NCBI GenBank assembly: GCA_030272155.1
Contig: CP126201.1
Coordinates: 5,008,501 to 5,072,500 of the forward strand
From: Tetradesmus obliquus
Lineage: Eukaryota > Chlorophyta > Chlorophyceae > Sphaeropleales > Scenedesmaceae
Reading direction: 5' to 3'
Length of the DNA: 64,000 nt
The notes under the pieces are model-generated. The model did no database searches, was not told where the DNA came from, and worked only from the letters and a program-made list of their open reading frames with translations. A program made the translations under genes and the position numbers. Shown here piece after piece: positions 1 through 64,000 of the stretch. The first letter of the stretch is position 1. Each line of letters opens with the position of its first letter.

Positions 1-521
1 CCAGGGGTGCTCCGGGTCGCGTAGCTTGATTCGAACAGAAACAGCGCTCCTGCTTCTATGAATGTTGTTACGTCATTTTAAGGTACGTAAACGATACGTG
101 ATGCGCCTTTCTACTGTCCATCAGGGCTGTGAGGTCTCAACTGGCCTTAGTCCCGGTTAATCCACCGTGGTTCCAGGATTTGTCTGGTCACTCCCATACA
201 CTTGCACCGTAACATAATAATGACGTGACCCTACTACCCATGCTGCTGCTGCACACACTCCACCTAACTGCAGCCAGCAGCCCTCCCGTCATGCCAAACA
301 ACTACTACTGCTACTCAGCCACACTCGTGAGTGTGTGTGGGGGTAAATGGGTGAGTGCATGCACACATGCACCAACAGGCTGCGTGTCAGCTGAATTCCT
401 AAGGCACAGCACAGCCAGGCAGGGCTGAGCAGTAGACCACCTGAACAGCTACACGCACGCCTGCAGGCCCATCAGAACCCCATCGCAACACACATCAATC
501 GCCCAAAGCACCAACACACGC
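1..521. other. Window edge, no gene recognised
   Basis: I see no coding exon with family similarity here. The stretch is the 3' flank of the recombinase fragment that ends at 522. Only short open frames without recognisable motifs are present. Confidence 0.5.
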
Positions 522-1238
522 TCACGACGGCGGAAGCAGTTCACCGCCCAGCTGCCCAGCCGCCATGGCGTCAAACCAAGTGGAGTGCACCGACAGCTTC
601 TGCGAGAGGGACAGGTCCATGTACACCTGGTACACCTGGCTGCGCCAAGCGCCCATCTCTTTCACCAGCAGGTCGGGCAGGCCGACCAGGAACGAGAACG
701 TGGCAGCGCCCCGCCGGAAGCCATGCCCAGCATACTGGCTGCTGTCAAAGCTCGCGCGCGACAGCAGCCGCTTGACCCAGGTGACAAACTCAGTGTGCAC
801 CAAGGGAACGTACACACCCTCAGAAGTGTAACCAAACGCGGCGGCCTCCTGAGGAGCCGGCACCAACGCAACATACAGACACCACCACGCCACAGGGTCT
901 AACGGGTGGCCCTTGCGGCCAGCTACCACCACAGTGTGAGTGGAGTCCTGGTACTGGGAGTTCTTCATGAACCGCAACGTAACAAACAAGCAGTACTGCG
1001 CACGATCGACTACCACATCGCGGCGCAGCAGCGACCGCTGAACATGCGACAGGCTGCGCGAGGCTGCGCACACATTGGCTTTGCGCAAGAACGCTGCAAA
1101 GGCAATCAGCATGGCAGCGAACACCATGAGCTCAACCGGAGAAGTCACACACACCACACGCAGGACACGCATCAGGATGAAAGGCGTAATGGGCAGCTTG
1201 CGCTGCACAGCCTTCGACGCACGGCGCAAAGCAAACAG
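522..1238 (-). CDS. Tyrosine recombinase catalytic domain, partial (DIRS/Crypton-like element remnant)
   Basis: The open stretch encodes about 238 residues. It has the layout of a tyrosine-recombinase (phage-integrase fold) catalytic domain: a first Arg in AFAAFLRKANV, the H-x-x-R box in GHGFRRGAATF, a Trp in MGAWRS where many family members have His or Trp, and a nucleophile Tyr candidate in YQVYMDLS. Such proteins cut and rejoin DNA and mobilise DIRS and Crypton elements. There is no in-frame ATG at the 5' end. The frame opens exactly at a possible acceptor (gcattcag before 1238), so an upstream exon with the core-binding SAM-like domain is expected, but I could not find it. All four catalytic positions are intact, so this could be an old or still-coding copy. 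No terminal repeats were found. The domain call is firm; the element class is inference. Confidence 0.7.
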   Translation of the reverse strand: MFALRRASKAVQRKLPITPFILMRVLRVVCVTSPVELMVFAAMLIAFAAFLRKANVCAASRSLSHVQRSLLRRDVVVDRAQYCLFVTLRFMKNSQYQDSTHTVVVAGRKGHPLDPVAWWCLYVALVPAPQEAAAFGYTSEGVYVPLVHTEFVTWVKRLLSRASFDSSQYAGHGFRRGAATFSFLVGLPDLLVKEMGAWRSQVYQVYMDLSLSQKLSVHSTWFDAMAAGQLGGELLPPS

Positions 1239-1832
1239 CTGAATGCAACACAGCCCAACCTACGGCATGTTGCATGAAGCAAACAAGCATTCAATCCAAC
1301 GATCAGCCCAGCTAATTGCTGCACTGCACGCATGCAAACGCAGCAGACCGATAACACAGTTATGCAACACCTCTTCACTGCACAGAGTGGCTATCCCACT
1401 ACGAGTAAATAATCATGTATGTTCTTTCCACGACAAATCCATCAGGATGTCCTAATGACACATCCTCCATCAGCACCCTCATGTTAGAACTACAGAATAA
1501 ATGCACAAAGGCTATGAACCTCACAAACCATTTAAGTCAACACTGACGCGCAGCTGCTAGCTACATGTGACACATGTGGTGCATGCATGTAACTTACTTG
1601 AAGACATTTCTGTGGCACGGGCTGTGCTGTCTGTTGGTGTTGGGCTGATTGCAGCTTGCAGGAACCAGTGGCATACAGCCTGTGAGGCATGCTGCTGAGG
1701 ACGAAAACATTATCTGATTAGTGAAAAGCCATGCTTCTGCTGGAAGCAGTTTTGCACGCAAATAGTGTGCTGGTATAATGTGATGTACCATGCTGCCATC
1801 TCCATGCATTGGCACTGCACCGACTGCTATGC
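1239..1832. other. Intergenic stretch with no recognised gene
   Basis: It lies between the recombinase fragment and the 3' end of the MFS transporter. An N-terminal recombinase exon would have to lie here or beyond, but no matching reading frame was found. Confidence 0.45.
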
Positions 1833-4800
1833 TCATACAATGATAGAAGTGTCCTGCTGCTGCTGCTGCTTGGCAGCTGCTGTCCTGCTCAAAGTGCTAG
1901 GTTCACTTCCAGCACCCTGCTTCAGCTGTGCACACTCCACATATACGTGAGGCAGACTGCTGCCTGCTGCAACAGCAGAGGGCTGCTGCTCTTGCTTGCT
2001 CGCGTCCTGCACTAGCTGCTGCTGCTCTGTTGCAGGCTGGCCATGGCCGCTGCGCCGCATCCGTGCAGCGCGTGCTGCGCGCGCCTTGAACAGGAACTTG
2101 ATGGTCGCAAAGGGGCCCTGCTGCCACGGCTTGGCTGAAAACAGCGACTGCAGCTGGTTCATGTCCTGCATGGGGCACAAGGGGCAGGAGAACAAATTAC
2201 AACAGCAACAGATTGCGCAGCATATATTGCAAGCCGGGCGCCTGCTCTGCAGCAGCCAGAGCAGCTGTTGACTATGAGCAAGCACCATGACAGCAGCTGC
2301 AATGGCAGACCAGTAAGCAAACCCAGGACCGCAGGAGCGAGCCCTGCATCCCATTTCAAGCACCCCCTCCCCATGGTATTAAACCACTCCTCCCCGCTCA
2401 CATCAATGTTCTCCGCCATGGGCGCCCCCAGCGTCTCCGGCAGCACCAGCGTCAGCAGCCCCGCCAGCAGCGCCACCAGCCCAAACGCCAGGAAAGGGAC
2501 GTACACCGCGTCAGAGGGCCGCACCGCCGCGCCCACCATCAGCATGAGCGGCGCGATGATGCTGCCCAGGCGGCCCGCCTCGTTGAACACGCCCATGGCT
2601 GAGGCGCGGATGGGCGTGGCAAACAGCTCCGTGGTGAAGGTGCCCAGCACCACCATGCCCACTGCAGGACGGGAGGCACACACGGCAGCAGCGGCATGCT
2701 CAGCCACGACACTAGTTAACGACAGACAATGTTTGCAGGTGCAAGACGAGCCCCAAAGATACAGACATGCAGCACACCGTGCTGCCTGCAACAAGCCGCT
2801 ACAGCACTCCCAACAGGATTGTGCATGCCTGCAGAGGCCCCTGTTATGGCCCTCCCTGCCCTGCTGCTCACCTGTGCAGCCGTACTTGCCGATCACCGCC
2901 AGTGCTGCGCGCGCCGTGCTGTGCGTGGTGCTGGCGCAGGCCAGGCAGGCGGTGCCGCTGACCAGCAGCCCACAGGACAGGATGACGTGGCGGCCCGTCC
3001 TGTCAACAATCACTGCGGTCATCAGCTGCGCGCTCAGCTCCGCAACAGTCAGCAGGCTGAAGGTGACGTACCTGCAGAGGCAGGGGCACGATTGCAACGC
3101 ATGTCAGCAGTGCAAGGTTAACCTGCTGCTGTGTATCAAGGAGCCAACGAGCAGCCATCATACAGCCAGTAAATCTCCTGTGGCACAACACGATGGCGTC
3201 TGCGCTTGCGAAGCATGGCACTCTGCCGCTTGCTGCTGCTGCTGATGCTGCTGTGTTGCAAGTGGCCACTCACAGTGATCCCGGCAGCGCGCCCGCGCCC
3301 AGGTTGACGCCGTACGACACGATGTACAGCGAGAACCAGGTGAACACCAGCACCAGCGTGCGCACCAGCAGCTTGGGCTGGCGCAGCACGTCCAGCAGCC
3401 CGATGCGCTTGGCTGCCTTGGCGCCCGGCTGCTGCAGCCCAGGCACTGTGGCAGCGCCCGCGCCACCCACCACTGCACACTCCGTGGCAGCCGCCTCTAT
3501 CTCGCCACCATTGCCCCCAGCATCCGCCCCTGGCAGTGCAAGCACGACAGCATCAGCATCCTTGTGCAGCGCTGCATCTGTTGCTGACATGCCGGCCTCC
3601 TCAGCCTCTGCTGCCAGGTCAACCTTCGGCTGCATGGTCCGCAGCGGCACTGGCGGTGCGCGCGTGCCGTTGAGTGCTGCGATGCGCTGCACAACTGCTG
3701 TGGCTTCTGCCTGGCGTCCCTGGGACAGCAGCCAGCGCGCGCTCTCCGGGATGAAGGGCCACAGCAGCAGGCCCGCCACGCTGAGGCAGCCGGTGATGAT
3801 GGTGAAGGTGCGCCAGTTGTGCACGCCGTACGCCAGGCCCACCTGCAGGAGTGGCAAGGCAGAAGACAGGCACCAGCATCACTGCTGCTGTCCAACTGTA
3901 AACGCAAAGCGGCAGCTGACATGGTCGTTGAGCAAAGAGTTTGCCTGCAACTGCTCTGCTGCAGCTGCTTTGCTATCCAAATGGAAGCGGGATCCGCCTG
4001 CCGCAGCAGCCTGGCGCTCACCAGCACAAACTCTCCTGTCGGCCAGAACATGCCTGAGAAGGCCGATGACACGCCCCTGCAAGCCGCAAGCACACAAGCA
4101 GCTGCTGTCAGCTGCTTGGAGAGCACAGCTGGCATCACGGCTGGCATGAAAGCTGCCTGCAGGACACATGGTTTAAAGGATCAGAGCACTCTCATCAGCA
4201 TCAGCCTGCAGCTCCGCTGCTGATGTTTTGCCATGTGTGGATTGCTGCCTTGCCACTGACACACCACTGCTACGCCCTGCACACCCACCTGCGGCTCTTG
4301 CCAGCAATCTCCGCGCTCAGCACCGCCACGCACTGGTTCTGCCCTGCAGCAGCAACACCCATGGCCATGCGCACAAAGGCCATGAACCAGTAGCCATCAG
4401 GCGGCGCTGCCGCGCTGAGAAACACCGCCACGATGCAGGCGAGCTGCGCCATCAGCAGCGGCTTCTTGCGGCCCATGGTGTCGTTTAGGTGGCCAAACAG
4501 CGCGGCGCCGATAAGGCAGCCAATGAACATCATCATGTTGAGCAGCTGTACCTTCCACTTGTCGCCGCAAACCATGTTGAAGTAGGCCGCCAAGTTGTCT
4601 GCGAAGCACCACAAGGAAGAGCATCAGAGTGCAGTTGCTGCTGGCTGCAACCACTTGCAAAGGCAGCTAGAATGGCACGGCCATACTGCACATGTCCAGG
4701 TGACTTTGCAGCTGCGAATTGTGTTGGTGGCTAATCCCTTGACAGCTTCAGCATGCAGTTCAACAGGTGTTGCAGGACATGATTCATCGATGATTCATCG

Positions 4801-5414
4801 ATGATTCACACCATATGGTGCATGCATGAAAGCCTGCCAGCTCAACGTGCTGCTGCCTGCTGCCTGGTGCACAACGTACCTGTGTTGGTCCAAGCCCACT
4901 GCGACTGCGACATGCTGCAGAAGGCTGTCGGTGAGGGTGCCTGCCAAATTGCTGCACATGCTGCGTCTGCTGGGTTGGTGCACTCCCAGTGCTGCTTCGT
5001 GATGGGGTCCAATGTGAGGAACACCATCAGGTAGAAGATAACCTGCAGCAAGCGCAAATCACGCACATGGCAACGCTTAAGTCACGATATCGAGTACCTG
5101 CCTGCAATGAAATCAAATTGAGCATCAGACTGCGACCGCACTGCTGCATGGCGATCATGCTGCAGGCCTGCAGGCAACCGTCCCAGGCAAGGGCATCTTA
5201 CCGCATTGGGTATGTAGTTGAGAGAAGTTACTGCGACAAAAAGCCTCTGCCCTCTCCCAAACTCTCCCACATACTGCAGCACAAGGCACAACAGGGACCA
5301 GAGGTCAGGCTACTGCTGCACCAGGTGGCAAGCTGTACTGCACCTTCAACCAGAACAGGCGTGGCGTGCCTGTGCGAGGGCTTCATCGTAGGTGATAGAG
5401 TTGTCGAATCCCAT
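1833..5414 (-). CDS. Major facilitator transporter, organic cation/carnitine (SLC22-like) type, 9 exons
   Basis: This is a membrane transporter of the MFS organic-cation group, with 12 expected membrane helices. Exons in transcript order: about 5414-5370, 5273-5202, 5042-4880, 4598-4289, 4076-4022, 3842-3274, 3071-2872, 2661-2402 and 2165-1833. Joined they give about 668 residues. Visible signatures are MGFDNSITYDEALAQ then YVGEFGRGQ at the N terminus, a Cys-bearing first loop, the MFS loop GHLNDTMGRKKPL after helix 2, the PESARWLLSQGR motif before the large central loop, VDRTGRHVIL, and GVFNEAGRLGSIIAPLML near the end. The C-terminal tail of about 110 residues is basic and then Gln-rich. Intron phases agree throughout except at exon 1, whose 3' border has no good GT donor; a GC donor after codon 15 would fit. 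The substrate cannot be read from sequence. Exon 6 carries a long acidic/Ala-rich insert between helices 6 and 7. Confidence 0.88.
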
Positions 5415-6674
5415 TTTGCGGTGTCGGACGCTGCCACACTAGGCCGTCACGGCCACAGACAGTGGAGGTCAATCACGTAGAAAGTTCCCCAACATCACAA
5501 CATGCTACGCAAGTCGATACGCACTGGTAACAAAGTACTCGATGATATATAGTGCAGCCATGGAAACGGCCATCATAACCGGCTGCTAACCAAGCAGGGC
5601 TTGGGAGTCCCAGTCACGCGGCATCACGCGGTTGTTGTAAAAGCGTACATACATTGAATATAATTACCAGTTTCATATATCTGCTTCGTCTTATTCACTC
5701 AGAGCCACCGCCTCGAGCAGTACTTGCCACAGTACAAGCTTTGTCAGCAGGCACAGATGGAAGCAGCTGCTTCCATCTCTGCAGAGATGCACCGCGTGTA
5801 CATGGCGTATGTCTGCAGGGGGGACTTTGGCAGCATAAACGTGGGTGATGAGAACTTTACACGTCCGGTTTTGCGCACATAGCAACAGGTCATGAGTCAC
5901 CAGGTCAGTGCCCTGTACGCAATTGATTGTGCCGACAACGCCACTGTTGCCAGTGGTGCTTGGCTTCCTAGCTGGCGAATGCTACACGCTCTGCAAGTCA
6001 AATTCGGGTTGCCAGCGACTAAACACGTGCTCAGCCCAATGTACCAGGTGCTTGTGAGGTACATGTACTGCTGTACCTCCCGCAAGGTACGAAGCAGCTG
6101 CCTGCTGCAGCATGTTTGGCACATGTTCAAAATACGAGAAGTGCTATGTAGCAGTGTGTTGTGCGGTGTGCAGCAATGATGTGCACATGGGCTGCCACAC
6201 GAGCGCATACCAGGGCAATTGCCAAGCCTGTTGGTGTCACACCCTGTAGTACAGGGTGACCTGCAGCTGTATGGTCATGATGAGACCTCAAGGCCTCCTG
6301 AGTCAACGCCGTTGCCGATGCACAAATGCATATGGGAAAATTTCTTAATGTATGGTGTTGTTTGGCTTGCTGCTTTGACCTTTCATTTTTCTGGGCCAGT
6401 CCGACTCGGAGAAAACAACCTTGGACGCTTCCACTAAACCTCCATCTCTAGCTGCAATGCTTTTCAACGTTGCAAATCAATCATAATCGCAGGTCACGTC
6501 GTACTGCGCGCATGTTCGAGCTGCCGAGGCAACTGCCCGCCCGCTGCGTTGAAGTGAGCTGCAGGCAGCCACCGCCTCAAACCGCCTCGTACCAGCGGCT
6601 CGCTATTCGTCGTATTTTATTTGGACACGGTTGGTGTCTCTTCGCGAAGCTGTGATCCGCCAATCGTCGGCAGC
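5415..6674. promoter_or_regulatory. Divergent promoter region between the MFS gene and LRR1
   Basis: This 1.26-kb gap separates two gene starts on opposite strands, so it should hold both promoters. A TATA-like TATTTTAT lies at 6613-6620, 55 bases before the LRR1 start codon. I see no convincing coding exon. Confidence 0.4.
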
Positions 6675-7694
6675 ATGGGCGGTAAATGTCGGTTGCAGGC
6701 TGTGCCAGTGTTGGTGCTGCTGGCACTGCAGCTGTGTGCCCTCTCATCAGTATTGGCACAGACCCCGCCTGCTAGAAGTAGCAACAACGATCCTGGTGCT
6801 GCGGACAGCGCCAGTAACTCGGTGGTGCCAGACAGCACCTCGACTGTTGTGCCTCCTACACCCCTCCTGCCAACCAGTGGTGCATCCTCACCACAAGCTA
6901 CACAGCCAGGCTCTGCACCCACCAGCGGCATCAACAGGAACCCACAGCAGCAGCAGCAGCAGCAGCCGCAGCAGCAGCAACAGCAACAGGGAGGCAGCCA
7001 GTCAAATGGCAGCAGCAGCGGGACCAGTGGAACTACTGGCACTGTCCCTGATGCAACCACTGGCAAGACCCGCAATGAGCAGGAGCAAGCAGCTGCTGCC
7101 AATCAAGCAGGACCCGACAGCGGCAATGCTCAAGGTGGATCAGACAGCACTGACAATGCAGGTGGGGTGCTCAGCCTTGCTGAGGCGCAGAGGACACGCA
7201 CAACGCTGTGCCAAATGCGTTCTGCTGCTGCCATTACCTGTCTGTCATCGTGAAAGAGCAGAATTGATTGTCATCAGGGTTGCAATGGCTGGGGCGGTCT
7301 GTTTGGCATATGGTGGTGCGCAGCATGCAGCATTGGAGCGGAAATGCGTGCTAGCCTGATGGCCTGGTCCGTCGAATGCTGCATGCCGCTGGTGTTGCTC
7401 TGTAAATCACCGTGCTGGAGCGCACCTGTGGTATGTGTCTGGCTGTCTAGGCTGCCACATGGGTGCCGTCGCACTCTTGCCAAGAAATGCCAGGTGTTTC
7501 CTCCCTGCCTGCTGTTAATCCTGCAATCGGTGCTGCTGTGCTGCTGTGTGCTGCTGTGCTGCTGTGTGCTGCTGCGCCCTGCTGCGCCTGCTGCAGTGAA
7601 TCTGCTGTCCATCGCCGGCTGCAGCAACGCGGCCAGCAACTTCCTGCCAGCTGGCCTGGATGGGTCGTGTGAGGTGCAGGTGAGCGCCACTGCA

Positions 7695-7736
<42 letters not shown>

Positions 7737-9702
7737 GGCTGGGCTGGGGAGACGCCAGGCCAGGCACAGCTGCTGAAGGCCAAGCCAGGCAATGTTGTTA
7801 TGGCGCGCCTGTTCACAGGCAGCCAGACAGGCTGCTGCAGCCCCTTCATTGACCGTCATGCCACACATTTATGCGGTGGCCTACACCTGCACCCCAGCAG
7901 TTCGTGCGAGGGCATGTTGTCCGCTTGTCTCACCTCTGCCCGTGTCATCCTCCACCCCATCGATGCTGCTGCTGCCACGCTGCCTGCAGGGTGTCATCTC
8001 ACGGCGTGAGGTGGACCTGTTCTCCTTCAACCTGCCCCAGGCCACCAACGACACCCGTCCCTACCGCCTGCTGCTCATCCTGCGCTCCGTGGACGGCGAC
8101 GCACAGCTGTGAGCGCTGAAGTAATTGGCCAGCGGTCCTTGTTTAATGACTGGCAGCGCATGCATGATGCATTTTGGCTTGAGTGCAGCAGGGGCAATGC
8201 AATGTGGATGCGCGGCACCGTCTGCAGAGATCTGGTGTCTGCCTGCTGCATGCTTAACAGTGACCGACCGCCCTTTTGACTACATGCTGATGGCAGTCGC
8301 ATCACCACCCGCTCTGCCCTCTCCGCGGCTGCTGCTGCTTCTGCTGCTTCTGCCGCCGCTGCCGCCCTGCTGTGCCCTCAGTGGTCTGTCCATACCCACC
8401 CCCCAAGGCACCAGCCCAGTGCCCGACACCATCGGCACACAGGTCTACTCCACAGAGATCACCACAGAGGTGAGAGCAGGGCAGCAGCAGCAGTGTCAAC
8501 AGCGGCAGCAGCGGCACATCCTCAGCAAACGTACACGTGTGTGCATGTGCTGGCAATACACAACAGCAGCTGCGGCTGCTTAAAAGCCAGGCATTTACTG
8601 TCTTAAGCAGCACTAATGGTAAGCGTCTGCTGCGCTTGAAGCAGCGTGCTGCAACCAGTGCCGCATGTATAGTAACAAAACAACAAGCTCCTGCTCACCC
8701 ACCTGCATTTTCTTGCCATCCTGACGTCCTGCCCCCCCCCTCCCTCCTGCCAGGTTATCATCGAGCTGCCGTGGTTTGTGGTGGCGCAGAACCCCGGGCG
8801 CTACCTCATCAGCATCAGCCGCGCACGCAGGAGGTCCATCTACACGCTGCAGGTGCGGCAGCTGCTGGTGATAGTTGCGCTGCTGTTTACTGTGCCCTAT
8901 AGCTGCTGGCGATCAGGAACACAGCGAACACCTTGTACAGCATGAGGGGTGGTGCTGGTGCACCTTGCCCGGCTGTTGCGGGCAGCGCTGGAGCCAGCAC
9001 ATGCTGCAGCTTGCTGCAGGCCGCACAAGCAGCAGCTGCTGCTGTTACACGTGGCGACACGCCTGGTGGCGCTGCCTGTACCATCGTCACTGCCACGCTG
9101 CTGCTGCTGCTGCTACTGCTGCTGCTGCTGCCGCTGCATCAGGTTGAGACCCCCATCAACGATGTGCGGCTGGCTGAGCCCGACCTGAGCGCCATCAAGG
9201 ACCTGCACACCGCATGCTGCGTGGAGGGGGGCGCCACCAGCAGCCTCTGCACACAGGTGCGCCGCGGCCAGCGCTGTGCCAGCAAGCATGTGCTCTGACG
9301 GTGCTGCTGAGCAAGCATGCGTGTACATGTGGCTGTGGGGCTGTCAGCAGTGGATCTGGCACAGTAGCGGAGGGGTTGGTGTTGGGGAGGGAGCGCAGCT
9401 CATGCTGATGGAGGATGGGTAGGCAGCAGCTGTGCTATGCGGTCTGCGCAGGCTGGCAGGGGTGCCTGGATATGAAGCAAAAAGCGTCACTGCTGCATGC
9501 ACCTGCGCCTGTTGTATGGACGTTTCGGCTGCAAGTGCTGCTGCTGCTGCTGCTGCTGCGGCTGCTGCCTCTGCTGCTGGCTGCTGCTGCAGTTCCTGCC
9601 ACGTGCGCTTGCGCCCAACCACGGCAATGACGACGACCTGTGCCGCATGACGCCCATGACCTGCAACAGCGAAGTGAGCCAACGCAGCACTTATAGCAGT
9701 CA

Positions 9703-9737
<35 letters not shown>

Positions 9738-9792
9738 GGAGCACGTGTCCCTTTTCATGGTCGCAGTTGTGTGTGGCTGCAGTCTTTCTGAT

Positions 9793-9824
<32 letters not shown>

Positions 9825-12420
9825 CTCAGCATGTAAGCATGCATGCCAAGGAATGCAGCATCGGCACTCTGTATGTATCCGTCAACTGTTGCCCCTGTTG
9901 GCCAGGCGCCTGACCACTGATACTGGTCGTGTGTGTTGCTTGCCTCTCTCACCGGTGCGTCGTCCCTCTTGCCCTGCTGCTGCCCCCGCTGCTTCCGCTC
10001 CCCCTCCCACCTCCCATGCAGGGCCGGCTCACGCAGCTGGCTGTGGCTCAGGCCGGGCTAATCTGCCCCCACGGGCTGCCTGCCAGCATGAGCCAGCTGG
10101 ATGCTCTCACTACCCTCGACCTGGCCTTCAACTTCATCAACATGAGCACCACAGACATGGCGCAGGTGCGGCAAAGGCTGATGTGCTGTCGTAGGTAACT
10201 GGTCCTCGCACCCAGATCTGCCTTCAACTTCATCAATATGAGCACAGCTGACATGGCGCAGGCTGGTATTATCTTGCAGATATCGTGCTGTACTGTGGTG
10301 TAATGCCCCCTATCGGATGTGTGATGCTCCTTGCCTTCAACTTCATCAACGTGAGCACAGCTGACCAAGGTTGGCATACTACAGTGTGTATTGCTACCAA
10401 CCCTGTTAGTATTTGGCAAATAACCTCAAAGTGCTGTGCATTGCGCAAGTCCAGACACACCTGCAGCACAGCATTGCTGCTGAATATGTCTGGCCACACC
10501 TGCCCCTGCTGTGCTGCTGCCTCTTCCTCCTCCCCCCTGCAGATCATTGCGGGCCTGCCCGCCCTCAAGGAGCTCCAGAATGCGTTCCAATGTTTGTGGC
10601 CACTCCTGCTGCTGCCCTGCTGCCACTGCTGCTGCCCTGCTGCCACTGCTGCTGCTGCTGCTGCTGCAACTGCTGCTGCTGCTGCCCCCGCTGTACCGCC
10701 CCTGCAGATCATTGCGGGCCTGCCTGCCCTCCAGAATGCCTTCCTGCGCTACACGGGGCTGGACGGCCCCATGGACTGCGGGCTGGTGGCCAACCCCACA
10801 CTGACGCGGCTCAGCCTCAGCGGCAACAACGTCACGGGCACGGTGCCGGCCTGCATGCTGTCGGTGCGTGGGGCCAAATCAAGGGGCTCGCTGTGATCCT
10901 GGCATGTTGTGGCTCTCGTAATGTCATGTGGGGCTGAGGACAGGCCCGCTGTGGCCCTGGCATGTCGAAGCTCGCGTATAGTGATGGGAAATACCTCGGC
11001 CGTGTTGCATTCAACACATGTGATCGGCTGCAGTGCGCCTGTGATACTGTAGCTGCAGGCAGCAGCACTTGCACTTGCTTTTGTGCATGGCCATGCACAA
11101 TTCCTCAGAGTGCACCATGGTGTGTGCATGCTGCCAACCCTGCTTTCCTCATCTCTCCCTTTCTTACCTTTGCGCCTGCAGGACGCCATGCTGCAGGAGC
11201 TATACCTGGGCCTGCGCGTGTTAGGCGTGCCTGCCTTGCGATGCTGTGCTGCAGCTTGATGCGTCTGCTGCTGTGCATGGTGCCCCTGCATGCTGCCAAC
11301 CCTGCTGTCTGTCTCATTGTCTGCCGCTCTCTCGCGCCATACCACAGCACAAGCAGCTAAGCAAACGTGGCTGGCCTTCCTACCCCCCCCCCCCCACCAC
11401 CACCACCACATGCAATACGCCACGCTGCAGGAGTTGTACCTGAGGCAGCTCCTGTTGGGAGGCCCAGCAGATGGAGCCAAGGCGCATTGCATTGTGCTTT
11501 TGCAAAGTGTGTATCCTGCAACTCTTTACACAGGTGAGGCTGCACAACACACATGTTATGTATTGCCCGCGCTGCATTTTCGCACTTGCAGGATGCCACA
11601 CTGCAGGAGCTGTACCTGAGGCAGCTCCTGCTGGGCGGCCCAGCAGATGTAGCCAAGGCGCATCCCCACTTAACGCACATGTTATGTATCGCCCGCGCTG
11701 CATTTTCCTGCCTGCAGGATGCCACCCTGCAGGAGCTGTACCTGAGCCAGACTGCACTGACCGGGCCGCTGCCTGATGCGGTGACCCCCAACAGCCCGCT
11801 GCGGCTGCTGTACGCCATCAACTTCATACAGCCGGAGCGAGAGGGCTTCTCAGGTGCGGCTAGCACTGCTGCTGCTGCTGCTGCTGCTGCTCTTGACTGT
11901 TGGATCGTTTTGAGCTGCACTTCCGGCAGAGTTGCTTTACAGCCAGTCCATACACCTGAACATCATGTGGACGGCTTGATTTCCAGAGCATCGGCTTCAG
12001 CTTCAGTCTGTGTATCGCCCTGTGTGCCCCCCATGTTATGTGCTCACTTCCGCACTTGCGCTCACAACCGCAGGACCCGTCCCTGCCAGCCTGCTGTCCT
12101 CACCCAGCCTGGCCTACCTCAACCTGGCCAACAACGCGCTCAGCGGCGGGCTGGGCCCGCTGCCTCCTCAGCTGCGCGTGCTCAACGTGTCCAACAACGC
12201 GCTGGACGGGCGCATCACGGGTGCGGCTGTGAGCATGTTTGTGTGCTCAAAGCTGTGCTTGAGGATGCCAGCGCCGGCGCTATGTCATGGCAAGTCATGC
12301 GTCTTTCTTTGATGTGCATGGCGTGCATCGCTGCACGTGTGTGTATGTTGATTAATCTGCTCTTGCGGTGTTTTGCGTGCAACACTGCGCTCAGTGACCC
12401 CCCAGCTGCGTGCACGTGCC

Positions 12421-12500
<80 letters not shown>

Positions 12501-15500
12501 GTCTGCGTCAGGCGACCTGCCGCCCTCCATTGAGACGTATGATGCCAGCTACAACGGGCTGCAGGGCGGCCTGCCCGGGGGCCTGGCCGCAGCAGCCAAC
12601 CTGAGCCTGATGGACCTCAGCTACAACAGGCTGAGCGGGGCACTGCCTGGCCGTGAGTGGCGGCTGCAGATGCAGATGCAGATGCGGGCTGTTCACTGCA
12701 ATAATGCAGCTAAATATTAGGCAGCATGATATGGCAGTCCATGGTTTACCCAAGCGTTGACTACCTGCAGCAGCCGCGCACCTTGCTGCAGGCTGCTGTA
12801 CTTCAACATCCTGCAAGGCTCCCCAGCACAGTGCTCCTGCCCACTAGTGCGAGTACTCGCCCACTGGCTGACCTTGCTGCTGATGCGCATGGCTATCCCA
12901 GCTACCAGTGCTCAGTAGTTTTCTTACCAGCCCCACTTGCGTCCGCATTTTGCTGCCGCAGAGCTTCCTCCCTCGCTGGCGGTGCTGGACGTGGGCACCA
13001 ACAGCTTCAGCGGCAGCCTGCCAGCAATCCCAGCCACGCTGCGCTACCTGGGCGCAGCAAACAACAGTCTCGCAGGCCCCCTGCCGGCGCTGCCTCCCTC
13101 GCCCTCGCTGCGCTTCATGTACCTGCAGAACAACCAGCTCACTGGCGGCCTGCCGCCTAGCTTGATCGACGGCCGCGCGCCGCTGCTGCTGCTGGACCTG
13201 CACGGAAATAAGCTTAGCGGCAGCCTGGATGGCGCTGCTGCTGCTGCTGCTGCTGCTGGCAATGGCGGCAGGCGGCTGCTGCAGCAGCAGGGCGGGGCTG
13301 GTGCCGGCAGTGCTGCTGACCAGCAGGCGGGGGCAGGTGGTGGTGGCGGTGCGTGGAGCTTTGACACGCTGGCGCTGCTGGACCTGTCACGCAACGGCTT
13401 CACAGGTGAGGTCACGGGCGACGTTACCAACATTACAAACAGGTAGTACCTGTGAATATGCGAGATTACCTGTGTAACTTCTAAAGTAGGAGGGCTGCTG
13501 CACTGGCTGCTGCACTTGTGGAGGCTACATGTGCACTTGTGCCTGCTTGAGGAGGCAACAACATGCGTATTGGGCCAGAGCGCTTTGTTTAGTAGCTACA
13601 GCTGGCTGGGGCTGCTGCTGCGGGACCTGTCACGCAACGGCTTAACAGGTGTCACAGGTGGGAGGCCTGTCCTTGCCCTCCCTACTATACGCACGGAAGA
13701 GCATGGGCTCAAGCAGGCTTGCCTGCTTCTGATGTGTACAACTTGTAACAGGTGCACGGCATGTGGCGCTGGCTGTGCTCCAGCGCTGCGCGGGCTCTGC
13801 ACAAGACTCATTCCAACGCAACAGTGTGACATCGGGTGCTGCTGGCAGCACAGCTCTTGCCTTCAGTAAACATGCCACAATCAACTGCACCCATGCTGCT
13901 GCTGCTGCATGGCTGCAGGCAGCGTCCCTGCCTCACTGGGCGGCCTGGCTGGGCTGTCTTACCTGGGCCTTCAACTATTGTTGATGGCGCTGCTGCTGCT
14001 GCTGCTGCTGCAGGCTCCGTCCCCGCCTCCCTTGGCGGCCTGGCTGGGCTGTCTTACCTGGACCTGTCTGCCAACCAGCTTACAGGAAGCCTGGCTCCCT
14101 ACGCTGACGCGCTGGCCAGCAACGCCTCACAGTCGCTGCTGCTGTGAGTGCAATGAGCAGCAGGCCTGGTGCAGTGATCAGCAGGCAGCCGCGATCATGG
14201 GCAGCCACAAGCTCAGAACATCAACAGAGGCCGCATATACAGAGGCCTGCACGCTCATGGCATCGGCAACCACCAGCTGGTCTCATGCTTGTGGCGGCTG
14301 CATGGCTGCTGGTGCTGCGTGCACTGCGGCGCCGATGGTTGCGACTGCTGCTGCAGCTGCACTGATGTGTGCAGCTCCTACAGTCGCCTACAGCATCGCA
14401 GCAGCGTGGCAAGGACCTTGTGTGCGCCTTGCTGTTCGCATGCAGCGACTGTTTGCTCACACACTACTCTGCTGCTGCTGCTGCTGCTGCTGCCGTGCAG
14501 GCACCTCAACGTGAGCAACAACAAGCTGAGTGGCGAGGTGCCGGCCTCGCTGGCGTCCGCACCCATGCTGGACCCGTCACGCCTCAACGGACGTCGCTCG
14601 TGAGTGGCAGAGCGGCAGCGGCAGCGGCAGCGGCAGCGGCAGCGGCAGCGGCAGCGGCAGCGGCAGCGGCAGCGGCAGCGGCAGCGGCAGCGGCAGCGGC
14701 AGCGGCAGCGGCAGCGGCAGCGGCAGCGGCAGCGGCAGCGGCAACAGCCTGGCCGACCTACTGGGAGTGCACTTGCGCGGATACTGTTCAATCACAGCGC
14801 AACGTATGCACACATTTGCTTTGCTGCTGCCGTGTTGAAGTAGCTGCTTCGCTTTCGGACACAAGCCACCCCGCAATACAACTCTTGCTACAACTTAACA
14901 TGAACCCCCGCTGCTTATCCCTACTTGCTGTTGCTGTGCGCAGCGCTGGCGTGCCGCGCGTGCTGGACCTGGGCGGCAACACCTTCTCCGGGACCTTCCC
15001 CACTGCGCTGGTGGCGCAGGCAGAGGCAGCGCAGTCCGCCTGCGCCAACATGTGCAGCGTGCGGCTGCTGCTGAATGGCACAGACATGGCGCTGGCCTGC
15101 CCTGAGCAGCTACAGGTCAGCCAGGCGCAGCTGGCCTTCCTGCAGCAGGCAGACTTCGTGTGCAACGACGGCAGTGGGAAGCAGGTGCGGCGGCGGCTGG
15201 CTGTCTGGCTGGTTTGTGTCGTGTGTGTGTTTGTATTTGGGGAGAACTGTGCTGTGCGCGTGCTGTGCATGGTGCGCTTGGCCCTGGCACCGCACACAGC
15301 ACTGTGAAATGCAGGTTGTGCGAGTGTGTGCTCGGACCGAGTATGTCGGGCAGGGGGAGCTGGATGTTGGCACGGCAGAGTTTCTGTGTGTTGCTGAGCC
15401 GGCTGGTTTGTATGCTGAAACTGAGCACTTTGTGTACATGGCACGCTCCTTGCATTGGCGCACACACAATGTCTGCTGCCGAGGCACACATAAGGTGTGC

Positions 15501-16076
15501 ATGGTAGCGTTGAGCAGGAGCAGCTGCACAGCTCAATGTCACACGGTGTGCTGTTCAAGACTGTGGCTGTGCTGCAGGTGTCCCTGCTTGCTGCCAGCAA
15601 CCTTCCTGAGACACCCAGCAACCCCTCGGGCCCCAACTCTGCCGTGGCCGGCCAGCCCTTCACCATCCCCACTGCTGGCGCAGCAGCAGCCCGCAGGGCC
15701 CCGCAGCAGCAGCAGAAGAAGCTTGCACCAGGTGCCATTGCCGGCATTGTGATCGGCAGCATTGCTGGCGCTGCGCTGCTGGCTGCTGCAGCGGTGTTTG
15801 GCTACAAGAAGAGCAAGAGGCACAGGTGCGGCCGCCGTGTTTGTCTCCTGCTGCTTGCAGAGCCTTGCGTGGTGGCTGGCTGCTGCTGCTGCTGGCAGCG
15901 CATTACACATGCACTGCACATTGCGTGTCAGGTTTGCAGGTGCTACAGCAGGACAGCCGGCATCGTGTGTTGTGCTGGCTTTCAACAATCATTGCAGCTG
16001 TCCTTGTGCACACATGAATCACGCAACCGTCCTTCTCTCAGCATTCAATACTTGCCGCAGTCACCACAACCGCCGC

Positions 16077-16121
<45 letters not shown>

Positions 16122-16379
16122 AGGGCTGGCTGGAGGAAGGATGAGCTGGCAGGGGGCCCCCAGGGCGGCCTCAACGACGCCTTTGGCATCACAGGGCTGC
16201 CGCCAGGCTCCACAGCAATGGCAGCACCACCGGCAGCAGCAGCAGGCGCTGCCAACGGCGCGAATGGGGCTGGGTGGGGCGTGAGGTTTGCGGACGCTGA
16301 TCCCGGGTATCCCCACACGCCCTATGTGCGCAACCAGGCCGGCATTGAGATGCTGTCCAACCGCCACAACGAGGTGTGA
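6675..16379 (+). CDS. LRR1: leucine-rich-repeat type I membrane protein without kinase, 18 exons
   Basis: Exons: 6675-7161, 7597-7679, 7990-8108, 8382-8469, 8754-8852, 9143-9256, 9593-9673, 10022-10165, 10708-10863, 11718-11853, 12074-12220, 12512-12652, 12962-13405, 14014-14143, 14501-14599, 14944-15184, 15578-15825 and 16124-16379. They sum to 3213 nt (1070 aa) with consistent phases. The order is: signal peptide (residues 1-29, hydrophobic, ending SSVLAQ), a Ser/Thr/Gln-rich stretch, a beta-rich N-terminal domain (VDLFSFNLPQ, VIIELPWFVVAQNPGRYLI), a Cys-containing linker (HTACCVEGG), plant-type LRRs with LxxLxLxxNxLxGxLP from about 370 to 870, a Cys pair, one membrane helix (about 955-977, AIAGIVIGSIAGAALLAAAA) followed by basic KKSKRHR, and a 94-residue tail. 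There is no kinase domain, so it resembles receptor-like proteins; the ligand is unknown. Exons 11, 12 and 13 are symmetric 1-1 and split the Gly of G-x-(I/V/L)-P. LRR2 at 34688 is its paralogue. Confidence 0.9.
10121..10366 (+). repeat. Triplicated 3' end of LRR1 exon 8
   Basis: The end of exon 8, encoding AFNFINMSTTDMAQ (10121-10165), recurs at about 10219-10261 and 10331-10366 in the following intron. The real copy ends CAG then gtgcgg. The second copy ends CAG then gctgg, so the donor is lost. The third keeps only about 35 nt. These look like diverged tandem copies of exon sequence and its donor site. Confidence 0.85.
10533..10744 (+). repeat. Duplicated acceptor and start of LRR1 exon 9
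   Basis: The acceptor plus exon start atcattgcgggcctgcc occurs at 10533-10588 and again at 10701-10744. The upstream copy reads GLPALKELQNAF, the downstream copy GLPALQNAF, a difference of three whole codons. Only the downstream copy leads into the rest of exon 9. About 110 nt of CTG-rich DNA lies between them. Confidence 0.85.
11177..11765 (+). repeat. Four tandem copies of the LRR1 exon 10 start
   Basis: The acceptor and first LRR of exon 10 (DATLQELYL) occur near 11177, 11411, 11588 and 11713. Copies 2 and 3 share about 75 nt, including DGAKAH/DVAKAH codons. The acceptor regions of copies 3 and 4 (about 11551 and 11677) also match each other over about 40 nt. Copy 4 is the one used in the model. 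Copy 3 could form a phase-0 cassette exon ending GCAGAT|GTAGCC, with a weak donor. Confidence 0.85.
12421..12501 (+). repeat. (CTG) tract of about 26 units at a 3' splice site
   Basis: A near-perfect CTG array ends 11 bases before the acceptor of LRR1 exon 12 (exon starts 12512). It occupies the place of the polypyrimidine tract. Confidence 0.95.
13375..13650 (+). repeat. Duplicated end of LRR1 exon 13
   Basis: The last 30 nt of exon 13 (DLSRNGFTG, 13380-13406) recur almost exactly at 13619-13645, encoding DLSRNGLTG and again followed by a GT (acaggtgtcacag). The second copy lies in the intron. Confidence 0.85.
13905..14066 (+). repeat. Duplicated acceptor and start of LRR1 exon 14
   Basis: The sequence ctgcag plus GSVPASLGGLAGLSYL occurs at 13911-13970 and again at 14008-14066. 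Both copies follow CTG-rich DNA. Only the second continues into LDLSANQLTG, so it was taken as the exon. Confidence 0.88.
14609..14742 (+). repeat. (GGCAGC) hexanucleotide tract in LRR1 intron 15
   Basis: About 22 perfect GGCAGC units sit just after the donor of exon 15 (exon ends 14599). The tract is open in several frames (for example Ser-Gly), but the good donor before it and the matching phase of exon 16 place it in an intron. Confidence 0.93.
16079..16120 (+). repeat. (CTG)14 tract at the acceptor of LRR1 exon 18
   Basis: Fourteen CTG units run directly into the CAG acceptor of the last exon, which starts at 16124. Confidence 0.95.
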
Positions 16380-18013
16380 GGCGGCCGACAAAGAAGTGTG
16401 AGGCGGCCGCAAGAAACGTGTGAGGCGGCCTCATGGGGCCGCGTCGTGCGCAGCTGGCGTGGGTTGCTGGGCTGCTGAAATGTGACATGCCGCCGGCGGG
16501 CGCTGTCGCAGTGCAGTGCTGGCGGCAGTGCATGTGCGCGGCAAACCGTGTGCTGGCTGTGTTGTGGGCCAAAAGTTGAGATGGTGTTGGTTCAGGGTAT
16601 TGGAGGTGCTGTAAAGGGTGCGTTTGCTGTGTGTTGTGCAGGGTTATGACGTAGTATTATCATGGGCATGACATGACATGAACTGTCGGAGCATTATGCT
16701 GCATCACCAGATCACCAGTTGGCTTTGCACTTGTCCAGATGTTGTCAAGGTCCAGACTGCACTGCTTGTCACCAGCCAGCTGCGCACATGCTGTGGTTTG
16801 TGACTGACTGCAGCAGCCAGTGTAGGAAGTCGTTGCTCCTGTTATAGCGCCCCATCTGGGAAGGTTCACAAGGCAGACGGCAGCCTGAGCAGTTGGTGTG
16901 GTGCCTGGTTGCTCTGTAACAAGTTGCTCAATGTCCCAGGCACGTGAAGCAGCACCGCACAGTTGAGCTTGCTGGTGACAGCGGCAAAGGTTGCTACTTG
17001 CTGCTGGTGTTAGGAGCACGTTGATGGATGGGAAGTGTTACACATGGTGTTCCACACGCACCCAGCTAAGTTAAGTAGACTAGTCAAAGGTTGTGGCCTG
17101 TACACCACACAGCTCGCTGTGTGTGCCCAAACCATGCAGTTCTAGCACGCTTGCTGCAGGGCAGCAGCTGCACTCGCAGGCTGCACAACCCAGCATGCAA
17201 GCAAATAGTGCCAAAGAAGCCAAGCAGCTGCTGACAAAAGCTAGAAAAAGAACCCACCTCAATCAACTTCGCTCAACACATGGATGTTGTTCGTGCTGTT
17301 TGCTGGCTCTACAGTTTGTGCTGGAGCCCAAGCCCACTCATGTGGCGTGGTGGCACCAAGTGCGGTGCACAGAAGGGAGCATGCAAGGTATGTAGCGGCA
17401 CATGCTGCCCCAGCCAAAGGCTAAAGCAAGCAGTGCATCCGTGGTAGTAGACCCCCCCTCAAACCCTAACTCATCACAGCCGGCCTACAGCCCCTGACAT
17501 GCACTGAGCTGGAATTGTGCAAGAGATTCGACAACTGGGGACGCCAAGGGTATGCCATCACTCGCCACTGGCAAGAAATCCCTGCAAACAAATCAATCTG
17601 ACTCCTGGGCATGCAGCACATGCAGCTACCCCCTACTAGCCACGGTCTTGGGGCCACAGATCCCACGTGCTCAGCAACTCAAAAGTGATACTGCATCAAC
17701 CCTGCATGGCCTGAGTATGAGGAATGTAGCATGATGCGCATGTAAGAACACAAAGATGCCAGCAGATGCCTACTTCGAAAGAAAGGAAACCAGAGAAGCC
17801 TCTCCAAGCAAAGCCACTCTCTTCTTGTGCCCTTCCTGCGCACAAAAGCAACTACAACTCCGCCACCACTATCACCATCATCATCATAATCACCGCCTCT
17901 GCCCCTGTTGGGCGGCTACTGAACAAGACAGCTGACGACATGCACAGCAGCAACCATCCTCAGCGCAAGGCGCCAAGCCCTCTTCAGCAGGGCTTCTCAA
18001 GCACCAAAAGTGC
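16380..18013. other. Convergent intergenic region, LRR1 and cysteine-rich gene
   Basis: Both flanking genes end here. Three imperfect copies of gtgaggcggcc lie at 16374-16430, the first overlapping the LRR1 stop codon. A TGTAA, the usual chlorophyte polyadenylation signal, is at 16610-16614, about 230 bases after that stop. No further gene is recognised. Confidence 0.45.
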
Positions 18014-21000
18014 TTAGACAATGGTCTTGTCGGAGGCCAGGCGCTCGCCCCTGACCTGGAACATGCTGACAGTGTCCTGCTCCAGCTCAGACTTGGTCAG
18101 CACACACTTGTCAGAGGCAGCAGCAGCGATCCAGTTGTAGGCCTCACACTCGGCGCTGGCGCTGCACGCAGCCATGCACGTCGCCTCGTCATTAACAGCA
18201 GGCTTGGAAACAAGAGCGCCCACCGTCTCGGAGGTGCCCCACACGGAGTAGTCGTCGCCGTTGCCGATCTTGAAGCCAACTTGGACGGTGACGTTGGCAG
18301 CAGCCGCAGCAGCGTAGATGTAGCACTTGCCATTGCCAGTTTCGCCCACAAACTTGTACATCAAGCAGGTGGCGGAAGCCACACAGATGCCAGAGCAGCC
18401 ATTGGGGTCGGAGTTGGCCTGGTCCACCCACTTGGCCTCGTCCTGCACGTTGAACACATCGTTGCGGACGTCAATGGTGGCCTGGTAGCACTGCTGCACC
18501 TGGGTGGCACGGCGCCTGGAGACGGAGCCGCTGGCGCAGGCCACGCAGGCATCGCCGGCCTTGGCGCCACCGGATGCAAAGGTGTTGTAGTCGCATGTGT
18601 AGCAGGCAGCATCCTGGCCTGGCACCTTGCCGTAGCCGGCCTGGCACACGGTGCACTCGTCGGCGGCGATGGACTCGTCCTCCTGGGTGGAGAAGCCAGG
18701 GTCGCAAGGAGTGCATGTGGCATTGGGGGCGGCCTTGGTGCCTCCCACAGAGTAGCTGCCCTTGTCGCAGGGAGTGGGGATGCCGTTGGGTGCCATCTTC
18801 CAGCCTGCGGAGACAGCGTCACAGGAGCAGCCGAGAGGTTGTGAGCTGCTGGTGCATAAAAACCAAAATACTAATATTATACTAATACTAATTATAATAT
18901 ATAATATGCCCAGGTTGCTCCACTTCACACTGCACAGCAGGCAGGCGCATGGTCTCCTGCAGATGCAAAATTTAAAAATAGCGTAGGCACCCTTGTCGCA
19001 AGGGGCGGGCAGGTTGCGGGCAACGTCCAGCCACCATCCTGCAAGGCCAGGATGAACTGGGAGAGGGAGGGCAGTGGCAGCAGGTGAGTGGCTGGTGTAT
19101 GATTTAGGTTCTTGCCGGCCACTTGCGCTGGCAAGCATGCCGGTCCACCACGCTGACGGCAAAGTGCTGCCAGTCCCATGCAAGCATGCAAACATGTTAC
19201 TGCGGGCCACCTGCACAGAGTTGCTGCTGCTGCTGCCGCACCTTTCTGGATCACGCAGTCGGCCAGCTCCTTGCTGCCGGCAGCCTCCGTGGTGAAACCG
19301 GTGGCGCAGCTGGTGCAGGGGTTGCGGTTCTTGCCCGCATTGAAAGTACCGACAGGGCTGCAAGCAGGCAGATGCGGGACACACATCAGAAAACGTGCAA
19401 AGGAAAGAAGGGCTGCCGGCATGCGCTGGCAATGTTTATGCACACAGTGTCTAGAGCCTTAGAGCCAGCTTGCGCAGCTAAAAGCACCACGTCCCGAGAA
19501 AACCACGTGCCATGAAGTTGCACCACGTGCCATGAATAGCCGCAACTGTTCTACAGTGCTGCCTGCAGACTGGCACGCAACGCACAGTTGAACATGCCAC
19601 CTGCTGCTGCCAAGTGTACCAGCAGCTGCGACATCAGCTGCGGCATCCCTGGACTCACCACTGCTGGGGCAGGGTGTTGGTGGTTCCCCAACCCTCAGGC
19701 ACAAGGCAGGCCAACTCAGAGGTGTACAGCTCGCTGTCGGTGAGGTTACGGTCGCCATCGAGGACATCCATGGTCATCATGCCAGCAGGGCAGGGCGTGC
19801 AGCGGGCGTTGGCAACTGCCGTGCGGTTCTTGTCGTCGCCGTAGGTGTTCTTCTTGCACTTCTCAGCAATGGGTGGGTTGATGCTGCTCAGACCCCAACC
19901 AGCGGGCACCAGACAGGCGTCCTTGGACACTGAGCCAGTTGTCAGGGTGATGATGCCGGCGCCGCACTACAGGTGGCAGCAGAGCAGGAAGGGAGAGCAG
20001 AGGGTGAGGAACATCTCATGCTGTAGCAGCCTGTGGCTGTGGTGGCTGGCAAGAGCATCTGGCACTGCTGCTGCTGGGATAGCAGTTCAGCGTGGTGGGG
20101 CCAATTCACCAATTGCAGCAGCTGTTACGTGTGTTTGCCCATGTCTGCTTGCGTGCTTGATAAGTTGACACTGCTGCCAGCCAGATGCTCACCTCCCCAC
20201 AGGGGTTCCTGTTCCAGTCGGCCTTGTAGGAGCCAGCAGGGCACTCAGTGATGTTTGCACCTTCAGCCACCTGCTGCCAGCCGGGGGGAGCCAGGCACAG
20301 CGCAACACCGGTGGCGCCAGTCTCCTTGGTCCTCCAATTGTAGGGGCAGGGCTTGCAGGCTGTCACGGCTTTCTCCTCGTCCTGGTAGTAGTCGCTGGGG
20401 CAGGCGAGGGCCTCAGTAGCGTTGGAGGGGTTGATGTAGTAACCCTTGAGCGCCAGGGAGCATTCAGCAGCGGTGGTGCTGCCCTCAGCGGCGGTGGTGA
20501 TGCCGGTAGGGCAGGGGACGCAGTTGGCGTTGGTGTTGAGGTTGGTGGAGTAGGTGCCCTTCTGGCACAGCTTGCCGATGCCCTTGTCCATGTAAGAGCC
20601 AGCAGGGGCCTCTGCAGTATAGGCATTCAAGTTTCCAGGCAGCAAGGCATGAGAATCAAGTCAGTAATGCATGCCACAGGCAGCTGGTTCGCTAACTGAT
20701 CCTTGATCATTCACAAGGTTTCCTCTACTGCAACGAGGTCACATCTGGCTTGGAATGCAGCTGGCATGGCTCCTGCTGGCAATGCAGGTTAGGCCCAGCC
20801 ACTCACTGCACTCGGCCATCGAGGTTGCGCCATCAGCGGCAGTGGTCAGCCCAGCACCGCACTTCTGGCAGCCGGCAGTGTTGTTGCCGACGTTGTAGGT
20901 GCCGTTCAAACACTGCACACCGGTCAGGGACACCTTGCCGTCTGTACCCTTGGTGGAGACGCGGCCAAAGCCAGCCAGGGTGAAGCACTGCAGCAGCAAG

Positions 21001-22246
21001 AACAGCAGCAGCAGCAGCTCAGCCCATTGCAGTACTGTCATGCTTCCAACTCAAGCTGTGGGGCCTGCTTCAGATGCTGAGTAGTGCTGGCTGGATGCTC
21101 GTGTTGCTGCTGCTATTGCGTCAAGGCCCAGGCATCACCACAGATTGCAGCTCAAGCATTGGCCTGGTCGCGCTGACAAACTTATCACTATATGATCAGT
21201 CAGTAGATGAAGTTTACAGTCATGATCTGAGCCCCCGCTGCACCAGTCCGCAACTGCACTAACAACCAGCAGCCACAGCCCCACTGCTGCCCCGGCTGTG
21301 CTTGTGCCACTCACCTGGGCCTGGCTCTTGGCTCCCGGAAAGGTGGTGGCCAGGTTCGCGGGGCAGTCGGTGGCGTCGCTCTTGTCGTTGGCTGCACTGC
21401 CACCTGCACAGAACTTGCCCACGGGGCAAGGCTCGCACTTGCCATTCTGCATGGACAGGCCAGGGGCGCAGTCTGCAAGCAGCAGCAGAAGATTTAAAAC
21501 ATGCGTAAGAACCACACCAAGGGGATGAGGATCCACGCTCCATGCAGTGAAGAGAGAACTCGTCGCACCATGGATAAGGGGGCTGCAGGAGCGGCCGCGG
21601 GTGATGGCAGCTGCAGCACATGACAAAGCCCAGTAGCCGCATGTCTTGCACCAGCATACGCAATGGCGATGCTGATGATGTGCTGCTTGTGCTGCTCACC
21701 GCAGGTCTTGCTCTGGCCATCGCGACGAAGTTGGTAGCCTTTCTCGCAGGAGGAGCACACCAGCTCACTCCTGCGTGTGCCAGGAATCCTCTGGTTGCGG
21801 CAAGTCTTGCACGCGGAGTTGACTCTGCATACAAGAAGTAGATCAGGTTGGTGGCCTTTCTGTTTCCCGATTTGATACGCGTAGAGGAAGCATGAGGCCT
21901 CAGCTGACTAATGTGCAAAGCCAACCGAAAGCGAAAATGCGCATCCAGCCACGGTCGTGCTGAACAATGTACTTGATGGACAAGCATATTGAATCATCGG
22001 ATACCAACAGCTGTTCACTGCTTCACGCCGCTTGGGCACTGAAAATACTCTAAGCAAGGACAGCGATGCATGGCTGGTAGCTGTCATCTGCCTGTTGGCC
22101 TGCGCTTACCTGGTACAGTTGGGCGCCTTGGCGTTCTGCAGCAGCATGCGTCCATTCTCTGCCTCCTCCAGGGGGAAGCGGGCTGCCTGCGCTGCCACTG
22201 CACACAGCAGCAGCAGCAGAGCTGCGAGCGCAACGGCACGAGCCAT
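18014..22246 (-). CDS. Secreted cysteine-rich repeat protein with PAN/apple-like C terminus, 9 exons
   Basis: Exons in transcript order: 22246-22110, 21824-21700, 21472-21315, 20987-20807, 20611-20193, 19966-19659, 19357-19242, 19038-18991 and 18804-18014. They sum to 2283 nt (760 aa) with matching phases. A signal peptide covers residues 1-22 (MARAVALAALLLLLCAVAAQA). The body is a chain of ephrin-receptor/GCC2-GCC3-like Cys modules, for example CEPCPVGKFCAGG, CVPCPTGITTAAEGS and CTPCDPGFSTQEDE, with the spacing C-x-x-C-x-x-G. The last 170 residues carry two Cys clusters that resemble PAN/apple folds (CSGICVASATCLMYKF, ATCMAACSASAECEAYNW). No membrane helix or anchor is visible, so export to the cell wall or matrix is likely. 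Short exon 8 encodes WWLDVARNLPAPCDKG, a near repeat of the start of exon 9, WKMAPNGIPTPCDKGSY. Its borders are the least certain. The function is unknown; binding of glycan or protein is inference. Confidence 0.86.
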
Positions 22247-23345
22247 TGGCGCTGAGAACAACTATGATTGGATGAGTACTGGTAATCGAAGCAGCTATCT
22301 CTGTAGTTGAGCACTCGGGTGTCTGGAAACAATCTTCAAGGTTGGTTAAGCGTATCCGTGGTGATACTGCTGCGGCAAGGCTGGCCTATATATACCGTTG
22401 ACGTGTTGCTGAGATGCGAGGCGGCTCAGCTGTTCCGGTCGTTCTGGAGCTGTTGTAGCTTCGCAGTCGTTTTCGCACGCGTGGACGTGCAAAAGGTGTA
22501 ACCTTCCCGACTGCAGTGTGAACATGGTGTGCTGTTTCAAATATATAATTCAATGCTCCTTGAAAAACAATTCAGTTGCGTCTCAGGAGAACTGGCTTGT
22601 GCCGTCGGCACTGCAAGTGCAGGTCAGTGTGTGGAACTTCCTTCACTTCACAGGAAGTCGAATGTCAGCGCGCATACTGTGGTGCGTTTGCTGTTCATGG
22701 TTCGTGCTAAGTTACGTATCTGAACATTTCATTACCCGAATCACCGAATTTGAAGCCGTCGGTTGCAATGCACGCACGCCCGGACACTGAAGAGGCGGAA
22801 GCTCTGTGTGATTCGTTGGGCAACCAACCTACCACCTAGCTCCCAATCGTCCTGAAGCAAACTTGCACCAAAGCAGCAACTTCATGTGCGTCATGATAGC
22901 ATCCGGTTAGGCTATGCTTACTTCGCGAGACGTCTTGCCTGAAACCAGTGGTGAGTGGTGCTAGTGACTGCTGGTGACCAGTGGTGAGTCGGTATTAGAA
23001 GTGTAACTGAAAACAAGCAGTCAAACTTGAATCTCACAAGCTCAGACAATGCCTATACCGTGAACAACATTCGGTTGCGGTTTGGCCGGCCTTGTCACTA
23101 CTATTTGCTGCCCATCTGCAAGCATGTCCAGTGCATGAGCACGTATGCACCACACTGTGGATAGCATTGCACAACATCAAAGCTCTGCAGTAGCCACTGG
23201 CCACTGAAAACCATTCCACAACAACCTTTGGCATCATGCGTAACATTGATGAGCTCTGCATATTCAATGTCACTGCCAGGCATGCCATAAAGTCATCTGA
23301 GCTGTCAACCGCTGCCTTCCAGTCAGGGCTGTGCCGCCAACCATG
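22247..23345. promoter_or_regulatory. Promoter region of the cysteine-rich gene and 3' flank of the LUMINIDEPENDENS-like gene
   Basis: A TATATATA lies at 22387-22394, read on the minus strand about 140 bases upstream of the start codon at 22246, and is a good TATA-box candidate. No coding exon is recognised in the rest of the 1.1 kb. Confidence 0.45.
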
Positions 23346-26300
23346 CTAATAGCCCTGAGGAAAGTAGCCCTGCTGGTGTGGGTCATGCTGCTGCTGCTGC
23401 GGTGGCAGCTGCACCATCTGCTGCGGCATGCCGTGAGGCCCGACAACATACACCACCTGCTGCTGTGCAGCTTGTGGGTGCATCTGCACAACCGGCTGCA
23501 GCACCTGCTGCTGGTACCCAGCAGCAGCATACCCAGGTGGCACCTGCTGCAGTACCTGCGGCTGCGCCGGCGCGTGCTGCAGCAGCACAGGCTGCTGTGC
23601 AGGCAGCAGCGTCAGCTGGGGCTGCTGGGTGGCTGGGTCTAGTGCAAACACCTGGATGTGCTGCTGCTGCTGCTGCACTGGCTGCTGGTAGTGAGGGTGA
23701 TACTGCTGCTGCACCTGCAGGTAGGGCTGCAGCGGCTGCATGGCTGCCTGCTGGTGGTGGGGGAGCTGGTACTGCAGCACCTGCGGGAGCTGCTGCTGCT
23801 GCACTGCCACGACATGCTGCTGCTGCTGCTGCTGGAGGTACTGCGGATGGTGATGTGGCTGTGGCTGCTGCTGCACCTGCGGTGCAGCATCCTGGTAATG
23901 CTGCTGAAACTGCACAGGATGCTGCGGTGGTGCCGCCATTGGCGTCTGCTGCTGCTGGCCATAATCCGCGTGCAGCATCTCCTGCTGCTGCTGACCATAC
24001 TCTGCCTGCATTGCCGCCTGCTGCTGCTGCTGCTGCTGCTGGTGTTGGCCGTGCTCTGCCTGCATCGCTGCCTGCTGCTGCCGCTGCCGCTCCCTGCTAA
24101 TCTCTGCCGAGGTGGGCGGCCGGCTGATGTGGCACGGCAGCCGGATGCCTGCACAGCACAGCGCAGCATAGCACAGCACAGCAGGTTGCAGGTGGGAGCC
24201 AGCCAGGCGCCAGCCACAACAGCAGGCACAGCACACAGCCTGTTGGGATCTGTGGCGCACCTGCCCCTCATGCATGCACAGCAAAGCCGCCGCTGCTGCT
24301 GCTGCGTCAACAGCCTGGCCCGTCATCAGCAAACACAGCAGTGCAGCCTGCTGCTGAGCAGTACGCTGCAAGCTGCCAGGCTGCTGCATGCACACAGCAG
24401 CTGGTTACAGGAAACTCCGCCCCCCGTGTCGCAACGCGTGGATCCCACACAGTGGGGAGGCATCATGTTGACGCCAGCTTGGGTCCTCTGCTTACATGTA
24501 CGAATGCAAATTATGTACAATCTATGTCTAAAGCAGCAGCAGCGCGCCTCACCTGCCAGCCACAGGCTGATGCGCTCCCTGGCTGCCTCAGCCTCAGCCA
24601 CAGGCACCAGCGGCACCACAGCAGCAGCACCACCAGCAGCACTGCTGGTAGCAGCAGCAGCAGCAGCAGCTTGGTCAGGCTCAAGCGGGTCTGCTGCTGC
24701 TGCTGCGTCGCCTCCCTGCTGCTGGCGGAGCGCTGCTGCTGCTGCTGCTGCTTCGTAGCGCTCTCGCCAGCCGCTTGCATCCTTTGGAGCCAGCTGCACA
24801 CAAGCAGGCAGGGGTACAGCCGCCAGCAGCAGCAACGGCAGCAAGTTTGAGAAATGCTAACCACTTTGAGCATCGCCGCAACCGTACCATGGTCAGCAAG
24901 CGGACGGCTGAGCCAACACTGCACACAGGTAAGCCAGTGCAGTTGGTGTGCTGCCTGCCTCCGCCACTGCAGACACTCAAGCACGCAGGCACAGCAGCCT
25001 CACAGCACAGCACACCTGCCAGCTGCAACTCCACCGCCTGCTGCCCCTGCCGCTCACCTGTGACGCCTCTCCTGCAGCCACACACACAAGCGCAGCATCA
25101 GGCACAGCAGGAGGCGGCTGACGCCACACAGCAACACCGCTACCACCACCAGCAGCAGCAGCAGCAGCTGCGCTGTCACCGCTCCACAGCCAGGCATCTG
25201 ATGGGCCCTGGGGCTGCGCCGCCAGTGCCGCCTGTGCTGCCTCTGCCGCCTGCTGCTCCCGCGCGGCTGCGCTGCAGCGCGCCAGCTGCCAGCGCTGCAC
25301 GGCTGCGTCGTACGCCTGCAGGGCAGCAGCCAGGCAGCCAGCCAGGGGCAGCATGAGGATGCTTGCACGCCTTGCTGTACTTGCATACATGTGCACGTAT
25401 GAACGCGCTGCCAGCGTGATCTCCTCTGCCAGCAACACAGCACATGCTGAGCTCGCATGCACTGTGAGTTGTGGCTGCAAGTGCCGCAATTAGGTGCACT
25501 GCAAGCTCTGCTTTGTGCTGAGCGGCACAATCAGCCAAGCAGCAGCAGCAGCGCCGCCTCACCTGCACCGCCTGCGTCACCTCCCCAGCCACGGCCCCAG
25601 CAGCAGCCAGGAAGGAGGCAGGCGCCCGCCCCTGCTGCGCCATGACGTGCAGCCGCTGCTGCTGCGGCAGCGCCGCCCAGGCCTGCGCCGCGGGCTGCTG
25701 CTGCCGCTGCTGGCCCTGCAGGCCACCCGCTGGCTTGCTGCCGCTCAGTGCATGCAGCGCAGCCAGGCGCCTGCAGCAGGCAGTGCAGGCAGTGCAGGCA
25801 GTGCAGGCAGTGCAGGCAGTGCAGGCAGTGCAGGCAATGCAGGCAGTGCAGCAGATCAGCGCCAAGGCAGCTCAACCGACGCAACACATAACAATGGCAT
25901 GATGCAGGCAGCGGCAGGATGCAGAGCACGGAGCCAGCAAAACAGCGGCAGGGGCAGCTGGTAGAGTGACACACCAGCCTGAGCAGCTAGCTGCGTGCAC
26001 ACGGCCTCTGTAGCAGCGGCAGGGAACACAAAGGGTGCATGCCTGCTAGGAGTAATGTCGGGCAGTGTGCAGCATGCAGAGCCAGGCAGCAACATGCCAT
26101 GCCGCCAGCAACACCAGCTGCTGAGGCACTGCCTGGGACGTACCTGCTGGCTTGACTGGCTGGTGTCTGGCCCTGAGCAGGCTGGGAGCCTGCAGCAGCA
26201 GCAGCAGCAGCAGCAGTGCCTGCTGCAGGCTGCACCCCTGCTCTCTTGCTGGGCTTTTTCAAGCTGCTGCTGAGCACTGCCGGCCTAGCAGCAGCTGCAG

Positions 26301-26389
26301 CTGCTGCACCTGCTGTCCCTGCTGCAGCGCTGCCAAGCTGGCCACCACCCGGCGCTCCTGCTGCACCTCCGCCTGCTATGGCACCATTG

Positions 26390-26442
<53 letters not shown>

Positions 26443-28001
26443 GGTGTGCCGCTTGAGGTCCCCGGTCAGCTCCATCTCCTGCAGCTGCCGCTTCACAGCC
26501 AGCGTCACACGCCGCTTGGCGCTGCCGCTCACAGCCCTGCCGGCTGGCCCACCGCCACACTGGATCAGCCCACCAGGCGCAGCGTACTGTGCAGCAGCAG
26601 CAGCCATCCCGGCGTGCTGCTTTCCTGCAAGGCCTGGCGGCGCCGCCTGGCCTGTCGTGGCTGCCCAGGCGAGGCTTGCGGCGCGTGCTGCTGCTGCTAC
26701 TGCTGCGTTGGGGTGGCTATGCAGGCCGGCCACTGCTGCTGCCAGGGGGCTGCTCTGCAGCAGTGCTGAGGAGAGGCTGATGGCCGGCAGCACCTGCGGG
26801 GCAAGGCACAGCATGATGTGAGGCATAGCTTGATGGCAGCATGTGTAGGCACAGCATAGATACAGCATTACAGCAACACCAGGCAGAAGCATGCCCTAGC
26901 AGCCGATACAGACACCAGCAGACACACATGCTGTGTGTATACGTACGCACAGCTTGGCTGGAGACGCAGGCCTGCTGCTGCTGCCCCTGTTCCCACAGCA
27001 GCAAAGCCTTACAAAAACTGTGCAGGACCCTGCGGCAGCGGGGTTTGCGCAGCTGCAGCATCACACCAAGTTCGATGCACAGGAACCTGAGCCCCATGTG
27101 CCCCTCGGCCAGCCACGTGTGCGCCGCACCTGCAGCAGCTGCCTCAGCAGGCTGGTCTGCTGCTCCTTGCGCGCCTGGCCCAGCCACCCCTCCAGCACAT
27201 CAAGCAGCCGGCTGCTGGCCAGCTGACCGCGCACAGCAGCCGACGCACCACACGAGCCTACCCCTGCGCCGCGCGGCTTACTGCTGCTGCTGCCCTGCCT
27301 GCTGCTGGGGTTGCTGTTGCTGTAGCTGGCTGCCAGGGCCGCAAGCGCGCTGCTGCGGGCGGCCCAGGTGGTGAGGGAGCCCAGCAGACCCAAGAAGCGG
27401 CCGCCGCTGCAGCACCAGAAACAGAGATGAACAACAAGGGTTGAAAACGACGTGCAGCCGACAGCATGGCAGAGCAGCCAGCGAGCAGGTGGAAGAAGTA
27501 CATGAGCTGCTGCGCAGGTCTGCGTGCCGCTTGGTTGTGTTGTTGCAGCGCACAGGCAGGTCGCATGCGGTGCTACTTGCGCGCGCCCTGCGCTGCTCTG
27601 CTTGGTGACTATGTCATATGTTAGGCCGCAATGCCAGGAAACGATGGCTGCTGCTGCAAGACGATGCTTGCTTGCTGCTGCCATGTACGCACGCAGGAAG
27701 CTGCAGCCCAGCCAGTTGCAGCAGCCGGCTGTCCTGCAAGCTGCTGCCGCACCTGACGATCACCCCAGTCTCCGCGTCCAGCAGCTTCGCCAGCCGCTCC
27801 CTTTGACTGGCAATGGAGGCAGACAGCCGAGCGCTTGCAGGGCCCAGCGCAGGGCTGGCTGGCCCTGCTGCTGCTGCTGCTGCTGCTGGGTTGCTGCTGC
27901 TGCTGCCAGCCTGCCACGATCCCGAGCCTGCTGCCTCCTGCTGCTGCTGCTGCTGCAGGAAGAGGGGTGGTGCGTAGTAGCCAGGGTGTGAGCTCATCCA
28001 T

Positions 28002-28046
<45 letters not shown>

Positions 28047-29136
28047 GCTCCGGCCTCACCTGCCGCTGCCGCTGCTGCTGCTGCTTCAGCGGCGGCCTCT
28101 GCTGCTGCTGCTGCCTTGCTGGCGCGCCGTGCAGCTGCTGCCGCGTGGTTGCGCAGCCGTGTGCGCAGCTCGCTGAAGAGGCTGCGCACATGGTGCGGGC
28201 TGCACTTTGCAATGTGAGCCAAGCCAATGAGCTGACGGCAGTGTTAAAAGCGGATGATATAGGCACAGCCATAGGCCAGGCAGCGCAGCAGCCAGCACAC
28301 ACGGGCAGCACGGATGCGCACAGGGCTGTCAGCAAACATGCATGCTGCTAGCGGGGCCAGGGTTTGAAGTGGTGCTTGAGCAGCTGTCACTCGACGTCTG
28401 TGGTTTCGTGCTGTAGCTCTGCCATGCATGCATGCAGCCCACCACCAGCCCTGCCTGCAGGACATCAGTTCAACACATGCAGGGCATCAGCTCAACACAT
28501 GCTGCCTAGCCAGCGGTGGCAGCAGCAGCACAGCTGACCATGCCTGCTTTCCCTACCACAGATCCTGCAAGAACCATTGCTCTGCAGCCGCCCTTCACAC
28601 ACCAGCTGTTGGCTGCAGCACCTCACCTGGCTGCGGTCCAGTGCATCAGCAACACCCATCACCGCCAGCAGCTGCTGCCGCCCTGCTGCACTCAGCTCTC
28701 CATACGCCTCAGCAGTGCCCCTTTGGTCATCATCCGACTCAGAGCCTGAGTCATCACTTGTAGCAGCAACATTAACACCAGCTGCTGTGCCCTTGCTTGC
28801 AGGACTGAGGGGAGCCAGCCCTTCATCATCTTCCTCATATGCCCAGGGTGCATGGGCAAGTGCTGCTGCAAAGGCTGCAGGAGTCAACGGGTCTCTGCCT
28901 GTCAGGCGCTGCTGCTCTGCTACTGCGTCCACCAGTGCTTGTGCGCTGGATAACGATTCCTGCAGCTGCTCTAACAGCTCGAGCTTGGATTCGCTGTCTA
29001 TTAGAACAGCGGCAGGCACCAGCTGCTGCAGCTGCTGTACGTGTGCCTGCAGTGCTGCTTGTACTGCTGCCAGATCTGCTGCCTGCTCAGCCGGTGGGGT
29101 TGAGCTTGGAGTTGTGGAGGGCCCCTGCTGCTCCAT
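23346..29136 (-). CDS. LUMINIDEPENDENS-like nuclear protein (atypical homeodomain plus TFIIS N-terminal domain), 8 exons
   Basis: Exons in transcript order: 29136-28627, 28231-27753, 27406-27130, 26793-26144, 25770-25563, 25315-25058, 24793-24553 and 24148-23346. They total 3426 nt (1141 aa) with consistent phases. Exon 1 holds a helical segment ending EQQRLTGRDPLTP, like the region before the homeodomain in plant LUMINIDEPENDENS. Exon 2 begins with LIGLAHIAKCSPHHVRSLF and LRTRLRNH, an atypical homeodomain recognition helix (V-x-x-x-F, R-x-R), then polyGln. Exons 3 and 4 form a TFIIS N-terminal (LW) fold: LLDVLEGWLGQARKEQQTS, LLRQLLQVLPAISLSSALL, HPNAAVAAAARAASLAW. The rest is Ala/Gln-rich, with a 17-Ala run near 26394-26443 and a Gln-rich tail ending HQQGYFPQGY. 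In Arabidopsis this protein acts in the nucleus with FLD in chromatin-linked transcription control; the role in algae is unknown. The first in-frame ATG is used as start. The family call is by motif order. Confidence 0.75.
26394..26443 (-). repeat. Triplet tract coding polyalanine in the LUMINIDEPENDENS-like gene
   Basis: A run of CAG/CTG triplets is read on the minus strand as GCT/GCA, giving about 17 consecutive Ala. The same triplet is read elsewhere in this gene as Gln, for example at 28000-28047. Confidence 0.9.
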
Positions 29137-29839
29137 GGCATCTGGTGATGCTGGATCAGGCAGAGCTGCGGGCGCTAGCCCGATCACGTGCAGCAGCAGA
29201 CAAGGGTTACTGGCTACCTAGCCAACTACAGTGCCTCGTACCTACAGGACAGGAATCATGAAATGAGAGTAGAAGCATTGCAGAATAAACATAAAGCCAG
29301 CTGCCGGGACTTCAATTACATCACCGAGGAAGGACAGCAGAGTCTGAGCAGACACAGGACAATGTCACTGCCGAGAGTAACCGGCAACTGTGTAGCCAAG
29401 AGCGAGTACGTGCAGCATTTGCCAGATTGGATCGTTTAACTGAGTAAAGCTACATTAGTAGAGATTTATCGTAGGTCACCTGTGCAAGCACTTGAGCTCT
29501 ACTCGAGCAGCTGTGCCCTGTTCAGGATCTTGAAGAGGAGTTCTTGTCACGTGTGACGTATCAACAACGGGTCGTGATGTTGATGTGACCGGAGCATTGC
29601 GCTGTGCGTATGAGGATTCAGTATCATGGCGCTTGCCAGCAGCACCGGTTTGCAGCAAAGGACGTTGCCACAGGTAACCACATAAGGGCGCATTGCGTGT
29701 ACTTTCGGTTGCTTTGTGGTACCGCCTGGCCGCTGCATGCATAAGCAGTGCGGCAGCAGCACAGCAGCAGCACTACCACTGGTCACAAACACCAACACTC
29801 TCTCAGAGTCTGACAGTGTCCTCTTACATCACGTCATGA
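29137..29839. promoter_or_regulatory. Divergent promoter region, LUMINIDEPENDENS-like and OPR genes
   Basis: The gap of about 700 bases lies between two divergently read genes. A first exon for the OPR gene may be hidden here: an ATG at 29871 opens a short frame (MLSRLADVSSSNVMAALCSS) that looks like a transit peptide but is out of frame with the long ORF. Confidence 0.35.
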
Positions 29840-30111
29840 CTTACCATCCTCATCACTGCTGTCTTGCCCTATGCTGTCAAGGCTGGCGGACGTCTCCAGC
29901 AGCAATGTCATGGCAGCGCTCTGCAGCTCAACCTTCACAGCAGCGCCAGCTGTAGTGTAGTGCTGCATGGGGCTAGCCCCGCAGCATGCAGCTTGCCAGC
30001 TGCTGCCAGAGCAGCTGTGCTTGCGCATGCAGGCTCTTACTCGGCAGCACTCCCGCTGCCAGATGGTGCTGCCTCCTTTGGCCAGCAGCATGGCAGCAGC
30101 CAGATGTATGG

Positions 30112-30146
<35 letters not shown>

Positions 30147-33100
30147 TGACACGCAGCATTCGCAGCTGCAGCAGCTATGAGCAGCTGCTGGAGCTGCTGC
30201 AGCAGCACAGCTGGTTCCTGTCAGCCGCTGACGTGACCAACGTGCTGCACCGGGCGTCAGCCCTGGCCAAGACAGCTGCACGACAGCACAACGCAGCAGC
30301 AGGCAGCAGCAGGGCGGGCACACGGCAGCAGCGCAGTGCAGACGCGGCTGCAGCGCAGCAGCTGGTGTCTGCCTGCCTGGCAGCCCTGCTGCAGGTGCAG
30401 CAGCAGGTGGGGCCGCATGAGCTGTCCAACTGCCTGCTGTCACTGGCGGTGCTGTGTGGCAGCTGCGGCCCAGCAGCAGGAGTGCTGGGAAGCAGCCAGG
30501 CCGCCAGCAGAACCACCAGCAGCAGCAGCAGCAGCACTTATGAGCAGGCGCAGCAGTGGCATGCTGGGGGTAGCAGCAGCAGCAGCGGCAGCAGCAATGG
30601 TGCGGTGCTGCAGCAGCTGATCACTCCCGCCAGCAGCAGGGCGCTTGAGCAACTGCTGGTGGCAGCAGCACCGCAGCACCAGCTGCAGCAGCTGCTGGAG
30701 CTCACACACACGGCTGTGCTGCCTGCAGCGCAGCAGCACCAGCTCGTCAACATGCTGTACGGCCTGGCAGTACTGCGGGTGCGGCCTGCGCCGCATGTGC
30801 TGCAGCAGCTGCTGGCACACACGCAGCAGCACATGGAGCAGCTGGTAGCAGAGTCTGCGGCACATACAAGCAGCAGCAGCAGCAGTGACAGCTGGCAGGC
30901 GCGCGGGGATCGCCGCGCCACCAAAGTGCTGTCTCAGCTGCTGTGGGCAGCAGCCACGCTACAGCTGCAGCTGCCGCGCAGCTGGCTGCGCTGCTTCTGG
31001 GCTGCCAGCGCGCTGCTGCTGCCGCAGTTCAGTGCGCAGGACGTGTCCAATGTTGCGTGGGCGGCAGGCGCGCTGCGGCTGTCTCCGTCCGACGCCTGGC
31101 TGCTGCGGCTGCAGCAGCAGGCTAGCGCTGTTGCGTGCAGCATGTCGGGGCAGGGCCTGGCCAATACGCTGTGGGGCTGCGCAGTGGTGGCGCCCCAAGG
31201 GGTGCGGCCGGCGGTACTGCTGCAGCTGCTGCAGTGCTGTATTGCGCTGGGGCCTGCAGGGTTGGATGGTCAGAACCTGGCAAACATGTGCTGGGCAGCT
31301 GCACGCTGCCTGGCAGCAGCTAGCAGCAGCAGCAGCAGCAGCAGCTGGGACGAGCGGTCGATTGCACACGCGCAGCAGCAGCTGCAGCAGCTGCTGTCAG
31401 CATGTCAGCCGCTGCTGCCGCGCCTGGCGCCGCGCGACTGGAGCAACATCCTGTGGGCCTGCGGGCTGCTGCGCTGGCATCCGGGGCCCGAGGTCTTAGG
31501 CCAGCTGTGGCGCAAAACCCCGGCAGGGTTCAGCACCTCGCTGAACCCTCACAGCAGCAGCAGACCCACAGCCTGGTCGCCCCAGGGCTTAGCGAATGTT
31601 TTGTGGGGCTGTGCAAGGCTGGGGTTGAGGCCCCCTGGGGTGTGGCTGCAGGGCTTTGAGGCTGCTGCGGTGCTGCTGCTGCCGCAGTTTGGGCCCCAGG
31701 AGCTGGCCAACATGCTGTGGGCGTGTGGCGAGCTGCGCTATGCCCCGAGTGAGGCCTGGATGCAGCAGTACTGGCGGCAGGCGGCAGGACTGGCGGCGCA
31801 GCTGCGGGAAGCAACAACAGCGGCAGCAAATGCGCCTCTTACAAGTGCACCAGCTGTCGGTAGCAGTAACAGCAGCGGCTCAGCAGGTGCACTTGAGCAG
31901 CAGGATGCAGCAGCTGAGGAGGCGCAGCAGCAGCTGCAGGCGGGCATCATGCATTTGGCCATGGTGCTGCAGGCTGCTGGCAGGCTGGGCAGCCAGCCCC
32001 CTGGGCAGTGGCTGGAGGCGGCAGCGGCAGCACTGGCAAATGCAGCGGGTGTGCAGCAGCAGCAGCAGTGGCAGCAGCAGCGGCAGTCAGTGACAGCTGC
32101 TCTGTATGGGCTTTCCAGGCTCCAGCTACATCAGACAATCAGCAGCAGCAGCAGCAGCAAGCCATTGGCTCCTGCAAGTGCAGTACAGCAGCTGCTGCAG
32201 TGCATGGGCCTGGCTGTTCCGTCTATGCATGATACAGCAGGCAGTACAGCAACAGTCCAGGCTGCTGTGCACCTGTCAGGCATGGATGTGCTGCCGCTGC
32301 TGGCAGCACTGCCAGGCCTGCAGCTGCCGCGGCCTGCTGCTGCTGCTGCTGTTGCGGTGCAGCTGCTGGCAGCTGCTCAGCTGGCTGCGGCTCGTGGCGG
32401 CTTCAGCAGCGGCCAGCTGGTGCAGCTGGCGGTGGCAGCAGCAGCAGTGGCGCGTGACATCAACATCACAGGCAGCATCGTAGAATCATCATCACCACCC
32501 GGACAGCAGAATTCAAACAAGGACAGGGCAGCACTGGCAGTTAGTAGCAGCAGCAGCAGGATGAGCACGTATCGTAGGGATTGCAGTGGCAGCGACGCGC
32601 GTGCGCTGTGGGCTGCAGTTGCAGCAGCCGTGGAAGCAGAGCAGCGCAGCAGCACAGGCAGCAGTAGCAGCAGCAGTGCGCGCAGCACGTTTGTGTGCGC
32701 CCTTGCCAGCCAGCTGCAGCAGCACTGCGCCTCCCTCAGTGCAGCAGATCTGGCCGCCAGCCTGACAGCTCTCGCCCAGCTCCATGCAAGCAGCGCCAGC
32801 AGCAGCAGCAGGAGTGGAGTCGTGTTCAGGCAGCAGGCGCGCTTGGCAGCTGCTGCTGCCGCGTGCCCAGGCACAGCCGGCTTTGTGGCGGCTGCAGGGC
32901 AGGCAGTGGCGCAGCACACCGCTGGCATGCATGCCGGCAGCCGCGCTGCTGCTGCTGCCGGCCTGGCCCGGCTGGGCTACTGCCCCAGCCCCGACTGGCT
33001 TGACAGTTTGTTGTTGCACAGCAGCTGCCAGTGGCACGACTGCAGCAATGGAGCCATGGCCAGCCTGGCGGCAGCACTGCCGCTGTTCTTTGCCAACAGC

Positions 33101-33844
33101 CGGCTCGCACAGCAGCAGCAGCAGCAGCAGCAGCAGGTGGGCGAGCTAAGCAGCAGGGTCGATGCTGAGCAGGCTGTTGCATCAGCCATGCTGGCAGCAG
33201 CACTGGCACCAGATGCACGCAGCGCTCCCTACACAGCAGCTGCGCGCCTGCTGCGGCAGCAGCAGCGGCAGCGGCAGCAGCAGCACGTGCGCGAGTGGTG
33301 CCAGAGCTGGCTGGATGAGTCAGCGGGGCGCCTGGCGGGCTTCACCCCGCAGCAGCTGTCAGCAGCAGCTGCGGCGCTGCAGAAGCTTGCTGCCTACTGC
33401 TGCTGCCAGCCTGGCTACCCGCGCGGCATGCAACAGGTGCAGCAGCTGCGCTGGCAGCAGCAGCGGGGTGTGCGGCAGCTGCTGACAGCTGACTGGCGCT
33501 GTGCGTACTGCAGGGCAGTGCTGCTGCTGCTGCCGCGGCTGGACTCGGCTGAGCTAGTCAGGCTGGTGGCAGCAGCAGTAGCACTGCGGATGCGGCCAGG
33601 CAGGCGGTGGTGCGCTGGAGTTGCGTGTGAGGCTGCAGTCAGGGCAAGCGCAGGACCAGCAGCACTGGCAGCTGATGCTAGCAGCAGCGGCGGCAGCAGC
33701 AGCAGGCAGCTGCGTGTGCACCATGTTGGGCTGCTGGCTTGGTACCTCACGCAGCTTGGGTTTGAGCCATATCCGTCCAGGCAGCAGCCGCTGCTGCAGT
33801 TTGTGCAGGCTGCATGCCACTCCGGCCACGGGCGTGCAGGTGGT

Positions 33845-33881
<37 letters not shown>

Positions 33882-34099
33882 GCCAGAGGAGGGTCAAGCC
33901 TAGGCAGCTGCAGCTGGCAGTGCAGCTGCTGCAGCGTGGTGGCTGGCCGGTTGACCGGCAGTGGCAGCGGCATGCTCGGCGCTCAATGCCTGGCAGGCGG
34001 CTGAGGCTGCGTCTGAAGCACAGGCAGGGCGCATGGCAAGCACTTTGGAGTGGTGCAGAAGCTGTTCCAGCTGAAGCAGAGCATGCCATGCTGGCGTGA
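29840..34099 (+). CDS. Octotricopeptide-repeat (OPR) protein, probably organellar RNA-binding
   Basis: One uninterrupted frame of about 1419 codons. OPR proteins are helical-repeat factors, greatly expanded in green algae, that bind chloroplast or mitochondrial RNAs to stabilise, process or translate them. At least a dozen degenerate 38-residue units are visible, for example QDVSNVAWAAGALRLSPSDA, QGLANVLWGCARLGLRPPGV, QELANMLWACGELRYAPSEA and AGLARLGYCPSPDWLDSL, with the characteristic L-x-P-x-x-x-W near each end. Between units lie long Gln, Ser and Ala runs coded by CAG/AGC triplets, notably 30110-30145 and 33849-33882. No RAP domain or nuclease motif is seen at the C terminus, which is Arg-rich. 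The frame has no ATG until 30103, so either that is the start or an upstream exon supplies the transit peptide. The target RNA cannot be predicted. Confidence 0.8.
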
Positions 34100-34687
34100 C
34101 CTTTGGCTTGGAGTAGAGCCAGTACTTCAGCAGACACGGCAAGCACTGGCGAGAGCTGATAATTGTCAAGCAGCAGGCATTGAGCTATGAAGCAGAAGTA
34201 TTCTTTGAGGGTGTAGTTGAGTGTGTGCAGCCTATCGGTTGATTTGCTGCACATGTCGGCCTTGAGGGCAGGAGTACCTCACCGGCTTGCTGTCCAGCTT
34301 TGCCAGCCAGTCTCAAAGGTTCGCCACCAGAACCTTGGCAGTGACTGTTAGGTTGACGCCGTCCACCTGAGCACAATTTCTGTGCAGGATCATTAACCTG
34401 AATGTTACGCATCTGTTTCTATAGGCCTGATCGCTTGAGCAAACAAAATTGGTGTGCCACACTAGGAAACGGCCAGTCGGTTGCAGTGTTCTCGCTGCTC
34501 TGATCTCTTGACAGGCTGAACCAATCTTGTCTCGGTTGTTTGAAACGTATTGAACTGCTCGCGAACACTCTGCCTCGCTTGACGCTGCAGCAGACAGAAC
34601 TCCGAGTTGGTGCCAGATTGCTATTCGACAAGAGCTCGCAGCAGGCCCTGATTGCACCTCCCGCTGCTTGGTTTCTTATAGATAAGA
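34100..34687. other. Intergenic region upstream of LRR2
   Basis: These 590 bases between the OPR stop and the LRR2 start should include the LRR2 promoter. No clear TATA box or coding exon was found. Confidence 0.4.
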
Positions 34688-37600
34688 ATGTCGAGCTGGC
34701 CAGCTGAACGTATGGTGGCGTTGTTGTCGGTTGTGCTGCTTGCTGGAGCAGCAGCAGCAGCACCACAAGGCACTGCAGCTGAGGCGGGGCTTCCCGCTAT
34801 CCCATCACTCGACCAGTCGCAGCAGGAGCTGGAGGTGTCGGCCTATCCTCTGTCGCAGCTGCCAGGGTGCAATTACACAGGAGGAGACAACTTTGAACTG
34901 CCAGTTGGTGCGTCATGCTGCAGGCCCGCAGCCAGGGTTCGTGGGCTTGGCCAACCATCACACAAACGTTCATGCCCTTGCAAAGTCAGTTGAACAAGAA
35001 GCAGAAACACAGGTTTTCAGCAGCAGCTGCTGCAGCAGTGTTTGCAGACACGCGTCAATCATGCACACTTCCCGCTCTCCACAGCCTGGGGGGGTGGCTG
35101 ACTCTGCTACAGTCCGGCACCCTCAGCCTTGCAGCAGCGCTCCACCTCTGAGACATAATCTGTTCACAGCCAACCTCAAGCAGCAGCGCCCTGCTGCATG
35201 CTCTCAGCACGCCCCTCACCCTCCTGTGCTGCCTGATGCAACATGCGCTGCCCTGCCCGCTGCGCTGCCCCCAGGCCTGCTGGAGGGTGACTGTGCAGTG
35301 GTCGTGGATGCCGTGGCCCCCAACGCTCTTGAGCATCAATGTTTTACCGCACTGCCTGCCTCCGTGCCTGCTTCCCTCTCTCCCCCCCAGGCCTGCTGGA
35401 GGGCGACTGCGCTGTGGTCATGGATGCGGTGGCCCCCGGTGACCCTCAGGTGTTCACCTTCAGCGTGCCCCCGGGCGGGGCCAGCAGCCTGGTGCTGGGC
35501 CTGGCGGTGCAGGGCGGCACAGCGAGCATGTGAGGCGCACGCAAGCGGTTGGCAGTGGAACATACTATAGTATAGAGCTGTGTAAAGGCAGGTGTCTGCC
35601 ATGTTGTGCAGTGTGCATCAAAACAGCAACGGCGGTGCAGGGTTGCACTGCGAGCATGTGAGGCGCCAGCACACGCAGCAGCGGCAGCTGCATGGGCAGT
35701 AGGATGTGTGGAGGGATAGGTAGCGGGATGGCGTGTGCTGCATATGAGGCGTAGGTTGCCGCACAGCAGCAGAGGCAGTGCTGTGATGTGGTGGTGTTGG
35801 CGGTGGTGTAGGCAGCAGAGCGTGCTGTGATGTGGTTTTGAAACTGCCGTTCCAGGCAGATGTGCTGGCAGCTGCTGCAGGATCAATCCACCACAACCAC
35901 ACTGATGCCCCCTACGCACTGTCTGCTGCTGCTGCCGCAGGTCGCTGTGGCTGCCGGGCATGTCTGTGGCTGACCCGCCCGCTGCCGTGCAGAACGAGCT
36001 CTTCAGCAGCCCCGCCAGCAGCGAGGGATGGATCAGCGTGCCACCCAGCCAGCTGGAGGCAGCGCCCAGCCCGGGCAAGTTCCTGCTGAGCGTGACGGCC
36101 TTCAGCGGCAGCCCACGCGTCACTTTGACTGTTACGACGCCCGGCAAAGACCTGCAGGTGGGAGGAGTGGAAGTGCAGAGCCGCAGCGCGCGTAGGTTTG
36201 CTTGCAGGGGTGGACGGGTGCACTGCTGCTGCTAGCTGGCAGGACTGTGTGCCTGTGGTGTAGCTGCAGCTGCAGGCGTGGGCTTTACAGCATTTTGGTG
36301 TAGCTTCATGCAGTTGCGTGGCGCGTGAACATGCGGTGAAGCTGCCTTCCAGCATGCGCCCTGTGACCCCGCTGCTGCTGCCTCTGCTGCTGCCGCCTCT
36401 GCTGCTGCTGCTGCTGCCTGTCCTGCTGCTGCAGCTGGTGGAGCGTGAGGTGGCGCTGCTGCGTGGCGTGACTGAGGCCTGCTGCACAGGAGCTGAGACA
36501 GCAGAGGACAGCCCCTTCTGCGCTGTCATGTGAGCATGCGCAGCCAGCAGCAGCAGCTTGGGCAGAGGGCGTCATGACAGCAAGTGGCACTGCTTTGGCA
36601 TTCATGTCAGCAGCAGCAGCAGCGCCAATGCCACAGTGCTCTGTCTGGATAGTGCAGCGGATGCAGGAGGATGCCTCAGCAGAGGTGGCCGGCAACATTC
36701 ATGGCTGCTTCTAGAGTGGTCAGCATATGTCGAAGCTGCCCATGCCGCACACACCACCTGTCCCACTGCCTGCTGCCTCCTCTGCTCTGAATCCACACTG
36801 TCATGTCTTGCCTTTCTGCCTCCGCATGTCTGTCTGATGCCGTGTGATATCACAACACGCTGCACCACCCGCAGTGCGCCGCAGTCGCTGTCAAACAACC
36901 ACCCCTGGGTGGTAGATCCCTGCCACCTGGCGCCCTCTTCCTGCAACGCTGAGGGCCGCCTGGTGCGCCTGGCGCTGCCTGTGATGGGGCTGGCCTGCAA
37001 GGAGTTCCCGGCCCAGCTGGGTGCGCTGACTGCGCTGCGGCGGCTGGACCTGACAGGCAACAACCTGGAGGGCTTGGACATGGCTGATGTGGCAAAGGTG
37101 CGGGTCAGATGCTTAGGGCATGCGAGGATTATGGCATTGTCAAACCTTCATCTCAAAAGCTGCTTGTTGCTGATGGTTGAGATGGCTTAAGTTGAACAGC
37201 TGGCAGTGCATGCGCAAGCAGCATGTGGCTTTTGCTGCTTGCTGCTGACTGTGCAGTTACTGGATGTGAGGTGCGGCGCAAGTGTGGCTTCTCGTACTTG
37301 ACAGCAGCCCGTCAGCACAGGCATGCATCCAGTAGGCGGCGTGGAGTGGCGGCAGTCTCACAATGCACTGGCAGCCCGCCCAGGCTAGGGCCAGAAGCAC
37401 ATTGCAGCTTTGTGGCACCATAAACAACATCTGCGTTGCCGCCTTCGCTGCTGCTGCTGCTGCTGCTGCCGCAGGTGGTGTCAGGCCTGCCCGACCTGCA
37501 GGAGCTGGCGCTGGGCAGCACACGGCTCAGCGGCAGCCTCAGCTGCGAGCTGCCGCCCAGCCTCAAGGTGGGTGATGACCTGGGGCCAGCACCAACATGG

Positions 37601-40600
37601 GATAGACATGGGGCAACTGTGGAGAGCAATGAGCCACAATGCTGCCACTGGCGTGGGCTCGGTAGCTGGGCCACTTTGTGTACACCAGCAGCTGCTGGTC
37701 TGCGGCTGTCATGTTGGCCTGCCTGCTATGCCTGGCCACGCCGCTGCAACACACGGCAGCTAGGCTGCTTTACTGACAGCAGTAATGTCCCTGGCATGTT
37801 TGAGGCGTTGCTGTGCAGCTGGACTCGCTGCTTTGCTTGCTTCACACCAGCAATACATTGATCTCTGTGTGGCTATCTGCTGCGCCTCCTCCCTCTGCTG
37901 CGCCTGTCCACTCAGGTGCTGGACCTGGCCTACAACCGGCTGCAGGGCAGCCTGCCGGGCTGCCTGCTGAGCCAGCTGGGCGAGCTGTACGTGCCGGGCA
38001 ACGCGCTCAGCGGCAGGCTGCCGGCCCCTGCCGCCACGTCAGCGCTGACCACGCTGTACGCCAACGGGCAGCGCGGCGGCGGCTTGAGTGGTGAGTGGCG
38101 CGGGCCATGCTGTGCTGTGTAGAGGCTGTCTGATCATGGTGCTTATGAACTATCACAAAGCATGCATATGCAATCTGTGGCTCTTGCGGCCACAACTGCA
38201 GCCGCAGCCATTGCTATGCCCTGCATGACGTGCCTGCCGCCGCTGCTGCTGCTGCTGCTGCTGCTGCAGGCAGCATCCCCGTGTCCATTGGCAGCCTGCG
38301 TCGGCTGCAGTTCCTCAACCTGGCCAACAACAAGCTGAGTGGGGCGCTGCCTGGGCTGCCTGCAAGCATGAAGCTGCTCAACATCAGGTGGGCGGCAGCT
38401 GGCATCAAGCGAGGGGGGGGGGGGGGAGGCGCCAATGATGCAGCGCAGCGCCATCTGTTGGGTCCTCTGTGTGTGTCTGATGGTGCTAGGTCATCGCCTG
38501 GAGCGCTGTGCACAGACTGATGAAGCTCCTGCAGGGGCAGGCCAGCCCCAGCATGGCCTGCTGCGCGCCTGACATCCCTAGCACGCTGCTGCATCACCCC
38601 CTGCTGCTGCTGCTGCTGGCTGCTGCTGCTGCTGCTGTGCAGCGGCAACTCCGTGACAGGGCGGCTGGGCAGCCTGCCGTCAGGGCTGTGGCAGCTGGAC
38701 GTGGCCGGCAACGACCTGGCAGGGCCGCTGCCTGGCCTGGCGGGGCTGGGGGGGCTGGAGACGCTGGTGCTGAACAACAACCCGCGCCTGGGGGGGAGCC
38801 TGCCAGGTGGGGGGAGTGAGGGGGAGGAGGGTGGGCAGGCAATCAGTGCAGTGCTGCCGCTGCTGCTGCAAGTTGTGGGGTGTGTATGCTCCCTATGCTG
38901 CGGGTGTGGCATTGGCTGCAGACCTGCTCGGGAGCGCAACCCTCTGCAGTAGACCCTCTGCAGTAGACCCGAGGCATGCGTGCACTGCCCCTCAACACAC
39001 CTACGTGCCGTGCTTCAACCTGCAGCACCACACTGGCGGCTGTCCTGTACGGCATGCTCTAGCGCGGCCAACCCCACTGGCTGCTGACTGCACCCACCTG
39101 CTCTTGTTTGTGTACTTGGCTGCTTGTGTGGCTCTCCTGCCATGCGCAGCGCTGCCGGCGCGGCTGCAGCACCTGGAGGCGGTGGGCTGCGGGCTGGCTG
39201 GCAGCCTGCCCTCCCTGTCTCGCGGCATGACGCGGCTGGACGTGAGCGACAACGCACTGGGCGGCAGCCTGGCTGGGCTGGACGCGACACACATGGAGGT
39301 GCGGCGTGGCTGAGCCGTGGCACATGTTTGTTTTCTGTTGCAGCGTGCACGCCTCGTGATGTTGCAGTGGAGGCTGCAGGCACTCTCTGTGGCAGCCGAA
39401 AAGGTCAGTCCTGCAAGCAGCAGCACAGCGCAGCACTTGCGTATGCCAACCTACTCATCGAACTTCCGCCGTGCTGCTGCTGCTGCCGCAGGTGCTGCGT
39501 GCGTCCAACAACAGCTTCAGTGGGGTGCTGCCTGCCTCCGCCGGCACCTCGCCGCGGCTGTTCCTGCTGGACCTGGCCCGCAACAAGCTGGGCGGCAGCC
39601 TGCCTGCTGCCTGGAGCGGGCCCCGGCTGCAGATGGTCATGCTGCAGGACAACGAACTCACAGGTGGGGGCGGGGGGGGGGGCAGGGATGCTGGCCGTGC
39701 GCCCTGCTGCCTGCTGTGCTTGTTTATGCTAGGAGTGTGTATGAATGCAACAGGCTAAGCTGCGAACAGATGGTGGTGTGTGCGCTAGTTCACCACAGCA
39801 GAGGGGAGTGCTGGTGGAACAGCTGCGGCTTGCAAAGCTGCATGTGTCGAAGCTCTCAAGCAGTTTGATGCAGAGCCAAAAGGAGTTGGCGCACCTGTCT
39901 ACAACAGTGTGCTGCACAAGCACGTGACGGCTTCATATGCTGCATGACGCTCAACGGCTGTTTCTGCCTGCCCCCTGTCCCATGCGGCTGGCCTCACCAT
40001 GCACAGGCACCATCCCTGCGGCGCTGGCCTCGCTGCCCCTGCTGGGCGTGCTGCGGCTGGGCGGCAACAAGCTCACAGGCTCTCTCAGTGCCTTTGCAGC
40101 AGCACTCAACGACCCAGCAGCAGTAGCAGCAGCCAAGGCCCAGGCGCCAGCTGGCAGCAGCAGCAGCAGCAGCACCAAGCCAGGCCTGAGCCGGCTGTTT
40201 GACCTGAATGTGACGTCCAATCAGCTGACGGGGCCTGTGCCTGATCAGCTGGCCTACCTGGGCGTGTTCAACCCTAATATTACTATTCTGGTGCCTGGCA
40301 GTGACGGCGCTGCTGCCATTGCGCCACGCGTGGTGGACCTGAGCGGCAACGCACTGGCGGGGGACTGGCCACGGTGGCTGCTCAAGGCGGTGAGCTGCAG
40401 GGAGGGCAGGCCAGGGGAGCAGTGGGGGCCTGCCGGCAAGGCTTTGCACAGCCGAGCGCAGCTGCAGCAGGCCTGGCAGCATGGCAGGGGGTGACTGCTG
40501 TGTGCATGGCAGGGGGTGACTGCTGTGTGCACAAAGTCGGAACGGCGGCAGTCTAGGTTTGACATCTGTGCATGCGTAAGCGCGTGGGCATTCACGCCGC

Positions 40601-41364
40601 AGCTGTGGCGCGGCATCAGAGCAAGGGCTTGGTGTGACCAAACATACCTTGCCAGTGTTCCATCGTGTGCGCCACTAGACTACTCCTCATGCTGTCCATG
40701 CTTATGTATCTGCCCCGCCCCGTGTGCCTGTCCCCGCCGCCCGTTCCCTTCTCCCCAGGTGCCGGGCACTGTGGGCACCTGCGGCTGCAGTGTGGCTGTG
40801 GACCTGGGCGGCCCCCACATGCGCCTGCCCTGCCCGCCCGAGGGCGCCAGCATTGCAGTGACAGACTTCATGTGGCAGGCGGCAGCGGAGCAGCGCTTCG
40901 CCTGCTGGGCCCAGGGCGGCGCAGGAACAGCAGCAGCAGCAGCAGGCGGAAAGGCTGCTGCTGGGCATCAGGCGCAGCTGCTGGATTACTTGGTGAGCCC
41001 TTCAAACAACAACGGCAATGCGGCTGAGGGTGAAGGTATGGCGCTGGGTGATGGCGGCGGCCAGATCGCCGACAATCAGGCGGCGGCAGCGCAAAGGAAG
41101 GGCGTGATTGCGGGGGCTGTGGTGGGCGTGGTGGTGGGTGGTGCGGCGCTGGCGACGCTGGCCTACTTTGTGGTGTACCGGCGGCTGCTGCAGCCCGCCA
41201 AGGCGACAGCCTTCAGGAAGTTTGAGGACGATGCAGCTGCTGCTGCTGCTGCTGGGCCTGCTGCTAGCGGCGCGATTGACATGCAGGGGCTGCCCAGCGG
41301 GGCTACTGCTGCTGCTAGCGGGCCAGCTGTGTCAGCTGCAGAGGCAGCTGCCAGGCCTCTGTGA
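34688..41364 (+). CDS. LRR2: leucine-rich-repeat type I membrane protein, paralogue of LRR1, 13 exons
   Basis: Exons: 34688-34907, 35391-35529, 35941-36157, 36435-36529, 36875-37097, 37475-37567, 37916-38090, 38270-38387, 38643-38806, 39150-39298, 39492-39663, 40007-40389 and 40759-41364. The total is 2754 nt (917 aa), all phases consistent. A signal peptide ends near residue 25 ([15 protein letters not shown]; the Met at codon 9 is an alternative start). The N-terminal domain (QVFTFSVPPGGASSLVLGLA, FLLSVTAFSGSPRVTLTV) and the Cys linker (TEACCTGAET) match those of LRR1 in order. About 12 plant-type LRRs follow (LRRLDLTGNNLEGL, LQFLNLANNKLSGALPG, MTRLDVSDNALGGSL), then a Cys-rich cap (GTCGCSVAVDLGG), one helix at about 831-856 (GVIAGAVVGVVVGGAALATLA) and a 60-residue tail. 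There is no kinase. Like LRR1 it resembles a receptor-like protein. The shared architecture and orientation point to a local duplication of one ancestral gene. Confidence 0.9.
35266..35668 (+). repeat. LRR2 exon 2 flanked by partial copies of its own two ends
   Basis: The acceptor and first 17 codons of exon 2 (GLLEGDCAVVMDAVAPGD, from 35386) have a diverged copy at 35271-35326 (GLLEGDCAVVVDAVAP). The exon end and donor (35504-35540, gcagggcggcacagcgagca then tgtgagg) have a copy at 35632-35668. The central exon is the only one with both ends. Confidence 0.88.
38241..38269 (+). repeat. CTG tract at the acceptor of LRR2 exon 8
   Basis: Nine CTG units end in the CAG acceptor at 38267-38269. 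Similar tracts precede exons 6, 9 and 11 of this gene. Confidence 0.92.
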
Positions 41365-43236
41365 GGCAGCAGGCATGCAGCCGACAAGGGGCACTCAGGT
41401 GCAAGGCCACGGTACTCAGTGCGGCATGATGCGCAGCGCTGCAACAGCACTGCCCGGTCCTTGCAGTTTGTGGCAGCTTGCGCTGTCATTTGTGGCAGAA
41501 GTCCTGTTTGCACGCCTTATGTAGTACTACTAACGTACTTCTTTGCTGGCAAAGCGTGCTGGTATTGACGTGTGCTGTTTCACCTGCCTGTGCTTTTGTC
41601 CTGGTGCTGTGGTGCAGCCGTGTGTATTGTGACACCCACCAGGCATGCCTGGTTTGTCATTGTGATCATGACATGCCTGGTTTGTCATTGTGATCATGAC
41701 ATGCCTGGTTTGTCATTGTGATCATGACATGCCTGGTTTGTCATTGTGATCATGACATGCTCAATTCAACCTGTCTTCGTGACCAACCAGCTGCTGGCGG
41801 GTGACAATCCAAACCATCAGCATCCCGTGTGCTGCAAGATTGCACAGTCGGGAATCTCGTGCTAGCTTTTAGATGTCTTGTGGTGTAGCCGAAGAAAACA
41901 GGCATGAGTTTGTGCGTAGTGCAGAGCACAATGTGCACAACATGTGTGCATACATGCATGCAGTGCTATGGACTAGTGCGTAGAGTGGGGTTTGGGCTGG
42001 GAGCTTGGTATGGTGTTTCCTAGCAGTACAGCCTACAGGCGGAGGTATTGCGTTGCATACAGCACTTGTTGCACGTCCTGCGCTTGCTTTGAAGTAGCAC
42101 ACGTGCGCATGTGTGCAGCCCTCTGCCTGCAGGCATCAACTGCCAATGATGCTTCCAGCTTGCTGCCCAGCGCGCCGCTGGCCCTTCAGCAGCTTCCCTT
42201 GCGAAGGGTAGCGCTCTGCGTCTAGCGGCTCGAGCAATGGGCCATGCTGTCTCAATTGTCAGCAACATTGATTGCGTGATACTGAGTGAGGTGGCAGCAG
42301 CGCTAGCATGTGGTGATTGCTTGCATGGGGTGGCGCGGTGTCCTGCATGCTAGGCCGCCCATCAGTGATGGCACTTGCAGGCGGCGGTGACGATGAGCAC
42401 ATGTGCAGCGATAGGTGCAGTTGCGGTTCTGGTTGTGGAGCAATCCGTGTGCAGAACATCTTTGGCTGAGCAGCTCTGCCAGAAGTGCTTGAAGGATGGA
42501 AGGGGGCAAGTTGTAGTGCTGGCCCAGTCAGCAGTCACACTATTGATTGATCAGGTGCAGGTCACACGTATACATGCTTGGCACATGGCGTGTTGATTGC
42601 TCGTGTAAGAGGAATCAACTTCCGTACTGCCCGGAACATGCTGTAGTCATTCCTCGGGCTGCATACGAGGGAGTAGAGAGCAGGCATGCGCATGCTGACA
42701 TCAGACAGGCATCTGCCGCTGCAAACGTGGCGAAGTAGCATATTTACGTACTACACGACGATTAGAATTATAATGAAAGCGCAACAGATTTGTCCGCAGC
42801 GTCTCTGCGCCGCCCTAGGCCTTTGAAAGCACTCTGACCAGCAGCTCGTCTTCTGCACACTCAGCAACAACACTCCCCTTGATGTCATGGATACAATTTC
42901 CCATCAACCAGACACAATTACTTGTAGAAGACTTTTTGGAGGCTTCAGTCGGGCTGCACATGCCCGTCCACGTCTCATCTGCTGCAACAGCAGCAGGCCT
43001 GGACCAGGTGGGTCATGATGCCATCAGGCACTGCGCTTTGACACAATTGACACCTACTGCAGTCCCCTGAAGATTGTATAGTGGTTTATAGCATGCATAG
43101 TTTGTGCTTTTGAGTCTGTGGTTGGCATCTGGTGGTTTGTGGCGCCCAGGTGTATGCTGAGCACGCACATGCCAGGCATCCTGCAAGCTGCGCCAAGCAG
43201 CCACAGCAGCTGCTTCGCTTCCTTTTGTATATACAG
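41365..43236. other. Intergenic region between LRR2 and the patatin-like gene
   Basis: Apart from a 28-bp tandem repeat (annotated separately) I see no gene. The 5' exon of the patatin-like gene should lie in the right part, but no frame with clear similarity was found. Confidence 0.4.
41644..41755. repeat. 28-bp tandem repeat, 4 perfect copies
   Basis: The unit atgcctggtttgtcattgtg followed by atcatgac is repeated four times head to tail. It contains the palindromic core TGATCA. There are no spacers, so it is not a CRISPR array; a recent minisatellite is the simple reading. Confidence 0.95.
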
Positions 43237-43581
43237 GATGCATCCTGCAAGACAAGTGGCACCGCAAAGCTGCATCTCAGCTTTGGGCACTAGCCTCAGC
43301 CGCGCCGCGCACCGTTGGCTGTGGTCGGCTTGCGGCAGTAGCGCCGGCAGCGCCAGCAGCAGCTGGAGGAGAGGAAGCAAGTGCTCCTGCAGGCTCTGGA
43401 GCATCACTGTCAGAACAACAACAGCCGAGCACCCTAAAAGACTACACTGAAGCCGGCGCGGATGCAACACATGTAGTGAACACAGAACAGCAGCAGCTCC
43501 GCTCAGGCTCGCCAAACTGGCCATGGGTGCAAGACACAGTCAGCAGCAGCACCGCCAACAGCAGCAGCACAAGCAAACCTG

Positions 43582-43621
<40 letters not shown>

Positions 43622-45624
43622 TGCTGTGGTCAAGCTGCCGCTGCCGTCATTCTGGGAGCTGCCTGCCGCGTGGGACCTGCCCAGGCAGTTGGCTCAGCTG
43701 GCCAGCATGGCCAGCCCAGCTAGCACACCACCACCCACACCCGAGCCAATCAGCAGCAGCAGCAGCAGCAAGGTAGGGACGGGGCGTCAGGCTGGCGGAA
43801 GGCCACATTCACCGTCAACACAGCGACACCTTGCTAGGTCCCTGGCATCAGCGCTGCGCCAGATGCGCCCCAGCAGCAGCAGCAGCAGCAGCAGCAAGAG
43901 TGGTAGCAGTGCCAGAAACAGCAGCAGCAAGAGCGGTGCAGCAACTGCCCTCGATAGCGCAACTCTGGCGGCGGCGCAGCTGCTGCAGCAAGTGCGTGAC
44001 GCAGCATCTGATGCCGCGTGGGAGGCGTTTGTTGAGGGCGTGCAGCTGCAGGCCGCAGATGCGCTGCAGCTGACCACAGTGCAGGCCTCCATCACCGCCA
44101 GCTATGCAGGGGATGACCTGGCACTGCCAGTCGGCGGCAGCCAGGACAGCAGCACAGCAGGTGCTGGTGCGCAGGATGGCAGCACAGCCTCAGCAGCAGA
44201 TGCATATGCAGCTCAGATGGGCATGGCAGGGCGGCACTTGATCACGCACATACCGCCAGTAACGTCCTCACAGGCAAGCAGCATGCATGAGCACCAGAAG
44301 CAACAGCAGCAGCAGCAGCAGAGGCAACAGCATGAAGAGGAACTGGACATTGCTGCAGGATCAGCCCAACACCAAGATGGACAGCAGCAGAGCCAGCAGC
44401 AGCAGCAGGCTGGGATGCAGTACCTGGACCCGCTGGCAAGCATGCGTGACGCAGTGCCTGGGCACACAGCATACGACTTTGCACGGCTGCAGCTGCTTGA
44501 CGCAGACAGGCAGCAGCAGCAGCAGCAACATCGCTCTGTGGCAGCGGGCAATGGTGCAACATCCCACGGCAGCAACAAGGCGAGCAACAGCAAGTCCAGC
44601 CTACCCACCAATCAGGCAATCAGCAACGGCAGCGAGCACAACAGCCCTGTACAGGATGCAGCACAAAGCACAATCAACAACGGCACCAGCAGCAGGCCTG
44701 CAGGGCAGCCGCAAGCAGCCCCCCTCATCAGCCCGCTGGTCACCTACGCATCCCTCAACAGCATAGGCAACGTGCATGAGCCCAGCGAAGGGATTGCGAC
44801 CCAGCAGCTGCCGCCTGCACCCAGCAGCAGCGGCAGTGGCAGCAGCAGTGCCGCCGCTACTGCCGCGGCCTTCCCCAAGTACGAGTACCTGGTGTTTGGG
44901 GGCGGCGGCGCGCGCTGCTTTGGGTATGCTGGCGCGCTGCATGCGCTGCGGCAGCTGGGGCTGCTGGGTCGGCTGCGGGGGGTCAGCGGCAGCAGTGGCG
45001 GCGCGGTGTACGCGCTGCTGGCGGCGCTGCGCTTCAGGTGCGGGCAAAGGGGTGGTGGGTGATATGTGCTGGGTGAAGCTGGCGGGTGGCATGCCTTCAT
45101 GTATGCAGTGCTTCGGTGTGGGGCTGGCAGCCACTGTATCAGTGCAGGTATGGGCCGCTGTTGCGCAGTGCGGTTGCATGGCAGCTTGCAGGATTTGCCT
45201 TGGTCAAGGGTTCAGCAGTCGTTGGTGGCATGGGGTAGCGCTTTGGCGGCACTGCTGGCTGGAGTTTCAGAGGGAGGCGCGTCGTGACTGTACTGTTCTG
45301 CCCCTGCTGCTGCTGCTGCTGCTGCAGTGTGCCTGAGGTGCAGGCTGCCATGGGCACACTGCCGGAGACAGAGACGCTGAGCTGGCTGCGGCTCAACAGC
45401 AGGTGGGGCTGTTGTGGGAGGGCGCGAGGCTGCTGTGCAGCACTGGTCATCACAGCAGCCGGGTCCAGTTCACATAGTGCAGCTGTCGCAGGATTTTGTC
45501 TTAGAGCGGTGCTGCTGATAGTGACTGGCTGCCACAGCAGCGCGGCGCTAGCTTTTCCAGTTGACATAGAACAGTGGTCGCAGGGGCTTTGTCTTGGAGT
45601 GATGCTGATGGTAGTCATTGGTGT

Positions 45625-45669
<45 letters not shown>

Positions 45670-48600
45670 AGGCTTGGTCTGAGCGACGGCGAGGCGACTT
45701 TCAGGCAGATTGAAGCGGTGAGCTGCAGGGGCAGGACGCTGGTGTTTGCATTGCTGGAAACTGGCGGACACCCAGGGCACTGCCATGCAAAAGCAACTTG
45801 ATCCTGCCATGCTGCAGCCGTGCATGCTTCAACTGCTACAACAAGCAAGCTGTCGCTCTTGTGGTGGCTGCCACTGCTGCCAGCTGCAGCGCCCCCTGCT
45901 TTCACGCTACGCCTGCCTGTTCCTCCTCCTCCGCATCCCCGTGCCCCCCACCACTCACTCACGTACACACTCCCCCCCCCCCCCCCCCCCCCACCCCCCC
46001 ACCCCACCCCTCCACCCCCACCCCGGCCCTCAGGCCATCTCCGCCAAGCTGGGCATGCCGCACCCCAGCCTGGCTGACGTGGCTGCTGCAGCAGGCTGCC
46101 CCATCACGCTGACAGCAACCAGCCTGGCGCGGCGCGCGCCCGTGTACCTCAGCAGCGCCACACACCCAGACATGCCCGTGCGCGACGCGCTGCGAGGTGC
46201 GCAGGCGACACGCCAGCAGCTGGCGCAGCAGCCGGGGTGGTGCCTATGTGATGGCGGGCAGTGTAGCTGCTGCTCGAGTCACCCACTGTCAGCAGCCGTG
46301 ACGTGTTTGGGTAGTTGCTGGTCAGGGGCAGTGCAGAGAAGCATGCACCTGCAACCCATCGATTTGCAGCAAGCATGACAGTGCGCCATTCCTGTCCGCA
46401 GCCATGTTCCACTTGAAAAGCATTCTCACCGCCTGCCGGGCCCTGCCCACAACATCACCTCTGCGCCACACACCGTTCTTGCCCCCAGCCAGCTGTGCCA
46501 TCCCCTTCTTCTTCACGCCGCTGCGCGGCCCCGAGGGCGACCTGCTGGTGGACGGCTGCATCTCCGACTGCGCGCCGCTGGCGGGGCTGAAAGCAGGGGT
46601 GAGCCGCACTGTAGCAGCAGCAGCCAGTAGTGGAGCATTGCCATAGCTCTGTAGATGGCGATACAAGCGCTGGCTGCAAACTGCATGTATACTTTGTGTG
46701 TTTCTTGATTGCGCCGACAGAGTTGTGTGCATGACCAGCAGCTGCAGCCGCAGCGTGTTGGCGGGCACTGAGCCACACCTGATGCGCACCGCCCCACCTG
46801 GCCCCCTGCTGTCCCTGCCAGGGAGCTGCCTGGGAGCCTCAGCGCACGCTGGTGCTGTTCCTGTGTTTGTGCGGCCAGCAGGTGTGTTCATGCTGAGCAG
46901 CTGCAGCCGTGCTTTGCATTCCGTGCGTTGAGCCTCCTCCCCCACCCCACCCGACGCCCACCAGCCCTCCTGCCTGCCTGCTGCTCCTGCTGCCCCCGTG
47001 TGCTGCTGCGCAGGGAGCTGCCTGGGAGCCTCAGCGCACGCTGGTGCTGGCCGTGGCTGACGCGGGCGGGCTGGACAGCCCCGACTTCCAGGGCCTGCTG
47101 GGGGCGCTGCTGTCCACGTGCATGCAGGCGGGGCTGCACCACACGGCAGCAGCGGGCATCGACCTGCTCAACCTGTGGCCGGCGGTGGCTGGCGTGAACC
47201 CGCTGCAGTTCAGGATGGGCGCGGAGCAGGTGGGAGGGGTGGTGCATGTGCAGCGGGACCGGTGATGGCTTGAGGAAGGGAATTGAGCAGCCTGCATCCT
47301 GTGATGAGCTTGCACAGCAGGTGGTGGTGGGGGACGTGCGTATGTTGCGCTGCACAGATGGCTAGGCCTCTGTGTGCGCAACCAATCCTGTGCGCTGCAG
47401 GCAGGCATTGAGTTCTCAGGACACCAGCACAGCGCCCGCTGTTGGCAGGCAAACGCATGGGCGCATGAGCAGCCTCCCCACAGCTGAGTGTAAGCCCTGC
47501 TGCTGCTGCTGCTGCTGCTGTCAGGCCCGTGACGTGATAGCCTCCTCTCAAGCCCTAGCAGAGGAGTTTGCAGTGAACAAGATGAAGCAGTGGGAGGCAG
47601 CGGCAGCCATTGCCAGCGCAGCAGCCATCAGCAGGCCATGGCAGCAGCAGCAGCAGCTGTCCAGCAACAGCAGCGGCCGCAGCAGCAGTAGAGCAGAAGC
47701 CGGGCAGCGCGACCTGGGTGCGCATGCGACCAGCGTGCTGGCTGGCATGGGCAGCAGCAGCAGCGGCGCAGCCATTGCAGCGCGTGTGCTGGACTCTCAC
47801 CACGACATGCTGCTGGCGTCCGGCCTGCACCAGCTCTACCCGCACCCTAGCGAGCAGCACCAGCTGGCACAGGCAGGTCAGACAGCAGCAGGCGGCGACG
47901 ATGCCAGTGATCACGGCGTTGATGTCCCTGTGATGCCTCACCGCATCATCACCATGGAGGGCAGCCACCAGGCGCTGCGCGGCCTGGACAGCTGTGAGGA
48001 CGGTGACGGGACTGCAGCAGCAGCAGCAGCAGCAGATGATGGCACTGGCGCAGATGTTAGCGGCAGCCCTGGCCACAGCAGCAGCAGCAGCAGCGGCAGC
48101 AGCAGCGCGAGGCGTGGTGGTCGTGGCGGCATCAGCAGCCTGGCCAGCCTGGAGGTGTCTGAGGAGGACTGGGATGAGGCCGACCTGCAGGTGAGGGGGG
48201 CGGTGACTTGGTGTGCATGGCCTTTTGTGTTGATGAAAATGCACCGTCGATGGATCTTTCGGGGAAGGCCTTGGGCAGTGGGCTGTCAGCGGGACGCAGG
48301 ACGCTGCTTCAGCCGCTTTCTGTGTCCTTGTGTGGCGGGCTACCAAGCTGGTGTAGGGGATCGTATTGCACTGAGGTGTGCTGTGTTGCTGAAAGTTGCC
48401 GAAAATTGGAGCTTGGCATGATCGTAGCTGCTTGTATGTGCGCTTCATCTGACGTGCTGCTGTGTGCTGCGCTGCCTGGCGCGCAGGGCTTCCGCGGCGT
48501 GGAGGTTGAGGGCGAGGATGATGACGAGGCGCCCGCAGCAGCATGGAGGCAGCGCCAGCAGCAGCAGCAGCAGCAGCAGCAGGCGACCAGCAGGCTGCCG

Positions 48601-49335
48601 CGCACTGACATGGGCTCCAGCCTGCTGGCAGCTGTCGGCTTTGGCGGCCAGGGGGCACCTGCAGCTGGCGCAGCGGGCGGTGCTGCTGCTGCTGCAGCCG
48701 GCCGCATGTTTGACAGCGTGCAGGATAGGTGGCTGGCTCGGCTGGCTGTGAAGCGGCTGCTGAGGGCTGCAGGGCTGCCTGAGGCGGCGGTGGCGGCAGC
48801 TGCCGCTGCAGCAGCGGTGGCAGGGCAGGCTGCTAATGGTGATGGTGTTGGTGCAGGTAGTGATGGCGCAGCTGCTGCGACAGCACCAGGGCATGCACCT
48901 GAGCAGCCTGGCGGCAGCAGCAGCAGGGGTGGCAGGTCATCTGTGCTGGGCAGCCACCTGAGTGATGCTGACTGGAAGCTGGTGCAGGCCATCCTGGAGC
49001 ACCAGGAGCTGCTGCTGCAGCAGCAGGAGCAGCAGCAGCAGCAGCAGCAGGACGCAGCGACTAAAGAAGCAGCTGCAGCGGCTGCAGCGGCTGCATCCTG
49101 TGACAGCGATGAAAGTGATGGTGAGGGCGGCTCGTGTGGTGTGGAGCCGCTGGGGCTGGTGGTGCGGGAGTGTGGCGGCATCAGCCAGCTGTGCATGGCG
49201 ACAGGCTCGCTGGCTGATGAGGGTGAGGGGGGTGAGGGCGCGCCTGTGGCTGCTGCGCTGGCCTCTGCTGACGGGCGCGACTGGGGCTGGCCGCTCAGCC
49301 TGAGCACCTGGGACGAGTCAACCCTGCACGGCTGA
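43237..49335 (+). CDS. Patatin-like phospholipase/acyl hydrolase, at least 8 exons, 5' end unresolved
   Basis: Exons: 43237(?)-45037, 45328-45402, 45672-45717, 46034-46196, 46402-46598, 47014-47229, 47525-48190 and 48487-49335, giving about 1337 residues in agreeing phases. Patatin enzymes hydrolyse acyl chains of membrane or storage lipids with a Ser-Asp dyad. The core starts at LVFGGGGARCFGYAGALHAL (oxyanion loop G-G-G-x-R), followed by GVSGSSGGAVY with the nucleophile Ser (near 44992) and LLVDGCISDCAPL with the catalytic Asp (near 46551). Before the core lie about 540 low-complexity residues rich in Ser and Gln. After it comes a disordered Gln/Ser/Ala-rich tail with acidic patches. The first exon begins after an acceptor-like atatacag. 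Alternatively, an ATG at 43238 opens a transit-peptide-like frame (MHPARQVAPQSCISALGTSL) that would need another intron. TGTAA at 49375-49379, 40 bases after the stop, is a fitting polyadenylation signal. Confidence 0.85.
43587..43620 (+). repeat. CAG/AGC triplet tract coding polySer
   Basis: About eleven AGC units in the sense strand of the patatin-like exon 1 are read as serine. Further runs lie at 43755-43770 and 43876-43895. Confidence 0.9.
45629..45671 (+). repeat. (CTG)14 tract at the acceptor of patatin-like exon 3
   Basis: The CTG array ends in the CAG acceptor immediately before the exon at 45672. Confidence 0.93.
45969..46020 (+). repeat. Poly-C tract upstream of patatin-like exon 4
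   Basis: A run of more than 20 C followed by further C-rich blocks ends about 14 bases before the acceptor at 46033. It is a long pyrimidine tract of a second type, pure C rather than CTG. Confidence 0.9.
46819..46857 (+). repeat. 39-nt perfect copy of the acceptor and start of patatin-like exon 6
   Basis: The 39 bases beginning cagggagctgcctgggagcc are identical to 47011-47049, where they form the CAG acceptor and the first 12 codons of exon 6 (GAAWEPQRTLVL). The upstream copy then diverges and its frame does not continue the patatin fold. Confidence 0.95.
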
Positions 49336-50491
49336 CAGGCAGCATGCCGGGGGAGTGGCACCGCGTGCATGTACTGTAAGGTACAGCCCAGGTGAACGGG
49401 CACACTAGGCTTGCAGCCGATTTGATGCTGCAGAGCATTGCATTCGTTTGACAGCACGTGAGCTGCTGTGGCAGGTGACAGCGCAGCAAGCCACGTGTGC
49501 CATGGGCCAGCACCAGCTGCCAGCAATTTTGTGATTGAGGATGGCGCAGCACTGCATTGAGCCCCTCTCCCTCTGAGAGGAGGCACACGGGATACTTTGC
49601 GTGGGCCCCGCACTGCAAAAAGGGCGGAGCGTCAGTTATGAGTGTGTGCAACATGTGGATTGCTTTCAGAGCCCTGCGTTCAATTTTGTGCTGCACGCTG
49701 ATGTATGGCATACGTTTACTGGTGCAGGTCTGACTACTGCATGTTGCATTGCAAAACAGCCGTTATTGCGGCATATTTCTCAAGCATAGCGCGCATTGCT
49801 GCTGATGCTGGGATGAGACATCACCCATCATGGGTGTGTGTAGACAAGCTGTGTCAGCGATGCATTCAATGCAGCTGCAGCCAGCTGTGCCGGCATACTG
49901 TGTTGCCCTTATTTGGGCTTTGTGGGCCTGTGTGATTCTGGGGTGATGGTGGTGGTGTGCAGGGACATGTTGATCATGACCGCAGGCTCACGCCTGGCGA
50001 GTCAGCGCTGGCTTCAGCATGTGTTCAAAACTTGAGCTGCTGCGGGCGTGCGCAGGATGTGCATTCATTCGCTGCACGAATCTGTACGGAGCCAACAAAT
50101 CAGTGGATTGCACCTCCTGCAGCATGGGTGCGGATGCTTTTGCACTGGCATGCAGCATGGGTGACTCTGCATCTGCAGTTCATTGTGAACTGCTTTGAGT
50201 GACTGGTTTCACGCTGCCTACAGCCAGCTGCACTGCAGCCGTATTTTTCTGTATCAGTGCATTGTGTCACACGTCTATGTGTGCAGTTGTGTGCCACTGT
50301 GCGTCCGTGGAGCGACTCAAATTGGTGACAATCACGTTATGGTCTCAGTCATTCATGAAAACGGACACCAGACCCGCGGTCTTATTGCGATGGTATACGC
50401 ATTGCAGCATGAATTGATAGTAAGCGCATCTGCATCGACTTGATCAGCAACGGGCTCCATCTCAGGGGACGCTGGACCACGTGTTAGCGCC
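49336..50491. other. Intergenic region before the formamidase gene
   Basis: It holds the 3' end of the patatin-like gene and the promoter of the amidase gene. No family-like coding exon was seen in 1.15 kb. Confidence 0.45.
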
Positions 50492-51352
50492 ATGAGGAGA
50501 GCTGTGCTCGCCACCTGCTGGTGCGTTGCTTCATTCAAAGGCAATTCAAACCTATTTGTACTGTAATTGATATAATGCAAGGTCAAATGCCACGCTACGT
50601 GTTTGCCAAACAACACAAGAAACCCTAATCGGTGCTCGTGTCACTCACGGCCATCCTTGCCTTCTTTCTCCGCGTAAACTGTCGCAATTCTGTGTATTTG
50701 GTTTCAGGGTACTTCTGGGCGCAGTTTCAGTGGCCGCCCTCACTGCATCGCCCAATGTATGCAAAACATCTGTGGTCACAGAGAGTGGCAAAAAGTACAA
50801 GCTGGCAGCCAATGCCTCTACCGTGCACTGGGGCTACTTCTTGTGAGTGCAGAGAGCTACTTCCCACAACGATTCTGGACAGCAGCCAGCAGTTCTAGTG
50901 CTGCAGGACTTTGAAATCTTCCCTCCTGACATGCTGCTGCTGCGGGTCACACTAGAGTCACTGACAGTGCTGGCAGCACTGTTGTTGAAAGAAGCGGCAG
51001 GCACTGGACCAACTGCAAGCGCTCACAGCATATTGCTGTCGGTATCATTCAACACCTGCTGCCTTGCTGCTGCTGGTGGTGTTGCTGCGTCTTCACCTCC
51101 CTCCCTCCCCCAGTGAGTCGCTCAAGCCCCGGCTGGTCATCCCCAGCGGCAGCGAGGTCACCGTGGAGATGATCACACACCACGCAGGTGATGCGGCTGC
51201 CACGCACATGCCAGTCAGTAGGGGACGAGCGGCATCACCCTGTAGGCTGCAGCGATGCAAACATGTTGTGAAGATTGTCAGCAGTGAGTGGTGCAACAGT
51301 GGGGGTGTACTCGTGCTGAGCAACCTCCCCTCCTGACGCTGAGCCGTGCTGC

Positions 51353-51383
<31 letters not shown>

Positions 51384-54300
51384 ACTGCTGCTGCTGCTGC
51401 TGCTGCAGGCGACGACCCTGACAAGATGATCAAGGGCGACCCGGGAGTGGAGGACATCTACAAGTGGGGCGCAAGCATGAACATCCCCACGCGCGGCGCA
51501 AGCGGCCAGGGTGAGGGCGGGGATGGCACAGCATGCACGGGCAGGACGCACAGCAAAGCAAGTGGTGTGGGGTTGACGAGCAGGAGCGCTCAGCACATGT
51601 GCTGCATAGCTTACAAGTTGACTGGCTCGAGAGTGGCTGGCACTGAGGTGTGAGCTGCTCGTCATGCCGCGCGGACGCAGCTTATCGTGTACCAGCCCAC
51701 TGGCAATGCATTTGCAAGGCTGCTGGTGCTGCTGCTGCCATCGCCGCAGGTGATGGTGTGCACGTCCTGACAGGCCCCATCTACGTGTGCGACGCTGAGC
51801 CAGGCGACGTGCTGCAGGTGGGCGCTGACCTGCTGCACAGGCCTGCTGCTGTCTTGCCGTCTGATTTTGTGCTGCTGCATGCTCTTCTGCCTGCGCGCTG
51901 CGCTGGTGTCACTGCTCCTGTCATGGCGCACTTGCATGGTGCAAATCAACTGCAGCAGACTGTGGTCCTGTTACATGTACTGCAGATCTGCTGCGTACCC
52001 GGAGGATGTGAACAGGCTGACCCAGTGTGCTGCTTGCCATGTGCCTGCATTGCTGCCTGGTTACAGATCCAGATCCTTGACCTGGTGCCGCGCAAGAACC
52101 CCAGGACTGGCAAGACCTACGGCAGCAATGCAGCAGCGTGGTGGGGCTACCAGTTCAGGACACCCTTCAAGACAGGTGAGCCGAGCCACACCCTGCTGCT
52201 GCTGCTCAGCCAGTGTGGCTGTCAGCTGTTGAAATATCCAAAAAGCAGCATGCACAGTGTTGAACCTCGCATCCATAAAATGTGGCCGAGACGTAGCAGT
52301 GCTGTGCCGCTGTGTGCAGGCAAGGCGCGTGAGGTGACCACCATCTACGAGGTGGTGGAGGATGCTGATGGTGCAGTGTATGCACTGCCGGACTACCAGT
52401 TCACGTACGGCAACACAACTGCCTACAAGGGGCCACTCACAGCCTCCTGCGTGCCCAAGTCGGGCTCCATCCCAGATTCAAACGTGAAGGTGCCCTGGGC
52501 ACAAAACAACAAGTTCGCGCCGAGTGAGTGGCAGGGCCACTGCAGCTGCGTGCAGCACTGCGCCATGCATGCCGCATTGCTGTGAGGCTTCTGCTGTACA
52601 GCATGTGGCACAGGGCAGCATGCATGACAGCAACGCAGCATCGTGGGCAAGTGCTGCCGGCACTCCACAGACGGCATCGTGTCCCCATCGTGCCAGCCAG
52701 GTTTGGGGCGCGGCCAACCTCCTGCGCATGTACACGATGATCCTGCGCATGTACACGATGATCCTGCGCATGTACACGATGATCCTGTCACACAAGTCTC
52801 GCTACTCCTGCCAGCGGAGCTGCGCTGCGTTTCGTAACCGGGGCCCGCTTGCTCCCCAACCGGCAGCAGACCACCACCCAAAAGCATGCATCTGCTGCTG
52901 CTGCCCTGCCTGCGTGTGCACGTGGCTGCTGCAGACTATGACATTCCTTGCGTGAACGGCCGCCAGCAATTCACCGGATATGCGTGAGTGGCACGCCCAG
53001 CTGCGGGACCCTGAGCACGCCGCTGCGCAGCATTGCTTCTTCACTCAGCACCCTTGTACTGCGCACTTTCGAAACACACGCAACTATGGTCATGGTTCTC
53101 TGTCATCACAGTGGTGCCTGGAAACCAAGCGCAGTCATATTGTTGCACTGTCAGATCGCATGAGCCATTGCTCGCATGGCTGCTGCCTTCCTCCTTGCTG
53201 CAACCACCACCTGAAGTGCTGCCTGGCCGACTCAAAAGAGGTCCACTACTCTGACTATCTCTAATATTCACACGCCTCTACCTTTGCACCCCTTCCCTCC
53301 CTGCAGCTACCCAGGCGTGCTCACGCAGCACCCCACAGGCACGGAGGACTACTCCATCCGCGGCAAGTTCGTGGTGCCAGCCAACCTGCACATTGGAAAC
53401 ATCGGACTCGCGCCCAAATTCAAGCCGGCAGAGGCCGTGAACAGCATCCCGCCGCTGCCCACAGGCGGCAACATGGACAACAGGCGCATCGGCAAGGGAG
53501 CCACGCTGTACCTGCCAGTGCAGGTGCGCCACGCAGCAGTAGCCTGCTCGCGTAGAGGCAGCAGCGGAAGGTGCTGCATGCGGGTGCTGCGGTGGCAGCT
53601 GCCGCAAGGGACGACTTGGTGCTGCCGCTGCTGTTGTTAGCAGCATGTGTGTGCAGTGACAGCAGCGACAAGTGTGGCAGACGGGTGCTGCGCTGGCTGC
53701 TGCTGTTGAGGCTGACTGGTGTGTGCTTCCCTGTAATGTGCTGCTGCTGCTGCTGCTGCTGGTCAGGTTGCTGGCGGCCTGCTGTCCATGGGTGACGCAC
53801 ACATCGCGCAGGGTGACAGCGAGTTTGACGGCACCGGCATAGAGACGTCTATCACGGGCCGCTTCAAGGTCACGCTGCACAAGAAGGCCAAGCTGCCCAA
53901 GACACTGCGGGTGAGACGCACGCTGCTGCTTGGCCTATATCAAAGCAGCAGCAGAAGCAGAAGCCTTTAGCGGACACTCAGCAACCTTGATGAGTTGTGC
54001 TCATTGGGAGAACTGGTAGCATGTGTTCTGACAGCAGGCTGCTGCCTGTGCCTGTTGCTGCTGCAGGGCCTCAACTTCCCCCTACTTGAGAACAAGAATG
54101 AGTGGCACATCCACGGCTATGCGTACGGCAACTACCTCACGGAGCTGAACCCACCTGGCCAGGTCTTCGCCAAGGGGGCCTCCCTGGACAAGGCCTTCGA
54201 GGGTGGGCACCTGCTGCGCCAGGGTTGCCAGCCCTAGCAGTGCTTGCACGGCAGGCTTTGCACGTGTGTTTGCATGCAGTGCAAGCACGTTTGCAGCCAG

Positions 54301-54536
54301 CCATTAATGGCTGCTGTGGCAACCACTGTGCCTGCACCAGCTGGCAAGACTGCGCGCAAGGCAGATGGTGCATGCACCAAGGCCACCATTGCAGCATGTC
54401 GCCTGCATGTCACACCCCGCCAGATGGCGCGGAGGCATTTACACAGTACGTACTTGCCGCGCGCTGTGCATGCACCTGCACCTGCAGCTGTGAGTGCCCA
54501 CCTGGCCCTGCTGCTGTTGCTGCTGCTAAATGCTGT

Positions 54537-54568
<32 letters not shown>

Positions 54569-55178
54569 GCGTGCGCAGGTGTGTACCGCAATGCGCGCGA
54601 CTGGCTGATGTCAGCGTGGGACCTCAGCGAGGACCAGGCCATCAGCCTGCTCACCGTGGCCTGTGACTTCAACGTGCACCAGGTGGGAGCAGCAGAGTAG
54701 CTCTGCACTGTCCGTATAAATGTCTGATGTGGCTGTGCTTGTACGTTGTTTTCCTGTGTCACGTGTGCCCAGCACAGTATCGGCTGCGCTATTCTTGCAC
54801 ACCTCTTCCAGCTTCCAGCTTCCAGCTGCATCACGGTGGAGGGCTGTGTGGCTGAACGTGCCCAGGAGTGTTTGTGGCACAGCAGAGCAGGCTAGGTCCA
54901 CATGTGTCACAGCTTGCATATGATGGCACGTGTCCAGCTGGCGTGAGCCGCGCATGCCAACATGCGCAGACCCATGGCGTGCAAGCACATTCACCCAAAT
55001 AAAGATGCACACCGCTGCCTGGCAAAGGGTGCCCCGCTGCTGCTGCTGCTGCTGCTGCTGCCAGGTGGTTGACGGCAACTGGGGCTTGGGCGTGTCCATC
55101 CCCAAGTACGTGTTCAGGGTGGGAGACAAGAAGCGCTACAAGCCGGCTGTGATCTGCGGCAGCAGCACCCCCGTGTAA
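50492..55178 (+). CDS. Acetamidase/formamidase (FmdA/AmdA family) with signal peptide, 13 exons
   Basis: Exons: 50492-50520, 50708-50842, 51114-51187, 51409-51510, 51750-51817, 52067-52175, 52320-52523, 52935-52983, 53307-53523, 53767-53910, 54067-54202, 54579-54682 and 55065-55178. The sum is 1485 nt (494 aa) and every phase fits. The family hydrolyses formamide or short amides to ammonia and the acid, supplying nitrogen. Signatures in order: HWGYFF, HHAGDDPDKMIKGD, GVHVLTGPIYVCDAEPGD (a classic FmdA block), DLVPRKNPRTGKTYGS, YPGVLTQHPTG, GNIGLAPKFKPAEAVNSIPP, GGNMDNRRIGKGATLYLPV, GLLSMGDAHIAQGDSEFDGT and CDFNVHQVVDGNWGLGVSIP. The N terminus assembled from exons 1 and 2 (MRRAVLATCWVLLGAVSVAA) is a signal peptide, so the enzyme is probably secreted or in an endomembrane compartment, unlike the usual cytosolic forms. 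Exon 1 is only 29 nt; it is supported by phase and by the perfect signal-peptide join. Confidence 0.92.
51345..51408 (+). repeat. CTG-rich tract at the acceptor of formamidase exon 4
   Basis: About 20 CTG or CTA units end in the CAG acceptor at 51406-51408. Confidence 0.92.
52725..52790 (+). repeat. 21-bp tandem repeat, 3 copies, in formamidase intron 7
   Basis: The unit cctgcgcatgtacacgatgat occurs three times head to tail in an intron. It has no coding role in the model. Confidence 0.92.
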
Positions 55179-55963
55179 GGCTGCCACGGCTCAACGCTGC
55201 TCAACTTGGAGCACCCAGTGCTGCAGGTGGCAGCACCAGAGCATGTGCAGCACCAGTGAAGTTGCTCGGAGCTGGCATGCCTTTTCATCAAGATGCGTGT
55301 AGACACAGTGCCGTCCACGTGGCATATACAGGAATAAAGCAGCACGGCGTGGCAGCTGGTGACTTCAATGTGAGCAACGCAGCAGAGAGATTCAGTGATT
55401 GCGGGCATGTTCAAGAGGCGGTACACTTGCTGCCGCACGCTTGTTTCATACATCTCATGCCTGTTGGCCGCCACTGGGAGTGCAGACGCCATGTGGTGCG
55501 GATTTTGCTGTGCGCATTTGATTTGACGACAGCCAGGCTGTATTTGCCTGATTTTGGGTGAGTGGTCGACAGCAAGTCAAGGTGTTTTTCCACCTTGTTG
55601 ACATCCTAGCAGTTTTCTGCCGTGGTGCTGCCGCAGCAGTGACTACCATGGTGAATGACAAAGCAGGGATGTGCAGGATCGTGGGGACTGCAGGACATAC
55701 GATGACAGCAGCTGGCGCCTATCTGGTGCCACCTAACGGTTAGGGGCATTGCCACATGAGATCTGTCACAGTTAAAACACCTGAAAGGCATAAATCACGT
55801 TACAAGGATCATCATGCACACGTGCATACACAAGCACCCGAGCAAGCAGCCTGGCAGGCTGCCAGATACTCTTTCCTGTACATGGCCTGCGACATGCTGC
55901 TCAACATTACTAATGCCAGTCCTCTCAGACACCAGCAGCACCGCAGGTTAAGCAGCTTAGAAC

Positions 55964-56056
<93 letters not shown>

Positions 56057-56999
56057 TTACCCATCAAGCCATAGCATCAACGCCATCAACAGCAGCTTAG
56101 AACTTGACAAGATAAGTCTACTACCCCCCCCCCCCCCAATAACAAGCACAGCACACTACGCTGAATGCGTGATTGCAGGGCACGGCTGACAGCTGAAGAG
56201 CCAGCAGCATGCGCTACACCCGACAGTATCCAGCAGTGCTGACAATGGCTGTCATAATGCTGCAGACCCTGCACACAGCCCGTATACCTATGTGAGTAAG
56301 CAGAGCATGCTTGCCCGCCCGCACCACATGTTGCAGGTACCACCTAAGCGTTCAGATCATCCCACAACCGCTGCGCGAGCCTGCAAGGCCGGGCCTGGAC
56401 ACTTCCACACAGGAGCAGCACAGCAGGTTGCTTACTGTCGTGAGCAATCCTGCACCACCGTGCATAACCGTGATGCTACACTGCTACTGCTGCAGAGGCA
56501 AGAAGTTGCAGGCAACCAGCCTGCCAATCACATATGCAGGTCTGCGTTTTTGCGCTGTGCATCTGCGCGTCCCTGATGGCAGTCAAATGCACAGCAGAGG
56601 AGCAACCATCAGCATAGCAGCAACAGGAGCCATAGCCCTCAGCAGCGCGGCAGCATTCACCACCAGCAACAGCTTGGCCTGCGCTTCCATCGGCGACACG
56701 CACTGCCTTCAGCAGCATGCCAATTTGCCGCAAAAATGTTGATTAGAGCACTGAGCAACAAGCAGAACAAACCTGCAAACTGCCCACAATGCTATGTTGC
56801 ACTGTGGGCACGACCCCATACTTGGCATCACACCATCACCATCGGAACAGTCCCAGCTGCTGCTGCCTGTAGTGTGGACAGCCAAGTCACAAACTGCTAG
56901 GTTTTCAGGTAGCTGCCACTTAGCTATCGAGCTCCAGCGCTGCACCCAGCGACACTGGTCGCCGGCATCTCCCCAGTGCCACCAGCTGCGCCTGCCCCC
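55179..56999. other. Convergent intergenic region, formamidase and SGF11-like genes
   Basis: It holds the CAT microsatellite (55965-56055) and a 15-C run near 56125-56139. No gene is recognised. Short frames near 56476-56733 have no motifs. Confidence 0.45.
55965..56055. repeat. (CAT) microsatellite of about 30 units
   Basis: A perfect CAT/TCA array. One frame reads it as polyhistidine, but it lies between genes and has no supporting coding context. Confidence 0.96.
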
Positions 57000-57440
57000 T
57001 CACACGCCTGCGCGGCGCGAGGTGCGCGCGCCGCCTGCTGCCCCCCTGCCCCGTGCCAGGCACTTCTCCAGGTGGTAGGCAAACTTGCCCGCCTGCGCCT
57101 TGCGCCCGCAGTGCATGCAGGTCACGATGTCTGTGGCGGTGCCCGGGTGCACCTGGCCAAACACGTCAGTGGCGCCCTTGACCCCAGGCAGCGGCGCCAG
57201 CGGCTGCGGGCGGGGCTGCTGCTGCTGCGGGCCGTGTGGGGCCAGCAGGCCTGTCCTGTGCTCCCTGTGTGCCTCCACTGCCACATCCTGCAGCAGCTCA
57301 TCCAGCAGGTCTGCATATGCTGCCACTGTGAGGGAGGCAGTGGAGGTGGGGTCCTGCAGCATGCCTGCCAGCCACTGCGCGTGGCTGATTCGTCGCTGCA
57401 GCAGCTCATCCTCGGTCACTGTGGCTGCCTTCTTGCTCAT
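57000..57440 (-). CDS. SGF11/ATXN7L3-like subunit of the SAGA deubiquitinase module
   Basis: A single exon of 146 codons. The C-terminal half has the family signature: DVFGQVHPG followed by the zinc finger CMHCGRKAQAGKFAYHLEKC, with the Cys-x2-Cys...His-x3-Cys pattern, and a basic end (GRGAAGGARTSRR) that in the family contacts the nucleosome acidic patch. The N-terminal part (ELLQRRISHAQWLAGML, YADLLDELLQDVAVEAHREH) gives the helix that binds the Ubp8/USP22 deubiquitinase. The module removes ubiquitin from histone H2B in the nucleus. The start is the ATG at 57440; a Gln-rich frame stays open upstream to about 57503 but only from a TTG. The length suits the family. Confidence 0.85.
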   Translation of the reverse strand: MSKKAATVTEDELLQRRISHAQWLAGMLQDPTSTASLTVAAYADLLDELLQDVAVEAHREHRTGLLAPHGPQQQQPRPQPLAPLPGVKGATDVFGQVHPGTATDIVTCMHCGRKAQAGKFAYHLEKCLARGRGAAGGARTSRRAGV

Positions 57441-57740
57441 GACGTGGCAACGGCCCCGGAGCTGCTGCTGCTGCTGCTGGTGCTGCTGCTGCTGAAGCAG
57501 CAAGGAGACCCTGGCCCATTACTGCAGGATTTTATGGGCGCCCACAGGAACAAATAGCACCAGAGACTTGTCTACACTGAACATAGCGCCCTCCTGGCGT
57601 CCGAAGTGCGTCCGGGATGTACAACGAGCGAAAGACACAGGGACCGCGCGCACTGTGCAGGAAGGAAGCAGCTTGTTTGTGATACGTCCCAATAAACACG
57701 TTCTAAGACATTGATACAAACCAATACAGTCATAATCAGG

Positions 57741-58200
57741 GCGTCGGGCTAGGTGGGGCACCAGGGTTTCCAGTATCGTGGTTGATGTTGCCTGCTGACC
57801 TTCCCCTTGGCCCTCACTGCTGCTGGCAGCTGGGCAAGCGCTCGGTAAGCTACGAAGGTGGTAGTCTGCACACTACACGAACTGACGTTGTGCGTGTCTA
57901 GATAGCCCAGGCTGTTCTTTTGGTAATGGCTGCTGTTGTACATCTGCAGCAGTACAGTTCTTGCTGATCATCATGTCCGTCAGGGCGATGCCTGCGCAGC
58001 TGGGGCATGCACAGTACAACGGATGGCATGTACAGATGATACGAACGAAAACAAGGTTTACAGTTGATAAGTTACACATGCCAGGAACACCTTGTAGCCA
58101 CAACAACACTGCACCATCCTTCAGACTGCGCCCTGGCATCTCGTGCTGCGTCTGGACTGCAGCATCAACTTCTTGGCAGAAACAATGGACGCACAGCAAC
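57741..58200 (-). other. Possible small unrecognised gene
   Basis: On the minus strand a frame from an ATG at 57943 ends at 57749 (NSLGYLDTHNVSS, KGKVSRQHQPRYWKPWCPT). It looks like a protein end and lies just after an acceptor-like ctgctgcag. An overlapping alternative frame (IALTDMMISKNCTAADVQ) follows another acceptor near 58000. I could not join either to upstream exons with confidence and know no family match. It may be a short intron-containing gene or chance. Confidence 0.2.
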
Positions 58201-59868
58201 ATGTAATCTGCTGCTATTCCAGCGTCGCCGCTGGCACTATTCAGTGCTAGCACGAATTGCAGATGTAAACAAAACAGCAATGAAACCAGAACATTTGGAA
58301 TTCAAATGGTTGAAACCCACCCGGGGCAACGTGCGTGCGTGCATATGCACTCTCCAAGTGGCTGCTGCCACACCAACTGCACCCACTCCACAAGCCGTGC
58401 TTTTGGTTTTGGCTGAGCTGGGTCAACAGCAGCACTGTTGCCAGCACAGCTATTTGCCACACCACAACGTCAGCAGCATGTGTTGCCCGCAGCCCCATGT
58501 CAATGTTGCAGCAATGGCTGCCCCGCCTGACACACCCGTCCCGTACATGCGCATCCACAGCTGGTGCGTGCCACCTGCTGTGCATTGCTGCTGCCAGCGG
58601 TACACAATGTTGCGGCCGCAAAGAACGGCAAACATGTCTGTACAGCCAAACACACCAGCATGCCTGCCACGGTTGAGCCAACCCTGCACATACCACAAGT
58701 ATACACAGCATGTCTGCTGCTTCTGTGGCAGGGGCCAACACGCCTGCAACTACCAGAACTCCACATGTCATGAATTACAAACAAAACAATGCTCTATTGC
58801 AGCTGGCGTTGCCGCAGTCTGCAAGCAGCTGTTTGATATCAACAAAGGCTGGCAGCTGCCATAGCTGCGCACAGTCTGTGTCCTGCGCAGCTAGTCTGGA
58901 AAGCAAAGATATGAACACCGACTTGCCGCAGCTTCCTGATACTGAGCAACTGCACAGTCTGTACAACATGCGTATTGCACGTATCCATCCACACGCGCAT
59001 GCCGCGATGCTTTGTGTGATGTGTCGACCCTACGAACCCAGGGCCAGCTAGCCTGCCACCAGCACGCCACAAACAGGGGAAGCCTGCAACACGGCATGCA
59101 TACCAACTAAGATGGTGCCAGGACCCACACGTAACACCCCCTCTCTCACTGCATGCATACTTGTGTAGCAAGGCACAGCTCAGACCCGTGGCACCCTTTG
59201 GTGGCCAGCACCAGACCAGCACATATACCAGTGCAGGGCTTCCAACTAGCAGTCAACAACGTGATCAATCAAATGGCTCAACAGCAGGCAGCCTACTGTT
59301 GTGCAGACCAAGCGCCAAGGCCACATCACAGCTTGCAGGCGTGCGCCTGCCGTCACTCCTCCCTGCCAATGCAGCTGCCAGCGCCGCAGCAGCTGTGCCA
59401 GCAGCCAGTCAGCACACTGCATGCGCTGGGCACCCGGCCCCACCCAGCCATGCACCCCTGCCAAGCTGTGCGCCCATGACCCCTCCACACCACCCCCAGG
59501 CTGCCGGCACCTTTGCGACACAGCACCATCTACTCAAAGCCTCCAACCTCCGCCATGCTGCCAGGCTCATCGCTGCCGCACCACAGCTGCGCACCACAGC
59601 CTCAGCAGCATGCCAGCGCTGCTCCCATGCACAATAGCAGCAGCAGCCATCAAGCCTGACTGCCCATTCAGCCACCAAACACACCAAAGGCAACTAACGC
59701 GCACGACTCACAGCAAGGCGCCGTTGCTGCTGCATCCCATCCCACCCCACTGCATCACGCCCAGCCCAGCAGGCAGTGCAGCGGGCCTAGCCCAGGCCTA
59801 GCCGCTACACCCCCCAGCCCTAGCACAGCAGGCTCCTCGCCAGCTGCCCCCAGCCCACTACTCCTCCA
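58201..59868. other. Intergenic region before the 3' end of the activase-like gene
   Basis: Several open frames exist because stop codons are scarce, but none shows a motif or plausible splice structure. I see nothing to annotate. Confidence 0.45.
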
Positions 59869-62800
59869 CTAGCCCAGCAGGCTCCTCCCAGCGCGCGGCT
59901 CCTCGTCGCCGCTGTCCTCGCTGCTGCTCCACCCCCCCAGCGCGTCCTCGCCCCACACCACGCCCTTCATGTACAGCTCACCCAGCCGCCCCTGGTTCAC
60001 AGCCTCCTGCTCGCCCACCAGGCGACGCCCCTCAGCCAGCAGGTCGGCCAGGGTCAGCGGCACGGGCTCAAACTCGGGCAGATCCTTCTGCGACAGCAGC
60101 CGCTTGTTGACCTCCTTCACGCGCGCCTCGTCCGCGTCGTGCAGCGGCGCGCCTGTGGCCAGGCGAGAAAGGGAATGCAGCCAGGCAGTGCTGAGGTGAG
60201 AGGCGGCAGTGCAAGGCGCTGCACCTGGCAGCCTGTCATGCACCAGCACGCCGCAGATAAGAGTGCGCGCCAGCAAGCACTCTCTGTTCAATCTGACAGG
60301 CTTTGGTGATGCGCTGCATGACGGCAGCGGCACGCTGGACCCCTCAACTCCTGCACAGGCTGTGCACCCCCTGCCCCCACCACCCTGCCACCGCCCCGCA
60401 CCTGCCACGCCGTGCATCCACTCGCGGATCTGTGCGTCGTAGGTGGCTGCGCGCAGTGCGCCGAAGAAGTCCAGCGCCTGGTTGCCAAAGGTGTCGATGA
60501 GCGTCTCGATGTCGCGCTTGGACACGCCGTCCTCCTTGTACATCTGGGGGGGCAGTGGTGCAAGCAGGGGCGGGCGCAGCAGCATGCATGTCAGCAGCAA
60601 CAACGGCATGCAGCGTGCAGGTGTGCAGCTGTGCCATTAGATGCCTGCACCAGCTGCTGAGCGGGAAGAGGTGCACGCAGGCATGTGGTTGGTTGCTGCT
60701 GCGTTGCGGCATCATGCAGGCGCTGCACCGCGCCTGCCACGCACTGCCGCGCATGCGGTCCTGCTCAGGCTGCTGGCCAGCTGCTGTGCTTGAGCGCCAG
60801 CTGGCAAAAGACAGCTCGCGTCGCGCCAGCCACTGCCCCCATGCAGCCCATGAGTGCCAGTATCGGCTATGCAAATATGCTGCAGCATGATCAACCACTA
60901 GAACTCCCGCCGGCTGCCGCTGATCTGCTGCACTGTGGCAACACACCAATGCCACCAAGACAACAAAGCTATAACAATCAACTCCAGCACAACCATCTGC
61001 AAGCCAACACCCCCGCACCCACCTGCCACACGATGGCCACCACGTCGTCGCGCTGCGGCTGCCAGTAGAACTTCTCCATGCGGCCGTCCCTGATGAGCGG
61101 CGCGTACAGCGTGGAGAAGTCGTTGCCCGTCACGATGATGGGCACGCGCTTGATGTAGTCGCTCTCCCGCCAGTTGGCGCCGATGCTGACGCGGTTGGGG
61201 TCGTCGCAGATGTTCATGAGCGTGCCGATCACAATCTGGTTGTTCACCGTGCACTGCGGGAACGCGGTGGCAGCAGCAGCAGAATGCGGCAGCACACACA
61301 ATAGGATGTCAGGCAGCGTGCTTGGGCATGCTGGGTGGCAACGCCGGCCTGCCATACATGCCAGCATCACCAGCCAGCAAGAAATGCACACGCACAGTAA
61401 TCATAACTAGCACCAGTGCTTGCTGCAGTATGCCAGTGTATCTGAGCACACCAGCAGCCTCTTGTGTCGAGCAGGCCAATTCCCCTTCAAACTGCTTTAC
61501 CTCCAAGCTCGCCCGCACCTGTGTCTTGCCGAAGCGCGCGATGCTCTACACACGCATCCCAGCCCCAGGACCAACTTCTTGTATAACCCCTAAACCCATG
61601 CTGATAACCACCTAAACCCTGCACCCCAGCCGCACCTGCGTGTTGCCGAAGCGCCCAATGCCCGCGTCCAGGTCGTTGATGACCAGGCAGCTCAGCTTGC
61701 CGCGCGTCTTGCTCAGCTCCGCAGCCTTGCGGTAGCGCTCACGTATCAGCCGCCCCGGCTGCCCCGCCGTCTCGCTCTCCAGCTCCCCCGCGCTCATCAC
61801 CACAGGCTCCACGCCCAGCTTCCTGAACGCCAGCTCGGTCTGCGGCAGCAGGGTGGGGCGGGATGCATGGGGTCAGGCGGTATGACACTATGCGCTTTGC
61901 CACACTCTCCTGAATAACGCAGCGCAGCTCCACCCGGGTGGTGGCCTATATGCACCCCAGCCGCCTGCACATGCGCGGCGCAACAAGCCACCACACGCCA
62001 GCTGCCTTCCAGCTGCTGCCGGCTGGCCTCATGCTGCTGCTGCTGCGCATGCTGCTGCCTCACCTGGAAGGTCTTGCCGCATCCCTTGGGCCCCCATATG
62101 CCCAGGATGAGCGGCACCTTGGTGGTGGCGCTGATGGCGCCCTGGTCAGCCAGGTAGTTCTTGGTGATGTGCATCTGGGGGGGGGGGGGGAGCAGCAGCA
62201 GCAGTGTGTATTTAGATGCCTTGTGGGCCAGGTAGCTGTTGCTGAGGTGCATCCAGGTATGGCAGCAGGCGGGGGCAGGGCTGCAGGTAGCCAGGGCAGG
62301 AGGCAGGGACGATTTGAGACATGGCTGGTGCAAGCACACAGACATTTAGAGTCACTTCCAGCAAACATGCGGCCTAAACCAACACAACCCGTGCCGCTGC
62401 CAACACAGGCGATCACTGCACGCCAACGCCAGCCGCCGCCCAGCACGCTGCCTCCATGCAGCAGGCGCTGTGCCCTGAGCCAGACCTTGTGTGCACACTC
62501 GCCACTCATCACTCACCGCCACTTTGTCCATGAACTGCGGCGCGATGTAGTAGTCGCCGATGATGTGCTTCAGCGTGCGCGCCTCCCAGCCCCGCAGGCT
62601 GCCGTCCGCGATGTCGCTGCGGTGGCCCAGCACGTTGCCCGTGAACAGGCTGTCGATCATGCCCACGTTCTGCCCCGCGTCCACATTCGTGTTGTAGTCC
62701 GACTGCCCCAGCTCAAACAGGTAGTCGCCAGCAGAGCCGCCGCTCGCCTCCTTGGCATCCCAGCTGCTGCGGAACCGCTGCCCGCTGCCGCTGCTGCTGC

Positions 62801-63364
62801 TGCCGGCATCTGCAGCAGGCGGCGCGGCCGGCGCGCCGCTGCCGCCGCTGCTGCTCCTGCCAGCAATGTAGTTGCTGAAACGGCCGCCCTCAGGCTGCTG
62901 CTGCTGCTGCTGCTGTGGCTCAGGTTGCTGCTCCTGCTGGGGTTGTTGCGGCGGCTGTTCGCGCTGCTGCTGCTCCCGCTGCTGCTGCTCGCGCGGCGAG
63001 GGCGAGGCTGAGCGCCAGCTGCTGCCCGCGGTGTACTTGGAGAAGCGGCCGCTGGAGGTGGGCTCGTCACCTGCACTGCTGCTGCTGCTGCTGTCATATA
63101 CCGGGCTGGGCGAGCGCCAGCTGGGAGATGTAGGCCGGCTGAGCGGCCGCTGTGGTTGCTGCTGCTGCTGCTGTTCCTCATCAGCGTAGCCGCTCCTGCT
63201 GTCTGGCCGCTGCTGTGAGAGGTAGGAGCCCCACCTGCCCCCTGCTGGGGAGGGAGGCTCAGCAGCAGGAGGCTCCGGATCACGCCGCTGCTGCTCACGC
63301 TGCTGCTCCTGCTGCTCCGGTGAAGGCGTGGAGCGCCAGCTGCTCCACCTACTGCTGCTGTCAG

Positions 63365-63406
<42 letters not shown>

Positions 63407-64000
63407 GGCGTGCGGGTGGTTCCTGCGGCTGCGGGCTTGGTGAGCGCTGCCTGATGCGCTGGATCTGGTCGGCAAAGCGCTCACTGCCGCTGCTGCTGCT
63501 GCTGGCTTGCGGCTGCTGCTGCTCCTGTTGCGGTGGAGGCACCAGCCCACCCTCAGGCTGCTGCTCCCAGGGAGGGATAGGTCCCTGCTGCTGCTGCTGC
63601 TGAGCGCGGGATGAGATGATGCCATCCCAGCGTGAGCTGCCATCAGCGCCGCCGACATCGCTGCCGCTGCTGCTGCTGGGCTGCGCATCCTGGCGCCTCC
63701 ACTGCTCCTCCCGCTGCTGCTGTTGCTCGCGCCGCTGCTGCTGCTCCACGTCCGGCGTCTGCTGCTGCCGCCGGTCGATGAACAGCGTGGCGGGCGGCTG
63801 CGGCGGCTGCTGCTTGCGCGCAGCAATGATGGAGGCCCACCTGTCGCCGGAATCAGCCTGCTGCTGCTGCTGCTGCTGCTCCTCCTCCTCAACTGTGGAC
63901 TCAGGAGAAGAGGCAGGAGATGCTGCAGCAGAGGCAGCTGGCGATGCAGCCGGCGATGCAGCCGGCGAGGCCGCTGCTGATGCTGGCTGCGATGGCGTCG
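59869..64000 (-). CDS. Rubisco activase-like AAA+ protein with long repeat-bearing N-terminal extension (5' end outside window)
   Basis: Exons in transcript order: (beyond 64000)-62517, 62174-62064, 61839-61636, 61253-61023, 60543-60402 and 60152-59869; phases agree. The core matches Rubisco activase: [20 protein letters not shown], Walker [29 protein letters not shown], Walker [30 protein letters not shown], sensor [11 protein letters not shown] and [10 protein letters not shown]. Activases use ATP to remove inhibitory sugar phosphates from Rubisco in the chloroplast. The differences from the canonical form are large. More than 430 residues precede the core in the same open frame, made of Gln/Ser/Pro/Arg-rich sequence with spaced motifs ([50 protein letters not shown], and three SWRSxSP-like units). 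The C terminus is acidic and Ser-rich ([14 protein letters not shown]). The transit peptide should lie outside the window. It could be a second, pyrenoid-linked activase or a paralogue with another client. Confidence 0.88.
61510..61663 (-). repeat. Duplicated exon end and donor in the activase-like gene
   Basis: The end of the Walker B exon (RFGNTQ then gtgcgg, about 61627-61663) has a diverged copy at 61510-61544 reading RFGKTQ then gtgcgg. About 28 of 32 bases match, and the copy still has a usable donor. Confidence 0.85.
62176..62189 (-). repeat. Poly-C tract (minus strand) at the acceptor of the Walker A exon
   Basis: A run of 12 to 14 C on the coding strand sits directly before the CAG acceptor of the exon starting at 62174. 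Confidence 0.9.
62770..63848 (-). repeat. Degenerate motif repeats in the activase-like N-terminal extension
   Basis: Motifs of the type [G/S/D]-R-[W/F]-x-x-[Y/I] occur near 63848, 63635, 63240, 63050 and 62890, with SWRSxSP-like motifs near 63335, 63120 and 63020 and a last [10 protein letters not shown] near 62780. The spacing is mostly 35-95 residues and the linkers are disordered Gln/Ser/Pro runs. Confidence 0.75.

Follow-up and report, generated by a model that had tools for sequence, protein, structure and literature searches.

The described proteins closest in design to the one reported here are SAGA1 and SAGA2, which, as the available text of two papers gives it, carry both CBM20 and Rubisco-binding motifs, bind maltoheptaose as well as starch, and belong to the starch-matrix interface (PMC13167743, PMC10473226). 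The same text has them limited to close relatives in Volvocales (PMC13167743, PMC10473226), and the authors of the 2026 SAGA paper, in the portion accessible, speculate that other algae rely on carbohydrate-binding proteins that carry a Rubisco-binding motif of their own. The CBM20-activase-like protein of Tetradesmus obliquus described below is like SAGA1/2 in having CBM20 plus a motif array, the array being in its case a candidate Rubisco-binding motif. It differs in that SAGA1/2 are described as coiled-coil, are annotated to the SMC family, and carry the Volvocales motif, and the available descriptions name no AAA+ domain for them.

A second point of comparison is the linkers EPYC1, CsLinker, and PYCO1, which by their descriptions are likewise disordered with repeated short binding elements; the accessible accounts describe no starch or enzyme domain in them, whereas the CBM20-activase-like protein is multi-domain. 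CsLinker was found by a pipeline based on EPYC1 that uses a motif spacing of 20-120 residues, and the available part of that work has its helix contacting RbcL through Phe, Arg, and Lys, at a Chlorella linker site on the large subunit that includes the region bound by activase in Solanaceae (PMC11570498).

Among activases, the RCA2 type of Chlamydomonas and other chlorophytes shares a side of the AAA+ tree with the core of our protein but differs in having CBM20 in 0 of 120 relatives (the best 120 of 3964) and at most one upstream R[WF] unit in the 80 of these with a readable SSW anchor. The canonical Rca of this alga, P0007, has R[WF]xxY and SWRSxP units similar to those of the array, but its own array is basic, lies in the C-terminal tail, and alternates with SAP-like helical repeats, and it has a canonical AAA+ core and no CBM20. 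A cyanobacterial type of Rca carries a tail resembling the Rubisco small subunit, and this Rubisco-binding module draws the activase into a condensate. The array is the candidate counterpart of that module here, but the cyanobacterial tail is folded, present in single copy, and accompanied by no starch module. The N-terminal domain of canonical Rca reportedly holds a Trp16. That this domain is needed for activation is stated in the available parts of two papers (PMC9951593, PMC5437159). Among the titles and passages searched, in a literature mostly other than subscription journals and preprints, none concerned a CBM20 activase.

Gene model and domain layout

The window, meaning the whole stretch of 64,000 nucleotides that was analysed (C11:5008501-5072500), comes from a genome of 104.66 Mb in 17 contigs. 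A first-pass annotation had seen in it one open frame joining a motif array to an activase core, with the 5' end to be sought in flanking sequence. Reading on beyond the window edge into L009 (C11:5072001-5081000) supplied that end and with it three CBM20 domains, and the frame within the window makes up the 3' portion of this larger gene. The model, drawn by eye, resting on one genome, and given in window-equivalent coordinates (Table 1), has 12 exons on the minus strand and 1570 residues; 11 of 11 introns are GT-AG and the exon phases match. The layout from N to C terminus is a transit-peptide-like start, three CBM20 domains, a disordered array, and an activase-like AAA+ core. The first residues, MQRGHPLGAGSARTVPQHYRAAGSRIGLRSSVSPKCRRRRLVLG, resemble a chloroplast transit peptide as judged by eye.

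The frame itself is real and longer than had been seen, with 733 stop-free minus-strand codons (window-equivalent 64553 to 62355), but of the activase it takes in only the N-domain; the core with Walker A and B, which the annotation had put inside the frame, is instead encoded by five further exons (62174-59869) spliced in phase. Exon 7 contains the last part of the third CBM20 (from residue 604, in the portion of the exon beyond the window), the activase N-domain, and between them the array in full, with 0 stops in the coding frame versus 4 and 24 in the others, and its frame stays open in 0 of 2000 base shuffles. Because the array and the activase N-domain lie in a single exon, their join is independent of splicing, while CBM20 domains 1 and 2 and the beginning of domain 3 depend on predicted introns. 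We found no full-length transcript of the gene. P0021 and P0042, apparently transcriptome-derived, have core-length ORFs only, starting inside the gene, and these could be incomplete assemblies or shorter messages.

Table 1. Features of the CBM20-activase-like gene and of the two repeat-only genes; coordinates with no contig name are window-equivalent.
Feature	Position	Strand	Basis
Exons 1-3	68053-67975, 67727-67675, 67340-66570	-	gene model, beyond window
Exons 4-6	66366-66106, 65782-65660, 65210-64689	-	gene model, beyond window
Exon 7, 1932 bp	64448-62517 (in-window part 62517..64000)	-	GT-AG borders, kept phase
Array unit 1, RWASII, residues 806-811	63825..63842	-	motif counts
Array unit 2, RWDGII, residues 876-881	63615..63632	-	motif counts
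Array unit 3, RFADQI, residues 927-932	63462..63479	-	motif counts
SWRS unit SWRSTPSP, from residue 973	63330..63341	-	motif counts
Array unit 4, RWGSYL, residues 1008-1013	63219..63236	-	motif counts
SWRS unit SWRSPSP, from residue 1046	63111..63122	-	motif counts
Array unit 5, RFSKYT, residues 1071-1076	63030..63047	-	motif counts
SWRS unit SWRSASPSP, from residue 1080	63009..63020	-	motif counts
Array unit 6, RFSNYI, residues 1126-1131	62865..62882	-	motif counts
Activase-like N-domain (SSWDAKE...), residues 1164-1247	62517..62768	-	RCA-like alignment, PDB sequence match to Rca
Exon 8, Walker A GPKGCGKT (about 62093-62070)	62064..62174	-	gene model, alignment
Exon 9, Walker B region	61636..61839	-	gene model, alignment
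Exon 10, AAA+ core part	61023..61253	-	gene model, alignment
Exon 11, AAA+ helical subdomain (PF21228)	60402..60543	-	gene model, Pfam
Exon 12, C-terminus and stop codon	59869..60152	-	gene model
Repeat-only gene 1, 617 residues	C8:5761063-5758075	-	gene model
Repeat-only gene 2, 615 residues	C8:5777718-5780747	+	gene model

Starch-binding domains

Pfam matches the whole protein to PF00686 (CBM20) at 160.3 bits against a cut-off of 23.3 (E = 1e-47) in three stretches, spanning roughly residues 239-325, 369-453, and 543-630; three weaker Pfam matches on this part are to other starch- or glycogen-binding families. In an alignment to the glucoamylase domain 1ac0, which takes in the third domain from residue 557 only, LGxW, E-[FY]-K, and WExxxNR are kept in three of three. 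These we take to be the CBM20 binding-site positions, and the three domains would be expected to bind starch.

The motif array

The array, residues 701-1180, is composed mainly of Ser, Gln, Pro, and Ala. The first-pass annotation had counted five or more R-[W/F]-x-x-[Y/I] units and about three SWRSxSP units, and the counts stand: R[WF]xx[YI] is found 5 times against a shuffle mean of 0.046 and SWRS followed by SP 3 times against 0.002, each count being reached in 0 of 20,000 residue shuffles. A broader pattern, R[WF]xx[YILQ][ILT], picked post hoc with the sequence already seen, adds RFADQI as a sixth unit, giving 6 against a shuffle mean of 0.017 (again equalled in 0 of 20,000). The six R-[W/F] units and three SWRS-SP units thus counted exceed chance by far. 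Successive units are 70, 51, 81, 63, and 55 residues apart, all five spacings falling within the 20-120 residue range used to find the Chlorella linker.

The Chlamydomonas Rubisco-binding motif is [D/N]W[R/K]xx[L/I/V/A]; the array units do not fit it, as the first-pass annotation had noted. GDRW occurs in only one of the six units, and Tyr at the fifth place in only three. The DNA pattern GGRFxNY is found at two places, one in this gene and the other reading GGSF. AlphaFold2, run without an alignment on residues 754-1247, gives a model with a mean pLDDT of 46.6. In this low-confidence model units 1 and 3 carry short helices and the remaining four have none; it supports a mostly disordered array and says little on the fold of the motif. 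The array is acidic, with a pI of 5.0, versus the basic linker-like proteins from C8 taken up below. From its repeated units, the array may be a Rubisco binder.

The activase-like core

The claim of activase homology is borne out, with solved Rca chains 6z1d, 4w5w, and 3t15 matching the core at E about 1e-90 to 1e-94. Pfam finds the Rca helical domain PF21228 at 2e-23 and AAA at 2.1e-14, and the alignment has Walker A (GPKGCGKT), Walker B, and a further 11-residue stretch kept. The core reads ALRAAT where canonical Rca has ALRARV, and it has an insert near what is presumably the specificity helix of the aligned core. The segment [DG]RWxG[LM], present in the N-terminal segment of 8 of 8 canonical Rca rows inspected, is absent from its place before DDQQD in the CBM20-activase-like protein, where SSWDAKE stands.

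In a tree of 41 hand-picked rows, the seven rows of canonical Rca come together at 100/100 and leave our core outside. The core groups with P0021, P0042, and P0048 at 100/99, and a short-paralogue group of P0024, P0025, and P0116 adjoins these (fork 80/95). Support for the fork uniting 28 chlorophyte RCA-like rows is 92/83, which earns no star; the three RCA-like rows from land plants stand beside canonical Rca (95/88), and P0016, P0117, and P0104 are long branches. Both the SSW.AKE N-domain and the tree grouping are those of the RCA-like, or RCA2, type. As far as its sequence tells, the core is an RCA-like (RCA2-type) paralogue and not canonical Rca, and it might still activate Rubisco. RCA2 is named 'Rubisco activase-like' in the accessible part of a paper that reports an RCA2 transcript change (PMC8374494). 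Chlamydomonas RCA2 carries two different locus names across papers.

Among the best 120 of 3964 core relatives, P0021 is closest at 87% identity and named chlorophytes are 56-73% identical. CBM20 is annotated in none of these 120, nor in any of 20 long relatives. A search with the CBM20 half also gave no CBM20-activase protein, which is weak evidence since its search words were crowded by low complexity, and public protein searches as a whole yielded no second one. Where the SSW anchor is readable (80 of the best 120 of 3964), 9 relatives have a single upstream R[WF] unit and 0 have more than one. One ancestral R[WF] unit in every RCA-like protein was considered and is unsupported, the unit being in only 9 of 80 and 6 of these 9 being volvocine by name.

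A Pfam search of the genome gives 8 PF21228 matches at four loci, namely our gene, the canonical Rca on C8, an Rca on C16, and a short paralogue at C11:1.155 Mb. The C16 gene is a second canonical-type Rca whose frame ends with no array. The short paralogue, in L034, begins much like a transit peptide, carries a single GGRFDRLIQQR unit, and has its last exons present in additional copies; tblastn finds no CBM20 near it in L034 and L036 (about 19.7 kb). The C8 Rca matches T. obliquus P0007 (OEZ85_014455), with an identity of 98-100% across the core exons, 94-99% in the large tail pieces, and 91% in a single N-terminal piece.

Related motifs in the C8 activase tail and its neighbors

In the tail of the canonical C8 Rca (P0007), units of the GDRW[AS]xY and SWRSxP types alternate with SAP-like helical repeats, on which Pfam gives only a sub-threshold Rho_N. 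As a DNA pattern, GDRWxxY has 17 places in the 104.7-Mb genome (a backward control pattern has 20), and 8 of the 17 cluster in about 22 kb, at C8:5758405-5780423, where they belong to the Rca tail and the two genes flanking it; 0 of the 17 are in the CBM20-activase-like gene. A loose SWRS DNA pattern, with 222 matches versus 37 for its control and the first places listed, was dropped as uninformative.

Each of the two flanking genes encodes a repeat-only protein with a transit-peptide-like start (by eye), four R[WF]xxY units, four [SN]WR units, and an AGSRW end. Both proteins are basic, with a pI of 10.2 beyond the first 29 residues, and tblastn finds no activase core in their genes. They are candidate Rubisco linkers of this alga, and better candidates for the bulk linker than the CBM20-activase-like protein.

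The nearest likeness of the array to the C8 proteins is a 14-residue stretch compared with DRWSKYSAGSTKAASWRR, found in the Rca tail and both repeat-only proteins. Since the array has no GDRWxxY, one GDRW, and three Tyr, its motif is similar but not identical to theirs. How such units vary can be seen between P0007 and the metagenome protein P0013, which are 70% identical and have three comparable Rca-tail units, GDRWASY/GSRFASY, GDRWSKY/SNRFSNY, and SGDRWASY/TGGRFASY, in all of which Arg and Tyr are kept and Trp becomes Phe; the first P0007 tail unit, GDRWARE, has no P0013 counterpart, and GDRWSSY lies in an alignment gap. GDRW units also resemble the canonical Rca N-terminal [DG]RWxG[LM], a likeness that is suggestive only. 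By alignment position, the canonical GRW segment matches the SSW of RCA-like proteins and not the array, which leaves descent of the motif from the activase anchor no more than a guess.

Role of the protein

The reading we prefer, and to which we would give an even chance, is that this protein is a SAGA-like pyrenoid connector of the starch sheath and the Rubisco matrix, equipped with an activase-like motor. Once imported into the plastid, as its start would allow, it would hold the starch sheath by its three CBM20 domains and the Rubisco matrix by its R-[W/F]-x-x-[Y/I] and SWRS units, directly or via linkers with similar units. With starch held at one part and matrix at the other, the C-terminal AAA+ ring would be anchored at the starch-matrix boundary and might there use ATP to remodel Rubisco or to regulate the attachment. 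Because the Chlorella linker site overlaps the region bound by activase, the array could compete with the motor or hand over to it. The first-pass annotation had proposed a linker-plus-repair enzyme, and the activase homology and the real array are in its favor, but the three CBM20s fit a starch-matrix tether better than a matrix linker plus repair enzyme, and the core is RCA2-like.

It is also conceivable, if unlikely, that the array is a meeting motif for linker-like repeat proteins, the Rca tail, or another scaffold, which would make the protein a client with indirect Rubisco contact. Similar units in four proteins of the genome are what one would expect whatever the common partner, and an acidic array and basic linkers could attract each other, but if an activase and linker-like proteins share a partner, Rubisco would be the simplest choice.

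Slightly less likely still, in our estimate, is a protein of the starch granule whose AAA+ remodeller would act on a starch enzyme or some other stromal protein and play no part in Rubisco handling. Such a target would suit a core that lies outside the canonical Rca group, with ALRAAT in place of ALRARV and the insert described above, and the SSW-type N-domain is also in P0125, P0128, and P0130, proteins of land plants, among which flowering plants are not known to have a pyrenoid; against it stand the likeness of the array units to units in the canonical Rca tail and the resemblance of a CBM20-plus-array design to SAGA1/2. That adjoining CBM20 and activase genes have been read as one, or that the gene is decaying, would agree with the full-length public protein not being found but is very unlikely given one stop-free exon holding the CBM20 end, array, and activase N-domain, 12 exons that keep phase with GT-AG borders, and P0021 at 87% identity to the core.

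Beyond the SAGA-like connector, we raise a wider idea as a doubtful possibility, that the pyrenoid of Scenedesmaceae depends on one motif code employed in two basic repeat-only linkers, in an Rca tail that copies the linkers, and in this starch-binding activase-like connector tying matrix to sheath, and that this code is perhaps a multiplied activase anchor. Its source may then be the activase N-terminal [D/G]RWxG[L/M], in the region needed for Rubisco activation.

The question on which this gene bears is how starch is attached, and what the Rubisco glue is, in pyrenoids outside Volvocales. It fits the design sketched in the available part of the 2026 SAGA paper and adds an AAA+ module to it, and the motifs of its array point to two concrete linker candidates in the C8 repeat-only proteins. 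Such parts, according to the accessible literature, are wanted for building pyrenoids in crops. If the motif-code idea is true, what glues the pyrenoid together would be the activase anchor in many copies.

Activase-related proteins and apparent fusions

Rhodanese domains (PF00581) are borne by the RCA-like proteins P0004, P0005, P0008–P0010, P0014, P0104 and P0112, and the rhodanese proteins STR16 and STR18 are also present in the Chlamydomonas pyrenoid matrix. The naming of Chlamydomonas Cre06.g298300 varies: one paper uses RCA2 for this locus, whereas two use MRL1. In the public record of P0002 from Sanguina aurantia, a ciliary protein resembling CFAP47 and an RCA-like core form a single protein, which is probably an annotation merger of two genes. 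In P0006 from Selaginella, several repeats that are almost identical to one another come after a canonical Rca, together with a cyclophilin domain (PF00160).

Paralogues and neighbors in Tetradesmus obliquus

The C-terminal exons of the short RCA-like paralogue L034 are present in repeated copies, the last exon in three, and these are perhaps alternative last exons or decay. On contig C8, the canonical Rca gene is flanked by genes for 2 highly alike repeat-only proteins. Each begins with a transit-like segment and contains SAP-like repeats as well as GDRW/SWRS units, and we regard both as candidate Rubisco linkers.

Loci of the short paralogue and the repeat-only proteins
Feature	Position	Strand	Length
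Short RCA-like paralogue (L034)	C11:1155k		
Repeat-only protein gene 1 (L037/L033)	C8:5761063-5758075	(-)	617 aa
Repeat-only protein gene 2 (L039)	C8:5777718-5780747	(+)	615 aa
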